DNA of 64,000 nt from Candidatus Ornithospirochaeta avicola (GTDB lineage Bacteria; Spirochaetota; Spirochaetia; Sphaerochaetales; Sphaerochaetaceae). Of this stretch, positions 1-64,000 are shown in pieces. The notes beneath the pieces were generated by a model. It saw only the letters and a list, made by a program, of their open reading frames with translations, was not told where the DNA came from and did no database searches. Position numbers and translations under genes: made by a program. The first letter of the stretch is position 1. Each line of letters begins with the position of its first letter. The stretch is from positions 1 through 64,000 of the forward strand of contig DXHU01000005.1 of NCBI GenBank assembly GCA_019113245.1, read 5' to 3'.

Positions 1-173
1 AAAGAACTTCTTTAACATCAAATCCTACCTCTATATTACTAAATTACAACACCGCTGATTATAAAGCAATCGCAGAGAAAGTATTTTGTGTGTATTTGAT
101 GGCTAGAAAAAATAAGTCAAAGATGTAATAACCCTTTTTCCGAAGCAAATATTCGCAAATATTGAGATAAAAT
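1..173. other. Leading stretch without a recognised gene
   Basis: No complete gene is visible. Frame 2 is open from the window edge to a TGA near base 58 and reads like protein (it contains KNFFNIKSY), so this may be the last residues of a + strand gene truncated by the window. Another frame is open from base 3 to a TAA at about 129. Neither can be assigned. Confidence 0.3.
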
Positions 174-237
174 AAGGTACTACAAATATTTACAGGAATT
201 ATTCCCGGTTAGAAATACCTGTCACTTGTAGTACCTT
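174..237. repeat. Large inverted repeat downstream of the transposase
   Basis: AAGGTACTACAA at 174-185 is exactly complementary to TTGTAGTACCTT at 226-237, with an inner ACAGG/CCTGT pairing. The hairpin lies just beyond the minus-strand transposase stop. It could be a transcription terminator or part of the IS end. The bases following it are only weakly T-rich. Confidence 0.6.
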
Positions 238-260
238 CTAAGAAAAATATTGAAAATATT

Positions 261-2117
261 TTAATTCTTTGGTTTCGCACTAAGAGATCTCATTTCATTT
301 GCTGTGTACCAGAGCTTAGTGAGATCTATGCCCATTGAGTTTCCAATTATCTCCATGTTCCTGCTTGTTACTATGTTTCTGTACACTCCAGGAGAGATTT
401 CCGCCACGATGGACTGGCGAACAGCATCAAGTACTTCAGAATGGTTTAATTTGTTTCCAGTCTGTCTCTCCAATAGCCTTACAATAAGCAAAGCTATGAA
501 GCATGTGGTGAAATGAGCTCTTATGCTGCTTTCTTTCCTTACATATATGGGTCTTGTGGAAAGGAACGACTTCGTAATCTTGAAGGTCTCCTCTATCTCC
601 CATAGCCCCCTGTACATGTCGATTATGGTCATCGCATACACATCCTTGTTGAGCTGAAAAAAGTTGTCACTTCTGAACCTGTATTCACCTTTCCAGGGCT
701 TTTCATCATCATCTCTGCCTATTACGTTGCTTCTTATGATGTAGTAGCCGTCAAGTGCTTCCGCCTCTCGAAGCCTCTCTCTATCCAGCTCCACTATGTA
801 TTCCATGTCGTCCCTTACAGCTCCGTCTCTCGGGTCTACGGGAATCTTCTTAAGAAGTCCCTTTACGTTGTAGTCATCGAACACCTTCGGGTTCTTCATG
901 ACCTTTTCGAGCGCTTCGTATCTCTGCTTTCTTGCTCTGTCCGCATACTTCTTGGACCAGAAAACAATCTGGACTTCATTGTACTCGACAGTGCATGTCT
1001 TCTTGTCCCCCTCTCCGCGGTAGGTCACTCCGCTGCGTTTCATAGGTACAATTCTTTCCTTGTACTTGAATACGACTTCGCTGTTCTTGTCACCACCCAT
1101 TGTGGCATTGTAACCGGAAGGGTCATGGAGAAACTCCATGATGTCCTTGTCCTGCTTCTTCCTTGGACTGTCCGAGATGACGTATCCGCAACCGTGGGAA
1201 AGGATGTGGACTATGTTGTCATGGCTCATCATTCCCTTGTCTGCAACATAGATTATCTTCTTCATACCGTAATCATCCGTTGTCTTGTTCATCATAGGAA
1301 TGAATGTAGTGACATCATTGTTGTTGCCTGGAAATATTCCGTATGTGACGGGAAGACCATCACCATCCATGAACAGTCCCATCTGAATGATTGGCTCCGG
1401 CCTGTGCTCCTTGCAGACACCTCTTCTGCGTAGTCCTCCATCGACTGCATTGTCAGGATCATCAATCTCGCAATAGTAGTTCGTCACATCGTAATACATA
1501 AGAGATGTATCTCTCCCTGTTTTACGTTTTATTACTTCGTTCAGATGCAGCAATACCTCCTCAGAACTGCCACCGATGAACTCAAGTGCATTGTAGACAT
1601 CATCGTCTGTGGGTTTTGAATTGCCTAACTTGAAATGTTTCAGCTGCTGCCAGGTTGCAAGTTTCGAACCCGGACATATTATCCTTCCGATGACAAGAAG
1701 CTTGTAGATTACCTCCATGCCGGACCTTATCCCCCAGCTCTTCCTTTTCCTAGCAAGAAAGTCGTCAAGTTCAAGCATATGGTAGAGGCGTAGAAGAGGC
1801 ATCTGTCCCAGATGGAGATAGTTGTCGTACTTCCCGTCTTCCATGCCTTCAACACTAAAGTCCACATGTGCATTCAGGTCTACTTTTATAGGATCAACAA
1901 GCTTCTGCTCGTCTTTTCTTGCCTTTTCCTCTTCAGTACGCCTTCTAGCAACCTCCTTGAAGTGTGCAATAGGGTCATCATATATCTTCTCGAGCTCCGA
2001 AAGGTTTCCGAAGCACTCAATCGCCTTTGTTGTCGTGTATTTAGCACCCGGCTTCTTGATGGTTTTCACAAGATAAAGCTTCTTGTCGGTCTTTGTTGGT
2101 ATTACTTTCAGTCTCAT
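261..2117 (-). CDS. IS1634 family transposase
   Basis: A 618-residue DDE transposase of the IS4 superfamily. The N-terminal part has the DDPIAHF signature shared with the other transposase of this window. The catalytic residues appear in order: the first Asp in MYYDVTNYY, the second in YVADKGM, and the Glu in the YRGLWEIEETFKITK segment that corresponds to the Y-R-E-K signature of IS4 enzymes. The protein is full length with no frameshift, so it may be active. The ATG at 2117 follows AAGGAAC. The gene is isolated, with a tRNA pair to its right and no passenger genes. The two transposases are clearly relatives but diverged, so the two insertions are of different IS types. Confidence 0.9.
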   Translation of the reverse strand: MRLKVIPTKTDKKLYLVKTIKKPGAKYTTTKAIECFGNLSELEKIYDDPIAHFKEVARRRTEEEKARKDEQKLVDPIKVDLNAHVDFSVEGMEDGKYDNYLHLGQMPLLRLYHMLELDDFLARKRKSWGIRSGMEVIYKLLVIGRIICPGSKLATWQQLKHFKLGNSKPTDDDVYNALEFIGGSSEEVLLHLNEVIKRKTGRDTSLMYYDVTNYYCEIDDPDNAVDGGLRRRGVCKEHRPEPIIQMGLFMDGDGLPVTYGIFPGNNNDVTTFIPMMNKTTDDYGMKKIIYVADKGMMSHDNIVHILSHGCGYVISDSPRKKQDKDIMEFLHDPSGYNATMGGDKNSEVVFKYKERIVPMKRSGVTYRGEGDKKTCTVEYNEVQIVFWSKKYADRARKQRYEALEKVMKNPKVFDDYNVKGLLKKIPVDPRDGAVRDDMEYIVELDRERLREAEALDGYYIIRSNVIGRDDDEKPWKGEYRFRSDNFFQLNKDVYAMTIIDMYRGLWEIEETFKITKSFLSTRPIYVRKESSIRAHFTTCFIALLIVRLLERQTGNKLNHSEVLDAVRQSIVAEISPGVYRNIVTSRNMEIIGNSMGIDLTKLWYTANEMRSLSAKPKN

Positions 2118-2291
2118 TTTAAGTTCCTTTTATACAAACGTACGCAACAAGTACGTATTATATTATAACTTAACAAATGACAAAAAACAAGTCCCTATTT
2201 CTAGGAACTTAAATAATTTATAAAAATTTATGCTAATTACCTAACTTCGGAACCATGGAGGAAAAATCTGTATATTTAATTTAAAATGTAC

Positions 2292-2320
2292 TTGACGCTT
2301 TTTTTTGAATAAGTTAGTAT
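2292..2320 (+). promoter_or_regulatory. Sigma-70 promoter for the tRNA-Leu/tRNA-Met pair
   Basis: TTGACG at 2292-2297 and TAGTAT at 2315-2320 are separated by 17 bases. The predicted start lies about 20 bases before tRNA-Leu. Confidence 0.65.
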
Positions 2321-2347
2321 AGCCAAGGTTGAAAGCAAACCGGTTAT

Positions 2348-2431
2348 GCGGTCGTGGTGGAATTGGTAGACACGCTAGCTTGAGGTGCTAGTGGGCGAAA
2401 GCTCTTGGAGATTCGAGTTCTCTCGGCCGCA
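2348..2431 (+). tRNA. tRNA-Leu (GAG)
   Basis: The acceptor arm GCGGTCG pairs with CGGCCGC, with one G-U. The long variable arm marks a class II tRNA. The anticodon loop CTTGAGG gives anticodon GAG. The discriminator is A and the CCA end is not encoded. Confidence 0.95.
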
Positions 2432-2435
2432 ATAA

Positions 2436-2468
2436 AAGAAGCATACAAAAGTGCTTCTTGTTTTTTTT
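2436..2468 (+). terminator. Hairpin with T-run between the two tRNAs
   Basis: AAGAAGCA and TGCTTCTT form an 8-bp stem with an 8-base loop, followed by GTTTTTTTT. It sits directly after tRNA-Leu. It could terminate or act as a processing hairpin, since no separate promoter is visible for tRNA-Met in the few bases left. Confidence 0.75.
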
Positions 2469-2473
2469 AAACT

Positions 2474-2546
2474 GGCAAGATAGCTCAGTTGGTAGAGCAA
2501 CCGGCTCATATCCGGTCGGTCGGGGGTCCGAGTCCCTCTCTTGCTA
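2474..2546 (+). tRNA. tRNA-Met (CAT)
   Basis: The acceptor GGCAAGA pairs with TCTTGCT, with a G-U closing pair. The D-loop is AGCTCAGTTGGTAGAGC. The anticodon stem ACCGG/CCGGT encloses CTCATAT, giving anticodon CAT. A CAT anticodon can also belong to an Ile tRNA modified at C34; sequence alone does not settle this, but elongator Met is the simpler reading. Confidence 0.9.
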
Positions 2547-2551
2547 AATGG

Positions 2552-2577
2552 CCTTACTAGAAAGTAAGGTTTTTTTT
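2552..2577 (+). terminator. Rho-independent terminator after tRNA-Met
   Basis: CCTTACT and AGTAAGG pair around the loop AGAA and are followed by eight T residues. Confidence 0.85.
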
Positions 2578-2597
2578 GTACCTATAGGATATTGATT

Positions 2598-4178
2598 ATG
2601 AAGAACAGATTTTACCCGCTGACAGTAAGAGGTCTTATTACAGGAATTCTTGGTCTAATTGTAATAACAACAAGCAGTATGTATACAGCACTTAAAATGG
2701 GAGCTCTTCCATGGCCGACTGTATTTGTAACTGTTGTTTCGATGGCAGTTCTGTCTAAAGCAAAGGGTTCCACTCTGCAGGAAATCAACTGCACTCATAC
2801 ACTTATGAGCGCCGGAGCCATGGTTGCTGGAGGACTTGCATTCACTCTTCCCGGTCTCTGGATGATAAACCCGTCATCAGAACTTTCTCTTTTCTCTGTT
2901 ATTGTTGTATCTGTTACAGGAGCAATACTCGGCACACTTTTTACAAGCCTCAACAGAAAGCATCTGATAGAAGAGGAAAAGCTTCCATATCCTATGGGAA
3001 ATGCCGCATACAACACTCTCACATGCACAAAGGACAGGACAGGAGCGCTGACTCTCTTTTCTTCAATGGGAGGCTCTGTTCTCTTTACACTCATTAGGGA
3101 TGCCTGGGGAAAAATTCCATCTGTACTTACAGTTTTTTCAGGCAATGCATATTTTCCTGCCCTTCAGGTATGGGTATCCCCTATGGCGCTCGGAATCGGT
3201 GCTGTAATCGGGCCTGTTCTTGCCGGCATGTGGTTCCTGGGCATGGTCCTGGGGTATTATGTCATAACGCCGGTTGGAACATATTTCTTCGGCTCTGAGC
3301 TTACAAATGCATTCCGTAACGATCTTGGAATAGGTCTTATGATCGGAACAGGAATAGGCATCTTTATCAAGGCAATATATTCCATTTTTAAGAAGATGGT
3401 AAAAAAGGAAAACAGGAAAGCATTTGATAAAAACAAGGCATTTATGTTCCTCATTATCTGTCTGCTGAGCATCACTGTTCTTGCTCTTCTGACAGAAATA
3501 ACGATTGCAGAGGCAATACTGCTCATTCCGGGGATATACCTTGCAACATACCTTTCTGCAATGCTTACAGGACAGACAGGAGTCAACCCGATGGAGGTGT
3601 TTGCAATTCTCGTTCTCCTTTTTGTTGCCGCTGTTGTCAGTTCAACCCTGACTTCTCTCTTCTTGATTGCTGCAACAGTTGCTGTCGCAGCAGGCCTCAC
3701 TGGCGATGTCATGAATGACCTTAAAAGCGGCTATATGCTCAAGACTCCGGTTCACAGCCAGCTAGTAGGAGAGGGAATAGGGGGAGTAATCGGTGCTGTA
3801 GTCGCATCCTTAGTTCTTTTTGCGCTCAAGGGCGCATACGGATCATTTGGTGCAGGAACTCTGCTTCCAGCACCTCAGGCAAGTGCAGTCTCTCTCATGG
3901 TTTCTGGGCTCAGCAGTATCCCGGGCTTTGTCTTTGGCCTTTTTATCGGAGCTCTTCTTTATCTGCTCAATGCTCCATCAGCAACTCTCGGGCTTGGTGT
4001 GTATCTAGCAACCAACATCTCATCGATAATGGGTCTTGGTGCACTATGTGCCTTCATCTTCAGAAAGACAATAAAAGACAGGGAGAAATGCGACAGCAAC
4101 ATATCTCTTGTCTCCTCAGGCTTTCTTGGAGGAGAAGGAATTACAGGTGTCCTGATAGCAATAGCAAGTATGTTCTGA
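2598..4178 (+). CDS. OPT family oligopeptide/metal-chelate transporter
   Basis: About 526 residues and almost entirely hydrophobic, with many predicted membrane helices. The opening resembles OPT family members (a Pro-Leu-rich start with TALKMGALPWPTVF and the GTLFTSLNRKHLIEEEKLPYP loop, whose LPYP element is typical). OPT proteins import small peptides or iron/nickel chelates by proton symport; the substrate here cannot be told. A TTG at 2592 is in frame, but AGGA at 2586-2589 is better spaced for the ATG at 2598. The gene stands alone and faces the convergent FAH-family gene six bases past its stop. Confidence 0.8.
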   Translation: MKNRFYPLTVRGLITGILGLIVITTSSMYTALKMGALPWPTVFVTVVSMAVLSKAKGSTLQEINCTHTLMSAGAMVAGGLAFTLPGLWMINPSSELSLFSVIVVSVTGAILGTLFTSLNRKHLIEEEKLPYPMGNAAYNTLTCTKDRTGALTLFSSMGGSVLFTLIRDAWGKIPSVLTVFSGNAYFPALQVWVSPMALGIGAVIGPVLAGMWFLGMVLGYYVITPVGTYFFGSELTNAFRNDLGIGLMIGTGIGIFIKAIYSIFKKMVKKENRKAFDKNKAFMFLIICLLSITVLALLTEITIAEAILLIPGIYLATYLSAMLTGQTGVNPMEVFAILVLLFVAAVVSSTLTSLFLIAATVAVAAGLTGDVMNDLKSGYMLKTPVHSQLVGEGIGGVIGAVVASLVLFALKGAYGSFGAGTLLPAPQASAVSLMVSGLSSIPGFVFGLFIGALLYLLNAPSATLGLGVYLATNISSIMGLGALCAFIFRKTIKDREKCDSNISLVSSGFLGGEGITGVLIAIASMF

Positions 4179-4184
4179 GCTTTT

Positions 4185-4934
4185 TCAGTTGTAATTGACA
4201 AGCTCTCCCAGGCTTTCAATCCTGCAGATTATCTCGTCCCCTTTCTTCATTGGGCTGACTCCCTTCGGTGTTCCTGTAAGGATTACATCATAGCGCTCAA
4301 GAGTCATGCACTTTGAAAGGTATGAGACAAGATATCTGACGGGAAAGATGAGATGGCTTGTCCTGTCATCCTGCATCACCTTCCCGTTCAGTATGCTCTG
4401 GATTCTGAGGTCATCAGGATCAACTTCGTCTGAAATATATGGTCCAATGGGAAGAAAGGTGTCAAAACCCTTGCATATCGTCCACTGACCTGTCTTTTCC
4501 TGCAGGTCACGTGCAGTAACATCGTTTGCAATTGTGTAGCCGAGGATGTATTTGTCCACATCACTTTCACTTATGTTCCTGCATCTGTCTTTTATCACAA
4601 CGCAGAGCTCAGCTTCATATTCAACACGCTCAGATAAAGATGGGTGCTCAATCCTGCCAAACGGATCTAAAAGCGCTGTGGATGGCTTGAGAAATACAAC
4701 TGGCTTTTCTGGCCGAATGAAATCAAGCTCCTTTATGTGCTCACTGTAATTAAGTCCTATGCACAGGGCTTTTTTGAAAACAACAGGAGAAAGAAGAGTT
4801 GAGTCTTTAAGCTCAACTGTCTCATCTGTAAGAGGGGAAAAGTAGTCATCTGAAAAAAGCTGGGCTTTTCCATCCCCGACAATCCTGGCATATCTTATGC
4901 TTTCATCTCTGAGCTTTATTCTTATCAGTTTCAT
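4185..4934 (-). CDS. Fumarylacetoacetate hydrolase (FAH) family protein
   Basis: 249 residues with the compact FAH fold of bacterial 2-hydroxyhepta-2,4-diene-1,7-dioate isomerase/acylpyruvase-type enzymes. Visible signatures are CIGLNYSEHIKE, PVVFLKPSTALLDP and the metal-binding segment VEYEAELCVVIKD, followed by GYTIANDVTARDLQ and a C-terminal LTGTPKGVSPMKKGD. These Mg-dependent cytosolic enzymes cleave or decarboxylate C-C bonds of keto acids; the exact substrate is unknown, and no catabolic partners are next to it. It overlaps the upstream GNAT gene by four bases, so the two are probably co-transcribed and translationally coupled. Confidence 0.82.
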   Translation of the reverse strand: MKLIRIKLRDESIRYARIVGDGKAQLFSDDYFSPLTDETVELKDSTLLSPVVFKKALCIGLNYSEHIKELDFIRPEKPVVFLKPSTALLDPFGRIEHPSLSERVEYEAELCVVIKDRCRNISESDVDKYILGYTIANDVTARDLQEKTGQWTICKGFDTFLPIGPYISDEVDPDDLRIQSILNGKVMQDDRTSHLIFPVRYLVSYLSKCMTLERYDVILTGTPKGVSPMKKGDEIICRIESLGELVNYN

Positions 4935-5647
4935 CCTTCTTTTCTCCTTGCTTTAACAAATTCTCCAAGATTTTCAAATCCTGCTTTTATATATACATTG
5001 TCCTGAATATTATAGTCCGAAAAGAGAAAAAGAGGTGAGCTGTTTTTCTGAAAATGCATGAAAGATACTTTCTTTAAAAGAGCAGTGCATAATCCCTTTC
5101 CTCTGTACTCAGGCTTTGTCATTGCTGAGAATATGAGTGAGCCGTGGATTGTGATGCTGGAAATTATCTCATCCATATCTTTTACAGCATAAATCTTATA
5201 GTCTTTCCGCTTAAGCAGATCCATTTTGCGCTTTTTGTAATTATTTTCATCCTCATCTGCTTCAAAGCATCTTTTTTCAAGAGAATAAAGGCTTTTAATT
5301 TCCTTGTCTGCCGAAAGCTCTGAAATAGATATGTCATTTTCATCTTCCCCGGGCTTTTTTGTGAATCTCAATAAATTGGAGACATTTATATCATAAGAGG
5401 AGAGGGAATGGAGGAAAGGCTTTATGTCAGAAAGAGGGGAGTATATGATTTTCGGTTTTGCTTTTTTTATAAGGAAATCTATTTTCTTCTCTTTCTTTCC
5501 CTCTGGATTGAAAATCAGAAATGAGAAATCCGCAACAGAAAGAAGAGCAGATGCGTCAAAGTCATAGAGCTTCACATTCTCCCTTTCAAGATATGAAAGG
5601 AAGAAGTGATAGCGTCCGTTGATGCTGTATGAGTCAAAGCGTCTCAT
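4931..5647 (-). CDS. GNAT-type N-acetyltransferase
   Basis: 238 residues. The C-terminal half is a GNAT domain with the acetyl-CoA binding segment YRGKGLCTALLKK and a following SDYNIQDNVYIKAGFENLGEF, typical of the end of the fold. The N-terminal 100 residues are not recognised and look like a poorly conserved second domain. The substrate is unknown. The start overlaps the end of hflC by 14 bases and the stop overlaps the FAH-family gene, placing it in the middle of an hflK-hflC-GNAT-FAH transcription unit. Confidence 0.72.
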   Translation of the reverse strand: MRRFDSYSINGRYHFFLSYLERENVKLYDFDASALLSVADFSFLIFNPEGKKEKKIDFLIKKAKPKIIYSPLSDIKPFLHSLSSYDINVSNLLRFTKKPGEDENDISISELSADKEIKSLYSLEKRCFEADEDENNYKKRKMDLLKRKDYKIYAVKDMDEIISSITIHGSLIFSAMTKPEYRGKGLCTALLKKVSFMHFQKNSSPLFLFSDYNIQDNVYIKAGFENLGEFVKARRKEG

Positions 5648-6620
5648 CGGAGAAAAGGAAATAATTGAAATAAGGGGACGAAGTTGTTATTGTCATATCC
5701 TTGTCGACAAGTGTTTTCTTGTAAGACTCCAGGCTTGTCCAGAGGCGGAAGAACTCCTCATTCTTCGAATATGCTTCAGAATATATTCTGGATGCTTGCT
5801 TATCTGCCTCACCCTTGATCTTCTCGCTCTGGCTGTAAGCTTCTGAGAGGATTGTCATCTTGTCATTCTCGCTCTTTCCCTGCCAGGTTGCAAGCTGACC
5901 GCGTCCGAATGCACGGTATGCTTCGGCAATCTGGTTTCTTTCCTTGATCATTCTTGTATAGACGCTTTCAGTCAGATCATCAGAATACCTAATCTGACGG
6001 ATGATTATATCCTCAAGCTCTATGCCGTAGACCTCCGTAAGGGGCTTTGCCTCTTCAAGCATGATGTTCGATAGCCCTTCTCGGCCAATCTTTATCTCCT
6101 GCTGCACTGTATTTGTCTTTGTCAGATCTCTAAGCTGGTCCTGACTCTCGATATCAACGCTCTGAAGAGTATCCTCTTCAACTGTAATCGTGTTTATTAC
6201 GTTGCTGTTCCTTACAGCCTCATTGAGATAATTCTCGCTTATAATAGTCCTTATTGTAGAATCAAGGATGTCATTAAGCCTTGCAATCGCACCGTTTGTC
6301 GTGTTGACGCTCATGTAGAACTTCTCTGCATCGCTTATTCTCCAGCGTGCAGTGGCATCCACCCATATGAACTGGTTTTCCTTTGTGGGAATGCGCTGTG
6401 CATCCCCGTCCCAAGAAAGAAGCTTGTCCGGGTATCTGACTACATTGTCAATGAAAGGCATCTTGAATCCAAGTCCTGGATTTCTGTCGACAGCGACTAT
6501 CTTTCCAAACCTTGTGATGACTGCCATTTCTCCTTCATTGAGAATATAAAACGGTCCGGAAATGACTATTATAGTAGCAAGAACTACAGCTATTACAAGA
6601 ATTGTCACTAACTTTTTCAT
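5634..6620 (-). CDS. hflC: HflC, SPFH-domain membrane protease modulator
   Basis: 328 residues. An N-terminal membrane anchor (residues about 5-25) is followed by the band-7/SPFH domain (GEMAVITRFGKIV, WVDATARWRISDAEKFY) and a long coiled region ending near TTSSPYFNYFLF, a typical HflC ending. With HflK it forms a periplasmic cage around the FtsH protease and restrains its activity on membrane proteins. The start overlaps the end of hflK by four bases, the usual hflK-hflC arrangement. Confidence 0.92.
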   Translation of the reverse strand: MKKLVTILVIAVVLATIIVISGPFYILNEGEMAVITRFGKIVAVDRNPGLGFKMPFIDNVVRYPDKLLSWDGDAQRIPTKENQFIWVDATARWRISDAEKFYMSVNTTNGAIARLNDILDSTIRTIISENYLNEAVRNSNVINTITVEEDTLQSVDIESQDQLRDLTKTNTVQQEIKIGREGLSNIMLEEAKPLTEVYGIELEDIIIRQIRYSDDLTESVYTRMIKERNQIAEAYRAFGRGQLATWQGKSENDKMTILSEAYSQSEKIKGEADKQASRIYSEAYSKNEEFFRLWTSLESYKKTLVDKDMTITTSSPYFNYFLFSDETL

Positions 6621-7582
6621 ACGCTGCCTCCAAGATTCTTGAAGGGAATGAAGGATGAGAGATCCTCATCGATTATAGTGATGTCCTTGTTGCTCTCAAG
6701 CACTTCTTCCATTGTCTCTATGTAAAGCCTTACTGCTGTTGTCTCCCTGCTGTTTTCATATTCAGAGAGGACGCTTAGGAACCTTGCGGTGTCTCCATTT
6801 GCCTGATTGACCCGCTCTGAGGCATAGCCATGAGCCTGCTGGATTATTTTCTCTGCTTCTCCCTGTGCCTCAGGAATCTGCTGGTTATAATATTCCTTGC
6901 CTTCATTTATCAACCTGTTCATGTCCTGAATAGCCTTGTTGACATCTTCAAAGGCATCCTGAACATCCCCTTCTGGCGGTACGATGTTTTGAAGCTTTAC
7001 AGTCACAATCCTTATTCCGAAATCATATTTGTCAAAAATCTCCTGCATTTTCTGCTGAGCATCGACTTCAATCTGTGTCCTGAGGTTTGTCATTACTGAA
7101 AGAATTGGAAGATCACCTACAATCTGGTTCATTACAGACTGAGATATGTCCCTTATGGTTTTTTCTTTCTCATTGACATTGAAAAGCCATGCATACGGGT
7201 CATCTATGATGTACTGGATTATCCACTCGACAGAAACGATGTTCAGATCTCCAGTGAGCATGAGAGACTCATCTGTGTTCTCATAGCTTCCGCTTAAACT
7301 TGTTCCGCTGGTGTCTGTTGCAGTATAGCCAAATGTCATGGTTTGCACGACATTTGTCTTCACGTTGTAGTTTTTCTCGATTCCGAACGGGAGTTTGAAA
7401 TTGAGACCTGCTCCCACAGTCCTAGAATACTTTCCCAGTCTGAGCACTATCGCATTTTCTGTCTGGTCTACAGAAAAGAAGCTTGTTGCAAGTGCAAGAA
7501 GAACTGCTATCACAATAATTGCAAGCACTACAAAGCGCGGTGTGACGAGGAAAGAGAAATTCCTTTTTTTATTTTCGTCCAT
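6617..7582 (-). CDS. hflK: HflK, SPFH-domain membrane protease modulator
   Basis: About 321 residues. After a short cytoplasmic tail (MDENKKRNF) come one membrane helix and an SPFH domain (VDQTENAIVLRLGKYSRTV, VEWIIQYIIDDPYAWLFNV), then a helical region with the QNIVPPEGDVQDAF element found in HflK. It is the partner of HflC in the FtsH-HflKC complex. An in-frame TTG lies at 7606, but the ATG at 7582 gives the natural HflK start; neither has a strong ribosome binding site. It is divergent from metG, whose promoter occupies 7607-7635. Confidence 0.9.
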   Translation of the reverse strand: MDENKKRNFSFLVTPRFVVLAIIVIAVLLALATSFFSVDQTENAIVLRLGKYSRTVGAGLNFKLPFGIEKNYNVKTNVVQTMTFGYTATDTSGTSLSGSYENTDESLMLTGDLNIVSVEWIIQYIIDDPYAWLFNVNEKEKTIRDISQSVMNQIVGDLPILSVMTNLRTQIEVDAQQKMQEIFDKYDFGIRIVTVKLQNIVPPEGDVQDAFEDVNKAIQDMNRLINEGKEYYNQQIPEAQGEAEKIIQQAHGYASERVNQANGDTARFLSVLSEYENSRETTAVRLYIETMEEVLESNKDITIIDEDLSSFIPFKNLGGSV

Positions 7583-7606
7583 AACTGTAAATATAGCTGA
7601 AAACAA

Positions 7607-7635
7607 TTGTTAAAAAAAGAGTATCGGGCTATAAT
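7607..7635 (+). promoter_or_regulatory. Sigma-70 promoter of metG
   Basis: TTGTTA at 7607-7612, a 17-base spacer and a perfect TATAAT at 7630-7635. The leader to the start codon would be only about 17 bases and carries AGGAG. Confidence 0.75.
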
Positions 7636-7658
7636 GCCCTTGTTTAGGAGAACTGAGA

Positions 7659-9866
7659 TTGAAAAAGAGACTTATTACCTCCGCACTTCCTTATGTAAAT
7701 AACGTGCCGCATCTTGGAAACCTCACACAGGTTCTCAGTGCAGATGTTTTCGCACGCTTCTGCCGTCTTCGCGGCTATGAGACGCTGTATATCTGCGGCA
7801 CTGATGAATACGGCACAGCAAGCGAGACAAGAGCCCTTCAGGAAGGGGTTTCTCCGCGAGAGCTCTGTGACAAGTATCATGAGATCCATAAGGAAATCTA
7901 TAAGTGGTTCAATATAGATTTTGATTACTTTGGACGGACAAGCACTGAAAAACAGACAGAAATCGTCCAGCATATATTCAATGAAGTAGACAAGAACGGC
8001 TATATCACTGAAAAAGAGATGAGCCAGCTTTACTGCCCGCACTGCAAGCGCTTTCTTGCAGACCGCTTTGTCACTGGCGAGTGCCCGCACTGCCACAGTG
8101 AGGGAGCAAAGGGGGACCAGTGCGACAAATGCGGCAAGCTTTTGAATCCTACAGAGCTTATAAACCCGAAATGTTCAGTCTGCTCGACAGAGCCAGAGCT
8201 TAGAAAGACAAAAAACCTCTTTTTGAATCTTCCAAAGGCACTTCCTCTTTTAAATGCATGGATAGAAAAAGCATCAAAGGAAGGATTTTGGGCAAAGAAC
8301 GCAGTTCAGATCACATCTTCATGGATCCGCGACGGGCTGCAGGAGAGATGCATTACAAGAGATCTCAAATGGGGTATCCCAGTTCCGAAGCCAGGCTTTG
8401 AGGACAAGGTCTTCTATGTATGGTTTGATGCTCCAATAGGATATATATCAATTACAGCAAACTATACAGATGACTGGAAGAGATGGTGGCAGAGCCCGGA
8501 AGATACAGAGCTCTTCCAGTTCATCGGAAAGGACAATATTCCTTTCCATACAGTAATCTTCCCCTCATCCCTTCTTGCAAGCGGTGAAAAGTGGACGATG
8601 CTCCATCATATGTCCAGTACTGAGTATCTGAACTATGAGGGAGGAAAGTTCAGCAAGAGCCAGGGAATCGGAATATTCGGCAATGATGTCGAGTCAACTG
8701 GAATCAAGGCAGATGTATGGAGATTCTATATGTTCTACAACCGCCCGGAAAACAGCGATTTCACATTCAGCTGGAAGGATTTCATGGACAGGGTGAACAA
8801 GGATCTTATTGGAAACCTTTCAAACCTCGTAAACAGAACACTCTCTTTTATAAGCCGCTTCTATGACGGAAAGATTGAGAATCCTGTTTATGATGAGAAT
8901 CTAGTTGCAGTTATAAAAAAGAAGGAAGAGGAGATAACAGACCTTCTCGAGCATGCTGAGGAGCGTGATGCTATAAGGGCAATATTCGCGCTCTCTGATC
9001 TTGGCAACAAGACATTCCAGGAAAGCGAGCCATGGAAGAAGAGGACTGAGAATCCTGAAGAGGCAGTCAGGGTTCTTTCCACTCTCTATCAGCTGATATC
9101 AGACATTGCTGTAATGATATCTCCTTATCTTCCAGAGACAGGGGAGAAGATTCTTTCATTCCTCGGTCATGAAGGCAAGAAATGGGACGAAATCGGAAAG
9201 TTCGAGAGGCCTGTTGAAGTGAAGAATCTTGAGCTTCTTTTCTCAAAACTTGATGAGAAGTTCATAGACAGTCTCAAAGAAAGGTTCTCTGGATCCCAGA
9301 AAGAAAGGGAAGAGAAGAAGGAAAAAAGCAAGGAGAATAATGATAAAATGGATGAGAATCTCAGCATTACAGAACAGTTCAAGAAAAAGGTAATACTTAA
9401 GGTCGCACATATAAACAGCGTCGAAAAGCATCCCGGAGGAGACAAGCTTTACATCCTAAAGCTTGATGCAGGGGAGGAGGAAGAGCGCCAGATTGTTTCT
9501 TCCATTGTTCCTTTCTATAAGAAAGAGGAGCTTGAGGGAAGAAATATTGTCATAGTCTCAAATCTCAAGCCTGCAAATTTCCGTGGAGTGAAGAGCTATG
9601 GAATGCTCATTGCCGCAAGTGACAAGAATGATGAGAGCCATGAGACATGCGAGGTCATTTTTGCAGATGATCTTCCTGTCGGTGCTGTTCTGGAGTTCGA
9701 CAATCAGGAAGAAGTGGAGAAGATCACTACTTATTTGAAACCAGATCATTTCTTTGCTCTTCCTATGAAGACAATCAACGGAGAAATCTGTGTTGAGGGA
9801 AAACCTCTTGGCTACAAGGGCGTGCACATCAGGGCTTATAAATACACAGATGGAAATGTAGGCTGA
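7659..9866 (+). CDS. metG: Methionyl-tRNA synthetase with C-terminal tRNA-binding domain
   Basis: 735 residues; charges tRNA-Met. Class I motifs are visible: the HIGH-type HLGN near residue 19, the KMSKS-type GGKFSKSQG near residue 333, and a zinc-binding knuckle with CPHC, CPHC and CDKC at about residues 127-160. After a lysine/glutamate-rich linker the last about 110 residues form an EMAPII/Trbp-like tRNA-binding domain (VAHINSVEKHPGGDKLYIL), the dimerising module of long MetRS forms. The start is TTG with AGGAG eight bases upstream. The gene is monocistronic, with its own promoter and a bidirectional terminator. Confidence 0.95.
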   Translation: MKKRLITSALPYVNNVPHLGNLTQVLSADVFARFCRLRGYETLYICGTDEYGTASETRALQEGVSPRELCDKYHEIHKEIYKWFNIDFDYFGRTSTEKQTEIVQHIFNEVDKNGYITEKEMSQLYCPHCKRFLADRFVTGECPHCHSEGAKGDQCDKCGKLLNPTELINPKCSVCSTEPELRKTKNLFLNLPKALPLLNAWIEKASKEGFWAKNAVQITSSWIRDGLQERCITRDLKWGIPVPKPGFEDKVFYVWFDAPIGYISITANYTDDWKRWWQSPEDTELFQFIGKDNIPFHTVIFPSSLLASGEKWTMLHHMSSTEYLNYEGGKFSKSQGIGIFGNDVESTGIKADVWRFYMFYNRPENSDFTFSWKDFMDRVNKDLIGNLSNLVNRTLSFISRFYDGKIENPVYDENLVAVIKKKEEEITDLLEHAEERDAIRAIFALSDLGNKTFQESEPWKKRTENPEEAVRVLSTLYQLISDIAVMISPYLPETGEKILSFLGHEGKKWDEIGKFERPVEVKNLELLFSKLDEKFIDSLKERFSGSQKEREEKKEKSKENNDKMDENLSITEQFKKKVILKVAHINSVEKHPGGDKLYILKLDAGEEEERQIVSSIVPFYKKEELEGRNIVIVSNLKPANFRGVKSYGMLIAASDKNDESHETCEVIFADDLPVGAVLEFDNQEEVEKITTYLKPDHFFALPMKTINGEICVEGKPLGYKGVHIRAYKYTDGNVG

Positions 9867-9891
9867 TAAACTGAAATAATACAGCATGCAT

Positions 9892-9925
9892 AAAGGACGG
9901 AAATCGTATCTGATGACCGTCCTTT
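9892..9925. terminator. Bidirectional terminator between metG and the MurD-like gene
   Basis: AAAGGACGG at 9892-9900 pairs with CCGTCCTTT at 9917-9925. T-rich sequence follows on +, and the A at its left serves the convergent gene only weakly. Confidence 0.75.
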
Positions 9926-9927
9926 TC

Positions 9928-11208
9928 TTATCTTTCAAGAATTATAGTTTTCACTGCTTTCTTGAACTCTTCTCCGCGCTCATATTCATTCTTGAACATC
10001 TCATAGCTTGATGCTCCGGGCGAAAGAAGGATTATCTGGGTGTTCTGGTAATTTATATCAAGGGATCTTCTTGCTTCTCTGTATGCGGCTCTAACTGCAT
10101 CTGTCATGTTTGAAAAAGGACCGTTATATTCTATTTTCATGCTGTCCAGAAGATCCTTCAGCTTAAAAGTGAATGATCCGGAGAGAAGTGTGATGCTTGT
10201 GCATTTTTTTAGGCATGCGAGCATCAATGACGGGTCAAGCATGTTTACCTCACTTCCCCCTGTGATTATATGTACATACTGGGCAGAAAGCTTTTTGAAT
10301 GTGATGTTCACAGCAACAGGTATATTTGAAGCGCTGTCGTTTATGTAGAGTATGTTGTCAAAGAATGCAACCTGCTCATTCTGGTTCTCAATGCCCCTGT
10401 AGCTTGAAACGCCTTTTTTGATCTCATCTTTTTTATAGCCGAGCTGCCGCATGGCCTCATAAACAGGAAGACTTTCGCTGTTGTCCTTGTATATGTTCTT
10501 GAAGTGCGGTATGAATCTGATCTTTTTCCTGAAGGAAGAAAGAGCTGAGGAAAAATATGAATATATATGGCGTTCTGTGAAAATCTGCAAACTCGATGAT
10601 GCAATGTTTTTCAACACATCTGTATTTTTGATCTTGACGCCCGCGATGATAACAAGATCAAAGGAAGGCCAGGAAGAGCAAAGTGCATAATCTGTTTCAT
10701 CAAGCAACTGACCAGAGAGGTTGATTATCACAAAATCAGGATCCTTTTCATCTTTCTCGATGCATGAGAGGGTATAGTATCCGTTGCCAGCATTGTTTCC
10801 TGCAAGAATCACTTTCTTTCCAAGTGATGTAAGTGCCTGAGAAAGCACTGATGCGCTTGTGCTCTGATCTCTTGATCCGAGGAAAAGAATCTTTTTTATC
10901 TTTGCAACTCTCTCATTTTCCAATAGGCTGGCAATGTCATTGGTAATGTCTTTCGCATTATGCCTTATCTGGTAATTCAAAGGAACAAGTGCGCTTTTTA
11001 CCAGGATATCGGCTTTTCTGATCTCGCTTATTGTTGCTTCTCTGAAAAACACATGAACACCCTCACTTTCAAGATTTTCTGCAATCTTCGAAAACGACGA
11101 GCTCGGTCTCGTCTCATAGAGAGAGACATCATTGTTCTTCCTTTTGTAATAAAGAGCAGCATCCCCACCGGATGCATGGGCCCCGAAGCCCATGACCAAC
11201 ACCTTCAT
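9928..11208 (-). CDS. MurD-like protein with degenerate ATP-binding loop
   Basis: 426 residues, matching UDP-N-acetylmuramoyl-L-alanine:D-glutamate ligase along its length. The N-terminal nucleotide fold starts VLVMGFGAHASGGDAA. The C-terminal domain has ITGGSEVN, the MurD hallmark ILLSPGASSYEMFKNEYERG and a final FKKAV. The P-loop, normally G-T-x-G-K-T/S, reads GSRDQSTSAS, so the catalytic glycine-lysine pair is missing, and the middle ElSSFQL element is reduced to NLSGQLLDETD. The reading frame is intact, so this is not simple decay of a pseudogene. It may be a non-ligase relative, or a MurD relaxed under reduced peptidoglycan synthesis. It stands alone, with no other mur gene nearby. Confidence 0.75.
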   Translation of the reverse strand: MKVLVMGFGAHASGGDAALYYKRKNNDVSLYETRPSSSFSKIAENLESEGVHVFFREATISEIRKADILVKSALVPLNYQIRHNAKDITNDIASLLENERVAKIKKILFLGSRDQSTSASVLSQALTSLGKKVILAGNNAGNGYYTLSCIEKDEKDPDFVIINLSGQLLDETDYALCSSWPSFDLVIIAGVKIKNTDVLKNIASSSLQIFTERHIYSYFSSALSSFRKKIRFIPHFKNIYKDNSESLPVYEAMRQLGYKKDEIKKGVSSYRGIENQNEQVAFFDNILYINDSASNIPVAVNITFKKLSAQYVHIITGGSEVNMLDPSLMLACLKKCTSITLLSGSFTFKLKDLLDSMKIEYNGPFSNMTDAVRAAYREARRSLDINYQNTQIILLSPGASSYEMFKNEYERGEEFKKAVKTIILER

Positions 11209-11351
11209 GGTTTTATCTTAACGCTTATACTAATAAAAAGATAGGCTAGAGAGAAATCACTGAAACTATAAAATGCCAATATTCAATTTTTTCTTTTCTG
11301 TTGCCTTCTTCATCAATTTGTGCTAGAAAACAAGAAATAAATCATTTCCAC

Positions 11352-11381
11352 TTGACCAAAAACAGGTAAAATCAACATAAT
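11352..11381 (+). promoter_or_regulatory. Promoter of the small ribosomal protein gene
   Basis: TTGACC at 11352-11357 and CATAAT at 11376-11381 are separated by 18 bases. The gene starts 31 bases further on, behind AAGGAG. Confidence 0.6.
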
Positions 11382-11412
11382 GGTCTGGTAATTACATTTA
11401 AGGAGCATAACT

Positions 11413-11502
11413 GTGCCGTGCGGAAAGAAAAGAAAGAAGCATAAGATTGCAACTCATAAGAGAAAGAAAAGACTAAGAATGAACAGACACAAGAAAAAGT
11501 AA
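11413..11502 (+). CDS. Tiny basic AURKAIP1/COX24-domain ribosomal protein
   Basis: 29 residues starting at GTG (MPCGKKRKKHK...) and ending RLRMNRHKKK, almost entirely Lys, Arg and His. This pattern matches the AURKAIP1/COX24 domain proteins of Bacteroidetes and Spirochaetes, a family that includes mycobacterial ribosomal protein bS22, which sits in the small subunit near the decoding region. The ribosomal role is inferred from the family. AAGGAG lies nine bases upstream, and the gene has its own promoter and terminator. Confidence 0.85.
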   Translation: MPCGKKRKKHKIATHKRKKRLRMNRHKKK

Positions 11503-11521
11503 GTGTTTGTAGCAATCTGAG

Positions 11522-11550
11522 GGGCTGTGTATATCGCAGCCCTGTTTTTT
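11522..11550 (+). terminator. Rho-independent terminator
   Basis: GGGCTG and CAGCCC form the stem, followed by TGTTTTTT. It terminates the small ribosomal protein gene. Confidence 0.85.
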
Positions 11551-12412
11551 ATAGCGGAAGTAGAGTTGAGCTTGAAAGGCTTCCTTCTTTTTCAGAGAAG
11601 ACTACAAGATCAATTCTTCCGATTTTCTTTTTCAGATGGATTTTATGATATTTTCCTTCGTGCATAAAGCTTCCGTTCTCATACCACAGACATTCAAATT
11701 CATCCTCCCCTGGCACAATGGCTTCAAGAATGAGAGTCATTTCCTCTTCAAGGTTTTTTATCTTTATGCGGCAATCAAGCGGAGCAGAGTAGTTGTTTTC
11801 TATCCTTATTCCTTCTTCCTCTGCATCCTTGTCAAGAATGATGTAAAAAGAATTGAGATGTCCGAACCTGATGCTTATGTTTTTTTCAACACTTTTAAGT
11901 AGAAAACCATGCCTGTCAAAAGAGGAGACTTTTATGCTGTATTCCCCTTCACTTAAAAGAGGCATGTCAAGTCTGATTATTTCTCCGCTATTTTCACTTC
12001 TTCCTTCTGTTATGCATCCATCTTCAGAGAGCACCTGGTATGAAATCTCTTTTGTATCATTTCCTGCAATTATGGAAATATAAGTCTCCTGTTTCAGTGG
12101 AAAGAGAGGAAGATTTACTGCTGTGGAACCTTTGTTGACAGCAAAGGAGGAAACGCCATACATCAGCCTCTGTCCGCCATCCGTGAGCATGGCTCTGATT
12201 TCATATACTCCTTCTTTTATTGGAGAAACGGTGATAAAACTTTCTACTAAATTTCTGTCAAAAATGATCTCATCTTTTCCTCTTATTGTCACCTGAACCT
12301 TATCTTCCATTCCCTCTGGAATGTTTTCTATTCTTGCAACAAGAGAAGAAGCGCTTTCCTGGCAGGATGTAAAAATAAGCAATGAGATGATGAAAATAAT
12401 GCATGTTTTCAT
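11549..12412 (-). CDS. Predicted lipoprotein of unknown function
   Basis: About 287 residues from the ATG at 12412, which has GGAGGAA at good spacing; a longer frame to 12445 adds 11 residues without a better site. It begins with a lipoprotein signal (MKTCIIFIISLLIFTSC) with Cys at about residue 17. The mature part is rich in beta-strand-like segments (EGVYEIRAMLTDGGQRL, EGEYSIKVSSFDRHGF) that repeat about every 90 residues, suggesting two or three Ig-like or carboxypeptidase-regulatory-like modules. The family is not recognised. It likely sits on the periplasmic side of a membrane. Confidence 0.7.
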   Translation of the reverse strand: MKTCIIFIISLLIFTSCQESASSLVARIENIPEGMEDKVQVTIRGKDEIIFDRNLVESFITVSPIKEGVYEIRAMLTDGGQRLMYGVSSFAVNKGSTAVNLPLFPLKQETYISIIAGNDTKEISYQVLSEDGCITEGRSENSGEIIRLDMPLLSEGEYSIKVSSFDRHGFLLKSVEKNISIRFGHLNSFYIILDKDAEEEGIRIENNYSAPLDCRIKIKNLEEEMTLILEAIVPGEDEFECLWYENGSFMHEGKYHKIHLKKKIGRIDLVVFSEKEGSLSSSTLLPL

Positions 12413-12559
12413 GTGTTCCTCCATAAAAAGAGAAAAACAGAGCATGTTTTTGGCAAATTTTTCAGAAAAGCTTTCTTTTTTCAGGTATTTTAATCTTTAT
12501 TTTCTTTCTCTTATCTCATTATAATTTGAGAAATTATTTTTTCAAAGGAGGACACTACA

Positions 12560-13018
12560 ATGAAAAAGTTACTTCTCATATTGATTACACTTATGATTTC
12601 AGCAGCACTTTTTGCTTCAGATGCAAGAGTCAGCATCATCTCAAATTTGATCAATGCTTCAGTTGCAATGGAAAAGGATGGGGGAGAAAGCGCAAGCACA
12701 GATAAAGTCCTTGCAGAAATTGAAGGACTAACACGAGCAGAGAAGAAAAGGCAGATCAAGACTTATTCCCAGATGGCTGACTGGAAAATAGACAGGACAA
12801 TCAGAAATCTAGTTGCTTATATGTCAGATGATGTTCCTACAAGTACAGTTATTAATCTCAATACACTTATAGACACAGTTACAAAAGGTGACTCTTCAGT
12901 TGCACTCGGTGCATATGATATTCTGAAAGGAGAAGCTACAGCAGATCCTGGCAATATAAGCATTTCTGAAGACAATTATGATCTTTTCAGGGCAATTGCA
13001 AAGAGAATTTTGATGTGA
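12560..13018 (+). CDS. Small exported protein of unknown function
   Basis: 152 residues with a clear Sec signal peptide (MKKLLLILITLMISAALFA) ending near residue 19. The rest is soluble, predominantly helical, without cysteines and without a motif I recognise. A TATAAT at 12520-12525 and AAGGAGG upstream of the ATG support independent expression. It is convergent with the TcdA-like gene one base past its stop. Confidence 0.7.
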   Translation: MKKLLLILITLMISAALFASDARVSIISNLINASVAMEKDGGESASTDKVLAEIEGLTRAEKKRQIKTYSQMADWKIDRTIRNLVAYMSDDVPTSTVINLNTLIDTVTKGDSSVALGAYDILKGEATADPGNISISEDNYDLFRAIAKRILM

Positions 13019-13019
13019 A

Positions 13020-13751
13020 TTATAAAGAAGAGAGACTGTCTCTCTGATACAGCATACAGAGCGCAGCATGAGAAATGCGGCTTGCGAATATATTCGTGAT
13101 GCTTGCAAGGCTTCCAAGTGCTGTGCTCTTCTTTTTTTCATCATCCTTTTCGATTCTGTTTTTATCATAATCAAAGTCAACACGCTCTGATGAATACACA
13201 CAAGCAACGTCGAGGCTGCATCCTCTTTTTCTAAGCTCCTTTCTTAGTGCTCTTGCAAGAGGGCATCCCGCTGTGTCTTTAATGTATCCAGTGCGGATTA
13301 GCTCAGCATCCTTTCTCAGAGCAGCTCCCATTGATGATATAACTTTTATTCCTTTTTGCTGAGCAAAGGCAATGATGTCTGCCTTGCTTTTCACGCTGTC
13401 GATACAGTCGATTATAAGGTCTGCAGAAGAAAAGATGCTGACATTTTCACTTGAGATGAATGCGTTGATGGCCTTTATCTTCACACTTGGATTTATATCC
13501 AGAGCTCTCGATAGGGCAACTTCTGTCTTTTTCTTTCCAATTGTGGAATTAAGAGCAAGAATCTGACGGTTCAGATTTGATTTTTCAAAAGTATCAAAAT
13601 CAGCAATTATGAAGTTTCCGACTCCAGCTCTCACGAGGGTTTCAAAGCAGAGTCCACCTACAGCCCCGAGCCCAGCTAGCGCAACAGTCTTTGTTTCTAT
13701 TGAGCTTACAAAATCTTCTCCTAAAAGCGCTTCAGTCCTGTTGATCATCAA
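13020..13751 (-). CDS. tcdA: ThiF/TcdA family E1-like adenylating protein
   Basis: 243 residues of the ThiF/MoeB/E1 superfamily. The nucleotide-binding loop VALAGLGAVGGLCFETLVRAG and the FDTFEKSNLNRQI segment with its Asn-Arg pair are conserved, as is the DCIDSVKSK element. Length and the LNRQ motif without zinc-binding CxxC pairs fit TcdA (CsdL), which cyclises N6-threonylcarbamoyladenosine at position 37 of tRNAs using ATP. The 5' end overlaps the TatD-like gene by 20 bases, so they are co-transcribed. The symbol is by family, not proven. Confidence 0.8.
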   Translation of the reverse strand: MMINRTEALLGEDFVSSIETKTVALAGLGAVGGLCFETLVRAGVGNFIIADFDTFEKSNLNRQILALNSTIGKKKTEVALSRALDINPSVKIKAINAFISSENVSIFSSADLIIDCIDSVKSKADIIAFAQQKGIKVISSMGAALRKDAELIRTGYIKDTAGCPLARALRKELRKRGCSLDVACVYSSERVDFDYDKNRIEKDDEKKKSTALGSLASITNIFASRISHAALCMLYQRDSLSSL

Positions 13752-14349
13752 ACAATTCCTTTTTCCTTTCTTCCATCAGCGAATATACATCAATGCCTGA
13801 TTCTGCTGCAATCTTTGAATAGAGAAAAGCTATTTTCTCTTCCTGTTCATATCCTGTTTTCATATCCGTCTCCAGCAGAAAAGGAAGACTTAGATACTCC
13901 TTCCAGTTCTTCTTTGACAGAAAGTTTTCCTTTATTGAAAAGTAACAGCCAGCATCTGCAATTTTAAAAGCAAGAGCAAGACTTGATGAAAATGAGTGGA
14001 ATATTGCCTTTTCAATATTTCTTCTTCTGATCTCATTGAGAATTTTCTCATCATTTCTAACTGAGTGTATCACAACAGTTTTTTTGCTGCCTTCGAGTGC
14101 TTCAAGAATGGTGTAGAATGCGCTCTGGTCTTTATCCTTGAATCTTGAATCAAGACCTATTTCTCCAGCCATAAGATTGTCATCAGAAAACAGTGTTTCT
14201 ATGTATGTCCTGACATTATACCCGTCAAGCCAAGGAAGATACATCAGGCTCATGTATCTGTTTCTTTTTCCTCTTTGATATTCATCAGCTGAGTAGGATA
14301 TGAATGCATTGCAATCTATTTTTCCGCCATGAGCATGAAAATCGAACAT
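13732..14349 (-). CDS. TatD-like metal-dependent hydrolase (short)
   Basis: About 205 residues from the ATG at 14349 (MFDFHAHGGKID, with the His-x-His of the amidohydrolase metal site). AGEIGLDSRF matches the conserved metal-ligand Glu of TatD DNases, and VIHSVRND, HSFSS and LLETDMKTG follow in the usual order. It is shorter than the usual about 260 residues, so parts of the barrel are reduced. The role would be a DNase or other phosphoesterase. It is transcribed ahead of tcdA and divergent from mntP. Confidence 0.72.
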   Translation of the reverse strand: MFDFHAHGGKIDCNAFISYSADEYQRGKRNRYMSLMYLPWLDGYNVRTYIETLFSDDNLMAGEIGLDSRFKDKDQSAFYTILEALEGSKKTVVIHSVRNDEKILNEIRRRNIEKAIFHSFSSSLALAFKIADAGCYFSIKENFLSKKNWKEYLSLPFLLETDMKTGYEQEEKIAFLYSKIAAESGIDVYSLMEERKKELFDDQQD

Positions 14350-14415
14350 AAATTGATTATAGCAGAGAAACATATTGTTGATACATCCATCTTTTTCCGG
14401 CTATTATTGGCTGTT

Positions 14416-14976
14416 ATGAGTACTGCTGAACTGATTTTGATTGCCATCAGCCTTTCAATGGATGCATTTGCTGTAAGCATATGCAAGGGTCTTGCCATAA
14501 AGGATCTCAAGTTCTCCCATGCCCTTACAGTTGCCATCTATTTCGGGCTCTTTCAGGCTCTCATGCCCCTTATAGGCTATCTTATCGGTGTCAATTTCAT
14601 CACTTTAATTGAAAGCTTTGATCACTGGATAGCTTTTTTCCTCCTTGCTGCAATAGGGGCTATGATGATCAAGGAAGCATTTGATGAGGATGATGAAGCA
14701 TCTTCATCACTGTCGTTCAAAACAATGATAGTCCTAGCAGTTGCAACAAGCATCGATGCGCTTGCTGTAGGTGTCTCTTTTGCTCTACTTGATGTAAATA
14801 TAATCTATGCTGTGCTCTTGATTGGAATAACAACATTCACGCTAAGTGCAATCGGAGTACGCTTCGGATCAGCTCTCGGCTCCCGCTTCAGAAGAAAAGC
14901 TGAAATAGCAGGAGGAGCTGTGCTTATCCTGATTGGGCTGAAGATACTCCTGGAGCATCTTGGATTTCTTTCCTGA
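14416..14976 (+). CDS. mntP: Manganese efflux pump MntP
   Basis: About 186 residues with six membrane helices in two similar halves. SLSMDAFAVSICKGL in the first half and ATSIDALAVGVSFAL in the second contain the paired acidic residues of the MntP transport path. It exports Mn2+ across the inner membrane. The ATG at 14416 gives the family start; the frame is open further upstream but the added residues are not MntP-like. I saw no yybP-ykoY manganese riboswitch in the short upstream region. Confidence 0.88.
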   Translation: MSTAELILIAISLSMDAFAVSICKGLAIKDLKFSHALTVAIYFGLFQALMPLIGYLIGVNFITLIESFDHWIAFFLLAAIGAMMIKEAFDEDDEASSSLSFKTMIVLAVATSIDALAVGVSFALLDVNIIYAVLLIGITTFTLSAIGVRFGSALGSRFRRKAEIAGGAVLILIGLKILLEHLGFLS

Positions 14977-15052
14977 TATTAAGTTTAATTTTAAGTTTTG
15001 CATGTACTTCTTAACAGGGATTTTTCAATGCCTAGCAAGGCTTTCAATCTGC

Positions 15053-15082
15053 TTGACTTTTAAGAGCTGAAAATGCTAGTCT
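15053..15082 (+). promoter_or_regulatory. Promoter of the rpsF-dnaB operon
   Basis: TTGACT at 15053-15058 and TAGTCT at 15077-15082, with an 18-base spacer. The predicted leader is about 60 bases. Confidence 0.55.
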
Positions 15083-15096
15083 TTATTAGCCTCTTT

Positions 15097-15114
15097 ATCC
15101 GTCTTGTGACGGAT
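15097..15114 (+). promoter_or_regulatory. Hairpin in the rpsF leader, possible S6:S18 regulatory site
   Basis: ATCCGTC and GACGGAT pair perfectly around TTGT, 38 bases before rpsF. Leaders of rpsF operons in many bacteria bind the S6-S18 dimer. The CCG of this stem is suggestive, but I cannot confirm the known motif. Confidence 0.4.
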
Positions 15115-15151
15115 CAGGATTTAAAGAAAATTCAGACCACAAGGAGGAACC

Positions 15152-15439
15152 ATGATCAAGCATTATGAGTTCACCGTTATCTTATCAAGCGATGAAGATA
15201 AGATGAAAGAAGGACTCGCATTTGTAAACGGCGAGTTAGAGAAAGCATCCGCAGAAATCACAAAGCAGGATGATTTGGGCATCAAGACTCTTGCATACAC
15301 AATCAGCAAGCAGGACAAGGGTCACTATTTCTATTATGAAATCAATGTTGACAGCCAGGCAATCAAGAACATGAGCAGAGCATTTGAGCTCAGCACACTC
15401 GTTCTCAAGTTCCTATTTGTCAACCCGGAGAAAATCTAA
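15152..15439 (+). CDS. rpsF: 30S ribosomal protein S6
   Basis: 95 residues, normal length. It starts MIKHYEFTVILSSDEDK and contains the conserved GIKTLAYTISKQDKGHYFYYEI strand-helix region; it binds S18 and 16S rRNA in the platform of the small subunit. AAGGAGG lies seven bases before the ATG. First gene of a six-gene + operon with ssb, rpsR, a membrane protein, rplI and dnaB. Confidence 0.96.
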   Translation: MIKHYEFTVILSSDEDKMKEGLAFVNGELEKASAEITKQDDLGIKTLAYTISKQDKGHYFYYEINVDSQAIKNMSRAFELSTLVLKFLFVNPEKI

Positions 15440-15448
15440 GGAGAAAAC

Positions 15449-15925
15449 ATGGCAGATCTCAATATGGTAGCACTCGTAGGTCGCCTGGTGCGCGATTGCG
15501 AATTGAAGTATTCGAAAAGTAATGGAGCGATTGTAAGGTTCTCTGTTGCTGTCAACAGACGCAGGATGGATGAGAATTCAAAATGGGTCGATGAGGCAAA
15601 TTACTTTGACTGTGTATACTTCGGAAAGGCAGCAGAGAGTGTAAGCCAGTATCTTCTCAAGGGAAGACAGGTCGCTATTGGCGGAGAGCTGAGACAGAAC
15701 AGATGGGAAAGTGAAGGCCAGACAAGAAGCAAGGTTGAGATTTTCGTCAACTCGCTCACTCTTGTCGGATCGCAGAACCAGACTGGAGGAGCTGTACAGG
15801 GCTCATATCAGAATCATAATTCTGAGATGGCTCAGTCAAGGTATGCTTCTCAGATTCAGAGCCCAGTTCCTTCTGAGCCGGTCAGCGGTCCCGAAGACTT
15901 TGAAGAAGATGAGATTCCATTCTAA
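15449..15925 (+). CDS. ssb: Single-stranded DNA-binding protein
   Basis: 158 residues. The N-terminal OB fold starts [19 protein letters not shown] and has [19 protein letters not shown] Gln/Ser-rich disordered linker leads to the acidic C-terminal tip DFEEDEIPF, the docking peptide for partner proteins. Located between rpsF and rpsR as in many bacteria, nine bases after rpsF. Confidence 0.96.
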
Positions 15926-15942
15926 TAATCAGGAGTAGAAAA

Positions 15943-16224
15943 ATGAAAGAAGATAAAGATTTTAATGAAATGGACAAAAATGCCCTTAAGGACAGAAAGG
16001 CAGGAGCTAGAAAGGCTAGCTTTAAAAAGAAGGTATGCAAGTTCTGCCAGGGTGCAGCACCAGCTGACTACAAGAATCCGGATGCTCTCAAGAGATTCAT
16101 CACAGAGCGCGGAAAGATCCTTCCTGCAAGAATTACAGGAACATGTGCAAAGCATCAGAGAGCTCTCAACAGAGAAATCAAGAGAGCAAGAGTGCTTGCT
16201 TATCTTCCGTTTGAGAAGAAATGA
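15943..16224 (+). CDS. rpsR: 30S ribosomal protein S18
   Basis: 93 residues. The conserved part includes [19 protein letters not shown] and [19 protein letters not shown], ending in LLAY-type RVLAYLPF. An N-terminal extension of about 20 charged residues precedes VCKFC. It binds S6 and 16S rRNA. Its stop overlaps the next start by four bases. Confidence 0.96.
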
Positions 16225-17159
16225 TTAGAGCTATAGGGGATGAGGGGAAGAAGGCTCTGTTGCTTTTCTTCCTCGGCTTTATCCTCTCCTTCTTTTCGCT
16301 GGGAGAGGTTTTGTTCATAATTCCCCTTCTTCTGATCAGAAAATATATTGGAAGAGCTTACTCTGCGCTTTCAATCGCTGTTGTCCTGTTAGCCCTTTGC
16401 ATAAGGAGATTCGTAGGATCAGCAGACAGCAGTCTCAGTATTGCTCTTACAATATTCAATCTGTATATTCCCTGTACGCTGTCAGCGTCTGGAATAATAT
16501 GGTTATATACAGAAGGCTGGAGGGGTGGAAGAAGACTTCTTCTGTCTGTTCTTCCGGCGGCGATTTTTTTGACATCCTTTTCGCTGTACATGGCCTCGGA
16601 TACGGCGCTTCTTGAATCCTTTTTGGGTTTTTACAGGATTGCGTTTGAAGGAATGCTTTCTCTGGTCCTGGATACAGGAGCACTTACAGAAGAGTTCTGG
16701 ACATTCTTCATGGAAGTCCTTGTGCTCTTTGTGCTCGGTTTCTTCGTGCCTCTGATTCTTTTCTTCGTCTGTGTGGATGTATTTCTATATGAATACATTT
16801 CACATTCAAAAGAAGATGGCTTTGAAAAAAGAGCGGCAAGCGCTGAGTTGGACAGCGCTATGATCTGGGTTTTCATCATAAGCCTTGCTCTGTTGCTGCT
16901 TGGCCGTCTTATATCCATGAGCTGGGTAATGACAATTGTGCTGTTCAACTGTACGGTGATTCTGGCAATACTGTATTCCGTTATTGGGTTTTCAGTGTTG
17001 TTCTACCAGATCAGGAAGAGATCAATTCGCATGAGAAGCATCAGCTTCTTTCTTCTGATTGCCCTTTTGACCATAGTTGTTCCTGGGATAAACATAATCA
17101 TCATCTCAGTCCTTCCGATAACCGGTATGATTGAGAACTTCTTTGAATTAAGAAGGTAA
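16221..17159 (+). CDS. Multi-pass membrane protein between rpsR and rplI
   Basis: 312 residues with about eight hydrophobic helices. Position and topology match the DUF2232/YybS-type membrane proteins found in the same place in other phyla, but I see no decisive motif. It overlaps rpsR by four bases and ends 10 bases before rplI, so it is translated as part of the ribosomal/DnaB operon. Function unknown. Confidence 0.7.
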
Positions 17160-17169
17160 GGAGTTTAAA

Positions 17170-17778
17170 ATGAAGATCATTCTCACACAGGATGTTGTCA
17201 ACCTCGGAGAAGAGGGAGATGTAAGAGTAGTAAAGAACGGTTATGCAAGAAACTATCTTCTCCCTACAGGTGCTGCTGTTATCTATAACAAGACAAACGC
17301 AGCAATCTTTGCAAGCCGTGCTGCTGCAATTGAGAAGAGAAAGGAAGCCAAGCGTGCTGAGGCTGCAAGCCTCAAGGAGAAGCTTGATGCTCTCACTCTC
17401 ACTTTGAAGGTAACAGCAGGAGAGTCAGGAAAGCTCTTTGGATCTGTAACATCACAGATGGTTCAGGACGAGCTCAAGAAGGCTGGATTCGAGATTGAAA
17501 GAAAGAAGATCGAGGTTGCTACACATTCAATCAAGATGACTGGAACATATTCTGTTCTCATCCACCTTTATGAGAACGAGAGTAGCCATGTAAAGCTGAT
17601 TGTTGCATCAGAGGCAGAGCTTAAGGCAAAGGAGAAGGCAGAGGCTGAAGCAAAGGCAGCAGCTGAAGCTGAGGCAAAAGCAGCAGAAGAGGCAGCAGCA
17701 GAGGCTGAAGCAGTTACAGAAACTGAGACTGAAGTAGAAGCTGAAGCAGCAGTAGAGACAGCAGAAGAGGAGAACTAA
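17170..17778 (+). CDS. rplI: 50S ribosomal protein L9 with long acidic tail
   Basis: 202 residues, against about 150 usually. The N-terminal domain (MKIILTQDVVNLGEEGDV, VKNGYARNYLLPTG) and the C-terminal domain (LTVTAGESGKLFGSVT-like stretch, then IEVATHSIKMTGTYSV) are complete by about residue 148. The remaining about 55 residues are nearly all Ala and Glu with some Lys, a low-complexity helical extension. L9 anchors to 23S rRNA and extends off the stalk side. AAGGAG precedes the ATG. Confidence 0.95.
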   Translation: MKIILTQDVVNLGEEGDVRVVKNGYARNYLLPTGAAVIYNKTNAAIFASRAAAIEKRKEAKRAEAASLKEKLDALTLTLKVTAGESGKLFGSVTSQMVQDELKKAGFEIERKKIEVATHSIKMTGTYSVLIHLYENESSHVKLIVASEAELKAKEKAEAEAKAAAEAEAKAAEEAAAEAEAVTETETEVEAEAAVETAEEEN

Positions 17779-17783
17779 AGATC

Positions 17784-19205
17784 ATGAGCACAGGGAAGAA
17801 GCTGGTACCGCCACATAATGATGATGCGGAAAAGTCCGTTCTCAGTGCTCTTTTAATGTATCAGGATGCCTTTGACAAGGTGTCTCTGATTATTTCTCCA
17901 TCTGATTTCTATCATCCACAGCACCGTGTAATTTATTCTGCAATTCAGGATATGAAGATACAGAATACCGAGGCTGTGGATGTTATTACTTTACATAGCT
18001 ATCTTGTAAAGAAAGGACTGCTTGAGCAATCTGGAGGTGCTGCATACATTGCAGAGCTTTCAAGCATATCAAGTCTTCTTGCAAATGTCGAAGTATATGC
18101 CCGATACATAAAGGATGATGCTGTAAGAAGGGCTATAATAGAAACTGGAAGCGATATCGTCCAGCGCTCATACAATGAAGCTGAAGAGCCATATAACCTT
18201 CTTGATCAGGCTGAGCGAAGACTGAGTGAGATATCTATTTCTACAAACAAGAACAGCGCAGAAAACTACAGGATAAACTCAAGCATCAATGACTTTATTA
18301 ATGTTCTTCTTCAGAAGACAGAAGGAACATATGTTTCAGACACACTGGACACAGGCTTTGATGTTCTTAACAAATACCTCAACGGAGGATTCCATAAAAG
18401 CGACTATATAATCATCGGGGCGCGTCCTAGTGTCGGTAAGACTGCACTTGCAATCTCTCTTATCAGAAACATGATAAGAAAAGGAAGCAGGGTTGCTTTT
18501 TTTTCTCTTGAAATGCCTTCAAGCCAGATAATCCAGCGTCTTATCAGTGCAACAAGCAGGGTAGAGCAGGGAAAGCTCTATACAGGAAATGTCACTGACG
18601 ATGAGATAAACCGTGTAACCGATGCCGCCGAGAGCCTTTATCAGGCAGAGCTCTATATAGTGGATGAGCCCAATATGGCACTTGGAGAATTAAGAAGCAG
18701 AGCAAGAATGCTTCACAGAGAAAAGCATGTTGATGCAATATTCATAGACTATATCGGTCTTATTGAATCAGGGCTTGACCATAATGTGCCCAGAGCCCAG
18801 GAAGTAGGATATATCTCAAAGGCGCTCAAGCAGCTTGCACGTGAGCTCAAATGCCCTGTAATCACGCTTTGTCAGGTATCAAGAGAAGCAGCAGACCAGG
18901 AGCCTCAGCTCAATAACCTTCGTGAAAGCGGCTCAATTGAGCAGGATGCTGATGTTGTAATGCTGATTCACAGAAAAACAAACCTCACTGAACTTTCAGA
19001 AGAAGATGTTGCAAAGCTTGAAAAAGATAAGACAAGCAATGCAAACATTCAGCACACAAAGCTCCTTGTTGCAAAAAACAGGAACGGAAAGACCGGGACT
19101 GTGTTCCTTGGCTATCTTTCAGAGCTCACATCATTTGAATCAACTACACAGGATAAATCCCGCTTCATTGATCCGAGCAAGTATTCTTCTCAGAAAAAAG
19201 GCTAA
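17784..19205 (+). CDS. dnaB: Replicative DNA helicase DnaB
   Basis: 473 residues. An N-terminal helical domain (PPHNDDAEKSVLSALLM) is followed by the RecA-type helicase domain with Walker A GARPSVGKTALA, the FSLEMPSSQI motif, Walker B AIFIDYIGLI and CQVSREAADQEP; all catalytic elements are present and no intein interrupts it. It unwinds DNA at the fork. Last gene of the rpsF operon; it ends with a four-base overlap with the convergent rseP. Confidence 0.95.
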   Translation: MSTGKKLVPPHNDDAEKSVLSALLMYQDAFDKVSLIISPSDFYHPQHRVIYSAIQDMKIQNTEAVDVITLHSYLVKKGLLEQSGGAAYIAELSSISSLLANVEVYARYIKDDAVRRAIIETGSDIVQRSYNEAEEPYNLLDQAERRLSEISISTNKNSAENYRINSSINDFINVLLQKTEGTYVSDTLDTGFDVLNKYLNGGFHKSDYIIIGARPSVGKTALAISLIRNMIRKGSRVAFFSLEMPSSQIIQRLISATSRVEQGKLYTGNVTDDEINRVTDAAESLYQAELYIVDEPNMALGELRSRARMLHREKHVDAIFIDYIGLIESGLDHNVPRAQEVGYISKALKQLARELKCPVITLCQVSREAADQEPQLNNLRESGSIEQDADVVMLIHRKTNLTELSEEDVAKLEKDKTSNANIQHTKLLVAKNRNGKTGTVFLGYLSELTSFESTTQDKSRFIDPSKYSSQKKG

Positions 19206-20515
19206 GAAAGAAAATAGTAGTGGATGTCCACGAAATAAAGAGCGGCCATCAGAGAGAAGGCGATTATCATACCAGCAATCTGCAAGATTACATATGTTCT
19301 CGGCCTGAGTCCCTCTTTCTTGAATATCTCAATGAAGTTTATCAGGATTCCTCCACCGTCAAACGTCGGGAATGGGACAATGTTCGCAACAGAAAGACTT
19401 ATAGATACAATCGAAAGAAGATATAAAACAGTCCTAAGGCCGCTTGAAATTCCTTCGTTGAATGCCAGAGTAGATATATTCCCGATGCTCTGAGCCGCTT
19501 TTGTAGGCCCTGTTATCACAAGGCGTGCATCTTCTATGTTCAGCGTTATGATTGCTCCAAGAGCCTTCATTGTATTTACAAAATACTCAGATGCCTTTTT
19601 TATTCCGAGAGTCAGTGCAGAAATACCCACTGCATCACTTGATTTCCTTAAATCGGATTTAAATGAGAATGGAAGGGGATTGTAATCTGCACGATAGCTA
19701 TATGTTCTGCCGTTTTTGCTGGCAAGCACAAGATTAAGTGGCCAGGAGAGCGAGAATAAATCAAGCGTGTTATGTATCTCTTTGCCGTTTGCACTTATTA
19801 TCCGGTCCCCGCTTTTTATCATCTCATCTTCGCTTCTGCCAATTACCGCTTCCTGATAAAGCGAAAGCCCATAGTAATAATCATCGCCGTTTATCTCAGG
19901 AACAAGATTGACTTCAATTGTCTCACCATTTCTTTCTACAGTAAGGATGTGGCTTTTCCCGTCAAGGCGTGATGTGAAGTCTTCGTAATCAAGCACAGCC
20001 TTTCCATCCATCTGCAAAATAAGATCACCTGTTTCAAGTTCAGGATTTTCAACACTGTATTGAAAAAGTGCTGGATAGTCGTTGATTACACATACGCGGC
20101 ATGGGTTGCTTATCCTTTCAACTGGAAGAGAAGATGCAAGAGCAAGAAGAAGAACTGCAAGAATGAAATTTCCCAAAGGACCTGATGCGTAGATTATCAT
20201 TCTCCTGAAAGGAGAGGAAGCAAAATAGGAGCCGCTTTCCTTCTTGTCCATTTTCTTCTTGTCATCAGAAAGTGCTTTTGAAAGATCAATTGAACCTTTC
20301 ATGCGGCAGTACCCGCCAAAAGGAATTGCTGAGATGCGGAACTCAGTTTTCTTTCCGTAAACTGAGAATACACGCGGTCCCATTCCAAATGAGATTACAT
20401 CTACATCCACTTTCATCAATCTTGCGGCTGCAAAATGTGAAAGCTCATGGAAGAATACGACAAGACCGATTAAAAGAAATCCAAGAAGAAATTTTAAGAT
20501 GAAATCAAGCATCAA
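19202..20515 (-). CDS. rseP: RIP metalloprotease RseP (site-2 protease)
   Basis: 437 residues. The zinc-site HExxH occurs as FFHELSHFAAA near residue 24 in the first membrane helix. A PDZ domain lies in the middle (LETGDLILQMDGKAVLDYEDF and a second, RSEDEMIKSGDRIISANGKEI), and the last Asp ligand is in NIVPFPTFDGGG. It cleaves anti-sigma factors and signal peptides within the membrane. It overlaps dxr by 11 bases at the end of the rpsB-to-rseP operon. Confidence 0.93.
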   Translation of the reverse strand: MMLDFILKFLLGFLLIGLVVFFHELSHFAAARLMKVDVDVISFGMGPRVFSVYGKKTEFRISAIPFGGYCRMKGSIDLSKALSDDKKKMDKKESGSYFASSPFRRMIIYASGPLGNFILAVLLLALASSLPVERISNPCRVCVINDYPALFQYSVENPELETGDLILQMDGKAVLDYEDFTSRLDGKSHILTVERNGETIEVNLVPEINGDDYYYGLSLYQEAVIGRSEDEMIKSGDRIISANGKEIHNTLDLFSLSWPLNLVLASKNGRTYSYRADYNPLPFSFKSDLRKSSDAVGISALTLGIKKASEYFVNTMKALGAIITLNIEDARLVITGPTKAAQSIGNISTLAFNEGISSGLRTVLYLLSIVSISLSVANIVPFPTFDGGGILINFIEIFKKEGLRPRTYVILQIAGMIIAFSLMAALYFVDIHYYFLS

Positions 20516-21587
20516 GGATCTTCCTTGTATCCTCTTTTACAAGAGAAGAAAGATAATCTGTCTCTTCAAGCGACAAATTCTTTACATCATAATCCTTTTC
20601 AAGGACCTTAAGCACTGTGCGGCTGATATCGTTAAAGGAAATACGCCCTGATATAAAAGCATCAACTGCAACTTCATCTGCAATATTGAATACGCATGGA
20701 TAAGCGCCCTTGCTTTCAAGACAGCTGTATGCTGCAGCAAGAAGAGGAAACTCGCTCTTGCTCCATGATGAGAATGTAAGAGTAAGGTCCTCAAAAGAAA
20801 GAGGGGAGACAATGTTCTCCAGCTTTATTTTTCCATCCGAAAGAGCTGCTGCAATTGGCAGGCTCATATCAGGAGGAGTAAGCTGAGCATATACAGCGCC
20901 GTTTTTCAGCTCAATCAGGCTGTGTACAATGCTCTGACGGTGAATGGACACTTTTATGTCTTTTGCACCAAAAGAGAAAAGATAGCCTGCCTCTATTACT
21001 TCAAGGCCTTTGTTTGCAAGCGTTGCACTGTCAATAGTGATCTTCTTGCCCATCTTCCATGTAGGATGATTCAAGGCATCTTCCAGGCTTACGTTTTCAG
21101 TGCTCTTCTTGTAAAAAGGACCGCCTGATGCTGTTATAATCAGCTTCCTTGTATTCTCACGGGAAAAAGCAGAGATAAGGCTGTATATGCAGCTGTGCTC
21201 GCTGTCAACAGGAATGATTCTCACACCGCTCTTTTCAGCAAGAGAAAAAATATAGTTTCCTCCAAGCACAATGCTTTCCTTGTTTGCAAGAGCAATATCA
21301 ATATGTGCTTCAATCAGGCAAATAGTTGCAAACAGCCCATCCGAGCCTGCAATAGCATTAAGAACAATGTCTGCATCAAGATTGGAAATATATTCTTTTA
21401 TTTCATCTCTTGATTTTTCCTCTGTCATAAAATATGAGCAGGAAAATTCTTTTGCCAAATCAATTACTTTTCTGCTTCTGTTGCTTGTCAATCCTGTTAT
21501 AACAAATCCAGGATTGTTTTCTCTAATTGTCTTTATTGCTGTGCTTCCTATGCTTCCGGTAGCACCAAGTATTGCAATCTTTCTCAT
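20505..21587 (-). CDS. dxr: 1-deoxy-D-xylulose 5-phosphate reductoisomerase
   Basis: 360 residues. The NADPH-binding start IAILGATGSIGSTAI, the ANKESIVLGG element, the PVDSEHSCI metal/substrate segment and TASGGPF are all present. It makes 2-C-methyl-D-erythritol 4-phosphate, the committed MEP-pathway step to isoprenoids, so this organism uses the MEP route for the undecaprenyl precursor made by the neighbouring uppS. It overlaps cdsA by four bases. Confidence 0.95.
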   Translation of the reverse strand: MRKIAILGATGSIGSTAIKTIRENNPGFVITGLTSNRSRKVIDLAKEFSCSYFMTEEKSRDEIKEYISNLDADIVLNAIAGSDGLFATICLIEAHIDIALANKESIVLGGNYIFSLAEKSGVRIIPVDSEHSCIYSLISAFSRENTRKLIITASGGPFYKKSTENVSLEDALNHPTWKMGKKITIDSATLANKGLEVIEAGYLFSFGAKDIKVSIHRQSIVHSLIELKNGAVYAQLTPPDMSLPIAAALSDGKIKLENIVSPLSFEDLTLTFSSWSKSEFPLLAAAYSCLESKGAYPCVFNIADEVAVDAFISGRISFNDISRTVLKVLEKDYDVKNLSLEETDYLSSLVKEDTRKILDA

Positions 21588-22414
21588 AGTATGAAAAGGT
21601 TTACGAGAATTATAAATGGAGCAGTTGCAACAAGTATGCTGTCGATGCTGTCAAGGATTCCGCCGCGTCCCGGGATTATGAATCCGCTGTCCTTTACTCC
21701 TGCACTCCTTTTTATTGCAGACTCAATAAGGTCTCCGATTTCTGCAAAAATGGCAGTTGCAAGTCCAATAAAGAGTCCCTGAACTTTAGTAAACAAAAAC
21801 ATAGATGGAAATAAAACAGGAGCAAGTATTCCAAAGAGTGCAGGAAAGACAAGCCCGCCGACAAATCCTGCAATGCTCTTTTTAGGACTTACTTTTACAA
21901 ATCCTGAATTGTTCTTTCCCAATGCCATACCGATAAGGTACGCAAATGTATCGCTTCCGAATACAAGCACAAGAAAGAAAAGGATATATGCTGTTGCATT
22001 TTCAAGAAAGAGAATGTCAACAAAGAAGATTGAGAGAAGTCCTGGATAGAAAAGGCCGAGAACAGTATATGCTCCCTGGCTTAAGGCAGAATCAAAATTA
22101 TCCTTTGCTCCTCTGAATACTTCCACTGCCAGAACAAGCATGGAAAGGAATATGAATAAATAGAATGAGAATTCTGTGTTCTCAACACCTGAAAAGAACT
22201 GGATAATCGGGAATACAGGTGCAAGGAACATAAAAGGGGAGGGTGATGATTTCTTTTTAAGCATCGTGTACATCTCATATGTACCGCCTGCTATCATCAG
22301 GATTATGAAAATAAAGAGTGCCAGATGGTTATACTGAGGCAGAAAGAATACAAGGGTAAAAATCAGTGGTAATCCTATTACCGTTGTGAGAACTCTCTTT
22401 ACAGTACTTGTCAA
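21584..22414 (-). CDS. cdsA: Phosphatidate cytidylyltransferase
   Basis: 276 residues with about eight membrane helices. The C-terminal CdsA signature is visible as SAIKRSAGVKDSG followed by IPGRGGILDSIDS. It makes CDP-diacylglycerol from phosphatidate and CTP for all phospholipid synthesis. It overlaps uppS and dxr by four bases each, in the standard frr-uppS-cdsA-dxr-rseP order. Confidence 0.94.
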   Translation of the reverse strand: MTSTVKRVLTTVIGLPLIFTLVFFLPQYNHLALFIFIILMIAGGTYEMYTMLKKKSSPSPFMFLAPVFPIIQFFSGVENTEFSFYLFIFLSMLVLAVEVFRGAKDNFDSALSQGAYTVLGLFYPGLLSIFFVDILFLENATAYILFFLVLVFGSDTFAYLIGMALGKNNSGFVKVSPKKSIAGFVGGLVFPALFGILAPVLFPSMFLFTKVQGLFIGLATAIFAEIGDLIESAIKRSAGVKDSGFIIPGRGGILDSIDSILVATAPFIILVNLFIL

Positions 22415-23094
22415 GCAAGGCCTCCGAATTTTCTGATGCGCTTATAGTAATCCTCTTTAATCTGATGGATCATCTGCTCATCCCAATCTGGAAAAAGTTT
22501 ATCATAAAAACCAAGCTCTGCATAGGCAGAATCAAAGAGAAGGAAGTTGGAAAGCCTCATTTCGCCTGCGGATCTGACTATGAAATCGACAGGAGGAATA
22601 TCCGGATTGTCAAAACGACTTCTGATCAAAGATGCATCAATTTCCTTATATCCATCCCTTATAAGAGAATTGACAGCTCTTTCTATTTCATCATAGCCGC
22701 CATAGTTGATTGCAAGCTGAAGCGTTATTTTGTCATTGTCTTTTGTCTCTTCCTCAGCTTTCTTCAAATTCTTTACAGCTTCAGGTGGAAGATTTGATGT
22801 GTTGCCAAGCAGGCGAACACTGACTCCAAGTGAATTAAGGGTCTTTATTTCCCCGTAGATCTTATTAGTGAAGAGGGCCATGAGGTATTTCACCTCATCT
22901 GGTGGCCTCTTCCAGTTTTCTGTGGAAAAACAGTAGACAGTTAGATATCTGATGCCCTCAGAAATACATCCGCTGATGCATCTTTTGAGGGCCTTGAGCC
23001 CCTCAAGATGCCCCGCAGTGCGCGGAAGGAAGCGGGCTTTAGCCCATCTTCCGTTTCCGTCCATTATGATTGCCAGGTGCACCAGATCTGCCAT
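22411..23094 (-). CDS. uppS: Undecaprenyl (polyprenyl) diphosphate synthase
   Basis: 227 residues, slightly short. Conserved elements are LAIIMDGNGRWAKAR, YLTVYCFSTENWKRP, LQLAINYGGYDEI and FIVRSAGEMRLSNFLL. The cis-prenyl transferase makes the lipid carrier used for cell-wall and surface glycan synthesis. It has one base between it and frr upstream. Confidence 0.95.
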   Translation of the reverse strand: MADLVHLAIIMDGNGRWAKARFLPRTAGHLEGLKALKRCISGCISEGIRYLTVYCFSTENWKRPPDEVKYLMALFTNKIYGEIKTLNSLGVSVRLLGNTSNLPPEAVKNLKKAEEETKDNDKITLQLAINYGGYDEIERAVNSLIRDGYKEIDASLIRSRFDNPDIPPVDFIVRSAGEMRLSNFLLFDSAYAELGFYDKLFPDWDEQMIHQIKEDYYKRIRKFGGLA

Positions 23095-23095
23095 A

Positions 23096-23650
23096 TTATA
23101 TTTCCATTATCTCTTTTTCTTTAGCTTCAGCGAGCTTTGCAACTTCAGCAATTGCAGCATCTGTGAGCTTCTGGACCTTGTTTTCGCCTTCCTTCTGCTC
23201 ATCTTCGCTGATCTCGCTGTTCTTCTGGCTCTTCTTCAGCTCTTCCATCGCATCTCTTCTTACGTTTCTGATAGCGACTTTGCTCTGCTCGGCCATCTGC
23301 TTAGACATCTTGACAAGTTCCTTTCTTCTCTCTTCTGTGAGGGCAGGGAAGTTGACTCTGATGAGCTTTCCGTCATTGTTCGGATTAAGTCCGAGTTCAG
23401 ACTTCTGGATTGCCTTCTCGATCAAAGGAAGGAGGCTCTTGTCCCATGGCTGGATGACAACAAGCCTTGCCTCAGGCACAGAAAGGGATGCCACCTGATT
23501 GAGCGGAGTCTCCGCACCATAGTAGTCAACCTTGATCTTGTCAAACAGGGCAGTGTTTGCCCTGCCTGTCCTGAGATTCTGGTATTCACCTGAAAGGCTT
23601 GATACGCATTTCTTCATTCTTTCATCACATGTGTCAAGAATCTTCTGCAT
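23096..23650 (-). CDS. frr: Ribosome recycling factor
   Basis: 184 residues, normal length. Contains LRTGRANTALFDKIKVDYYG, LVVIQPWDKSLLPLIEKAI and NNDGKLIRVNFPALTEERR, the family signatures. It splits post-termination ribosomes with EF-G. It follows tsf by 11 bases; pyrH, often found between them, is absent here, as in Treponema. Confidence 0.96.
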   Translation of the reverse strand: MQKILDTCDERMKKCVSSLSGEYQNLRTGRANTALFDKIKVDYYGAETPLNQVASLSVPEARLVVIQPWDKSLLPLIEKAIQKSELGLNPNNDGKLIRVNFPALTEERRKELVKMSKQMAEQSKVAIRNVRRDAMEELKKSQKNSEISEDEQKEGENKVQKLTDAAIAEVAKLAEAKEKEIMEI

Positions 23651-23661
23651 TTTATTATTCC

Positions 23662-24513
23662 TTAAGCGTTTACGCCTGCCTGGTAAACAACATAGCTTGA
23701 AATTGTGATATCACAGCCATATTTCTTGCTGAGCTCAGAAAGAACCTGCTTTACGCTCTTTGAGTCATCCTTTACGAATGCCTGCTCGTTGAAGCAGATT
23801 TCCTTATAGAGCTTTGAAAGCTTGCCCTTGATGATGTTTGCCTTTACCTGCTCCGGCTTGTTTGCCATCTTAGGATCCTGGTCAACCTGGGCTGTGAAGA
23901 TTGAAAGCTGCTCCTCTTCATATGCCTTGTCAACATTCTTCTCATCAAGATACTGAGGCTTGTATGCAGCTGCGTGCAGTGCAAGGTCGTGTGCGACCTC
24001 CTGAACATCAGCATTAGCAAATACATCCTTGTTGTCTGCGTGCATGTTGATTAAAACTGCAACAGCACCGTTGCCGTGGATGTATGTAGCTGCATATGTG
24101 TCGACACTCTCTGTGTGCATCTTTGTGATGTTCATGTTCTCCTTGATTGTTGCAATAAGTGCATCAACCATGCCCTTAAGCTCTTCATTAGGCTCGCTGT
24201 ATCCCTTCTCAAGGATTGTCTTGCACATGTTCTCACCAAGAGCCTTGAACTCCTCGTTGCTTGCAACGAAGTCAGTCTCGCATGAGAGAGAAAGAAGAAC
24301 AGCGTTCTTGTCATCTGTCATGACAAATACTCTTCCATTCTCTGTTGCTCTGTCCTGGCGCTTTGCAACTGCAGCCAGTCCCATTTCCTTGAGAATCTTC
24401 TCTGCCTGAGCAAAATCCCCATCTGCCTGAGTAAGAGCCTTCTTGCAGTCCATCATTCCTGCACCAGTAAGGTCTCTGAGTTTCTTTACATCTGAAGCGC
24501 TGATTGCTGCCAT
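23662..24513 (-). CDS. tsf: Translation elongation factor Ts
   Basis: 283 residues. The N-terminal UBA-like domain VKKLRDLTGAGMMDCKKAL and the CETDFVASNEEFKAL core motif that exchanges GDP on EF-Tu are intact. Three bases separate it from rpsB. Confidence 0.96.
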   Translation of the reverse strand: MAAISASDVKKLRDLTGAGMMDCKKALTQADGDFAQAEKILKEMGLAAVAKRQDRATENGRVFVMTDDKNAVLLSLSCETDFVASNEEFKALGENMCKTILEKGYSEPNEELKGMVDALIATIKENMNITKMHTESVDTYAATYIHGNGAVAVLINMHADNKDVFANADVQEVAHDLALHAAAYKPQYLDEKNVDKAYEEEQLSIFTAQVDQDPKMANKPEQVKANIIKGKLSKLYKEICFNEQAFVKDDSKSVKQVLSELSKKYGCDITISSYVVYQAGVNA

Positions 24514-24516
24514 ATA

Positions 24517-25347
24517 TTACTCCTCGTCCTGGTTGTCCTCAACAACCTCTTCTTTCTCTTCTGGAACATAGTTCTCGAAATCTTCAATCTCAACAGCCTT
24601 CTCCTCAACTGGAGCGCTTTCTGCATAGTCCTCGTCATCAAGGGACTCGATAATCTGGATGCCTGAATCGCTGTCTGCATCGATAACTGCATTTGAGATA
24701 ATCTCAACAAAAAGGCTGATTGCCCTGATAGCATCATCATTGCCCGGAATAGGGTAATCGATACCTGTCGGGTCACAGTTTGTATCTACAACTGCAATTA
24801 CAGGAATTCCAAGGCGGTTAGCCTCAGCAACTGCTGTTGCCTCTTTCTTTGTGTCGATGATGAAAAGTGCACCAGGAAGCTCCTTCATGTCCTTAAGTCC
24901 GCCGAGGTTCTTGTTGAGCTTTTCCTTCTGCTTTGTCAAAAGTGCAACTTCTTTCTTTGTAAGGCTGTCAAATGTTCCGTCAGCCTCCATTCTTTCAATC
25001 TTCTTGAGTTTAGCGATGCTGTTCTTGATTGTTGCGAAGTTTGTGAGCATACCGCCAAGCCATCTGTTTGAAACATAAGGCATGCCACAGCGCTTTGCAG
25101 CATCTTCGATTGCCTGCTGTGCCTGCTTCTTTGTTCCTACGAAAAGAATCTGCTTGCCGTTCTTTACCTGTGTTCTTACTGCTTCATAAGCCTCTACAAT
25201 GCATGCAGAAGTCTTCTGAAGGTCGATGATGTGAATACCGTTTCTCTCTGTGAAGATGAAACGTGCCATTTTCGGATTCCATCTCTTTGTCTGATGTCCG
25301 AAGTGTACGCCTGACTCGAGCAGGCTTTTCATGGTTACTACTGCCAT
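24517..25347 (-). CDS. rpsB: 30S ribosomal protein S2 with acidic tail
   Basis: 276 residues. Signatures [33 protein letters not shown] and [20 protein letters not shown] are present. The last about 45 residues are an acidic extension rich in Glu and Asp beyond the usual end of the protein. The start at 25347 follows AAGGAGG; an in-frame start further out has no binding site. First gene of the minus operon. Confidence 0.95.
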
Positions 25348-25437
25348 AGTAATCCTCCTTAACGCGTGGACAAATTGTCCTTCCAACACTATATCTCACT
25401 CATACGAGCGGAAATTATTGCCTCAGGCAACGTGTCT

Positions 25438-25466
25438 ACTATAGTGAAATTGGGCATTCTTTTCAA
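25438..25466 (-). promoter_or_regulatory. Promoter of the rpsB operon
   Basis: On the minus strand TTGAAA and TATAGT are 17 bases apart. The leader would be about 85 bases and contains a GGACAA/TTGTCC palindrome at about 25370-25382, a possible site for S2 feedback control. Confidence 0.7.
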
Positions 25467-25496
25467 TAAAAAGATGAAAAAAACTCTGAAAATGAT

Positions 25497-25502
25497 TATA
25501 AT
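25497..25502 (+). promoter_or_regulatory. -10 box of the darA gene
   Basis: TATAAT lies 22 bases before the start codon. No good -35 box is visible at the proper distance. Confidence 0.45.
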
Positions 25503-25523
25503 AGCCCCAAAAGAGGTGTTTAT

Positions 25524-25862
25524 ATGAAAATGATTATCTCCATTTTGTCCCAGTCTGATGAGGAGAACACAGTTCATGCTCTCAATGAAAAGGGCTACTA
25601 TGTGACAAAGCTTGCCACGATGGGAGGATTTTTGAGAAAGACGAATACCACCATACTCATCGGCTGTGATGATGAAAAGGTGGAGGAGGCAGTATCCATA
25701 ATAAAGAAATACTCTGCAAGAAGGACTGAGAATGTTCCTTACATGCCTCCTACAGGCACTGCAGTTGCAAGTGGGGTGAGCGTGCCATTTGTATCTGTTC
25801 CGCAGACTGTCGGAGGATCAACAGTTTTTGTCGTGGATGTGACACATTTTGAGAAATTCTGA
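25524..25862 (+). CDS. darA: Cyclic-di-AMP receptor DarA/PstA-like (PII-like fold)
   Basis: 112 residues. MKMIISILSQSDEENTVHAL, the GYYVTKLATMGGFLRKTNTT strand-loop and VGGSTVFVVDVTHFEKF match the YaaQ/DarA/PstA family, PII-like trimers that bind c-di-AMP at the subunit interfaces. The conserved GGFL and GN/T region of the ligand loop is present. It would sense c-di-AMP; its partner is unknown in general. The gene has its own -10 box and AGAGGTG binding site, and faces the small RNA candidate. Confidence 0.85.
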   Translation: MKMIISILSQSDEENTVHALNEKGYYVTKLATMGGFLRKTNTTILIGCDDEKVEEAVSIIKKYSARRTENVPYMPPTGTAVASGVSVPFVSVPQTVGGSTVFVVDVTHFEKF

Positions 25863-25866
25863 CTTG

Positions 25867-25900
25867 AAAAAAAGCAAGCCCAGCACATCAGGCTGAGCTT
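25867..25900 (-). terminator. Terminator of the small RNA candidate
   Basis: On the minus strand AAGCTCAGC pairs with GCTGGGCTT (one G-U), with a seven-base loop, then GCTTTTTTT. On + the same stem has a C-A mismatch, so the minus direction is favoured, though it may also stop darA transcription. Confidence 0.75.
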
Positions 25901-25979
25901 TTCTTTGCACATCTGACCTCTCAGATGCGTCTGGCGGCGGTCCCTCTAGTAGGCAACCAGGTTTCCCTATTAAGCCGCT
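25867..25979 (-). ncRNA. Candidate small RNA with its own promoter and terminator
   Basis: A stretch of about 113 bases on the minus strand has a promoter immediately upstream and ends in a hairpin plus T7. The predicted RNA has a GCGGC/GCCGC stem enclosing about 36 bases, then the hairpin GCATCTGA/TCAGATG at 25907-25928, then the terminator. There is no coding frame of note. I do not recognise it as SRP RNA (no GGAAGCAGC loop), 6S RNA, tmRNA or a riboswitch, and no gene follows within range. Confidence 0.6.
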
Positions 25980-25985
25980 TAATTT

Positions 25986-26015
25986 ATTATAGTCTGCAAT
26001 TTATACAGATGTAAA
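25986..26015 (-). promoter_or_regulatory. Promoter of the small RNA candidate
   Basis: On the minus strand TTTACA and a perfect TATAAT are separated by 18 bases. The predicted start is near 25979. Confidence 0.65.
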
Positions 26016-26093
26016 TAACAAAGTCATGTGTTTTTCATGTGTTTTTATATAAATTTTGATTACTTTTGATTAAGAAAAGGATATTTTGTATTC

Positions 26094-26870
26094 ATGAAAG
26101 GTTTTTTTATAAAGAAAGCATTCTTTGACGGATGGGACAACCTGCTTGTCATGGTCGCCCAGAACCTCATTTACATGGCAATAATAATCTGTGCGATATA
26201 CACTACTGGACTTTTAGGAGAATTCACTTTTCTTGGAATTTCCATTCTCGTCCTGCTTCTTTTTGCAGAGTCTGTCATAGCAGGTGGAACAAATCATGTG
26301 GTCTATAACTGGGCCCATTATAAGAAAGAAGGTTTTTCTGCATTCAAAACTGGAATAAAGAGAAACTTCAGGCATGCAGTTCTATTCTTTTTCCTCCAGC
26401 TTCTTCTAATACTATATGTGACGATAATAATTCCTTTCTATTCAATGGTTGAAGGGAATGCTGTCACCTTCGTCATAACCGTCGCGCTGCTCTGGATACT
26501 TTTCATATTCTCGCTTGCTTTTCCATTTTATTTTGCACTCAGCGAGCATCTTCCTGCAGACAGGCCTTTTAAGACTCTGAAAAAATGCTTCATCATCATG
26601 ATAGACAACATAGGATTTGCTGTATTCTATCTTTTCTATTCCATAATATGTCTTTTAATAAGCATATTCACTCTCGGTCTTGTTCCAGGCTTTGTCGGAA
26701 AGCAGCTTGCCTCTCAGGATGCTGTAAAGCTCCTGATGTACAAGTATGACTTTCTTGAAGAGCATCCTGATGAAAGGAAGAACATCAACTGGGATGATCT
26801 TCTCTTTGAGGAGAAAAAGAACCTCGGACCAAGATCTCTGAAGAACACCATATTCCCTTGGAAGGATTGA
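26094..26870 (+). CDS. Integral membrane protein of unknown function
   Basis: 258 residues with about six hydrophobic helices. It opens MKGFFIKKAFFDGWDNLLVMV, a pattern seen in bacterial membrane proteins with a helical regulatory-like bundle, and has a soluble C-terminal tail with EHPDERKNINWDDLL. The family cannot be named with confidence. It is followed three bases later by the CYTH gene, so the two are likely co-expressed. Confidence 0.7.
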   Translation: MKGFFIKKAFFDGWDNLLVMVAQNLIYMAIIICAIYTTGLLGEFTFLGISILVLLLFAESVIAGGTNHVVYNWAHYKKEGFSAFKTGIKRNFRHAVLFFFLQLLLILYVTIIIPFYSMVEGNAVTFVITVALLWILFIFSLAFPFYFALSEHLPADRPFKTLKKCFIIMIDNIGFAVFYLFYSIICLLISIFTLGLVPGFVGKQLASQDAVKLLMYKYDFLEEHPDERKNINWDDLLFEEKKNLGPRSLKNTIFPWKD

Positions 26871-26873
26871 TAC

Positions 26874-27410
26874 ATGAAAGAAATAGAAATCAAGCTTTCT
26901 CTTTCATCCTTTGCTGAAGCAGAAGAGAGAATAGAAAAGCTTGCGGGTAAAAAGGGCAGTGAAGTGAAAAAGGATGATATTTACTTCCGCACTCCTTCAT
27001 CCCGTTATCAGGCGCTCAGAATCCGCAACAACAATGGAAGGCTGGAAGCGACATGTAAGAAGATGAGCTACAAAGAAACGGAGGAGAATGAAGAATTTGA
27101 ATTTGCCATAAAAGACGGAGAGAAGGAGAAAGCAGTATCATTCTTTCTCGCCCTCGGCTATGAGATTTTCTTTGAAAAGAGAAAGAGAGGGCTTGAGTGG
27201 ATGCATGAGGGCGTCCATATCGAGCTTTTTAATGTAAATGACATAGGCATTTTCTGTGAGCTTGAGGCTTTGATTCCTTTTGACAGCAATGACAGTGATA
27301 TAAGCAGGACTCAGGATAAGATAATGAAAATCGTATCTGCTCTTGGCTATGAGTCAAACATTGAAAGAAGGAGCTACAGAGAGCTTATTCTGGGTCCTGA
27401 ATACCGCTAG
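26874..27410 (+). CDS. CYTH-domain protein (class IV adenylate cyclase-like)
   Basis: 178 residues of the triphosphate tunnel metalloenzyme superfamily. The hallmark E-x-E-x-K appears at the start (MKEIEIKLSL). Alternating charged residues that line the tunnel are seen in ALRIRNNNGRLEATCKK, RKRGLEWM and FCELEALI. Members are class IV adenylate cyclases, thiamine triphosphatases or polyphosphatases; which one cannot be told. It follows the membrane protein with a three-base gap. Confidence 0.82.
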   Translation: MKEIEIKLSLSSFAEAEERIEKLAGKKGSEVKKDDIYFRTPSSRYQALRIRNNNGRLEATCKKMSYKETEENEEFEFAIKDGEKEKAVSFFLALGYEIFFEKRKRGLEWMHEGVHIELFNVNDIGIFCELEALIPFDSNDSDISRTQDKIMKIVSALGYESNIERRSYRELILGPEYR

Positions 27411-28011
27411 AAAAAGGAACCTGCTTTTCTTCTTTTCCCAGCAGCGGCAAAAGAGAAGCATAAAAGAAAGGACAGTCTTTTTTCAAAAACTCATCAAGAG
27501 TCATTTTTTTTACATAAATTGAAAACTCGTTATACCTCTTTGAAAGCACTTTAAGTGCATCCTGATTATCTTTTTCAAAGTAAAGGATTGAAAGTGCAAG
27601 CGACAGAGCATTATCCGAATCTCCTTCTTTTTCATAAAGTTTCATCAGCCTTGAAAGGATGCTTATATCTGATGGGACAAGTTTTGTAAGTTTTATAAGG
27701 GCATCTTTTTCCATGCTCTCATCATCAAGGCTTTCTGCAATGTAGAGATAAAGCGTCATGAAACGGTAGCTGTCTGTGTTTTCAAGGACAATGAGGAGCG
27801 CATCATCATAGCGTGCAAAATATGTGTATATTAAAGCCGCATTGTAGAAAATGCGCTCATCTGCCTTTCCTTTCTCAATTGCTTCTTCGTATATTTCAAG
27901 CTTTTCCATCTCAGGAAGCTCTGATGCTCTGCTAAGGGCTCTTTCAGAGTAATTGATGCAGGATGATAAAATAAGAATCAGGGCAAGGCTAAGAAAGAAC
28001 AGTCTTTTCAA
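27385..28011 (-). CDS. Lipoprotein with TPR-like repeats
   Basis: 208 residues. A lipoprotein signal peptide (MKRLFFLSLALILILSSC) has its Cys at residue 18. Helical pairs with TPR-like spacing follow (YNAALIYTYFARYDDALLI, SRLMKLYEKEGDSDNALSL), so a protein-binding scaffold on the membrane is likely. The 5' end overlaps the UPRTase gene by 23 bases; the 3' end overlaps the convergent CYTH gene by 26 bases. Confidence 0.75.
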   Translation of the reverse strand: MKRLFFLSLALILILSSCINYSERALSRASELPEMEKLEIYEEAIEKGKADERIFYNAALIYTYFARYDDALLIVLENTDSYRFMTLYLYIAESLDDESMEKDALIKLTKLVPSDISILSRLMKLYEKEGDSDNALSLALSILYFEKDNQDALKVLSKRYNEFSIYVKKMTLDEFLKKDCPFFYASLLPLLGKEEKQVPFSSGIQDPE

Positions 28012-29035
28012 TTTCCCTCACCTGGTTTCTGTAAAGATTCACGATAGAAGAACCATAGTCAGCAATAAGCTGGATGATGTTTCTTTCCTTTTTATCTTCA
28101 TCCTTGCCGTTGAGCCTGTCTCCAGCGTCCCCGAGGCCTGGAAGAATATATGCCTTCTCATTGAGTACCGGATCCATCCAGAGTGTATATATTTCCGCAT
28201 CTTCAACAGCCCTTGTAATCCTGAGTGCACCTTTGAGCGCGGAAATCACATTCAGGACCTTGATGGATTTTGGCTTTATCCCCATATTCTTAATGTACTT
28301 TATGATTGTCACAAGACTGCCGCCTGTTGCATTCATCGGATCAGCGAAAATAAGGTTCTTGCCCTCCAGGGCCTCAGCACAAAAATATGACCTGTCTAGA
28401 GAAAGGACATAGTTCATGTCATCTTCATTTCTGCTTTCATCCCTTTTGATCTTGAAGAGTGCAAACGGAGTTATGTACCCGGTTTCTGAATAGCTTTCAA
28501 TTTCCTTGCTTATAATCATGCTAGGAAGGAGTGCACCGCGAAGCATAACGCACATTACTGAGTCCTTGATCATATCCTCGCAGTCAGGAATGAAATGAAC
28601 TGCATAGTTATTGGCAGGATCTTTTACAGGAGTTGCTATCACAAGCTTTCTTTTCTTCTTTCTGGAAGAGGCAAGATATGAGTGTGTAAAAAGCATCTCA
28701 TATGCTCTCTGGATATAGTATACAAACTCTTCATGATCAGTTTCCGGGTCTCTGAGCCTTGCAATGATTCTTGAGCACTCAGCATGCATTTCATCGGGAG
28801 TGTCAAAAGAGTATACATGAATTCTCTTGTTCTTTCTTACAATGCGCTCGGTCTCGTGCCCGATTTGTCTTTGAATCAGGGCAAGAGAATCAAGATCCTT
28901 TTCCTCAATTTCAGCTTTCTTTGAAATCTCAAGGCAGGAAGAATACATTTCCTCCACTTTTTTTATATCTTCTTTGTCTTTTTCACTCAGATATCCATCC
29001 AGATCTTCAGCTGTCATAACAATCCTGTCTTTCAT
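27989..29035 (-). CDS. Uracil phosphoribosyltransferase-like protein with N-terminal extension
   Basis: 348 residues. The C-terminal about 210 residues are a UPRTase: MCVMLRGALLPSMI, the PRPP loop FADPMNATGGSLVTII and the uracil-binding ILPGLGDAGDRLNG are close to the consensus (DPMLATGGS, PGLGDAGDR). The first about 130 residues are charged, helical and not part of ordinary Upp (about 208 residues). The likely reaction is uracil plus PRPP to UMP. A uridine phosphorylase gene at 57.2 kb could supply uracil. The protein is transcribed ahead of the TPR lipoprotein. Confidence 0.85.
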   Translation of the reverse strand: MKDRIVMTAEDLDGYLSEKDKEDIKKVEEMYSSCLEISKKAEIEEKDLDSLALIQRQIGHETERIVRKNKRIHVYSFDTPDEMHAECSRIIARLRDPETDHEEFVYYIQRAYEMLFTHSYLASSRKKKRKLVIATPVKDPANNYAVHFIPDCEDMIKDSVMCVMLRGALLPSMIISKEIESYSETGYITPFALFKIKRDESRNEDDMNYVLSLDRSYFCAEALEGKNLIFADPMNATGGSLVTIIKYIKNMGIKPKSIKVLNVISALKGALRITRAVEDAEIYTLWMDPVLNEKAYILPGLGDAGDRLNGKDEDKKERNIIQLIADYGSSIVNLYRNQVREIEKTVLS

Positions 29036-29067
29036 GGCATAAATTATAAAGCAGATAATGGCAATTA

Positions 29068-29096
29068 TTGAAGAGCAAAATCTCTTGTGCTATTCT
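29068..29096 (+). promoter_or_regulatory. Promoter of adk
   Basis: TTGAAG and TATTCT are separated by 17 bases. The ATG lies 30 bases further on, behind AGGAG. Confidence 0.55.
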
Positions 29097-29125
29097 TTCA
29101 TCAGATTCACATATAGGAGAATTTT

Positions 29126-29755
29126 ATGAATTTAGTATTTCTTGGCCCTCCGGGAGCAGGTAAGGGAACAATTGCAAAGCTCTTGAAGGAGGAGTTGAAT
29201 ATTGCACATATTTCAACAGGTGATCTCTTTCGCGATAATATAAAGAGGGAGACAGAGCTTGGAAAGCGTGTAAAAGAGATTCTTGCAAGCGGTGCGCTTG
29301 TACCAGATGAGGTCACAATTGCCATGGTAGATTCAAGGCTCAAGGAAGATGATGCAAAGGGCGGCTACATCCTTGACGGATTTCCGCGCACCGTTGCTCA
29401 GGCCGATGCACTTGAAAACATGAGCAGTGTTGATGCTGTCATCAATTTCTGTCTTGCTGATGAAGAGATTTTAAAGCGTCTTTCAGGCCGCCGTGTCTGC
29501 AAGAGCACAGGAAGGACATACCATATCATCTACAATCCTCCGAAAGTTGAAGGAATCGATGATGAGACAGGCGAGGCTCTCATCCAGAGAGATGATGACA
29601 AGGAGGAGGCCATCAAGCACCGCCTTGAGGTTTACCAGACATCAACAGCTCCTTTGATTGACTACTATACTGAAAAAGGCCTTATCATAGATCTTGACTG
29701 CTCTGGAAAGCCAGAGGACATAACAAGGACTTTAGTAGAAAAGCTAAGAAAATGA
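29126..29755 (+). CDS. adk: Adenylate kinase
   Basis: 209 residues. The Walker A loop LGPPGAGKGTIA, ISTGDLFRDNI, the LDGFPRTVAQ motif and the LID domain (GRRVCKSTGRTYHIIYNPP) are intact. The LID has a single Cys rather than the zinc-binding four. It converts AMP and ATP to two ADP. It overlaps the amylase gene start by four bases, an unusual pairing of a housekeeping enzyme with a carbohydrate enzyme. Confidence 0.97.
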   Translation: MNLVFLGPPGAGKGTIAKLLKEELNIAHISTGDLFRDNIKRETELGKRVKEILASGALVPDEVTIAMVDSRLKEDDAKGGYILDGFPRTVAQADALENMSSVDAVINFCLADEEILKRLSGRRVCKSTGRTYHIIYNPPKVEGIDDETGEALIQRDDDKEEAIKHRLEVYQTSTAPLIDYYTEKGLIIDLDCSGKPEDITRTLVEKLRK

Positions 29756-31608
29756 TCAGAATACTTCATGACATATCAGAAATATTTGTTTCAAACATTT
29801 ATCCTGAAAAGGGAGAGTGCATCACGCTCTCTCTTTTTTCATCAGAAAAAGACATTTCAGTTTTTCTGAAACACAGGAACATCCAGGGTCTTGAGAGCAC
29901 AGAGGAGATGGCTTTGAAGAAGTCATCAAAATATCCATATGTCTTTGACATATCTGTTTCTTTGAATCCTACAGATGAAATCTTTGATTATTATTTTGTG
30001 ATTAAAAAAGACGAGAGTGTATTTTATTATTCAAGAAAAGGACTTGAAAAATATATCCCATCATTCTCTTTCCGCTTTCAGATAAAAAGCGCAGTAAATC
30101 ATCCGGAGTGGGTGAGCTCAAGATGCTGCTATCAGATTTTTCCAGATCGTTTTTTCAACAGCAGAAAGAGCAAGGCAAGAAAAGACGGGGAATATTCTTA
30201 TAACGGGGCATCTGTGAGCACATATTCCTTTTCAGATATTCCTCCTGAGTACAGCAAGGCAAGAAGTCTTGATTTTTTCAACGGGGATCTTTATGGAGTT
30301 GCAGAGAAGCTTAGTTACATAAAGGAAGCAGGATTTGACATGCTTTATATAAACCCTGTTTTCTCATCTCCTACAAGCCACCGCTATGACAGCTCATCAT
30401 TTTTCTCAGTCGATGAAGCACTGGGAGGGGATGATGCTCTTTCATTTCTTATTGAAAAAGCTCACAGCATGGATATAGCTGTCATCCTTGATATCTCCAT
30501 AAACCACACGTCAAAGATAAACAGCTGGTTCATAAAGGCAAATGAAGATCCTTCATCCATTGAGGGCGGCTTCTATTACTGCATAGATGGGAAATATAAG
30601 CTCTGGGCAGGAATAGATACCATGCCAGAGCTAAACTACGAGTCAGAAGAACTGAAGAATCTTGTTTACAGAAATCCGGACAGCGTACTCAAGCGCTATA
30701 TCAAAAAGCCTTTTTCCGCTGACGGATGGCGTTTTGATGTTGCTGCAGAGCTTGGCCGGGGAAGCAAAAAGCAGATTACTCTTTCGCTTTGGAAGGAAAT
30801 ACATGATGAAATAAGAAAAGAAAAGAGCAATCTTTATACAGTCTCCGAAATCTGGGATGACACATCTTCATACATCAATAACGACATATTTGATGGCACA
30901 ATGAATTATTTCTATGCAGGACGCGCTGTCAGATCGTTCATGGGAGAAGAGGACAGGGATTTGCAGAAGGACTGGGGACATAATCCGAAGAAAGTTGAAA
31001 AGCTAGATGCATACAGCTTTGCATCCTCTGTAAACGATTCTCTTTTTTCCTTAAGGAGCCAGAACTGGTATTTCCAGATGAACCTCATAGACAGTCATGA
31101 CACTCCAAGGCTTACAAGCAATGAAAAAGTGATGGATGATGATCTGTATTTATCCCTTGTTGCTTTTATTTATTTCCTTCCAGGTTTCCCAAGCATCTAC
31201 TACGGAGATGAAATCAAGCTTGATGGAAAGATGGGAAGCCCGGAAATGGCACGCTATCCCATGCAGTGGGATGAAAGGAAATGGAATAAGAAGTACAGAG
31301 ACTGTCACATTGCTCTTAAAAAGATAAGAGACAGAAATGGCTTTGCTTTCTCGTCATTTAAAATTAAAGCTTTAAATGATCACACATTCATGGTAAGAAG
31401 GATTCTTCCTGATGAGATTCTTTATTTAGTTTTGAGCCGGGACAAAGACGAGTGCATCATTCTTGATGACTGGCTTGTTGAAGGAAAGAATGTCCAGCTG
31501 CTTTTCGGCGAAGGTGAAGTTAAAGAAAACACAATCAAAGTAAAGAAGAACAGGGCAGCAGTCATCTCTTGTCCTCTTTATTCAGATAAAAAAAAGCTGA
31601 TGAAATAA
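29752..31608 (+). CDS. Cytosolic GH13 alpha-amylase family enzyme (neopullulanase/cyclomaltodextrinase-like)
   Basis: 618 residues, no signal peptide. The N-terminal about 110 residues look like the beta-domain of neopullulanase-type enzymes. The GH13 barrel follows with the four regions: DISINHTS, GWRFDVAAEL (nucleophile Asp), VSEIWDD (acid Glu) and LIDSHDTPRL (Asp), with the YQIFPDRFFN and MLYINPVFSSPTSHRYD elements typical of the subgroup. It likely hydrolyses maltodextrins brought into the cell. Its start overlaps adk by four bases. Confidence 0.9.
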   Translation: MIRILHDISEIFVSNIYPEKGECITLSLFSSEKDISVFLKHRNIQGLESTEEMALKKSSKYPYVFDISVSLNPTDEIFDYYFVIKKDESVFYYSRKGLEKYIPSFSFRFQIKSAVNHPEWVSSRCCYQIFPDRFFNSRKSKARKDGEYSYNGASVSTYSFSDIPPEYSKARSLDFFNGDLYGVAEKLSYIKEAGFDMLYINPVFSSPTSHRYDSSSFFSVDEALGGDDALSFLIEKAHSMDIAVILDISINHTSKINSWFIKANEDPSSIEGGFYYCIDGKYKLWAGIDTMPELNYESEELKNLVYRNPDSVLKRYIKKPFSADGWRFDVAAELGRGSKKQITLSLWKEIHDEIRKEKSNLYTVSEIWDDTSSYINNDIFDGTMNYFYAGRAVRSFMGEEDRDLQKDWGHNPKKVEKLDAYSFASSVNDSLFSLRSQNWYFQMNLIDSHDTPRLTSNEKVMDDDLYLSLVAFIYFLPGFPSIYYGDEIKLDGKMGSPEMARYPMQWDERKWNKKYRDCHIALKKIRDRNGFAFSSFKIKALNDHTFMVRRILPDEILYLVLSRDKDECIILDDWLVEGKNVQLLFGEGEVKENTIKVKKNRAAVISCPLYSDKKKLMK

Positions 31609-31636
31609 AAAAAGCTCCTTACTTTTGTAAGAAGCC
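31606..31636 (-). terminator. Terminator of tRNA-Val
   Basis: Read on the minus strand, GCTTCTTAC and GTAAGGAGC pair around AAAA and are followed by seven T residues. Confidence 0.8.
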
Positions 31637-31641
31637 TAAAG

Positions 31642-31713
31642 TGGAGGATACAAGGATTGAACTTGTGACATCCTGCTTGTAAGGCAGGCGCTCTCCCGCT
31701 GAGCTAATCCTCC
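31642..31713 (-). tRNA. tRNA-Val (TAC)
   Basis: The acceptor GGAGGAT pairs perfectly with ATCCTCC. The D-arm is AGCTCAGCGGGAGAGC, the anticodon stem CCTGC/GCAGG encloses CTTACAA with anticodon TAC, and the T-loop GTTCAATCC is normal. CCA is not encoded. Confidence 0.95.
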
Positions 31714-31737
31714 GTTAAATTTCAACCAACAGGGGAA

Positions 31738-31766
31738 TTTATAAACCATTACGTTTTTTTTGTAAA
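31738..31766 (-). promoter_or_regulatory. Promoter of tRNA-Val
   Basis: On the minus strand TTTACA and TATAAA are separated by 17 bases. The -10 box lies about 25 bases before the tRNA. Confidence 0.65.
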
Positions 31767-31882
31767 GTGGGTTTATAAAAGTTTTTTCAAAATAGGGATA
31801 ATTGAAGGCCGCAAAGCATAAAAATAAGGGTTTATTTACTATTTGATTATTTAAGCTTAAAATTGAATTGATGAAGGCAGAT

Positions 31883-32665
31883 ATGGATATTCTTATAATT
31901 GGTTTTTTCATTTATTCGGTTCTAGGATACATCTCAGAAGTGATATATTGCTCGATAGGGCAGAGAAAACTTGTAAACAGAGGATTCCTTTACGGGCCAT
32001 ACTGTCCTATCTATGGCTTCGGGGCACTGGTTGTCATAATCTTCCTTGAGCCGCTGAAGGAATACTGGTATCTTGTATTCATTCTCGGTCTTATCCTGAC
32101 AAGCATCATTGAATATGTGACAAGTTATCTTCTTGAAAAGATATTCTCCCTTAAGCTCTGGGACTATTCAAAGAGGAAGGTAAACATAAACGGCAGAGTG
32201 TGCCTGAGAAACTCACTTCTTTTTGGAATAATGGGAATGGCAGGAGTATATCTTCTAGATCCTGTTTTCCTTCCGTTCCTGCGCTCTCTTGATGATAACC
32301 TTAAGCATGTTCTTGCCTCAATTATCGAGCTTGTCATGGTAATCGATGCAACAGCCAGCGTAATCCATCTCAAGAGCTTCCAGAAATCCATTGTCATATT
32401 GAAGAAGAAAGCTGATGAGGTTACCCGTGAGACAAGGGATGAAATCAGGGAGACTCTTTCAGGCGAGTTTGACAGGATGAAGGAGTTTTACAGCCGCAAT
32501 GCATCTCACTTCCTTTTTGCAAACCCAGGCCTGACAAGCAGAAGCAAGGAATATAAGGAAGCAATCGAGGCCTATAAGGCATATATCGAGAAGAGAAAGC
32601 AGATAAAAACTGACTATAAGAGGAAGATGAAGGAAAACCGCGAGGATTTTCTCAGCAAGGTTTGA
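31883..32665 (+). CDS. CmpB-type putative ABC transporter membrane protein
   Basis: About 260 residues. Four to five N-terminal membrane helices begin GFFIYSVLGYISEVIYCSI and continue with RGFLYGPYCPIYGFGAL and KLWDYSKRKVNINGRVCL, the signature of the CmpB/DUF1113 family, called ABC-transporter type IV by convention. The C-terminal 90 residues are a charged helical tail (TRETRDEIRETLSGEF). Function unproven. ATG codons at 31871 and 31883 are both possible; GAAGG at 31873-31877 suits the latter. Confidence 0.8.
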   Translation: MDILIIGFFIYSVLGYISEVIYCSIGQRKLVNRGFLYGPYCPIYGFGALVVIIFLEPLKEYWYLVFILGLILTSIIEYVTSYLLEKIFSLKLWDYSKRKVNINGRVCLRNSLLFGIMGMAGVYLLDPVFLPFLRSLDDNLKHVLASIIELVMVIDATASVIHLKSFQKSIVILKKKADEVTRETRDEIRETLSGEFDRMKEFYSRNASHFLFANPGLTSRSKEYKEAIEAYKAYIEKRKQIKTDYKRKMKENREDFLSKV

Positions 32666-32679
32666 TATAATCAATTTTA

Positions 32680-33324
32680 ATGAATTACAGAAATTTAAGA
32701 GACGAAATAGATAAAAATGTCTTTATCCTTCCTGTGAGCAAGACAAAACCATATTCAGCTATCCTTGATGTGTTTGAAGAAGGAGCAAGAGCATTTGGTG
32801 AAAACAGGGTCCAGGAGATAGAAAGGAAATTTCCGCTTCCTGAAAACAGACCGGAGGGGATGAAGGTATACCTTATTGGGCAGCTTCAGAAGAACAAAGT
32901 AAGGAAGGCTGTATTTCTTTCTGACAGGATTGAGTCTGTTGATTCAAAGGATCTGCTGCTTCTCATTGACAGAGAATGCGGAAGGATTGGAAAGAAAATC
33001 GAGGTGCTCCTTGAATTTAACTCTTCAAAGGAAGAGAACAAGAGCGGCTTTGAAAAAAGAGAGGATCTTCTGGATGCTCTGAAGCTTTCTCTTACCTTGA
33101 AAAATCTTGATGTCATTGGAATCATGACAGTAGGGCCGCTGACAGATGATGAAGGAAAAATAAGAAGCGCATTTAAAGAAACACATGATCTGTTCAAAGA
33201 TGCCTGCAAACTCAAGAGCCTTTCAATTCTTTCAATGGGCATGAGTGCTGATTACAAAATCGCCATTGAAGAAAAAAGCACGGAAGTAAGGCTTGGCAGC
33301 ATCATATTCGGAGAAAGAAAATGA
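32680..33324 (+). CDS. YggS family PLP-binding protein
   Basis: 214 residues. The PLP lysine is in LPVSKTKPYSAI near the start. FGENRVQEIERKF, HLIGQLQKNK-type YLIGQLQKNKVRKAV, ILSMGMSADYKIAIE and VRLGSIIFG complete the fold. The YggS/PROSC family handles pyridoxal phosphate homeostasis rather than catalysis. Followed by an exported protein and a pseudouridine synthase gene, each overlapping the next. Confidence 0.93.
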   Translation: MNYRNLRDEIDKNVFILPVSKTKPYSAILDVFEEGARAFGENRVQEIERKFPLPENRPEGMKVYLIGQLQKNKVRKAVFLSDRIESVDSKDLLLLIDRECGRIGKKIEVLLEFNSSKEENKSGFEKREDLLDALKLSLTLKNLDVIGIMTVGPLTDDEGKIRSAFKETHDLFKDACKLKSLSILSMGMSADYKIAIEEKSTEVRLGSIIFGERK

Positions 33325-33644
33325 GAAGACTGGTTGCCTTTATTCTTCTTATCGCACTTTCTTTTTCCCTCTTTGCTGATCCGATTGTCTATGAATACGA
33401 GCCATATGAGGAAGAGGAGTTTCCCATCTGGAGCCATGAGCTGAGAAGGGCAGAGAGCATATTCTTCGGCTCTTTTGTTATAACCCTTCCTGTTTCGATG
33501 CTGATATACAATATCGCAGCATACTGCGGCATGCCGACATTTGATGAAGAGTACAAGAATTTCCTTGTACAGGCTGGTGTTGCCGCTTCTCTTTCTCTTA
33601 CAATAAGCCTTACTGACTGGATAATAGGAAAGACTGGTGATTAG
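33321..33644 (+). CDS. Small exported or membrane protein, unknown
   Basis: 107 residues. A signal peptide (MRRLVAFILLIALSFSLFA) is followed by an acidic segment (YEYEPYEEEEF) and two hydrophobic stretches (FGSFVITLPVSMLIYNIAA and AGVAASLSLTISLTDWIIG) that may be membrane helices. No known family. It overlaps YggS by four bases and the pseudouridine synthase by eight, so it is a real member of this operon. Confidence 0.7.
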   Translation: MRRLVAFILLIALSFSLFADPIVYEYEPYEEEEFPIWSHELRRAESIFFGSFVITLPVSMLIYNIAAYCGMPTFDEEYKNFLVQAGVAASLSLTISLTDWIIGKTGD

Positions 33645-34578
33645 AAAAGAAAAAGAAAGCTTTGTCTCAAGTCTTTCAGGACGTGTAGACAAGGTTGCAA
33701 ACATAGAAAGAAATATCGCACGCAGTGTCTTCTCAAGAAAGGATACTGTGATAAAAGTAAATAAAAATGATGTAAAGAAGTCATATATTGTAAGCCCGGG
33801 AGATGAGATATCTGTTGAGTACTCTACAGAATTCTTTTCCGGTCTTGTGGCAGAGGACATTCCTCTTAATGTAATTTATGAGGACAGCGATATCCTTGTA
33901 ATAGACAAAGAGGAGAAGATGGTTGTGCACCCTGCTCACGGAAACTGGGATGGAACTCTTGTAAACGCTCTTATTTCACGCTACGGAAAAGATTTCTCAT
34001 CATCCGATAATCTGCGTCCGGGCATAGTCCACCGCCTTGACAAAGACACAAGCGGCACACTGGTGATTGCAAAAAATTCAGAGAGCCTGAAGGATCTTTC
34101 TGCTCAGTTCAAAGAGCACAGCAATAGGAAGTATTATCTTGCAATAGTTGACGGTGTTCTTGAATCTGATATTGGAGTGATTGAGAAGAACATAAGGCGC
34201 AACAACAGGGCAAGAAAGACTTTTGAAACCTGCTCAGGCCCGGATGGAAGGCCTGCAAAGACAAGCTATGTTGTTCTTGACAGGAATAGCACTATGACCC
34301 TTGTCCTTGTTCGTATCTATACAGGAAGGACTCATCAGATCAGAGTTCACATGAAGAGCATTTTTCACCCTGTTAAAGGAGATGTGCTGTATAACAGGAA
34401 GGCAAGAGAAGGGGATCAGATGATGCTTCATTCATATTTTCTTGAAATAAAGCATCCTAAAAGCGGGGAAATGATGAGCTTTAAGTCCTCCTTTCCTCTT
34501 CGCTTCAAAAACTTCTTCCCCTCCCAGGAAAGCCTGGAGGAAAAGGCACTGAAAATAATAGAGAAAAATATTATCTGA
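33637..34578 (+). CDS. RluD-family pseudouridine synthase
   Basis: 313 residues. An S4-like RNA-binding N-terminus (RVDKVANIERNIARSVFSR) precedes the catalytic domain with NVIYEDSDILVIDKEE, the GIVHRLDKDTSGTLV motif containing the catalytic Asp, and GRTHQIRVHMKSI. It modifies uridines in 23S rRNA or tRNA; the exact site is unknown. The start is GTG. Confidence 0.92.
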   Translation: MIRKEKESFVSSLSGRVDKVANIERNIARSVFSRKDTVIKVNKNDVKKSYIVSPGDEISVEYSTEFFSGLVAEDIPLNVIYEDSDILVIDKEEKMVVHPAHGNWDGTLVNALISRYGKDFSSSDNLRPGIVHRLDKDTSGTLVIAKNSESLKDLSAQFKEHSNRKYYLAIVDGVLESDIGVIEKNIRRNNRARKTFETCSGPDGRPAKTSYVVLDRNSTMTLVLVRIYTGRTHQIRVHMKSIFHPVKGDVLYNRKAREGDQMMLHSYFLEIKHPKSGEMMSFKSSFPLRFKNFFPSQESLEEKALKIIEKNII

Positions 34579-34595
34579 GGAAAAGAAAGAGGTTT

Positions 34596-35183
34596 TCAGT
34601 TTGAGAATATCTTAGCGCTCACTTCAAGAATGTCCTGATTGAACATCTTTTCAATTCTTACTTTGCTCAGAGCACCATGCCCTGGAAAAATCAGAGTGTT
34701 GTCATCAAGGGGGAAAACTTTTTCCCTTATCGAGCGCACAAGGATTTCCTTTTCTGTTATCGTATTTGTCACAGCAAGCATCCCGCACTCAAGACTGTCG
34801 CCTGTAAAGAGGGCATAGCCGTCAAAAAGATATGCCATGCTGTCGATGCTGTGCCCTGGAAGATGGATGCATTTTATATCGCTTTTTCCAATATGCAGAA
34901 CATCAGAGTCCTTTACCCTTATAGTCCATCTCCCATCAATTGAAGGAAAATATGAATAAACAGCAGCATCATAGATCTTGAGTATTTTCTCAAGTGCTTT
35001 TGTATGTGCGCTGTGATGATGGGTAATGAGTATGCTTGAGACGTTAAGGCGGTTTTTCTCTATATCAAGGAGCATGTCCTCATTGAGGGTGGATGCATCA
35101 ATCAGGATTGCATTTCTATCCTCAGTTGCAACAAGGTACTGGTTTACTAGATTCTGGGTATCAAGATATGTGTAGATTTTCAA
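34596..35183 (-). CDS. Metallo-beta-lactamase fold hydrolase
   Basis: 195 residues. The HxHxDH-type motif appears as THHHSAHTKAL, so the usual Asp is replaced by Ser. GHSIDSMAYLFDGYALFTGDSL and IFPGHGALSK supply the remaining ligands. It resembles glyoxalase II-like hydrolases; the altered first motif leaves the two-metal chemistry doubtful. It overlaps the pentapeptide-repeat gene by four bases. Confidence 0.82.
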   Translation of the reverse strand: MKIYTYLDTQNLVNQYLVATEDRNAILIDASTLNEDMLLDIEKNRLNVSSILITHHHSAHTKALEKILKIYDAAVYSYFPSIDGRWTIRVKDSDVLHIGKSDIKCIHLPGHSIDSMAYLFDGYALFTGDSLECGMLAVTNTITEKEILVRSIREKVFPLDDNTLIFPGHGALSKVRIEKMFNQDILEVSAKIFSN

Positions 35184-35773
35184 AACATATCCTCCCTAAA
35201 AAACGAATCTTCCTTGTTTGAATAGCGGAACGAGACTCCGCGGATAACAGAGGATGCAAAATTCGCGCGCTTTAAGTTGCAGTCCTCAAATTCTGAGGAG
35301 ATTATCTTTGAAAGACTGAAATTCGAGAAATAAAGATCATCAGAAACAAATGAGGATGCTATCATGTCTATTGCCATGAATGATGAAAGAATCAGAGAAG
35401 AGTCAGTTATCCTGGTCTTGTAAAGCATTGATCCTGAGAAGACAGAGCTCTTTATGTCCATATCAGCAAATGTGCATGAGTTGAATATCGCATAGTCGAA
35501 AAAGGAATTGATAATCTTAGAAGATGAGAAAGTGCAGCCAGTGAAAGTTGAAAAGGAAAAATTCGAACCGATGATGTCAATTGATGAGAAATCAACAGAA
35601 TCAAAGCTAACATTTGCAAGGTTCTCATCCTCGATGATTCTTGTTTCTTTAGCATCTGAAAGCAGTAAATCAAGCACATGTTTTTTGTTCTGGCTGTGAT
35701 GAAAGCATTTTTCACCGCCTTTTAAAGCAAAGCTCGGACAATTCTTTTCACTGCATCGGAAAAATGAGAACAT
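35180..35773 (-). CDS. Pentapeptide-repeat protein with Cys/His N-terminus
   Basis: 197 residues. From residue about 50 onward, phenylalanines or other central hydrophobics recur every five residues (VSFDSVDFSSIDIIGSNFSF, then NSCTFADMDIKSSVFSG), the right-handed quadrilateral helix fold. The first about 27 residues contain CSEKNCPSFALKGGEKCFHH, arranged like a zinc-binding knuckle. Function unknown. It is transcribed upstream of the MBL gene. Confidence 0.85.
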   Translation of the reverse strand: MFSFFRCSEKNCPSFALKGGEKCFHHSQNKKHVLDLLLSDAKETRIIEDENLANVSFDSVDFSSIDIIGSNFSFSTFTGCTFSSSKIINSFFDYAIFNSCTFADMDIKSSVFSGSMLYKTRITDSSLILSSFMAIDMIASSFVSDDLYFSNFSLSKIISSEFEDCNLKRANFASSVIRGVSFRYSNKEDSFFREDMF

Positions 35774-35868
35774 GGCTATATTATATTGGAAAATAAGGAA
35801 AGCAAGAAGTATTTATCTTGACTGTTTCTTTTTTCAGATAGGAGAATAAAGAAAAACGGGGAGGCTAA

Positions 35869-36168
35869 ATGGTTACCTTTTCAGGCGTAATTGTATTGCT
35901 TGTTTCAATACTGAGTTTTCTTTTTTCTCTAATTTCTTTTGATGGCTCGAGCATCCTTCTTGCTTTGATGCTCTTTATTGCATCAATTGCATCTCTTTCC
36001 CGCCAGGGCAGGGTTAGCATCGGAATCTTCATTTTGTTTTTCTCGATATTCTCACTCTTCTTTAATTTCGGAATTATCAACACTCTTTTGATGCTCCTTG
36101 TCCTCATCTTCTCAATCCTCATGATAATAGGCGAAGTGAGAAACAAGAAGAAGGAGGTGCTTTCATGA
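35869..36168 (+). CDS. Small membrane protein, unknown
   Basis: 99 residues with three hydrophobic helices, starting MVTFSGVIVLLVSILSFL. There is no known motif. It overlaps the next membrane-protein gene by four bases; the two share a similar helix-rich, Ile/Leu/Phe/Ser-rich composition and may form a complex or derive from one another. Confidence 0.65.
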   Translation: MVTFSGVIVLLVSILSFLFSLISFDGSSILLALMLFIASIASLSRQGRVSIGIFILFFSIFSLFFNFGIINTLLMLLVLIFSILMIIGEVRNKKKEVLS

Positions 36169-37277
36169 ATGCTCTTGCAGTAATAATCATCATACTTTCA
36201 TCACTTTCTCCTATTTCAGATTATTTTCTTTTTTATTCAATCAGTCTGATGGACAATATATTTCCTCTTCTGGTCATATTGTTCTCCATATTAACAATTG
36301 CACTCAAGAGCAAGACTGTGTATTCAGTCTTTGCATCTGTTTTTGCGCTTCTTTTCTATATGACTAATGCAGGGTGGAACGTCTTCATTACCTTCATCTC
36401 TTTCATGCTCATGATTCTTTCTTTCTTCATGGCAGTATGTGCAGAGACAAATATGGTGATGGATAGAAAAGCTGAGATATGGAAGATAAGAAAGGAAAGC
36501 GAGCTGGCCAGAGAAAAAAGTGCTGCATCTTCGGATAGTGAAAAGATTGAATCAGTTGAAAAAGTGCAAAGTGTAAGCGTTGAGGAAAAGAAAGATACTC
36601 CTTCAGCTACTCCTTCTATTCAGACTGCAAGTAAGAAGAGAAAGGAGATAATCCGCTGGCCAAGGGTTCTTTTCATAATCAGCTCAATTGCTGTTGCCTG
36701 CACCTATCTGTATCTGATTATTGTTGCTTTCACATTTTCTGGCCTTGTTGACTGGTTTGATTTTGCTGTCAATACAGGAAATATCTTTGCAAGCGCATTC
36801 ATCTCTGCCTTCCTTCCAGTTTTCCTTATCGCGCTATGCTTTATCAGAAAGAGATCTGTGTGCGTAATATCATCACTTCTTGTATTCTTCCTTTCTGCCT
36901 GGGCTATTCTTCAGCTCCATATATATTATGTATATTTTAATTACAATGCTATATTTTTCTCTGTAGTTGATGTATTCAGTTATGTTTTTTTCTATCCAAA
37001 TAGTATCTTTTCAAGTTTCAATGATTATCCGATTTATTATGTCAATCTGCTTTCTCCTCTTCTTCTTGTCATCACTTCCATCATCTATGCAAGATCAAAG
37101 AAAGTGTATGTACCTGAGAATACTGTAAATACAGTTGCAACAGAAAAAAAAGAAGTAGAAGTTTCTTTAAATCCTGTTTCTTCTGTTTCTGAGGTTATTG
37201 GTGCAGATGAAAAAGAGCAGGATGAAGAAGATGAGATTCTGGATGTAGAAAAAGACAGAAGCAAAGAGACAGAGTAA
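36165..37277 (+). CDS. Multi-pass membrane protein, unknown
   Basis: 370 residues. Three to four helices in the first 95 residues are followed by a charged Ser/Lys/Glu-rich loop (about residues 100-165), then four further helices and a strongly acidic tail ending EDEILDVEKDRSKETE. Not recognised. It is coupled by a four-base overlap to the small membrane protein ahead of it and lies 120 bases upstream of rsgA. Confidence 0.65.
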   Translation: MNALAVIIIILSSLSPISDYFLFYSISLMDNIFPLLVILFSILTIALKSKTVYSVFASVFALLFYMTNAGWNVFITFISFMLMILSFFMAVCAETNMVMDRKAEIWKIRKESELAREKSAASSDSEKIESVEKVQSVSVEEKKDTPSATPSIQTASKKRKEIIRWPRVLFIISSIAVACTYLYLIIVAFTFSGLVDWFDFAVNTGNIFASAFISAFLPVFLIALCFIRKRSVCVISSLLVFFLSAWAILQLHIYYVYFNYNAIFFSVVDVFSYVFFYPNSIFSSFNDYPIYYVNLLSPLLLVITSIIYARSKKVYVPENTVNTVATEKKEVEVSLNPVSSVSEVIGADEKEQDEEDEILDVEKDRSKETE

Positions 37278-37397
37278 AATCCAGATGATTCATTAAAATT
37301 TCATGGGATTCAGTTTCATTTTCTGAATCCCTTTCTTATTATACGGATTATCTTTTTTTTCTTGTATTAAGAGTCCTTTGCTGATATCCTTTTTCCC

Positions 37398-38324
37398 GTG
37401 AAAGGCAGAATAATAAAAAGCGCTAACAATATTTACACTCTCTCTTCTCTTTTAGACTCATCTATTTGCCAGGCAAGGATAAAAGGGAAGGTGCTTGATT
37501 CTGTCAAGGGCGAATACAATCCTCTTGTTGTAGGCGACATTGTTTCATATATTCCAAACACTCAGGGAGACAGCATGATTACTGAGCGTGAGGAGAGGGC
37601 AACAAGTTTTGCGCGCTGGAATGTAAAAAAACTTATAAACCAGACGATATGCGCGAACATGGATCAGGTTGTCATTGTCTCAACTGTATCAAATCCTCCA
37701 TTCCGCCCGCGCTTTATTGACAGGGCAATATGCTGTGCAAGAAATGCTGAGATTGTAATTGCAATCAATAAGGATGATCTTGAAGTTTCTCCTTTTGTCT
37801 CATCATGGTGTAAGCTCTACAACGCTCTTGGATTTAAATGCATAACAATCAGCGCAAAGGAAAAAAGGCTGGACGCACTTATTGAGCTTCTGAAAGGAAA
37901 AACAAGTGCTTTTGTAGGCCAGAGCGGATGCGGCAAGAGTAGCATAGTGAACGCGCTCTTGTCCTTGAATGAGAAGACTGGGGAAATAGTCAGCAAATAT
38001 GACAGAGGACGTCATACAACAACTTCTTCCACATTCTTCTACGGAGAGGAGTATAACATAATAGACACTCCTGGAGTGAGAGAGATTTTAGTTCCTCTTG
38101 AAGATGAAAGCCTTGTAAAGGAATGTTTTCCAGAACTTAAAGATGCCACCTGCCTTTACTCATCCTGTCTGCACTACGGGGAGGAGGGATGCGCTGTACC
38201 AGAGCTTATTGATAAGAATATTGTATCCCCAGAGCGCTATGAGAGCTATTTAAGGATTCTTGAGTCCCTATTTGAAAGAAGACCTGGCTATATGAGAAAG
38301 AAGGCAAATGAAAGGCAGAAGTGA
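37398..38324 (+). CDS. rsgA: Small-subunit assembly GTPase RsgA
   Basis: 308 residues. The OB-fold N-terminus is followed by a circularly permuted GTPase (G4 AINKDDLE, then G1 GQSGCGKSSIVNALL, then G3 DTPGVRE) and a zinc knuckle CLYSSCLHYGEEGC. It helps mature the 30S subunit. The start is GTG. It overlaps mutS2 by 17 bases. Confidence 0.94.
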   Translation: MKGRIIKSANNIYTLSSLLDSSICQARIKGKVLDSVKGEYNPLVVGDIVSYIPNTQGDSMITEREERATSFARWNVKKLINQTICANMDQVVIVSTVSNPPFRPRFIDRAICCARNAEIVIAINKDDLEVSPFVSSWCKLYNALGFKCITISAKEKRLDALIELLKGKTSAFVGQSGCGKSSIVNALLSLNEKTGEIVSKYDRGRHTTTSSTFFYGEEYNIIDTPGVREILVPLEDESLVKECFPELKDATCLYSSCLHYGEEGCAVPELIDKNIVSPERYESYLRILESLFERRPGYMRKKANERQK

Positions 38325-40623
38325 TAAAAAAGGACTTATTCTCATTGAACTTGACAAGGTCCTGGATGACGTTAAGAAGAACATGCTTTTTCCTGAAAGC
38401 GAGAGCTATATAAACATAGATCTTGTGACAGGAGACAAAGATAAGCTGGAGAGTAGAAGATCCTCCTTTGATTTCTTCCTTTCCCGCTTAGAGGGAGGAG
38501 AAGTTGATCTGGATTCTTTTCCCCCAATTTCCCCGATACTGAGGAATATCAGGATAAGCCACCAGGACATCGATGCCGCTGATATCTACAGTGCAGCAGT
38601 ATTCCTTTCATCCTACTTTAAAAGCAGGAGGTTCCTTTCTGATGAGTTTATGCCAGATGAGAATGATGAGCTTTTTGTAAACGATGTTTTTTCGTATTTG
38701 GATGCTCAGGGAGGAGTCAACCTTTCTCATCCGAGGATTTATCCGCTTGTTAAGGAAATAGAGAAGAAGAAGGATGAAAGAAGCCGCTATACTCTTTCTT
38801 TCATGAAAGAAAATGCTGAGATTGTAATGAGCGAGAATCCGTCATTCCGTGACCAGAGGCTACTTATCCCAATCAGAGCTGAAAAGAAAGGCCAGATAAA
38901 AAGCTATATTCACAGCTCTTCATCATCCGGGCAGACTCTTTATGCTGAGCCCTTTGCTCTTGTGGATCTCAATAACAGCGTCTTTCTTGCCGAGGACAGG
39001 CTCAGAGCAGAGATAATGAAAATAAAGCATGAGCTTTCTGAGCGTCTGAGATATATTTCACCATATATTGAGAAAAAGGTCGAAGAAGTAAAGTCCTTTG
39101 ACTTCTTTTATACATTCAGCCTCTGGATAAAGAAGAACAGGGCAGAGCATGTCGAGTTAGCAGACACTCTTTCCTTAATCGAGGCCCGTCATCCTCTTTT
39201 ATATGAAAAGGCTGTTCCCATATCGATAACACTCGATGAGAATGTTAAGGCAATTGTCTTTTCCGGCGCGAATGCAGGAGGAAAGACAGTAAGCATGAAG
39301 ACAATTGCGCTCCTTGCCGCAATCAACCAGATTACGACATATATTCCAGCAAGCGGGAAATCGAAGCTTCCTCTTTTTTCTTTTTTCCTTGCAGACATCG
39401 GAGATAATCAGGACATACTTTCTGATGCTTCCACATTCTCAGCTCATCTGAAGAACATAAGGCATGTAACAGAGAAGGCTGACAAGAATTCCCTTGTGCT
39501 CCTTGATGAGCTAGGAAGCGGCACGGACCCGAAAGAGGGCTCTGCATTCAGCATTGCAACGCTTGAGTTTCTGAAAAGAAAAGCCCGTCTTACTCTTGTT
39601 TCCAGCCATTACTCGGATGTGAAGAATTATGCATATGTCTCAGAGGATATAATAAATGCATCCCTTGCGTTTGACGATAAAAGCGGTGTGAGCCTTTATA
39701 AGATCATTGCAGGGCTTCCAGGAGACAGTCATGCGCTTTCTGCAGCACGCAGGGCAGGGATTAATGCTGAGATAATAAAAAAGGCAGAGGATCTTCTTAA
39801 GGACAACAGCTCAGAAAGTGTATCGCTAATCAATTCTCTTATTTCAAAATCAAGGAGCCTTGATAAGAAGATAAGCCAGGCAGAGAATGAAAGAAGGACG
39901 CTGAAATTCAAGAAAGAGGCTCTGGAAAAGAAGATAAAGGAAAATGATGATATCTCTTATTCTCTTGAAAAGGAAGGATTGAAAGAGCTGAACAGGCTTA
40001 CTGACGAAATTAAGAGAAAGCTTGAGCGCCTGGTTATGGAAATAAGGACCGGCGAACTTGACAGTAAAAAGATAAAAAGCGTCAAAGATTTCATCTCTTC
40101 ACTCGATAAAGAGAAGGAAAAGGTTTCATCAAGCGTTGAGAAAAAGAGAAAAGAGAGAGAGGAAGCGGAAGAGGAGATAATATTCTCCCCAGGCGAGCTT
40201 GTATTCTGCGGAGAGAGCAGAAGCAAGGGAAAGATCATAAAGAAAGTGAGGAAGAACCAGTATCAGGTTGCGCTTGAAAACGGACTTAAGCTCACTCTCT
40301 CTGCATCTCTTATAACAAGTAGAAGCCAGGAAAAGAGCACAAGCGTTAGCTTCTCTGTAGAAAAGAAAAATGCATCCTATGTCGTTGATTACAGAGGCCT
40401 TAGCCTTGCAGAGGCGAAGGAAAAGCTTGATGCTCAGATTGAAGCCGCTCTTTATTCAAATGTATCCTCATTCTCGATAATCCACGGCTTAGGGGATGGA
40501 ATACTCATGCGCGGCCTTCATGAAGAGCTTAAGAACAATCCCTATGTTTCATCATATTATTTTGCACGTCCAGAGGACGGAGGGATGGGCAAGACCTACG
40601 TTGCTCTTAATCTTGATTTATAA
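38308..40623 (+). CDS. mutS2: MutS2, ribosome-rescue/recombination ATPase
   Basis: 771 residues. The core has the ABC-type ATPase motifs: Walker A GANAGGKTVSMKTI (usually GPN-GGKT), Walker B VLLDELGSGTDPKEGSAF and VSSHYSDVKN. A coiled-coil region and KOW-like segment (GKIIKKVRKNQYQVAL) precede the C-terminal Smr nuclease domain (YRGLSLAEAKEKLD, IIHGLGDGILMRGLHE). It acts on collided ribosomes or recombination intermediates. The last about 17 codons belong to the 232-bp stretch duplicated by the IS insertion downstream. Confidence 0.92.
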   Translation: MKGRSDKKGLILIELDKVLDDVKKNMLFPESESYINIDLVTGDKDKLESRRSSFDFFLSRLEGGEVDLDSFPPISPILRNIRISHQDIDAADIYSAAVFLSSYFKSRRFLSDEFMPDENDELFVNDVFSYLDAQGGVNLSHPRIYPLVKEIEKKKDERSRYTLSFMKENAEIVMSENPSFRDQRLLIPIRAEKKGQIKSYIHSSSSSGQTLYAEPFALVDLNNSVFLAEDRLRAEIMKIKHELSERLRYISPYIEKKVEEVKSFDFFYTFSLWIKKNRAEHVELADTLSLIEARHPLLYEKAVPISITLDENVKAIVFSGANAGGKTVSMKTIALLAAINQITTYIPASGKSKLPLFSFFLADIGDNQDILSDASTFSAHLKNIRHVTEKADKNSLVLLDELGSGTDPKEGSAFSIATLEFLKRKARLTLVSSHYSDVKNYAYVSEDIINASLAFDDKSGVSLYKIIAGLPGDSHALSAARRAGINAEIIKKAEDLLKDNSSESVSLINSLISKSRSLDKKISQAENERRTLKFKKEALEKKIKENDDISYSLEKEGLKELNRLTDEIKRKLERLVMEIRTGELDSKKIKSVKDFISSLDKEKEKVSSSVEKKRKEREEAEEEIIFSPGELVFCGESRSKGKIIKKVRKNQYQVALENGLKLTLSASLITSRSQEKSTSVSFSVEKKNASYVVDYRGLSLAEAKEKLDAQIEAALYSNVSSFSIIHGLGDGILMRGLHEELKNNPYVSSYYFARPEDGGMGKTYVALNLDL

Positions 40624-40805
40624 TCAGCATATTCAGAATAGAATCTGTACTTAAAGTACAGATGTTAACTGTTTTTATATAAAAAGTTAAAGGGTACTAT
40701 AAATTAATTAATTATAATATAATAAAATAAATATAGCAGGGGGGGGTACTCTAGACTAAAATCATTACTTTTAGTGTGTTTTACGTTGACAATGGCTTAT
40801 ACTGC
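40574..40805 (+). repeat. Direct repeat copy 1 (long target-site duplication)
   Basis: 232 bases covering the mutS2 tail, its stop and the AT-rich intergenic region. They recur at 42741-42972 with four substitutions and no indels. The copies flank the IS exactly. The last base may be part of the IS end. Confidence 0.9.
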
Positions 40806-40858
40806 CTGTCTTTAGACTTTGAGTAGCAGGAATTTGTGCTAAAGCTGCTAAAGACAGG
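40805..40858. repeat. Hairpin at the left end of the IS
   Basis: 11-bp inverted arms (40805-40815 and 40848-40858) with a nested TAGCAG/CTGCTA pairing, just beyond the transposase stop at 40865. It resembles the hairpin at 174-237 of the other IS. Confidence 0.65.
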
Positions 40859-40864
40859 AAAAAA

Positions 40865-42562
40865 TTAATCCTTTAAGCCCATCTTTCTGAGCACATTTGA
40901 ATCAAGAAAGAGGTTGTTGAGCGGTATTCCAAGTGAGGCGGAAAGCTCATCAATGAAGGGGCTTGCAATCGACATGTTCATGTATTCACCCCTGCCGGTC
41001 TGTGCCACCTTGAAATCCCTCATGAACTTCATTATCTCCGGGCTTCCGAACCTGCCCTTGAGTATATGCACCTGGAGAATCCTCACGAGCAGCACGGCGA
41101 TGTAGCAGATGAGGAAATGACCTTTGATGCAGTCCTCTTTCTGCAGGAATACTGGTCTTGCATCAAGGGATGACTTCATGACGCGGAAGGATTCCTCTAT
41201 CCGCCACAATGAATGGTATGTCGAGTATATCTCCCTTGCGCTCATCCTCGTCTCGGAGGTCACAATCAGGTTGTATCCTGCGAGCTCGAGATCCCTGTCT
41301 ATGGCCTTCTGGTTGATGGAAGCCACAGCCTTCCTGCCATCATCAAAGGAACAAAAGTCAATGTACTTGCCAGAGTCCCCGAACTCCGACCTCTTGGCCT
41401 CGGAATAACAGAGGGCCTTTGCCTTCTCTGCCAACTTCCTTATCTCGTATGTTTTTTTCTCCGCAAGCTTCGGAGACCATGTCAGCACTCTCTTCTCCGT
41501 CAGGCTCACCGTAACCGTCTTGCCTTCGTCTGTAGTGTATGAATAAGGGAACTTATCGACGCATTCCTTGTAGCGGTAATGGAGCGAGCCGGCGCTGTCC
41601 AGCACATCCACCCAGTCATCGCTGTTCATGGTCACCCAGATCTTCTCTTTCTCCGGAAGCTGCTTCACTGACTTTGAGAAGATGTATCCATCTCCGTCTC
41701 TCCTTGCCTTCGTGATGTTCTCCGCGCAGTTCAGGCCTTTATCCGCAACATGTATAGTCCTTCCCTTGATGCGGTTCTTCTCCTTCAGTTCCGCAACAAT
41801 CTCCCTCAGCACGGGCTTCTCGGACTGGTTTCCCGGATACATCTTCATCCCAATCGGGATCATGTCCGCATCCAGCAAGAGCCCTAGGCCCACAATCGGA
41901 TCCTTCTTCATTTCCTTGCTCGGCCCCTTCTTCCTGAAATCATCCTCCCTGTCTATCTCGAAGTAGAAATTGGTGCAGTCGAAGTATGTCGTCCCGGTCC
42001 TCGTCCCATACTTCCGTTCCGTAAGCGCGGCGAACAGTTCGGTGAGCTTGCTGTACTCGCTGCCGAGAAATTCGCAGCATTCAAGTATCTGGTCATATGA
42101 GATGTCCTGCCCGCCGAACAGCTGCGGTAGCACATCATGGAATGTCGCCCGCTTGGAGCATGGCGCGATGACCCTCGCGAAGACAAGGGATGAGAGCGCA
42201 TCATACAAGCCGAATCTGAATCCCCTCACTCCCTGCCAGAGGTCAAGATACCTCTCAACATCAAGCTCCTCCATTATCCTCTTGAGAGGGAAGTACCCAA
42301 TGCTCTTCAAAGGCCCTTTCTCACCAATCTTCTTCCCTTTCCCTGCCTGCTTCCTGATCCTCTCTTCAGCATTCAGTCCATCCACCTCCTTCTGGAAGTG
42401 CGCAATCGGATCGTCAATCCCGCTCGCGACAAGGTCGTCATAATAGCCAAGCGAGCGGTAGCATGACTGTACTACATGCCCCCTTTCCTTGCTTAGCGCG
42501 CCTGAATATATCTGCAGATACAGCCCTTTCTTGTTCTTTGTCTTCTTGAGGAAATATGACAT
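40865..42562 (-). CDS. IS1634 family transposase
   Basis: 565 residues from the ATG at 42562, which has AGGAGG upstream; in-frame codons beyond it are not credible. DDE residues are seen in TYFDCTNFYFEID, IHVADKGLNCAENI and YHSLWRIEESFRVMKSS. The DDPIAHF signature is shared with the transposase at 261-2117. The gene is intact and probably functional. Base composition (more G+C, few A-T third positions) differs from its neighbours, suggesting recent arrival. Confidence 0.92.
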   Translation of the reverse strand: MSYFLKKTKNKKGLYLQIYSGALSKERGHVVQSCYRSLGYYDDLVASGIDDPIAHFQKEVDGLNAEERIRKQAGKGKKIGEKGPLKSIGYFPLKRIMEELDVERYLDLWQGVRGFRFGLYDALSSLVFARVIAPCSKRATFHDVLPQLFGGQDISYDQILECCEFLGSEYSKLTELFAALTERKYGTRTGTTYFDCTNFYFEIDREDDFRKKGPSKEMKKDPIVGLGLLLDADMIPIGMKMYPGNQSEKPVLREIVAELKEKNRIKGRTIHVADKGLNCAENITKARRDGDGYIFSKSVKQLPEKEKIWVTMNSDDWVDVLDSAGSLHYRYKECVDKFPYSYTTDEGKTVTVSLTEKRVLTWSPKLAEKKTYEIRKLAEKAKALCYSEAKRSEFGDSGKYIDFCSFDDGRKAVASINQKAIDRDLELAGYNLIVTSETRMSAREIYSTYHSLWRIEESFRVMKSSLDARPVFLQKEDCIKGHFLICYIAVLLVRILQVHILKGRFGSPEIMKFMRDFKVAQTGRGEYMNMSIASPFIDELSASLGIPLNNLFLDSNVLRKMGLKD

Positions 42563-42647
42563 GAAACCTCCTAAGGACAGTATAGCACAATAGCACAAAT
42601 AATAAAACATATGAAAAAGAAATTTCAAAATTTTTTGCAGGAAGAGG

Positions 42648-42681
42648 AAACCCCCATTTGCAACATACTAAACGGGGGTTT
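42648..42681. terminator. Strong hairpin upstream of the transposase
   Basis: AAACCCCC at 42648-42655 pairs with GGGGGTTT at 42674-42681. It lies between the transposase start and the IS end, where it could block outside transcription from entering the gene. Confidence 0.55.
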
Positions 42682-42809
42682 CAATCATTCATCGGTTTGG
42701 TGGTTCTAAAGATTTATTGTGCTAAAAGTCTAAAGACGGGAGGACGGAGGGATGGGCAAGACCTACGTTGCTCTTAATCTTGATTTATAATCAACATATT
42801 CAGAATAGA

Positions 42810-42830
42810 ATCTGTACTTAAAGTACAGAT
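42810..42830. promoter_or_regulatory. Palindrome upstream of the chaperone-usher promoter
   Basis: ATCTGTACTT, a central A, and AAGTACAGAT form a perfect 10-bp palindrome. A second inverted repeat, ACTAAAA and TTTTAGT, lies at 42922-42942 next to the -35 box. Either could be an operator. Confidence 0.45.
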
Positions 42831-42905
42831 GTTAACTGTTTTTATATAAAATATTAAAGGGTACTATAAATTAATTCATTATAATATAATAAAATAAATA
42901 TAGCA

Positions 42906-42913
42906 GGGGGGGG
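42906..42913 (+). repeat. G8 homopolymer near the chaperone-usher promoter
   Basis: Eight consecutive G residues lie about 40 bases upstream of the -35 box; copy 1 has the same length (40739-40746). Homopolymeric G tracts are slippage-prone and control tpr promoters in Treponema pallidum. Confidence 0.85.
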
Positions 42914-42952
42914 TACTCTAGACTAAAATCATTACTTTTAGTGTGTTTTACG

Positions 42953-42981
42953 TTGACAATGGCTTATACTGCTTTTAGAAT
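42953..42981 (+). promoter_or_regulatory. Promoter of the chaperone-usher operon
   Basis: A perfect TTGACA at 42953-42958, a 17-base spacer and TAGAAT at 42976-42981, 64 bases before the chaperone ATG. The -35 and spacer are in the duplicated copy 2, the -10 in unique DNA. Confidence 0.75.
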
Positions 42982-43044
42982 AAAGCATGGGAAATTGAGA
43001 AAGAAGAGTTGGGATGCTTCTTTTTCTTATGGAGTTATTTTTAT

Positions 43045-43779
43045 ATGAAACGACTAGCGATTTTACTTTGTCTTGTTGTTTTCTGTCTGTCTGCTGCATA
43101 TTCATATCAGCTGTCTCCGCTTAATGCAACTTATGATTCAAGCGGGCCGGATAGTCAGAAAATATACACAATAGTAAATGACTCGGATTCACCGATTGCA
43201 ATTGAGATCTCTGCAGTAAAGAGGAATATCGACATAAATGGTGAAGAGTATAATGAAGATGCTTCTGCATATTTTTCTATTCAGCCCAGCAAGATGATAA
43301 TACGCCCGCAGAGCACTCAGCTTGTGCGGGTGCAGTACCGTGGTCCAAGCACTCTTACTGAAGAGCAGAGCTTCAGAATAATTTCTGAGCAGATTCCTTA
43401 TTCTGTAGGTGCTCAGGTTCCTGACTCAGGTCAGATGATTTCCTTCCTCTTTGTATATTCAACAAGTGCATATGTTCGCCCATCGCGCGTAATTGAGTCG
43501 GTTACAAGCACAGCAGATCTTGATGAGGACGGAAAGCTTAGTGTGACAATAGAGAACACAGGAAGCGTGCATCAGCTTTTAAACTCACTTTCTGTTACTG
43601 TCACCTCTGATAACGGTGCAAGCTATACTTTCACTGAAGAAGAGCTTGAGGCAATATCAGGAATTTCCCTTTTAACAAACTCCAAAGTCGTTGTGAGAAC
43701 AGAAAATGCACCTTCTGAGCTTCTGAGTGCAGACAATCTTAAGGCATCTGTCTCTTACGACTACTCATATTCAAATTAA
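43045..43779 (+). CDS. Periplasmic pilus chaperone, PapD-like
   Basis: About 244 residues from the ATG at 43045. A signal peptide (MKRLAILLCLVVFCLSAAYS) is followed by two Ig-like domains. The first has the P-S-K-M-I-I-R-P element, with QLVRVQYRG forming the G1-like strand of alternating hydrophobics that donates to subunits, and FRIISEQIPY as in PapD/FimC. The single chaperone would fold and cap all fifteen subunits encoded downstream. The GGAG binding site is 10 bases off the ATG. First gene of the operon, 21 bases before the usher. Confidence 0.85.
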   Translation: MKRLAILLCLVVFCLSAAYSYQLSPLNATYDSSGPDSQKIYTIVNDSDSPIAIEISAVKRNIDINGEEYNEDASAYFSIQPSKMIIRPQSTQLVRVQYRGPSTLTEEQSFRIISEQIPYSVGAQVPDSGQMISFLFVYSTSAYVRPSRVIESVTSTADLDEDGKLSVTIENTGSVHQLLNSLSVTVTSDNGASYTFTEEELEAISGISLLTNSKVVVRTENAPSELLSADNLKASVSYDYSYSN

Positions 43780-43800
43780 GGAGAAAAGCAGGGGGATAAA

Positions 43801-46800
43801 GTGAAAAAGGGGAAGAAATATACTCTTTTAGCTATGTTTCTTATTCTTTTAGTTCTATCCATGGCATTCTTTGTCATGGACTTTGTGTCATTGCTGAGAG
43901 CCCCTGATTTTTCCTCTTTCATATCCCCGCTTCTCTTAGACATTTTATTCATAATCCTCTTTGCTGAGGCACTTAAAGCGTTGGTAAAAGAAAAAGAAGG
44001 AGAAAAAGAAGAAAGAATGAGGGAGTACTTTATAACATATCTTCTTACATCTCTCATCCTTTTAGCTCTGCTTGCTCTCTTTTCTTCCCATCGCGACATT
44101 CTGCTTGCTCTCTCTGCAGCTTTGGTTATCTCCAGAGCAGTTTTCTTTGCCTTTGACAAATCAGGAGGAGAAACAGCAGGAGAGACTGATTTAATCATTC
44201 TTCCAGCTCTTCTTGTAATTCTTTTATTCCTCATTCTTCTTTTCATCTTCAATCCCGGCGTGAAAGAGAAAGAAAGGGAGAAAACAGAGACAGCAATAAT
44301 AGAAACAGAATATGAAAAAGAGATGCTTTCTCCTGAGATTGTGGAAGAAACAATAATTGAAGAAGAAACAAAGGCGGAGGAAGCTGTCCTTGATACAGTA
44401 TATGTAAGCATAAAAGGTATTTCTTCTTCTCCTGAACTAAGCGTTGATGAATCCGATCTCATTGATGTTCCTGTTCCTTCTTCTCCTTCTCTCAAGACAC
44501 ACGATAGCTCTTTAAGCCTTGTGGATGTTCCTTCTAAGGCAAGCCTTGAAGTTACTTATAAGTATCTAGAAGATGTGATTATTCCTTCTCCGGCACTCCT
44601 TTCTGTTGAAAGCCAGATTCTCACAGATGAGGTCTCTTATGAATTGAGCGGCTACTTTGCAGACTTCTATATTGCCGGACTTGACTCGCTTGAGCTTCTG
44701 GACGGCACATATTACATGGACCTTTATGTCAATGACACATATGCAGGAAACATAGAGGTCATAAGCCTTTCTGGAAACATAAGCCTTTCAAAGAACATGC
44801 TTGAAGCATACCTTACAGATCTTCTTACAGATGAAGCTTATAAGAGAGTTCTTTCATATGGCGAAGAATACATACCTCTTGAATACTTCTCATCAATAGG
44901 AGTTGACAATTCCTTTGATGTCGATGAATACAGAATTGACCTATATTTCTCACCTGAGGACATGCCGGTTCAGATAATAAGCGTCAGAGGAAGCTCTTCA
45001 CGCTATCAAAGACGCACGATTAATGACGGCCTGACGCTAACTCCAGCAACATTTACTCTTTCCAGCCGCTACAGCTTAAGGGCAAGCAACAGCGATATTA
45101 CAGACAATAGCAACCTTTTAAAGGGAACAAGACTTTCCCTCGGTGTCACAAACTCATGGAGACTATTTGATGTTTACGGCACATTCTCATACAGCATGGG
45201 CTATCAGGACAAGGATTTCGATTTCGCTTTCGGATCTTATTCATCCTATTACGATATTCCTGAAAAGATGATGAGAATAAGCTGGGGCAATGTATCTACT
45301 GATCTTCTGAGTGCAAAAGGCACTGCTTTAGGAATCCGCGTTGAGACAAGTCCCTCATATGCCGGAAGAAACGGCTACCGCAGGAACTACTATGAGCAGG
45401 TAATTGTTGTTGAGAAGACCAGCGATGTGGCTATCTACAACAATGCAGGAGGACTTGAGAACAATGAGATTTTCAGAAGAACGCTCTCTCCTGGAATATA
45501 CCGATTAAGGGATTTCGTGCTCTATAGCGGAGCAAATGACATACTAATCAGGATTTCTCCTCTTGATGGCTCAGAGCCTGTTGAAATCACGATGGACGTG
45601 CTTTACTCATCATCTCTTCTTGCAAAGGGTGAGACTTATTTCTCAGCCGCACTCTCTACAGGAAGGATTAAAAGCACTGTCGGCTCACAAAAGGATGATA
45701 TAGTGCTTTCGATCCCGATGTGGAACTCTGTGCGCTATGACTATGATATAAGAAACCTCTCTGCATCGCTTCATTTCAGAAGCGGAATAACTGAAAGGGC
45801 AACACTTGATATGACATTTGCTCTTTCAAATACTCCTGAAAAGGATAATCCTCTTAATCTCAAGGGTGCACTGTCTGCCGAGCTTCTTCATGCCAACAGG
45901 GCAGGAACTGCTCGCTACAACATGTCAATCCGCCTTAGTGAGAAAGATGATGAGCTTGCCCCGCCAAGCCTTACTCTGCGCTTCGGGCAGGGATTCTCTA
46001 CAGGCCTTAAAGCTCTTTCGTCAGTAAATCTTTCTGTAAACTACTATTATTCTCCGACTATATGGTCAGTCAAAGAGGGACACAGTGCAAGCCTTTCTCT
46101 TGGAATAGGTGGAGGCTATGGAATAATGAGCTGGTCGCTTTCATCATTCATCCAGAGTGGCATTCCTGACTTTGAGACTTTCACGCTCAGCGAGAGTTTC
46201 TCTTCCTCTTTCAGGCTTACAAGCAATTTCTATCTCTCGCTTTCGCTTTCAATGGGTGTGAACAAGAGCGGGATATCAAGTGCAAGCGGAAGAGTCACAG
46301 CATCCCTGCGCTTTGGAAGAAACAGCATAAATGCATCTACTGACGCAAAGAGCGCAAGTGCCAACTACTCATACTACAGCGGAAGGCATAATGTGAGTGC
46401 ATCAGTAAGCAACTGGGGAGACTTTGACAAGCTTGCATCTTACTCTCTTGGAGCAAACTACTCATATAGCGGAAAGTATGTCTCACTCTCGTCTTCTCTT
46501 AATACGGACATGAGTCTTGACCGTGTAGCTCTTTCTCTCTCGCTTTCTACTGCATCAGTATTTGCTGACGGTCTTTTTGCCTTCACTGGAAGCGTTCCTT
46601 CTAACTATATTCTTGTAAAGCAGAAGGGAGCACTGAGAGGCAACGACCTTTTTGTCGGCCAGATGGGCAACAGCAGTCTCTCTGAGCTTCCAACTCTTTT
46701 CAATACAGGAATATATACAGACCTTTCAAGCTACGGAGACTCCCTGATGGTTTACAGCTCATCAGAGGACGGATATTACTCATCTAATAGCATTGCTGTA

Positions 46801-47265
46801 AACATTCCTGAAAGCTCAAGGCGAGGCTATGTTTTGAGACTGGATGCAGATTTGACTTTCAGTCTCTCCGGTGTTGTTGAAAAGCCGTCAGGCGAGCTCT
46901 GGATAAACGCATCAAGCCCGCTATATGAAGTTGTGAAAGATGAGAATGGAAACACAGAGCTTGTAAGCAGCGGAAATTATCTCTTCACAGACTCTTCAGG
47001 ACGCTTTACAGTAAGTGAACTTGGCAAGGGAACTTATGCTTTTGATGTTGATGATAATGATGAGTGGTATCTCTACACATTCACTGTCAGCGGTGATGAT
47101 CACTACTACGGGTATATAAATATGCTTGAGGATGCAGAAATCTCTGAAGAATCAGTTTTATTAGATATATACTCAGCAGTCTACAGCTATGAAGACGGAG
47201 AGAGGTTTACAAGCGATGAGTTCTTCTCATTCCTCTATCCTGACTTCAATAAGGAGGCAGTATGA
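43801..47265 (+). CDS. Outer-membrane usher fused to an N-terminal membrane domain
   Basis: 1154 residues from a GTG start behind AGGGGG. The usher N-terminal domain lies at about 280-395: LDGTYYMDLYVNDTYAGNIE corresponds to the PPGTYRVDIYLNNGY part of FimD. A plug region at about 530-605 (TLSPGIYRLRDFVLYSGAND) and Tyr/Ser-rich beta-barrel strands follow, and a C-terminal domain lies at about 1030-1154. The first 150 residues contain five hydrophobic helices (about 8-28, 40-62, 77-96, 99-117, 130-150), followed by an acidic linker of about 130 residues. No known usher I can recall has such a part; ordinary ushers begin with a signal peptide. The frame is continuous, and the stop overlaps the first subunit by four bases. 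Confidence 0.82.
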   Translation: MKKGKKYTLLAMFLILLVLSMAFFVMDFVSLLRAPDFSSFISPLLLDILFIILFAEALKALVKEKEGEKEERMREYFITYLLTSLILLALLALFSSHRDILLALSAALVISRAVFFAFDKSGGETAGETDLIILPALLVILLFLILLFIFNPGVKEKEREKTETAIIETEYEKEMLSPEIVEETIIEEETKAEEAVLDTVYVSIKGISSSPELSVDESDLIDVPVPSSPSLKTHDSSLSLVDVPSKASLEVTYKYLEDVIIPSPALLSVESQILTDEVSYELSGYFADFYIAGLDSLELLDGTYYMDLYVNDTYAGNIEVISLSGNISLSKNMLEAYLTDLLTDEAYKRVLSYGEEYIPLEYFSSIGVDNSFDVDEYRIDLYFSPEDMPVQIISVRGSSSRYQRRTINDGLTLTPATFTLSSRYSLRASNSDITDNSNLLKGTRLSLGVTNSWRLFDVYGTFSYSMGYQDKDFDFAFGSYSSYYDIPEKMMRISWGNVSTDLLSAKGTALGIRVETSPSYAGRNGYRRNYYEQVIVVEKTSDVAIYNNAGGLENNEIFRRTLSPGIYRLRDFVLYSGANDILIRISPLDGSEPVEITMDVLYSSSLLAKGETYFSAALSTGRIKSTVGSQKDDIVLSIPMWNSVRYDYDIRNLSASLHFRSGITERATLDMTFALSNTPEKDNPLNLKGALSAELLHANRAGTARYNMSIRLSEKDDELAPPSLTLRFGQGFSTGLKALSSVNLSVNYYYSPTIWSVKEGHSASLSLGIGGGYGIMSWSLSSFIQSGIPDFETFTLSESFSSSFRLTSNFYLSLSLSMGVNKSGISSASGRVTASLRFGRNSINASTDAKSASANYSYYSGRHNVSASVSNWGDFDKLASYSLGANYSYSGKYVSLSSSLNTDMSLDRVALSLSLSTASVFADGLFAFTGSVPSNYILVKQKGALRGNDLFVGQMGNSSLSELPTLFNTGIYTDLSSYGDSLMVYSSSEDGYYSSNSIAVNIPESSRRGYVLRLDADLTFSLSGVVEKPSGELWINASSPLYEVVKDENGNTELVSSGNYLFTDSSGRFTVSELGKGTYAFDVDDNDEWYLYTFTVSGDDHYYGYINMLEDAEISEESVLLDIYSAVYSYEDGERFTSDEFFSFLYPDFNKEAV

Positions 47266-47972
47266 AAAAAGTGCTCTTAGCCATACTTTTAGCAGCACTG
47301 TCTGTATTTACTCTTTCTGCTGCCAGCACAGCCAGTTTTGATATCAAGGCATATAAGCTCAGAGATAGTAGCAAATTAAAAGTCGAGATTACAGATGCAA
47401 TACCTGGAGGTCTTGATACATTTACAAGTTCAGAAAATGGAAAAGAAATAGATTTGTCATCTGTCCGTCAGAATCTTCTTGGGCAGACTGATATTGAAAT
47501 TGCTGATTTTGCCGAGCATGTAATTTTTTCTTGGAGAGTATGGGGAAACACAGCTGGTACATATACAGTAAAAATAAATTTCTCCACATTTAACTTGCAG
47601 AAAGAAGAAAATGGCACATTAAAAGATGAAGGTGAACATTTTATTGGTGTCAGATTTGAATCTGGAAACGAGACATTTACATTCCCGGACTATAATGATT
47701 CTGTTGTAAAGGATGAAAATGAAAATGAACTGGGTAGAATAGAGCTAGCCACTATTGATAATGTTGCAGAGCTTAAATCTTATGTCTCATCAACTTCAAC
47801 AGCACAAGATGGTTTATCAATTGTCTGGACTGTTGATGGAGACCATAATATACGCTGGATTGCTCATGGCGCTGTTGCAGCAAATATAAGCACATCTGAT
47901 TTTGAAAATGAATATAATCCGAATGGAATATACAGAGCTTATTGCACTGTAAGTCTGGAGAGTAGATTATGA
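47262..47972 (+). CDS. Secreted pilus-subunit-like protein 1
   Basis: 236 residues, with the signal peptide MKKVLLAILLAALSVFTLSA. The mature part begins with an alternating hydrophobic strand (TASFDIKAYKL). The last strand is NGIYRAYCTVSLESRL, the Tyr-led motif shared by the set. A central DFAEHVIFSWRVWGNTAGTY segment corresponds to the conserved aromatic strand of the other subunits. It overlaps the usher stop by four bases and the next gene by four. The subunit role is inferred from context and shape, not from a family match. Confidence 0.7.
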   Translation: MKKVLLAILLAALSVFTLSAASTASFDIKAYKLRDSSKLKVEITDAIPGGLDTFTSSENGKEIDLSSVRQNLLGQTDIEIADFAEHVIFSWRVWGNTAGTYTVKINFSTFNLQKEENGTLKDEGEHFIGVRFESGNETFTFPDYNDSVVKDENENELGRIELATIDNVAELKSYVSSTSTAQDGLSIVWTVDGDHNIRWIAHGAVAANISTSDFENEYNPNGIYRAYCTVSLESRL

Positions 47973-48610
47973 AGAGAATTATCCTGTTAACATTGATTTT
48001 GGCATCATCTCTTATCTCTCTTCTCGCCTGGTCTCCACTTGAGACAAAGGCCTTGCAGATTCAGGCTGGTGTCGATAAGGCTCTTGAGATCAATGTGGAG
48101 CCTATTCCTGCACAGACTGAGTTCTTCCTTATCGGTATGCCATTCAATATTGAAGAGGATTATGTGAAGTATTCAGCAGAACTTGATGGAAGAATTATTG
48201 CTCACTGGAATATTCTCTCAAATTCTGGATTCAAAATATTTGTTGAAGCTGATAAGCTTCATCATGTTGATACATCATCTTATCCGAATGCTAATTTGGA
48301 CTATATTCTCACATTCACTTATGATATCGGCTACATAGATGAGAATAACAACTCTCAGAGCATGAAAGGTGAGTTTGTATATAACACAGCAAATAATTCT
48401 CTTTCTGGCAGCAATGTAGAAGACAATAAGTTCACATTCACTGGAAATATTCAATACAGCTTCATTGGTCTTCTTGATGGAGATATATACTTCATGTTCA
48501 CAGATTCTGCGACAAATACGATTGCTGCAAATAAAGGAAATAATAGTGCAACTGTCCCGCAAGGAGATTACATTGCAACTGTTACTCTGACAATGGAGGC
48601 ATTAATATGA
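47969..48610 (+). CDS. Secreted pilus-subunit-like protein 2
   Basis: 213 residues. Signal peptide MKRIILLTLILASSLISLLA. It has a strand KALQIQAGVDKALEINVEP at the start of the mature part and ends VPQGDYIATVTLTMEALI, the shared C-terminal strand. No cysteines. It is linked by four-base ATGA overlaps to genes on both sides. Like proteins 1 and 3 it lacks the FGF-type motif of the later subunits, so these three may be distal or specialised components. Confidence 0.7.
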   Translation: MKRIILLTLILASSLISLLAWSPLETKALQIQAGVDKALEINVEPIPAQTEFFLIGMPFNIEEDYVKYSAELDGRIIAHWNILSNSGFKIFVEADKLHHVDTSSYPNANLDYILTFTYDIGYIDENNNSQSMKGEFVYNTANNSLSGSNVEDNKFTFTGNIQYSFIGLLDGDIYFMFTDSATNTIAANKGNNSATVPQGDYIATVTLTMEALI

Positions 48611-50019
48611 AAAGATTTTTAATTTTATTATCAATCTTGTTATCCGTTTCCTCCATTTATTCTCAGACAATTAGAATCAGCCCATATGGAGGCTTTGCAA
48701 ACATTAACATGGCTTCAACTTATTACAGGGCAACAGAAGGACTTGCTCAAGGTCAACCCCCTACATGGAAAGAAGCTACGGACAATAATATAAATTCTTC
48801 TTTATCAAACGGAGGAGTATACACAAATGCCCAGATGATAGGACTTGGTTCAATTGAAAGTATTACTAAATACGATGATAATGTCTATCTTTCTGAACCT
48901 ATAACTATTACAGTCTCATGTGCTGACGGTTACAATTTTGTGTCACAGAGCAACAGTGAATATAAAAGGCCGTTTGAGCTTGTCCTTATTGGTAAATATG
49001 ATACGGATTTCAATAAGAGTACTTCTGATTTCTTGTTTGTTTTTGATTCTGATAATCAGAGTTATAAAATTGATAACGAAGAGTTTATGAAAATATTAAA
49101 AGGCAACAACTTTAATGGTTCTTTCAATATCTGGTTTGATCTTGTTCTTGTATTACCTGGAGAAGTAAGCAGTACTGGCAATCTGGTAATTGATGGAAGA
49201 AATTATCCTTTAAAAGAGGCTAATGATTATCTGGCTGTAATTACATATACAATCACGCAAGGTAATGAAAGTCAAAGTGTCTCCATTCCTTTTTCCGGAT
49301 ATTATTCGTCAATTAATGATAACCCAGAACCAAACTATGTCTCGCTTTCTGTTGCTCCGACAGGAAATGCAGCAAACCTTAACATGAATACAGACAGCGG
49401 AAGGCTTGTAAAGGTTGCAGATGTTGATTTCATGATGGATGTAACACCTTTAGATACAAAATTAAACCCTGATATTACTTTTAATCCAAATGGCTTAAGC
49501 CTACCTAATGTTGAAAATACATTAAAGGAGAATGGAAAAAATACAAACATTAAAATCTTCTTTTCTGCAAACAATGCTCCGGGAGCCTCATATGAGGAAG
49601 GCTTCAAGCTTGTTCATTCTTCAGTAATTTCGGGGGCAACACTTACAAATTACAACAGTGCTCCATTTACTGTTGTAACAGAAGCTAAAAGTGGAAGAAC
49701 GCTATATAAGAGATTGACTGGTAATGAATGGGTTGTAGGTGCTCAGGATGGTTCAGAATCATCAGTTTCATTTACTGGAGATGAATGGGCTGATGATAGC
49801 GGAAATATTATTCATTCAGATCTTTCTACTGCTTCATGCATCTATCCGGACCTTTTTGTCTCATATCCAAGACAAGATTTGTTAGATAATAAACTAGGGC
49901 GCGTGTATTATGCCTGGGAAGGGGAGATATATGTCCTTATTGATTCAAATGTTGATACTAGAATGATGCTGGATGGGCGATATACATCAAGCATATATGT
50001 CCATGTAATTGCTGATTAG
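48607..50019 (+). CDS. Two-domain secreted protein, candidate tip adhesin
   Basis: 470 residues, more than twice the size of the other subunits. Signal peptide MKRFLILLSILLSVSSIYS. Two similar halves follow: the first ends with DYLAVITYTITQGNESQSVS near residue 225, the second with DGRYTSSIYVHVIAD at the C-terminus, both with the Tyr-led strand seen elsewhere. The first half starts TIRISPYGGFANINM and the second NYVSLSVAPTGNAANLNM, supporting an internal duplication. Two-domain subunits at the fibre tip carry the receptor-binding lectin in FimH-type pili. That role here is inference. Confidence 0.7.
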   Translation: MKRFLILLSILLSVSSIYSQTIRISPYGGFANINMASTYYRATEGLAQGQPPTWKEATDNNINSSLSNGGVYTNAQMIGLGSIESITKYDDNVYLSEPITITVSCADGYNFVSQSNSEYKRPFELVLIGKYDTDFNKSTSDFLFVFDSDNQSYKIDNEEFMKILKGNNFNGSFNIWFDLVLVLPGEVSSTGNLVIDGRNYPLKEANDYLAVITYTITQGNESQSVSIPFSGYYSSINDNPEPNYVSLSVAPTGNAANLNMNTDSGRLVKVADVDFMMDVTPLDTKLNPDITFNPNGLSLPNVENTLKENGKNTNIKIFFSANNAPGASYEEGFKLVHSSVISGATLTNYNSAPFTVVTEAKSGRTLYKRLTGNEWVVGAQDGSESSVSFTGDEWADDSGNIIHSDLSTASCIYPDLFVSYPRQDLLDNKLGRVYYAWEGEIYVLIDSNVDTRMMLDGRYTSSIYVHVIAD

Positions 50020-50030
50020 GAGGAAAAGAG

Positions 50031-50597
50031 ATGAAAAAAATCGTTTTTGTACTTTTACTTGCATTCATTTTCACATGCTCTCTTTTCTCAAACGATAAGG
50101 ATGCGCTTCTTACTGTCAATGTCTCAGTACCAGAAGACTGGGGAGTGAACAAGCCTGAAGATGCTGTTAGTATAGATCATCTTGTTCTTGAGATGAATTT
50201 ATCAAGTGAAAGTGCAAGGCTGATAAACAACACAGCATTTTCTCTTGGATCTCTTGATACGCTTAGCGATGATTTATCAATAGATTTCCTTTACTATGGC
50301 AATCTTGAAAATGATTATGTAGTAAGAATAAAGAAAGAAGGAATTACTGATTTTGTCTCAGATAAATCACCGTATTCAATTTCCTTCGATACATCTTTTG
50401 CTCCTGCAGATTTTTCAGATGACAATGTTTCTGTCTCTGTCGTCAACAATGATGAGGTCCTTCTTAAAATTGCTCCTGAGGGGCCTGTGAACGGCAAGAA
50501 AGTTCTGAAAATGAACCTTGATTTAGAAGATGCTGCTCTGCTTGTTCCTGGAACATACAGCGCACAGATTCTGTTTGAATTGGAGAGTGTGAAATGA
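50031..50597 (+). CDS. Secreted pilus-subunit-like protein 4
   Basis: 188 residues. Signal peptide MKKIVFVLLLAFIFTCSLFS, then NDKDALLTVNVSVPEDWG as an alternating N-terminal strand. The last strand is VPGTYSAQILFELESVK. It has AGGAGG ahead of the ATG and 11 bases after the previous stop, suggesting a fresh translation start. No cysteines in the mature part. Confidence 0.7.
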   Translation: MKKIVFVLLLAFIFTCSLFSNDKDALLTVNVSVPEDWGVNKPEDAVSIDHLVLEMNLSSESARLINNTAFSLGSLDTLSDDLSIDFLYYGNLENDYVVRIKKEGITDFVSDKSPYSISFDTSFAPADFSDDNVSVSVVNNDEVLLKIAPEGPVNGKKVLKMNLDLEDAALLVPGTYSAQILFELESVK

Positions 50598-50609
50598 AAA
50601 AGATATATA

Positions 50610-51140
50610 TTGTTTCTGATTCTGATCTTTGCATTCTCTCTTCTATATTCAGCTGATGACAAGGAAAAGCTTAGTGTCTCTTTAAATCTCTCAGGAGGAA
50701 GTCAGGGCGAGGAGAATATTGAGATAGGTTTCTCATCAAACGAAATAAAGAATATTTCTGATGAGGTTGAGAAAATCGATGGAGACTTTTCTCTTATGCT
50801 TCTTGAAAATGAATATTATGCCAGAAATGCTGTTCCAATTTTTGCATATTACAAGATCATGAGCGGGAAAAACTATTCAATGAAAATCTATCTTGATGAT
50901 GTTTTGAAAAGCGCAGAAAACGAAATCAACTGGTATGTCTCTGAAAATGATGTTTCACTTGGTCTTGAGGCATCCTATGGAGAGTCTCAATCTGCTGTAG
51001 ATACTGTGGTTCATGACAGCAGCAAGGATTATACAAGCTCCGGCAGTATAAAACTGAATATCTGGACAGATTATCTAATAGATGCTGTCCCAGGAATATA
51101 TAAAGCAAATTTGAAACTTGGTGTTTATTCAAATAGTTGA
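50610..51140 (+). CDS. Secreted pilus-subunit-like protein 5, out of frame with its natural start
   Basis: About 176 residues. The natural start is ATG at 50594, overlapping the previous stop (ATGA) as elsewhere in the operon, but that frame hits a stop after 20 codons. The subunit frame is off by one base. In-frame translation could only begin at the TTG at 50610 (MFLILIFAFSLLYSADDK), which lacks the positive N-terminus of its sisters and a binding site. One extra AT unit in the (AT)4 at 50603-50610 would give a perfect signal peptide, MKKIYILFLILIFAFSLLYSA. The mature part has KLSVSLNLSGG, ENIEIGF, AYYKIMSGKNY and the C-terminal VPGIYKANLKLGVYSNS. Confidence 0.65.
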   Translation: MFLILIFAFSLLYSADDKEKLSVSLNLSGGSQGEENIEIGFSSNEIKNISDEVEKIDGDFSLMLLENEYYARNAVPIFAYYKIMSGKNYSMKIYLDDVLKSAENEINWYVSENDVSLGLEASYGESQSAVDTVVHDSSKDYTSSGSIKLNIWTDYLIDAVPGIYKANLKLGVYSNS

Positions 51141-51150
51141 GGAGGGTATC

Positions 51151-51765
51151 ATGAAAAAATTATTATTTACTCTAATTGTTCTTGTTTCTTCTTTCACGCT
51201 TTTTGCAGCTGTAGGTCCTGTTTATGACAGTACAGACAGTACAGACATACCCTCCACTGATAAGAAAGCAGAGACAGTAGTTTCTCTAGACTTTTCAAAT
51301 GCAGAAAAAGCAGAGAAATCCATTATTTTCGGTTTTTCTTCTTCAGAGCTTTCTAGGGGTGACTTTACTCCTGTGAAAACTCCTATTAATAGTGTCTCTC
51401 TTGCTCTTCAGGATGCAAATGTAAATGGAGAAGTCTATGCAATCAATGAAGAAGATAATAGCCCTGTCTATGTCTTCTACCAGATAATAAACGGATCTGA
51501 TGTAAATGTGAAAATCTCACTCAGCGGTCCTTTGAATTATGAAGAAAGCACTGATAGTGGTATAGGTTGGACAGTAAAGTGGGGTGAAAACAGTTCTGTA
51601 AGCGAAGATAGTTCTGCTGTGAATATTATCACTCATAGTGGAAGTAATGTTAAGAATGCAGGCAGTTATAAGCTCAGCATATCAACAGATAATCTTGCTA
51701 AAACTACGCTACAAAGCAAAGAATATAAGGCAAATATTGTTTTGGAAATAAATGATGGAAATTAA
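51151..51765 (+). CDS. Secreted pilus-subunit-like protein 6
   Basis: 204 residues from the ATG at 51151 behind GGAGGG. Signal peptide MKKLLFTLIVLVSSFTLFA. The motifs of the family are clear: ETVVSLDFSNAEKAEK, IIFGFSSSELSRGDF, VYVFYQIINGSDVNVKISL, SYKLSISTDNL and the ending KEYKANIVLEINDGN. It closely resembles protein 7 next to it (same order of elements), so they are tandem duplicates that diverged. Confidence 0.75.
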   Translation: MKKLLFTLIVLVSSFTLFAAVGPVYDSTDSTDIPSTDKKAETVVSLDFSNAEKAEKSIIFGFSSSELSRGDFTPVKTPINSVSLALQDANVNGEVYAINEEDNSPVYVFYQIINGSDVNVKISLSGPLNYEESTDSGIGWTVKWGENSSVSEDSSAVNIITHSGSNVKNAGSYKLSISTDNLAKTTLQSKEYKANIVLEINDGN

Positions 51766-51781
51766 TAAAGGGGGTATATGA

Positions 51782-52411
51782 ATGAAAAAATTTATTGTTT
51801 TCTCAATCGTACTGTTCTCATCTCTTCTGCTATTTTCAGCAAGCGTGTATAACAGCACTGATCAGGGTGCTACGGAAATAGCAAAAGCCAGCGCAGAAAC
51901 AACAGTTGCATTTGATCTTTCAGCAGGGGATGAAGGAACAGAATATCTTGTTTTTGGATTTACAGGTGAAGAAGTATCAAGTAATGACTTTGCACCAAAG
52001 AATGGAAAAGAAAAAGTCTCACTAAAGCAGAAAGTAAATACAACTACTGTGCAAGAGAGTACAAAATCTGCTCTTGTTGCTGATAATACTGATGATACTA
52101 TTTACGCATTCTGGCAGATTTCCAGTGGTAAGAGTATCACTCTTGCTTTAATGATTGATAGTGCTCTTACTTATGAGGAAAATAATGGTGCTAAAATTCC
52201 ATGGTCAGTGACTTGGGATTCTAATAAGAGTGTTGCAAGCCCAACAGGAGACACTCCAAATCAGACAAATGTTCATGTGCATAATGGATCTAATCCTGTT
52301 GAATCTGGATCTGTTGCTTTAAAAATATCAACAGAAGATTTGTCTAATCTTAATCTTTCAAATAAAATATACACCGCAAAGCTTACTATGATTGTTGTTT
52401 CATACATTTAA
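51782..52411 (+). CDS. Secreted pilus-subunit-like protein 7
   Basis: 209 residues. Signal peptide MKKFIVFSIVLFSSLLLFSA, after an ATG at 51782 that adds two residues, then SVYNSTDQG. Family elements: ETTVAFDLSAGDEG, YLVFGFTGEEVSSNDF, IYAFWQISSGKSITLALMI, SVALKISTEDLSNLNL, ending KIYTAKLTMIVVSYI. No cysteines. Sixteen bases after protein 6, 14 before protein 8. Confidence 0.75.
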   Translation: MKKFIVFSIVLFSSLLLFSASVYNSTDQGATEIAKASAETTVAFDLSAGDEGTEYLVFGFTGEEVSSNDFAPKNGKEKVSLKQKVNTTTVQESTKSALVADNTDDTIYAFWQISSGKSITLALMIDSALTYEENNGAKIPWSVTWDSNKSVASPTGDTPNQTNVHVHNGSNPVESGSVALKISTEDLSNLNLSNKIYTAKLTMIVVSYI

Positions 52412-52425
52412 GAAGGAGGATAAAA

Positions 52426-53070
52426 ATGAAGAAAGTATTTGTTTTGTTTTTAGTTTTATTACTTGTTGCATCTGCTGCTTTTGCAATAACTGTATCTGAT
52501 AAGGAAGAAACCCCTGCAACAGTAAAAGCATCTCTTGATTTATCAGGAGAGACTACAGATGTAGGATTTGTAAAATTCGGATTTTATAAAGGTTCTGCTC
52601 CAGAAAATTTCAGTATTACAACAACAGGTGGTGTTTCAATATCTGATGATGATGCAGTAAAATTATATCCAAAGGTAGATACAACAGGAGGTGCAAAACT
52701 TATTGCTACAAATAAAGCTGGAGAAAGTGGTAATTATGAATTCTATCTTTTCTATCAGATATTGTCTGGTACAAAGTATACTTTAACATTGTCTCTTGAT
52801 GAAAAGATGAAATTAAATGATGATCCTAAACTTGACTGGACTGTGACATTGTCAGATGCTTCAAAGACAAGTGTTACAACAGTAGGTGAAGAAAACAAAA
52901 GCAAAACTATTCTTACTCATGATCCTAGTCAAGAGAATGCAACTGTCACTTCAGCCGCAGCCTATAATGTTACAGTAACTACAGAAGATATATCTAGTCT
53001 TAAGCAAGGAACATATGTGGGAACGATTACACTTACACTGACAACAGATGGAACTAAAGCTGGAGCATAA
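52426..53070 (+). CDS. Secreted pilus-subunit-like protein 8
   Basis: 214 residues. Signal peptide MKKVFVLFLVLLLVASAAFA, AAGGAGG ahead of the ATG. Elements: TVKASLDLSGETTD, FVKFGFYKGSAPENF, FYLFYQILSGTKYTLTLSL, YNVTVTTEDISSLKQ and the end GTYVGTITLTLTTDG. The best binding site of the set suggests strong translation; it is a candidate for the major subunit. Confidence 0.75.
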   Translation: MKKVFVLFLVLLLVASAAFAITVSDKEETPATVKASLDLSGETTDVGFVKFGFYKGSAPENFSITTTGGVSISDDDAVKLYPKVDTTGGAKLIATNKAGESGNYEFYLFYQILSGTKYTLTLSLDEKMKLNDDPKLDWTVTLSDASKTSVTTVGEENKSKTILTHDPSQENATVTSAAAYNVTVTTEDISSLKQGTYVGTITLTLTTDGTKAGA

Positions 53071-53074
53071 TATC

Positions 53075-53716
53075 ATGAGAAAGAGTGTGCTTGTTCTGCT
53101 TTTCATTCTCATTTTCACATTTTCTTTATCTGCGCAGGATGAAGGAGTGACACCTGTTGCTGAAACGCATGAAAGCGCAACAGCGACTTTGAGTTTGAAT
53201 CTGACTGGAGAAAATGCCCTTGAAAGCTTTCAGTTCGGTTTTGTAGATGGACCTGTTGACAGCTTTACTGATACTGTCAACAGCTCAGTTTCTACTCAGG
53301 CAGACAGCACAACCAGTGTAAACGCAGTTTCAGAAATTCCTCTTGTCATCGCTCTTAACGAGAAGACTGCTAAGACTGATGAGGCCAAGAACTATTATAT
53401 CTTTTGGAAAATAAGGAGCAGCAAGGCATATAAGGGAACTCTATCATGGACTGATTTATCTATTGAGAGCGGTTCTTCTCTTGATACAACAGTCTCTTTT
53501 GCTGGTCAGGCAGTTGGAAAAGGTGGAGTGAGTGCAGCAACAAATGATGCTGAAAAACTCCTTGAAGTTTTCTCTACATCAAGTGAAAACAGTTCAACTA
53601 GTAGCTATTTTGAGACTACAGGTAGTCAGAAGTTTATTGTAAAGACTGAAGAAATTACAAAGGCTGGAAAATATAGTGCGACACTGACACTTACAGTAAC
53701 AGCTATAGGAAATTGA
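53075..53716 (+). CDS. Secreted pilus-subunit-like protein 9
   Basis: 213 residues from the ATG at 53075, four bases after protein 8; in-frame codons upstream are inside that gene and not needed. Signal peptide MRKSVLVLLFILIFTFSLSA. Elements: ATATLSLNLTGENA, SFQFGFVDGPVDSF, YYIFWKIRSSKAYKGTLSW, QKFIVKTEEITKAG, ending KYSATLTLTVTAIGN. The middle is rich in Ser and Thr. Confidence 0.75.
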   Translation: MRKSVLVLLFILIFTFSLSAQDEGVTPVAETHESATATLSLNLTGENALESFQFGFVDGPVDSFTDTVNSSVSTQADSTTSVNAVSEIPLVIALNEKTAKTDEAKNYYIFWKIRSSKAYKGTLSWTDLSIESGSSLDTTVSFAGQAVGKGGVSAATNDAEKLLEVFSTSSENSSTSSYFETTGSQKFIVKTEEITKAGKYSATLTLTVTAIGN

Positions 53717-53719
53717 GAT

Positions 53720-54217
53720 ATGAAGAAGATTTTCCTTGTAATGACATTCTTATTAATCCTTTTATTCCAAGTCACAGCTGATGATAGTGTCAGGTTAATC
53801 TGGAATCCTGAAATAGAAACTACAGGGAAACTCTGGTTTGCTGATTCTACTGGTATTGAGAAAAGTGAATTTCCACTTACTTTAAGTGAATCTGAGAATA
53901 TTGCTGAAGCAGAATTTTACGCACATTATAGCATAATAAGTGATTCTGATTTTACTCTTGAGTTTTCTCTTGAAAATCTTTTTAGCTCACTTTCATGGAG
54001 TGCTGATATCAATCAGTCACAGTCACCTGTTGATGCTGGAAATTCTTTTAATCTTAAAATATCTAATGAATCTGAAGATTTATTAAAAGAAGACTCAGTT
54101 CATATCATAATCAAGACAGATTCTCTTAGTAATCTTAGCTCTTCTGATTATGAAGGAGTTACATCTAGCAAACCAACTATAAAAGTTACGCTAAAAACAG
54201 AAGGAGGAAATGCATGA
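53720..54217 (+). CDS. Secreted pilus-subunit-like protein 10
   Basis: 165 residues, the shortest of the set. Signal peptide MKKIFLVMTFLLILLFQVTA. Elements: VRLIWNPEIETTGKLWF at the N-terminus, FYAHYSIISDSDFTLEFSL in the middle, VHIIIKTDSLSNLSSSDY and the final strand KPTIKVTLKTEGGN, which lacks the Tyr lead. Overlaps protein 11 by four bases. Confidence 0.7.
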   Translation: MKKIFLVMTFLLILLFQVTADDSVRLIWNPEIETTGKLWFADSTGIEKSEFPLTLSESENIAEAEFYAHYSIISDSDFTLEFSLENLFSSLSWSADINQSQSPVDAGNSFNLKISNESEDLLKEDSVHIIIKTDSLSNLSSSDYEGVTSSKPTIKVTLKTEGGNA

Positions 54218-54774
54218 AAAGATTGGCTATAGTAATTTTGCTGATATTTTTTGCTTTCTCTCTTTCTGCAGCAAACTATGATGGTATTTTAAATGGAGCA
54301 AACGCATCTGCAAATGTTTCATGGACAATAGATGAAAGCAATCTCTCATTTACAAGTGTTGTTTTCTCAAATGACGATGGTGGCCTTAGCCCGCTTGGAG
54401 ATAGTTTTGTTATCAAAGAATTCAAACCAGATCTTGAAAATAAAAAGATAACAGCAAACAAGACTTTTTATGTTGTATGGTCGATATTCACTAATGACAG
54501 AGTATCTGTTGCAATGAAATTCGAGCAAGAAAGTAATTCTTTAGTCACTACTGGCATAAGCGCAAAATATAAAAATGATGAGAAAGTTAACATAACTAGC
54601 GATGAGGAAACAATTTATACACATGAAAGCTCAGAAAATACTTCTCTTGATAAAGGCTATGCAACAATAAATATAAGCGTAAGTGCAGATGCTGATGGCC
54701 TGAGTTTTGGTACAGACGGTATTAATCTTGGCACTCTTACTGTCACTGTTAAAACAGATGGAGGTGCAAATTGA
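54214..54774 (+). CDS. Secreted pilus-subunit-like protein 11
   Basis: 186 residues. Signal peptide MKRLAIVILLIFFAFSLSA. Elements: ANVSWTIDESNLSFTSVVFS, FYVVWSIFTNDRVSVAMKF, and an end GTLTVTVKTDGGAN. Similar at its last residues to protein 10 (KT-x-GG-x-N). The start overlaps the previous stop by four bases, and its stop overlaps the TTG start of protein 12. Confidence 0.7.
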   Translation: MKRLAIVILLIFFAFSLSAANYDGILNGANASANVSWTIDESNLSFTSVVFSNDDGGLSPLGDSFVIKEFKPDLENKKITANKTFYVVWSIFTNDRVSVAMKFEQESNSLVTTGISAKYKNDEKVNITSDEETIYTHESSENTSLDKGYATINISVSADADGLSFGTDGINLGTLTVTVKTDGGAN

Positions 54775-55307
54775 AGAAGGTATTTGTTTTATTTCTTTTA
54801 TTTATCTTTGCATTGCCTCTGTTTGCTGCAATATCTTATACAGGAAGTACTTTTGGCAGTGCAGATGCAATCTTTACCTGGGATCTTTCTGATTATGGAT
54901 CTGCAAAACTAACATTTAATTCAACATCTGTTGCTCTGACAGAATCGGGAAGTGAGGTTCTTGAGAAAAAAGCTACAGGAGATGTGAATTTTTCCTATGA
55001 AGTTACTGCTTTTTCTGCCGTAAATATTCACTTTGAACCATCAGGTCCGCTTTCAAACGGAAGCGGTGGTCAGATAGGATGGGTATTTTCATATGGTGAC
55101 AATATAGCAACATCTGCTTCTTATGGAAACAATGTAGAAAATACAGGCTTTGATATTCAGACAGCATATAGCGGGTCTGGACTGAATACAGTGAAAGATA
55201 GTATCTCCTTGTCTATTGAGACAGAGGCTCTCAAGGACAGTTTCCTTACAGGTGGTGGAACGTATAGTGCAAATATAATCGTCAATATAACAGGAGTAGA
55301 CTCATGA
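54771..55307 (+). CDS. Secreted pilus-subunit-like protein 12
   Basis: 178 residues with a TTG start (TTGA overlap with the previous stop) and GGAGG within the preceding codons. Signal peptide MKKVFVLFLLFIFALPLFA. Elements: DAIFTWDLSDYGSAKLTF, VNFSYEVTAFSAVNIHFEP, SISLSIETEALKDS and the end GTYSANIIVNITGVDS. The TTG start may lower its yield relative to neighbours. Confidence 0.72.
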   Translation: MKKVFVLFLLFIFALPLFAAISYTGSTFGSADAIFTWDLSDYGSAKLTFNSTSVALTESGSEVLEKKATGDVNFSYEVTAFSAVNIHFEPSGPLSNGSGGQIGWVFSYGDNIATSASYGNNVENTGFDIQTAYSGSGLNTVKDSISLSIETEALKDSFLTGGGTYSANIIVNITGVDS

Positions 55308-55924
55308 TGAAGAGAATTATATTCTATATTTCAATATTGTTATTGCTGCTCTCTCCTGTATTTGCCGCAGAAATAAATTTTGGTGAAACTCATTCTTCAA
55401 CTTTAGCTCTGCCACTCCAGCTGAATACAAAAGATTTCCAGTCTTTTTCAGTTGGATTTTCAAACGGGTATCTGACTAGTGCAACAGGAACAGTAGGCGC
55501 ACTCAGCGATACTGAATTCAGTAATACATTTACTGTCGGGACAGATGAGTTTATAACCGAAGATACTCTTCCAAAAGTGACTTTCTATATCTGGTGGAAG
55601 ATCATCTCGACATCTAAGGTTAAGGTACAACTTAAAATCAATCCATTGGTTTCAGGCGATTCAACAATAGATCTTACTGTTAGCAAGAATGGCAATGATT
55701 ATGGAAAATGTGATCTGGATCTCAATGGAAGTGAAACCATATCTACTGAGAAAACATATACTGTTCTTGATTATGCTCCCGCAACAAACAGCAATGAAGA
55801 AGGCGGGGGACTGCAATGGGGATCTACTTCACTTGTTCTTGCAGTAGATAGAAATGCAAATAATTTCAAGGCAACAAGTTATACCTCAACTGTTGTCCTG
55901 GAAATTGTTGATGGAGGAAACTGA
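55304..55924 (+). CDS. Secreted pilus-subunit-like protein 13
   Basis: 206 residues. Signal peptide MMKRIIFYISILLLLLSPVFA. Elements: STLALPLQLNTKDFQSF, SVGFSNGYLTS, FYIWWKIISTSKVKVQLKI and the end TSYTSTVVLEIVDGGN. Contains one Cys (GKCDLDL). Overlaps protein 12 by four bases and has one base before protein 14. Confidence 0.73.
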   Translation: MMKRIIFYISILLLLLSPVFAAEINFGETHSSTLALPLQLNTKDFQSFSVGFSNGYLTSATGTVGALSDTEFSNTFTVGTDEFITEDTLPKVTFYIWWKIISTSKVKVQLKINPLVSGDSTIDLTVSKNGNDYGKCDLDLNGSETISTEKTYTVLDYAPATNSNEEGGGLQWGSTSLVLAVDRNANNFKATSYTSTVVLEIVDGGN

Positions 55925-55925
55925 T

Positions 55926-56498
55926 ATGAGAAAAGTTTTTGTTATAATTCTAATCTCTCTTATCTTTCTTTCTTCAATATACTCAGCTGAAGAGCCAAAG
56001 AGGCAGAGCTTTGTAGGTATTCCAGTTGAGTTTTCAGCAGATTATCCTGATGTTGTTGCAGGATTTACAAAAAACAATGTGACGAGTACAATCACTCCAA
56101 CTTTTATTAATTACAGCATTGATAATCCACTTATGTTTGTATACAATACTCAGAACACCAGATTCGAGACAGAAGGAATATTCCTTGTAATCCAGGTGTT
56201 CACGCCTTATGCTGTTGATGTAAGCATAACGGGATGTCCTCCTTTGAAAAATTCCTCAGATGATGAGATTAACTATTATACTGAAAACCTTACTCTTCCA
56301 GGGGAATCCAAATTTACTGGCTCAAATGAAAGTGTAAATGACAGTAATCCAATTGATATAATAAATGAGAGTGGTACATACACAACGCCTAGAGTATATT
56401 CAATTTACGGAAAGTTCTATGTGAATGGAACAGATGTGAAGTATGCTGCAGAATATAATACAAGTATTACTATAAAGTTTTCAACGGAGGGAAATTGA
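55926..56498 (+). CDS. Secreted pilus-subunit-like protein 14
   Basis: 190 residues from the ATG at 55926; the longer in-frame region upstream lies inside protein 13. Signal peptide MRKVFVIILISLIFLSSIYSA. Elements: SFVGIPVEFSADYPDVVAGF, FLVIQVFTPYAVDVSITG, RVYSIYGKFYVNGTDV and the end AEYNTSITIKFSTEGN. Confidence 0.72.
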   Translation: MRKVFVIILISLIFLSSIYSAEEPKRQSFVGIPVEFSADYPDVVAGFTKNNVTSTITPTFINYSIDNPLMFVYNTQNTRFETEGIFLVIQVFTPYAVDVSITGCPPLKNSSDDEINYYTENLTLPGESKFTGSNESVNDSNPIDIINESGTYTTPRVYSIYGKFYVNGTDVKYAAEYNTSITIKFSTEGN

Positions 56499-57191
56499 AT
56501 GAAAAAGACAGCTCTCCTTCTGATATTTCTTTTCCTGTCATTAACGGTTTTTGCTAATGATCCTGTTAATTTTTATTTAAATCTTGTAAAGAACGGTTCA
56601 TCCAGCGTTGAAATAAAGGATTCAACATTAAATACATCTCTTGATAAGATAGTTTTCTCGATTCCAACTAATGTAACGGATCCTGAAACTAATAGAAGTG
56701 AAAGTACTGCCAGTTTTGGTCTTGACTGGAATCTATATGCAAACTATGACGCAAACGGTATACTGGATAATTCCTGCTCAATGAATCTTTACTTTGTAAC
56801 ATCAGCTGAGGCTGTTAATAACGGCTATATGCTCGTAAATACAGAAAATGATAAAATTGGATTGAACTACAATGTAAATTTTTCTTGTAACTTATCTTAT
56901 TCATACAAAGGCTCACTAGAGAATGTAGAACTAACAGGTTCTACTGATGATGCTCCAGATGGAAAAAATGGAAATACCCAAATGATGCTATCTGATAGGA
57001 CGCTTACATTGTTTGAAAGAATTCCTCTTGATTTTATAACTCCTATAAAGGGAAGTGCTGTTTTAAATCTAGTGCTACTTGCTCCGTGGGGAGATGTTAC
57101 AGGAGCAGATGGAAATGTAACAGGACAGGATTATCATTTTATGCAGGGTCAGTACACTGGCTATGTTTTCATAGAAACTGTTATCTATTGA
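56499..57191 (+). CDS. Secreted pilus-subunit-like protein 15
   Basis: 230 residues. Signal peptide MKKTALLLIFLFLSLTVFA. The mature part starts DPVNFYLNLVKNGSSSVEI and has FGLDWNLYANYDANGIL in the middle. It ends GQYTGYVFIETVIY, the shared strand without the usual few residues after it. The long loop after residue 140 (SYKGSLENVELTGSTDD) is unlike the rest. Two cysteines (NSCSMNL, FSCNLS) could form a disulfide. Last gene of the operon; no clear terminator follows before udp, whose RBS is 30 bases on. Confidence 0.72.
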   Translation: MKKTALLLIFLFLSLTVFANDPVNFYLNLVKNGSSSVEIKDSTLNTSLDKIVFSIPTNVTDPETNRSESTASFGLDWNLYANYDANGILDNSCSMNLYFVTSAEAVNNGYMLVNTENDKIGLNYNVNFSCNLSYSYKGSLENVELTGSTDDAPDGKNGNTQMMLSDRTLTLFERIPLDFITPIKGSAVLNLVLLAPWGDVTGADGNVTGQDYHFMQGQYTGYVFIETVIY

Positions 57192-57234
57192 TTTTCCTTT
57201 TTCTGTGTTAGACTGATACCCTGGAGGACAGATT

Positions 57235-58014
57235 ATGTCAGATTATATGAATGGAAGCGGGGTGCAGTATCATCTTCATATAAAGAAAGGGGATGTGGGA
57301 CGCTATGTCATTCTCCCAGGAGATCCTAAGAGAGTTCCGCTTATTGCAAAGTATCTTGATGATGCAGTCCTTGTCGCCGACAGCCGTGAATACGTTACAT
57401 ATACAGGAACACTTCTTGGAGAAAAAGTAAGTGTAACAAGCACAGGAATAGGAGGTCCAAGCGCTGTAATCGCTGTTGAGGAGCTTTTTAAGTGCGGCAG
57501 CGATACCTTCATCCGCATGGGAACATCAGGGGGAATTGCACTTGATGTAATAGGTGGGGATGTAGTGATTGCAACAGGTGCTGTGCGCGCTGAGGGCACA
57601 AGCCGCGAATATGCTCCTGTTGAGTATCCTGCAGTCGCTACTTTTGAAGTTGTATCAGCGCTGAAAAAAGCAGCAGACGACCTTGAAATGAGAAGCCACA
57701 CAGGAGTCGTGCAGTGCAAGGACAGCTTCTATGGTCAGCATGAGCCCGAAAATATGCCGGTTTCTGCAATGCTTCTTGAAAAATGGGAAGCATGGAAACG
57801 CCTAGGGGTGCTTGCATCTGAAATGGAGAGCGCTGCAATCTTCACATGCTGTGCTCATCTTGGTGCAAGGTGCGGTGCAACATTCTTTGTTGTTGGGAAT
57901 CAGGAGAGGGAAGCACTTGGAATGGAGAACATAAAGATGCACGATACAGACAATGCCATTCGTGTTGCTGTGGAGGCTGTGAAGAATCTTATAAAGATGG
58001 ATAAGGGAATCTAA
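57235..58014 (+). CDS. udp: Uridine phosphorylase
   Basis: 259 residues. The NP-I family signature is seen in [18 protein letters not shown] and the phosphate-binding [44 protein letters not shown] and [10 protein letters not shown] follow, the last binding ribose. It converts uridine and phosphate to uracil and ribose 1-phosphate; uracil can feed the UPRTase of the window. GGAGG lies before the ATG. It overlaps the convergent GIY-like gene by four bases. Confidence 0.92.
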
Positions 58015-58310
58015 TAAAGCTCTTTGCTGTTTTCTCTGTAATAGCCCTTTCTTTTTTCAAGAAGAAGAGAAAGGTCTTCATCTTTAGAGGCAATCACATC
58101 CTTTTCAATATTGAAAAGCTCAAGACCTGTTTTGTCATAATCATCCTGGAGCATCTTGTTTGAAAATGTTCCCATATCAAGTGAAAAGCGCAGAGAGGAA
58201 TATGATTTTACGATATCTTCTGAGCTAATAAGGCAAACTTTTCCGCTCATCATGTTCTCGATTTTAACTATCCCTCTGAGCTTTTCTTCTGTAAGAAACT
58301 CGCTGTTCAT
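58011..58310 (-). CDS. GIY-YIG-like small protein, catalytically degenerate
   Basis: 99 residues. [20 protein letters not shown], then [23 protein letters not shown], aligns with the typical start of a GIY-YIG nuclease domain, G-I-Y-K-I-x-N-x-x-N-G-K-x-Y-I-G-S-S and the S/N-N-K-H-L-Q-x-D-W. The GIY tyrosine is Val, and YIG is replaced by Cys-Leu-Ile, so cleavage is unlikely. It lies convergent to udp and divergent from the V-ATPase operon. Confidence 0.6.
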
Positions 58311-58384
58311 GGCTCTGATTATAGAATTTCATCTTTTTTTTGTATGCACTTTTTTGAGTTTGACGGAAGAAAAACAAAAATTTG

Positions 58385-58413
58385 TTTATTTCTCTTGAAT
58401 ATGGACTTATACT
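58385..58413 (+). promoter_or_regulatory. Promoter of the V-ATPase operon
   Basis: TATACT at 58408-58413 is 17 bases from a weak -35 box, TTTATT. The ATG follows 27 bases on, behind GAGG. Confidence 0.45.
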
Positions 58414-58440
58414 GTTTCTAGTTGCATAAGAGGATGTGTT

Positions 58441-59031
58441 ATGGAAATAGAAATCAAGGATCTTCTGGAAAAAATCAAGAGCGAAGGATTTGCTGAAGCA
58501 GAGAAAAAGAAGAGAGAGATCATCAATGATGCTGAAAAAGAGGCAGAGAGAATCATAAAGGATGCTGAAAAGAAAAAGGAAGCACTGCTTGAAGAAGGCA
58601 AAAAAGAAGTTGCTCTTTTGAAAGAAGGTGCTATCAGCGATATCCGTCAGGCCGAGCGTGATATGATAATCTCATTCAAGAGCTCAATTGAGAATATCAT
58701 GAAAAAGCTTCTCAATGAGAGTGTAAGGGATACTCTTGATGAGAAAGGATTGCTTGAGCTTATAAAAAAGGTCATCTCTCTTGGCTATGCTGAAGAAGGA
58801 GACAGAATTCTTGTTTCTTCAAGCGATGAAGCTCTTCTTTTATCCACAGTTTTGAAAAAGACAGGCTCTGAGCTTGAAAAGGGGATAGTTCTCTCATCAA
58901 CGGGCGCAATTAACGGCGGAATAAGGGTTGTCAAGAAGGATAACTCATCATACATCGACATGTCTGATGAGGAGATTGCTGAATCTCTTTCTGCTTTACT
59001 CTCAGACAGAATCAGGGAGATTCTCTCTTAA
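58441..59031 (+). CDS. atpE: V-type ATP synthase subunit E
   Basis: 196 residues. The N-terminal half is a charged coiled coil (KKKREIINDAEKEAERIIKD), the C-terminal part a globular domain with ILSSTGAINGGIRVVKKDNS-like sequence. E and its partner form the peripheral stalk. First gene of the operon; its last base is shared with the DUF2764 gene start. Confidence 0.88.
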   Translation: MEIEIKDLLEKIKSEGFAEAEKKKREIINDAEKEAERIIKDAEKKKEALLEEGKKEVALLKEGAISDIRQAERDMIISFKSSIENIMKKLLNESVRDTLDEKGLLELIKKVISLGYAEEGDRILVSSSDEALLLSTVLKKTGSELEKGIVLSSTGAINGGIRVVKKDNSSYIDMSDEEIAESLSALLSDRIREILS

Positions 59032-59573
59032 TGGCCTATTACTATTTCATCTCGCAGCTCCCGCTCATCAGCATTGATACAAAAAGGAGCATGACAGCAG
59101 CTGAATTTCTTTCAAAGAGCAGAGAATACCTTTCAGATAAGGACTATAAAGCTCTTTCTGCTCTCTCTCTTTCTAGCGTCAATGAAAGTGAGAGCGCTCA
59201 GCTTGCTGAGTATTCAGCATTCATAAAGAAAGTCAGAAAGATAACAAACGAGATGAGAAAGGAAAAACTCGGCTGGGGCAAGGCTGAGGTGGACGAGAAT
59301 GATTTTGATCTTGTAGAGAGGATAAGAAAAGCTGTCTATTCTTTGAATCCTCTTGAGGGAGAAAAGGAAATCCTTTCCATTTATTTTGAATATTTTGAGA
59401 AGATGAGGAATCTTGATCCTTTCTCTTTTTCAAATCTCCTTCTTTATTACATGCTCCTTCAGATTGCAGAAAAAAGAGATGCATTTGATGAAGAGGAGGG
59501 GAGAAAGGAGTTTGACTCCTTGTTTTCTGTACTTGAAGATACACTTTTGAAGGATAGTGATGATGAACAGTAA
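59031..59573 (+). CDS. DUF2764 family protein of the V-ATPase operon
   Basis: 180 residues, soluble and helical, starting MAYYYFISQLPLISIDTKRS. The hydrophobic YYFISQLP opening is typical of DUF2764. It sits between subunits E and A as in other spirochaete operons (the same place as Borrelia BB0095) and may play the role of a missing C/F-like subunit or assembly factor. Overlaps subunit A. Confidence 0.82.
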   Translation: MAYYYFISQLPLISIDTKRSMTAAEFLSKSREYLSDKDYKALSALSLSSVNESESAQLAEYSAFIKKVRKITNEMRKEKLGWGKAEVDENDFDLVERIRKAVYSLNPLEGEKEILSIYFEYFEKMRNLDPFSFSNLLLYYMLLQIAEKRDAFDEEEGRKEFDSLFSVLEDTLLKDSDDEQ

Positions 59574-61287
59574 AAGCGGAATTGTTACAGGCGTTAACGG
59601 AAACCTTGTTAACGTTCATTTTAATGAAAGCGTAATGAAGAACGAAGTCGGCTATGTCATTACCGGCTCAGTCAAGCTGAAGGGAGAGGTAATAAGAGTC
59701 ACCGGCTCTGTAGCATCACTGCAGATTTATGAGATGACAGAGGGGATAAAGGTCGGGGATGCTGTTGAGTTCACATCATCTCTTTTATCAGTCTCTCTCG
59801 GTCCCGGTCTTTTGAAGAGCGTTTTTGACGGACTTCAGAACCCGCTTAATAATCTTGCTGAAAAATGCGGATTCTTCCTTGAGCGCGGAGTATATATCAA
59901 TGCAATTGAAAACGATGAGTGGGATTTCACACCATCTGTAAAAGAAGGAGATATTCTGAGCGGCGGAAGTGTCATCGGAAGTGTTCCCGAGGGGCTTTTC
60001 ACTCATAAGATCTTTACTCCCTTCACGCTTAATGGAAAATGGAAGGTCATTTTTATCAAGGAAAAGGGAAGATACCGCGCATATGATGAAATCTGCGTGA
60101 TTGAAAATGAGAAGAAAGAAAAGAAGAGTCTGTCGATGGTGATCGAGCAACCTGTGAAAATTCCGATCAAAGGATATGCTGAGCGCCTTATGCCACGAGA
60201 TACAATGGTCACAAAGATAAGGCTTATAGATACATTCCTTCCTGTTGCAAAGGGTGGAACATACTGCATCCCCGGTCCGTTTGGAGCAGGAAAAACAGTA
60301 CTGCAGCACCTTACGAGCAAAAATGCTGATGTTGATATTGTAATAATTGCAGCCTGCGGTGAAAGAGCTGGAGAGGTTGTTGAGGTTCTGAAAGAATTTC
60401 CTGAGCTTACAGATCCAAAGACAGGGCGCTCTTTGATGGAGAGAACGATAATAATATGCAACACATCAAGCATGCCTGTTGCCGCACGTGAGGCATCTGT
60501 ATATACAGCAGTCACAATGGCTGAGTATTACCGCAACATGGGTCTTGATGTTCTTCTTCTTGCAGACAGCACATCACGCTGGGCTCAGGCCATGAGAGAG
60601 ATGAGCGGAAGGCTTGAAGAGATTCCTGGGGATGAAGCATTCCCGGCATATCTTGAAAGCAGGATTGCCGAGTTCTATGAAAGGGCAGGCCTTGTCAGGC
60701 TTAGCGACAAAAGCTTTGGAAGTGTGACAATCGGAGGAACTGTAAGCCCTGCTGGAGGAAACTTCGATGAGCCTGTAACGCAGGCAACACTGAAAGTTGT
60801 AGGAGCTTTCCATGGGCTCTCAAGAGAGCGAAGCGATGCAAGAAAATATCCTGCAATCGATCCTCTGGACTCATGGAGCAAGTATGATGGCATTATTGAT
60901 AAAAAGGATGTCAGCGATGTCTATTTCTATGTGACAAAGAGTGCTGAGGTTGCTCAGATGATGAAGGTTGTCGGAGAAGAGGGTACAAGCCTTGATGACT
61001 ACATAGTCTATCAGAAGGGAGAGCTTGTCGACTCAGTTTATCTTCAGCAGAACTCGTTCGATCCAGTTGATGCAGCTGTCTCTGTTGAACGTCAGAGACG
61101 TACATTCTATATCCTGAAGGATATAGTTGACTCTTCTTATAACCTTAAGGACAAAGATGATGCAAGAGCTTTCTTCAATGAAGTCCGACAGCGTTTTCTT
61201 GACTATAACGGGAGTGAGGAAAACAGCAGTGAGTTCTCAAAGAGAGAAGCTGATTTAAAGAGCTTTTTTGGATCCAGACTGAGGTAA
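59563..61287 (+). CDS. atpA: V-type ATP synthase subunit A (catalytic)
   Basis: About 574 residues. Walker A is GPFGAGKTVLQHL; IAACGERAGEVVEVL, LLADSTSRWAQAMREMSGRLEE and the extra non-homologous region near residue 110-190 that marks A over B subunits are visible. It hydrolyses or makes ATP. Starts at GTG 59557, ATG 59560 and ATG 59563 are all in frame; the last overlaps the previous gene by 11 bases. Confidence 0.95.
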   Translation: MNSKSGIVTGVNGNLVNVHFNESVMKNEVGYVITGSVKLKGEVIRVTGSVASLQIYEMTEGIKVGDAVEFTSSLLSVSLGPGLLKSVFDGLQNPLNNLAEKCGFFLERGVYINAIENDEWDFTPSVKEGDILSGGSVIGSVPEGLFTHKIFTPFTLNGKWKVIFIKEKGRYRAYDEICVIENEKKEKKSLSMVIEQPVKIPIKGYAERLMPRDTMVTKIRLIDTFLPVAKGGTYCIPGPFGAGKTVLQHLTSKNADVDIVIIAACGERAGEVVEVLKEFPELTDPKTGRSLMERTIIICNTSSMPVAAREASVYTAVTMAEYYRNMGLDVLLLADSTSRWAQAMREMSGRLEEIPGDEAFPAYLESRIAEFYERAGLVRLSDKSFGSVTIGGTVSPAGGNFDEPVTQATLKVVGAFHGLSRERSDARKYPAIDPLDSWSKYDGIIDKKDVSDVYFYVTKSAEVAQMMKVVGEEGTSLDDYIVYQKGELVDSVYLQQNSFDPVDAAVSVERQRRTFYILKDIVDSSYNLKDKDDARAFFNEVRQRFLDYNGSEENSSEFSKREADLKSFFGSRLR

Positions 61288-61290
61288 GGT

Positions 61291-62589
61291 ATGCAGAAAG
61301 TATATACAAAGATTGAATCAATTGTAGGAAATGTCATTACAGTCAGGGCAAAGGGAGTAAGCTCTGGAGAGCTTGCGCTTGTCGAGAGAAAGGATGGGGG
61401 AATAAGCTATGCGAACGTAATCAAGCTGGATAATGACCTTGTGTCCCTCCAGGTGTTCTCCGGTGCGCAGGGAATCAGCACATCAGACTCTGTAAGGTTT
61501 TTGTCCCATGGAATGCAGGTAAGCTTTTCAGAAAACCTGCTTGGACGCATATTCAACGGAGTAGGAGAGCCTCGTGACAACGGTCCGGCTCTTAAGGACA
61601 ACATGATTGATATCACGACCCCATCCGTAAATCCTGCCCGCCGTCTTCAGCCCAAGACCATGATTAGGACAAATATTCCGATGATTGACATGTTCAATAC
61701 GCTTGTAGTTTCCCAGAAGCTTCCTATTTTCAGCGTTTCCGGGGAACCTTATAACCAGCTTCTTGCACGTATTGCCATACAAGCGGAAGTCGATATAATC
61801 ATCCTCGGCGGAATGGGGCTTAAATATGATGACTACCTTTATTTCAGGAACACTCTTGAAAAGGAGGGAGCACTCAGCCACACAATCATGTTCATACATA
61901 CAGCAAGCGACCCGACAGTCGAGTGTACACTTGTTCCTGATTTGTCCCTTTCTGTTGCTGAGCGCTTTGCCCTGGAGGGAAAGAAAGTTCTTGTTCTTCT
62001 TACGGACATGACAAACTTTGCAGACAGCCTGAAAGAGCTTGCAATTACTATGGACATGGTACCTTCCAACAGAGGATACCCGGGAGACTTATATTCATCC
62101 CTTGCATCAAGGTATGAAAAGGCTGTCGATTTTGAGGGGGCAGGAAGCGTTACAATTCTTGCAGTAACTACAATGCCGGGAGATGATGTCACACATCCTG
62201 TTCCGGACAACACCGGATATATCACTGAGGGACAGTACTACCTTAAAAACGGACATATTGAGCCTTTTGGAAGCCTTTCAAGACTCAAGCAGAATGTCAA
62301 TAAGGATACCCGGGATGACCACAGAGCCCTCATGGACGGAATGATAAAGCTGTATTCAGCCTATAAGGACAGCCTTGAGAAGAAGAGCATGGGCTTCATG
62401 ATGAGCTCATGGGATGAAAAGCTCTTGAAATATGGTGCTCTGTTTGAGCAGAGGATGATGGACCTTTCTGTGAACATCCCGCTTGAGAAGGCTCTTGATG
62501 AGGGCTGGAAGATACTTTCAGAGTGCTTTGAGAAGAATGAGACACTTCTTAAAAGCGATCTGATTGAGAAATACTGGCCAGAGGAGTAG
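61291..62589 (+). CDS. atpB: V-type ATP synthase subunit B
   Basis: 432 residues, the regulatory partner of [46 protein letters not shown] (no Walker A lysine) and [20 protein letters not shown] are diagnostic. Three bases after atpA, two before the D gene. Confidence 0.95.
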
Positions 62590-62591
62590 CA

Positions 62592-63221
62592 ATGCGCATC
62601 AAGCTTACAAAGAATGAGCTCAAGAAACAGAAAGACAGCTTGAAGCAGTTTGAGCGATATCTGCCGACCCTTGCTATGAAGAAGCAGCAGCTCCAGATTG
62701 TGATCTTTGATGCCTACAAGGAGATTGAGGAGATAAGAAAAGCTCAAAAAAAGGCAAAGGATTCTCTCTCATCTTGGATTGCTGTCTATGCTTCAAACAG
62801 GCTTTTGAATGATGATGAATCAATAATCAACCTTGTGAAAATCAAGGAAATAAAGAAAACGCATTCAAATGTTGCAGGAGTAGTTGTTCCAATCTTTTCA
62901 TCCCTTGAGTTTGAAAGCTTGCGCTATGACCTGGATATCTATCCTCTATGGGTAGACTCTGCTCTTGAAGCGCTTAAAAACATTGCAAAATATACTGCAA
63001 TGGTTAAGACTCTTGAAGAGGAGATAGCTCTTCTTGAAACAGAGCTCAGGATTACAAGCCAGAGAGTGAATCTTTTTGAGAAAGTGAAGATTCCTGAGGC
63101 TAAGGATAACATAAAGAAAATCAATATATATCTTCAGGACCAGAGCACGCAGGCTGTTGTGCGTGGAAAGATTGCAAAGAAAAAAAAAGGAGGCAAGAGC
63201 TATGATAGCGAAGATGCTTAA
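62592..63221 (+). CDS. atpD: V-type ATP synthase subunit D
   Basis: 209 residues. Two long helices, LTKNELKKQKDSLKQFERYL at the start and RRTQRVNLFEK-type RVNLFEKVKIPEAKDNIKKI near the end, form the rotating central shaft. Its 3' end overlaps the subunit I start by 20 bases. Confidence 0.9.
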   Translation: MRIKLTKNELKKQKDSLKQFERYLPTLAMKKQQLQIVIFDAYKEIEEIRKAQKKAKDSLSSWIAVYASNRLLNDDESIINLVKIKEIKKTHSNVAGVVVPIFSSLEFESLRYDLDIYPLWVDSALEALKNIAKYTAMVKTLEEEIALLETELRITSQRVNLFEKVKIPEAKDNIKKINIYLQDQSTQAVVRGKIAKKKKGGKSYDSEDA

Positions 63222-64000
63222 ATGTGTTATTATCACAGATGAAAAGCGAAAAAATGCCTGTATCTCTGACCTCCGCAGTCTCGGTTCTTTGCATATTGAG
63301 AACATCAGGAGAAAAAGCCAGCGCTCTGAAGACATTGAAAAAATAAAGAGCACTTATTCAAATGCCCATAAGGTCTTGCTTGACCTTGGTGTCAAGAAAG
63401 AAGGGAAAGAAGAATATGGGGAAGTTGAAAAAGCTGTTGCGATAATTAATGCTCTTGACAAGGAAAAGAAGGAGATAGCTGAAAAAATCAGGCTTAACAG
63501 CCTTGAAGCTGAGAGAATCAGGGAATATGGCTCATTTGATCCTGAAGATTTTACTCTTCTTGAGAAGAAAGGAGTAAAGATCAGGATATATAAGGCGGGA
63601 AGAAAAGAGACAGAAGAGATAAAGAAAGATGAAAGCTTTTCCTTCATTCTCCTTAAAGAAGGAAAGGTGAATACAATTGCAGCTCTTTCAGATCTTCCAC
63701 AAAAGATTCATCTGAGTGAATTTTCTCTTCCTTCCATTTCCCTTTCTTCTCTTGATGAGGAAATTGAGAGAGACAGAAACAGGATTGCTCTCATAAACGA
63801 GGATATAAAGAAATATCTTCCGCTGAAAAAAGCAATAGAGAGGGAAATAAGAAAGCTTGATGATGAGATAATGTACTCAGACTGTCTTTCTACTCTTAAA
63901 GATGAAGGAGAGATTGCTTATATTTCTGGCTACATTCCTTCAAAGAAAAAGGATGAGTTTGCATCCTTTTTGAAAGAAAGAGGATATGCATATGTAATCA
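63202..64000 (+). CDS. atpI: V-type ATP synthase subunit I, 5' part (cut by window end)
   Basis: Starts MIAKMLKCVIITDEKRKNAC at 63202, behind AAAGGAGG, overlapping atpD by 20 bases, and stays open for 266 codons to the edge. The long coiled-coil cytoplasmic domain of subunit I/a is seen (RDRNRIALINEDIKKYL, ERIREYGSFDPEDFTLL), as is YISGYIPSKK; the membrane domain lies outside. It links the peripheral stalk to the membrane ring. Its neighbours in this operon type would be subunit K. Confidence 0.88.
   Translation, partial: MIAKMLKCVIITDEKRKNACISDLRSLGSLHIENIRRKSQRSEDIEKIKSTYSNAHKVLLDLGVKKEGKEEYGEVEKAVAIINALDKEKKEIAEKIRLNSLEAERIREYGSFDPEDFTLLEKKGVKIRIYKAGRKETEEIKKDESFSFILLKEGKVNTIAALSDLPQKIHLSEFSLPSISLSSLDEEIERDRNRIALINEDIKKYLPLKKAIEREIRKLDDEIMYSDCLSTLKDEGEIAYISGYIPSKKKDEFASFLKERGYAYVI

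Follow-up and report, generated by a model that had tools for sequence, protein, structure and literature searches.

Long target duplications and promoter context of IS1634-family insertions, studied from a pilus operon of Candidatus Ornithospirochaeta avicola

An insertion in the promoter between mutS2 and a pilus operon

How can an insertion sequence (IS) lie between the -35 and -10 boxes of a promoter and leave the genes on both of its sides provided for? This question is raised by a locus in a 64,000-nucleotide stretch of Candidatus Ornithospirochaeta avicola (contig DXHU01000005.1, positions 1 to 64,000; here, the window), in which an IS separates mutS2 from a putative pilus operon (Table 1). 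The IS is flanked by a maximal direct repeat of 233 bp (40573-40805 and 42740-42972) that is 98% identical, with four mismatches. With the IS ends fixed from relatives (CC...GG), the target duplication itself is 231 bp, and one chance-matching base on each side extends it to the maximal repeat. The junction falls 13 nt past TTGACA, within the -35/-10 spacer. Copy 1 runs directly into IS sequence (C-CTGTCTTTA) and no promoter is listed at its junction; the contiguous TTGACA-N17-TAGAAT is present at copy 2 only. The whole of mutS2 is retained at copy 1, and no more than its last ~50 bp recur in copy 2. The first-pass annotation had described an IS between two 232-bp direct copies with four differences, inserted in the spacer of the pilus promoter such that copy 2 keeps the promoter intact, copy 1 keeps mutS2 whole and both neighbours are spared; the arrangement is as it described, and its length lies within the measured 231-233 bp. 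The label "pilus" derives from a single Pfam match (PapD_N chaperone, E=3e-7). The 1154-aa open reading frame (ORF) that follows the chaperone gene has no Pfam or NCBIfam match; the next two ORFs, both small, are likewise without a Pfam match.

Table 1. Features of the insertion site and its neighbours; positions are those of the window
Feature	Position	Strand	Remarks
mutS2	38308..40623	+	TIGR01069, E=1e-165; intact; last 50 bp inside the duplicated segment
Target duplication, copy 1	40574..40804	+	Adjoins IS 3' end; has mutS2 3' end and -35, without -10
-35 hexamer of copy 1	40786..40791	+	Severed from its -10 by the IS
Target motif TATACTG	40798..40804	+	At 3'-end junction; clade A consensus TATRNTA; second copy 42965-42971
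IS1634-family insertion sequence	40805..42740	-	1936 bp
Terminal inverted repeat CCTGTCTTTAGACTTTGA	40805..40822	+	Transposase-3' end; target-specific end
Transposase CDS, 565 aa	40865..42562	-	DDE_Tnp_1 / NF033559 IS1634 family
Terminal inverted repeat CCCGTCTTTAGACTTTTA	42723..42740	-	Transposase-5' end; non-specific end
Target duplication, copy 2	42741..42971	+	Adjoins IS 5' end; whole promoter before the pilus operon
Pilus-operon promoter TTGACA-N17-TAGAAT	42953..42981	+	11/12 matches; same spacing in the sister-species empty site
PapD-like pilus chaperone	43045..43779	+	First gene past the rebuilt promoter; ATG placed by eye
1154-aa ORF	43801..47265	+	Probable next operon gene

The empty site predicted by the first-pass annotation, with a single copy of the segment, is found in a sister species of the same genus (G020), and no IS-less relative with both copies was seen. 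The orthologous mutS2-pilus interval of G020 lacks the IS and has one copy of the segment (G020:C6), which aligns to copy 2 over 232 columns with 24 mismatches (~90% identity) and has a contiguous TTGACA-N17-TAGAAT. Because the repeat is 233 bp long and exactly one copy stands at this orthologous site, a chance repeat is excluded. The two copies in the window differ from each other by 1.7% and from G020 by roughly 10%, indicating that the IS inserted after the two species split; the 1.7% difference also argues against an assembly artefact. The target motif, which reads AATACTG in the empty site, is present there and in both duplication copies and, therefore, belongs to the target rather than to the IS. 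When the four differences between the copies (40627, 40685, 40686 and 40710) are polarised against G020, copy 2 has the G020 state throughout and copy 1 carries all four derived states. This 4:0 polarity, with the changes in the copy whose promoter is broken, is suggestive of relaxed constraint, although it is not significant (two-sided p=0.125).

Two further sequence features lie within both copies. A run of eight G (40739-40746 and 42906-42913) is located ~40 bp upstream of the pilus -35, with GGGTGGG as its counterpart in the sister species, and is a candidate phase-variation site for the pilus operon. A 21-bp palindrome, ATCTGTACTTAAAGTACAGAT (40643-40663 and 42810-42830), directly follows the mutS2 stop and has its arms kept in G020; ATCTGTACTTAAAGTACAGAT is a candidate operator or terminator.

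Family membership and duplication length among relatives

The transposase matches the curated IS1634 model NF033559 with 324.9 bits (E=1e-96; cut-off 100) and its DDE domain gives a domain-level match to PF01609 (27.3 bits; cut-off 23), while matches to IS4 and IS701 are weak and below the curated cut-offs. The IS ends CCTGTCTTTA and CCCGTCTTTA and the length of 1936 bp fit the ends (C-----YT) and size (1500-2000 bp) tabulated for the IS1634 family (PMC2266710). In place of the direct repeats of 5-6 bp that are typical of the family, the window has 231 bp; this does not exclude membership, because the founding members, at 8-514 bp, also break the 5-6 bp rule. The nearest relative (G047; 90% identical protein), which is split over two contigs, has a 154-bp duplication, and relatives with several copies vary in length. 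We conclude that the window element is a new member of the IS1634 family showing a known trait, the long duplication, in line with the first-pass annotation, which had likened it to the very long and variable duplications of IS1634. The IS described here is the only close copy in the window genome. A second, distant IS1634-family element is located at about 132-2254 of the window, with a 622-aa frame and ends set by eye on the basis of locus L066; a duplication was not found at this element, outside of which the contig extends for only ~130 bp.

To place the 231 bp in context, we gathered related transposases from whole genomes and from public contigs. Duplications were called as maximal repeats bounded by proper ends, using a repeat-first caller with end checks that replaced end calling by inverted repeats only, which had given many false ends; 16 repeats whose ends were unclear or that contained N runs were left out. 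Viral contigs were scanned for relatives of the IS and contained none. The 83 clean-ended insertions, which are independent insertions rather than independent lineages as some relatives share genomes or lineages, have duplications of 33-831 bp (median 105, quartiles about 80 and 190), and the two copies are identical in 68/83. Helical phasing at 10.5 bp was not detected among them (p=0.99). In a minority of cases, about 9/41 in the first set, an element has good ends and flanks but no duplication. It is important to note that only surviving insertions are present in these data and that selection has shaped what is observed. Moreover, long duplications break assemblies, biasing surveys against them; contigs often end a few bases from these ISs (L098, L121, L053/L054 and similar).

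Complete genomes are informative about how the length is set. In G049, four identical IS copies have duplications of 110, 226, 83 and 323 bp, and in G358 three of five near-identical copies have 236, 87 and 116 bp. Thus, identical copies in one genome differ in duplication, and the length is set anew at each insertion; the first-pass annotation had named short fixed duplications in other copies as evidence against its reading, and the lengths in the two genomes, 83-323 bp, are all different and none is short and fixed. The remaining two G358 copies have no duplication of their own. Their left and right flanks match reciprocally over 177 and 311 bp, showing that the two copies recombined after insertion. 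These copies (L180, 1534000-1553000, and L182, 265000-284000) are in opposite orientation, and their flank exchange is the signature of a chromosomal inversion by way of the IS.

Target specificity at one end and promoter context

Read toward the IS, the flank at the transposase-3' end has the motif TATRNTA in clade A1 and TGNTATAAT in clade B. Over the first eight flank bases, the information at this end is 3.9 bits in clade A and 7.0 bits in clade B; over eight flank bases at the 5' end it is 0.6 and 0.9 bits, respectively, and random positions in the same flanks average 0.5 and 1.0 bits. Only the transposase-3' end is sequence-specific, and the 5' end is at background.

The clade B motif is a sigma-70 -10 box: TATAAT is matched in at least 5/6 positions exactly at the junction in 22/31 sites (background, 2%), TTGACA is matched in at least 4/6 positions at a spacer of 16-18 in 65% of sites versus 16% of control windows (p=3e-9), the -35 peak is at spacer 17 and an extended -10 is visible (T-15, G-14). 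Clade A1 junctions tend to lie within the -10 (TA|NNNT), and the -35 signal, 18-20 nt upstream of the junction, is weaker (9/27 versus 3.6 expected; p=0.007). The junction in the window, in the -35/-10 spacer, is slightly off the modal position for elements of its kind. In clade A outside A1, the -35 signal is weak or absent with no enrichment at 16-18, and for these sites "TATA-like, usually in promoters" is a safer description than "promoter".

These promoters point into the IS at its 3' end; the genes that they serve are found past the duplication copy on the 5' side. With gene orientation judged from the longest ORF rather than from annotation, the 5'-side gene reads away from the IS in 60/72 cases (60:12; p=8e-9), and the 3'-side gene reads away in 31 and toward the IS in 42. 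A Carnobacterium plasmid element illustrates the arrangement with a 175-bp duplication at TTGACA-N17-TATATT before a sugar-transport operon. On a Ligilactobacillus salivarius plasmid (L279:2477-2713), an IS1634-family element is joined at TGCTATAAT, immediately before the ermC leader; its duplication of 14 bp is the shortest observed among the targeting lineages. These cases are from a small plasmid set in which only some are interpretable (L278 and L283-L285 are without interpretable ends). Together, these data show statistically that IS elements of this lineage target promoters, with the duplication providing the downstream gene with a promoter copy. What the first-pass annotation missed is that duplication and preservation of the promoter are the usual outcome and not a peculiarity of this site. 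Selection contributes to the gene context, but the base-exact offset at one end is not easily explained by selection.

GC-rich actinobacterial relatives have duplications of 48-610 bp, and no TATA motif is visible at their junctions; a Mycobacterium plasmid relative has a 610-bp repeat. A long duplication, therefore, does not need the motif, and the two traits are separable. The actinobacterial and Aliarcobacter elements L280, L281, L282 and L286 have near-perfect symmetric ends, duplications of 48-682 bp and no visible -10 motif.

Proposed mechanism, rival explanations and known systems

In DDE chemistry, each 3'-OH of the transposon is linked to a single strand of the target. We consider it very probable that the window records a cut-and-paste (DDE) insertion with a promoter-directed 3' end, a variable 5' join and duplication by gap repair, a reading for which the sequences themselves show the duplication, its single-copy empty site, lengths that vary between identical copies, specificity at one end only, the promoter context and the orientation of the genes. 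Specifically, the IS 3' end, on the transposase C-terminal side, would join the target at a set distance from a -10-like TATRNTA or TGNTATAAT, and the strand joined would be the promoter template strand, at or just beside the -10. The IS 5' end would be joined to the other strand upstream of the promoter, at a distance that varies and does not depend on sequence, and gap repair would duplicate everything between the two joins. As this segment extends upstream of the promoter, the copy next to the IS 5' end would hold a complete promoter still joined to its gene, and the other copy would keep the end of the upstream gene.

A spacing of 33-831 bp without phasing is not compatible with two joins on one rigid duplex. 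We infer an order of events in which the first join would occur at melted or easily melted -10 DNA, the freed target 3'-OH would prime strand-displacing synthesis, and the second end would be captured late, wherever synthesis has reached. Such late capture would give duplications only, always upstream, with an unphased, long-tailed length and one specific end. Our tentative proposal, which we hold with less confidence than the insertion reading itself, is thus a promoter-targeting insertion in two steps, with attack on the template strand at a sigma-70 -10, perhaps in the open complex, and joining of the second end after strand-displacing synthesis. An IS1634-family transposase binds the beta sliding clamp, and stronger binding raises transposition (PMC4549789); this is compatible with strand displacement, although the clamp-binding element is itself flanked by 6-bp repeats.

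Clamp binding ties the family to replication (PMC4549789) and thereby also suits a different account, in which the two ends enter different DNA molecules, sister chromosomes behind the fork, and the offset between them makes the duplication. The unphased, wide range of lengths fits two molecules as well as one; yet joining to two molecules predicts deletions as often as duplications and no fixed direction from the specific end, whereas the segment always lies upstream from the promoter (deletions would escape scoring). On balance, we regard this account as unlikely. We give marginally more weight to the explanation, still an improbable one, that the motif reflects a mere preference for AT-rich, bendable intergenic DNA and that the -10 is not recognised as such. 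Duplicated segments are indeed more AT-rich than their flanks (GC 0.32 versus 0.42; p=4e-14), and clade A outside A1 has no -35 enrichment at 16-18. But the motif is base-exact and at one end only, clade B has an extended -10 with a -35 peak at 17, and AT-richness alone would not give a correctly spaced -35 or a fixed gene orientation.

Unequal recombination between two nearby IS copies with ordinary short duplications could in principle place long repeats around an IS, and recombination between copies does occur, as the reciprocally swapped flanks of the two G358 copies testify. As the origin of the long repeats it is largely refuted by the duplications in the complete genomes G358 and G049: 9/9 scored insertions in these two low-copy genomes have long and different duplications, the 83 insertions with long duplications come from many genomes, and the window genome has only its single close copy. 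Two nearby insertions each time would be implausible. We consider this origin highly improbable. Even less credible, to the point of being negligible, is that the IS landed between the copies of a pre-existing tandem repeat. Nothing speaks for this beyond the arrangement itself; in every relative the IS is bounded by repeats of a target unique to that insertion, and for the window site the single copy in G020 refutes it.

If promoter-directed insertion with late capture of the second end is correct, the long duplication would be a built-in means of inserting into a promoter without silencing the gene. One-ended -10 specificity together with a preserved promoter copy provides a concrete, testable model and a rationale for the tolerance of such insertions, and would add one-ended promoter targeting to known bacterial transposition. 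In practical terms, the repeats break assemblies and conceal rearrangements between IS copies, and this lineage may serve as a marker of promoters. In the openly readable literature that was searched, we found no report of one-ended specificity or -10 targeting by the IS1634 family.

The closest known systems are IS1634 of Mycoplasma mycoides and IS1549 of Mycobacterium smegmatis, with duplications of 8-514 bp, for which no mechanistic model had been proposed as of a 2008 review (PMC2266710). Compared by published description, they share with the window element the transposase family (NF033559), similar ends and long, variable duplications, and differ in hosts and sequences and from the range surveyed here, which extends up to 831 bp. 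Other members of the family by transposase and DDE chemistry differ in having short duplications: ISGka5 of Geobacillus has 6 bp (PMC8024623), and Acidiphilium IS1634-1 has three 6-bp flanking sequences (PMC4549789). In a quick tree, a branch with support 97 splits 45 long-duplication representatives from seven members with 5-7 bp, the latter being distant, long-branch rows. Because distant family members make 5-7 bp duplications, the long-duplication trait belongs to lineages within the family. The IS4 superfamily (IS4, IS701, ISH3) has related DDE transposases and duplications of 4-13 bp (PMC2266710). The long, variable duplications of IS1634 and IS1549 are, therefore, the known part, and our survey supports a new account of this trait.
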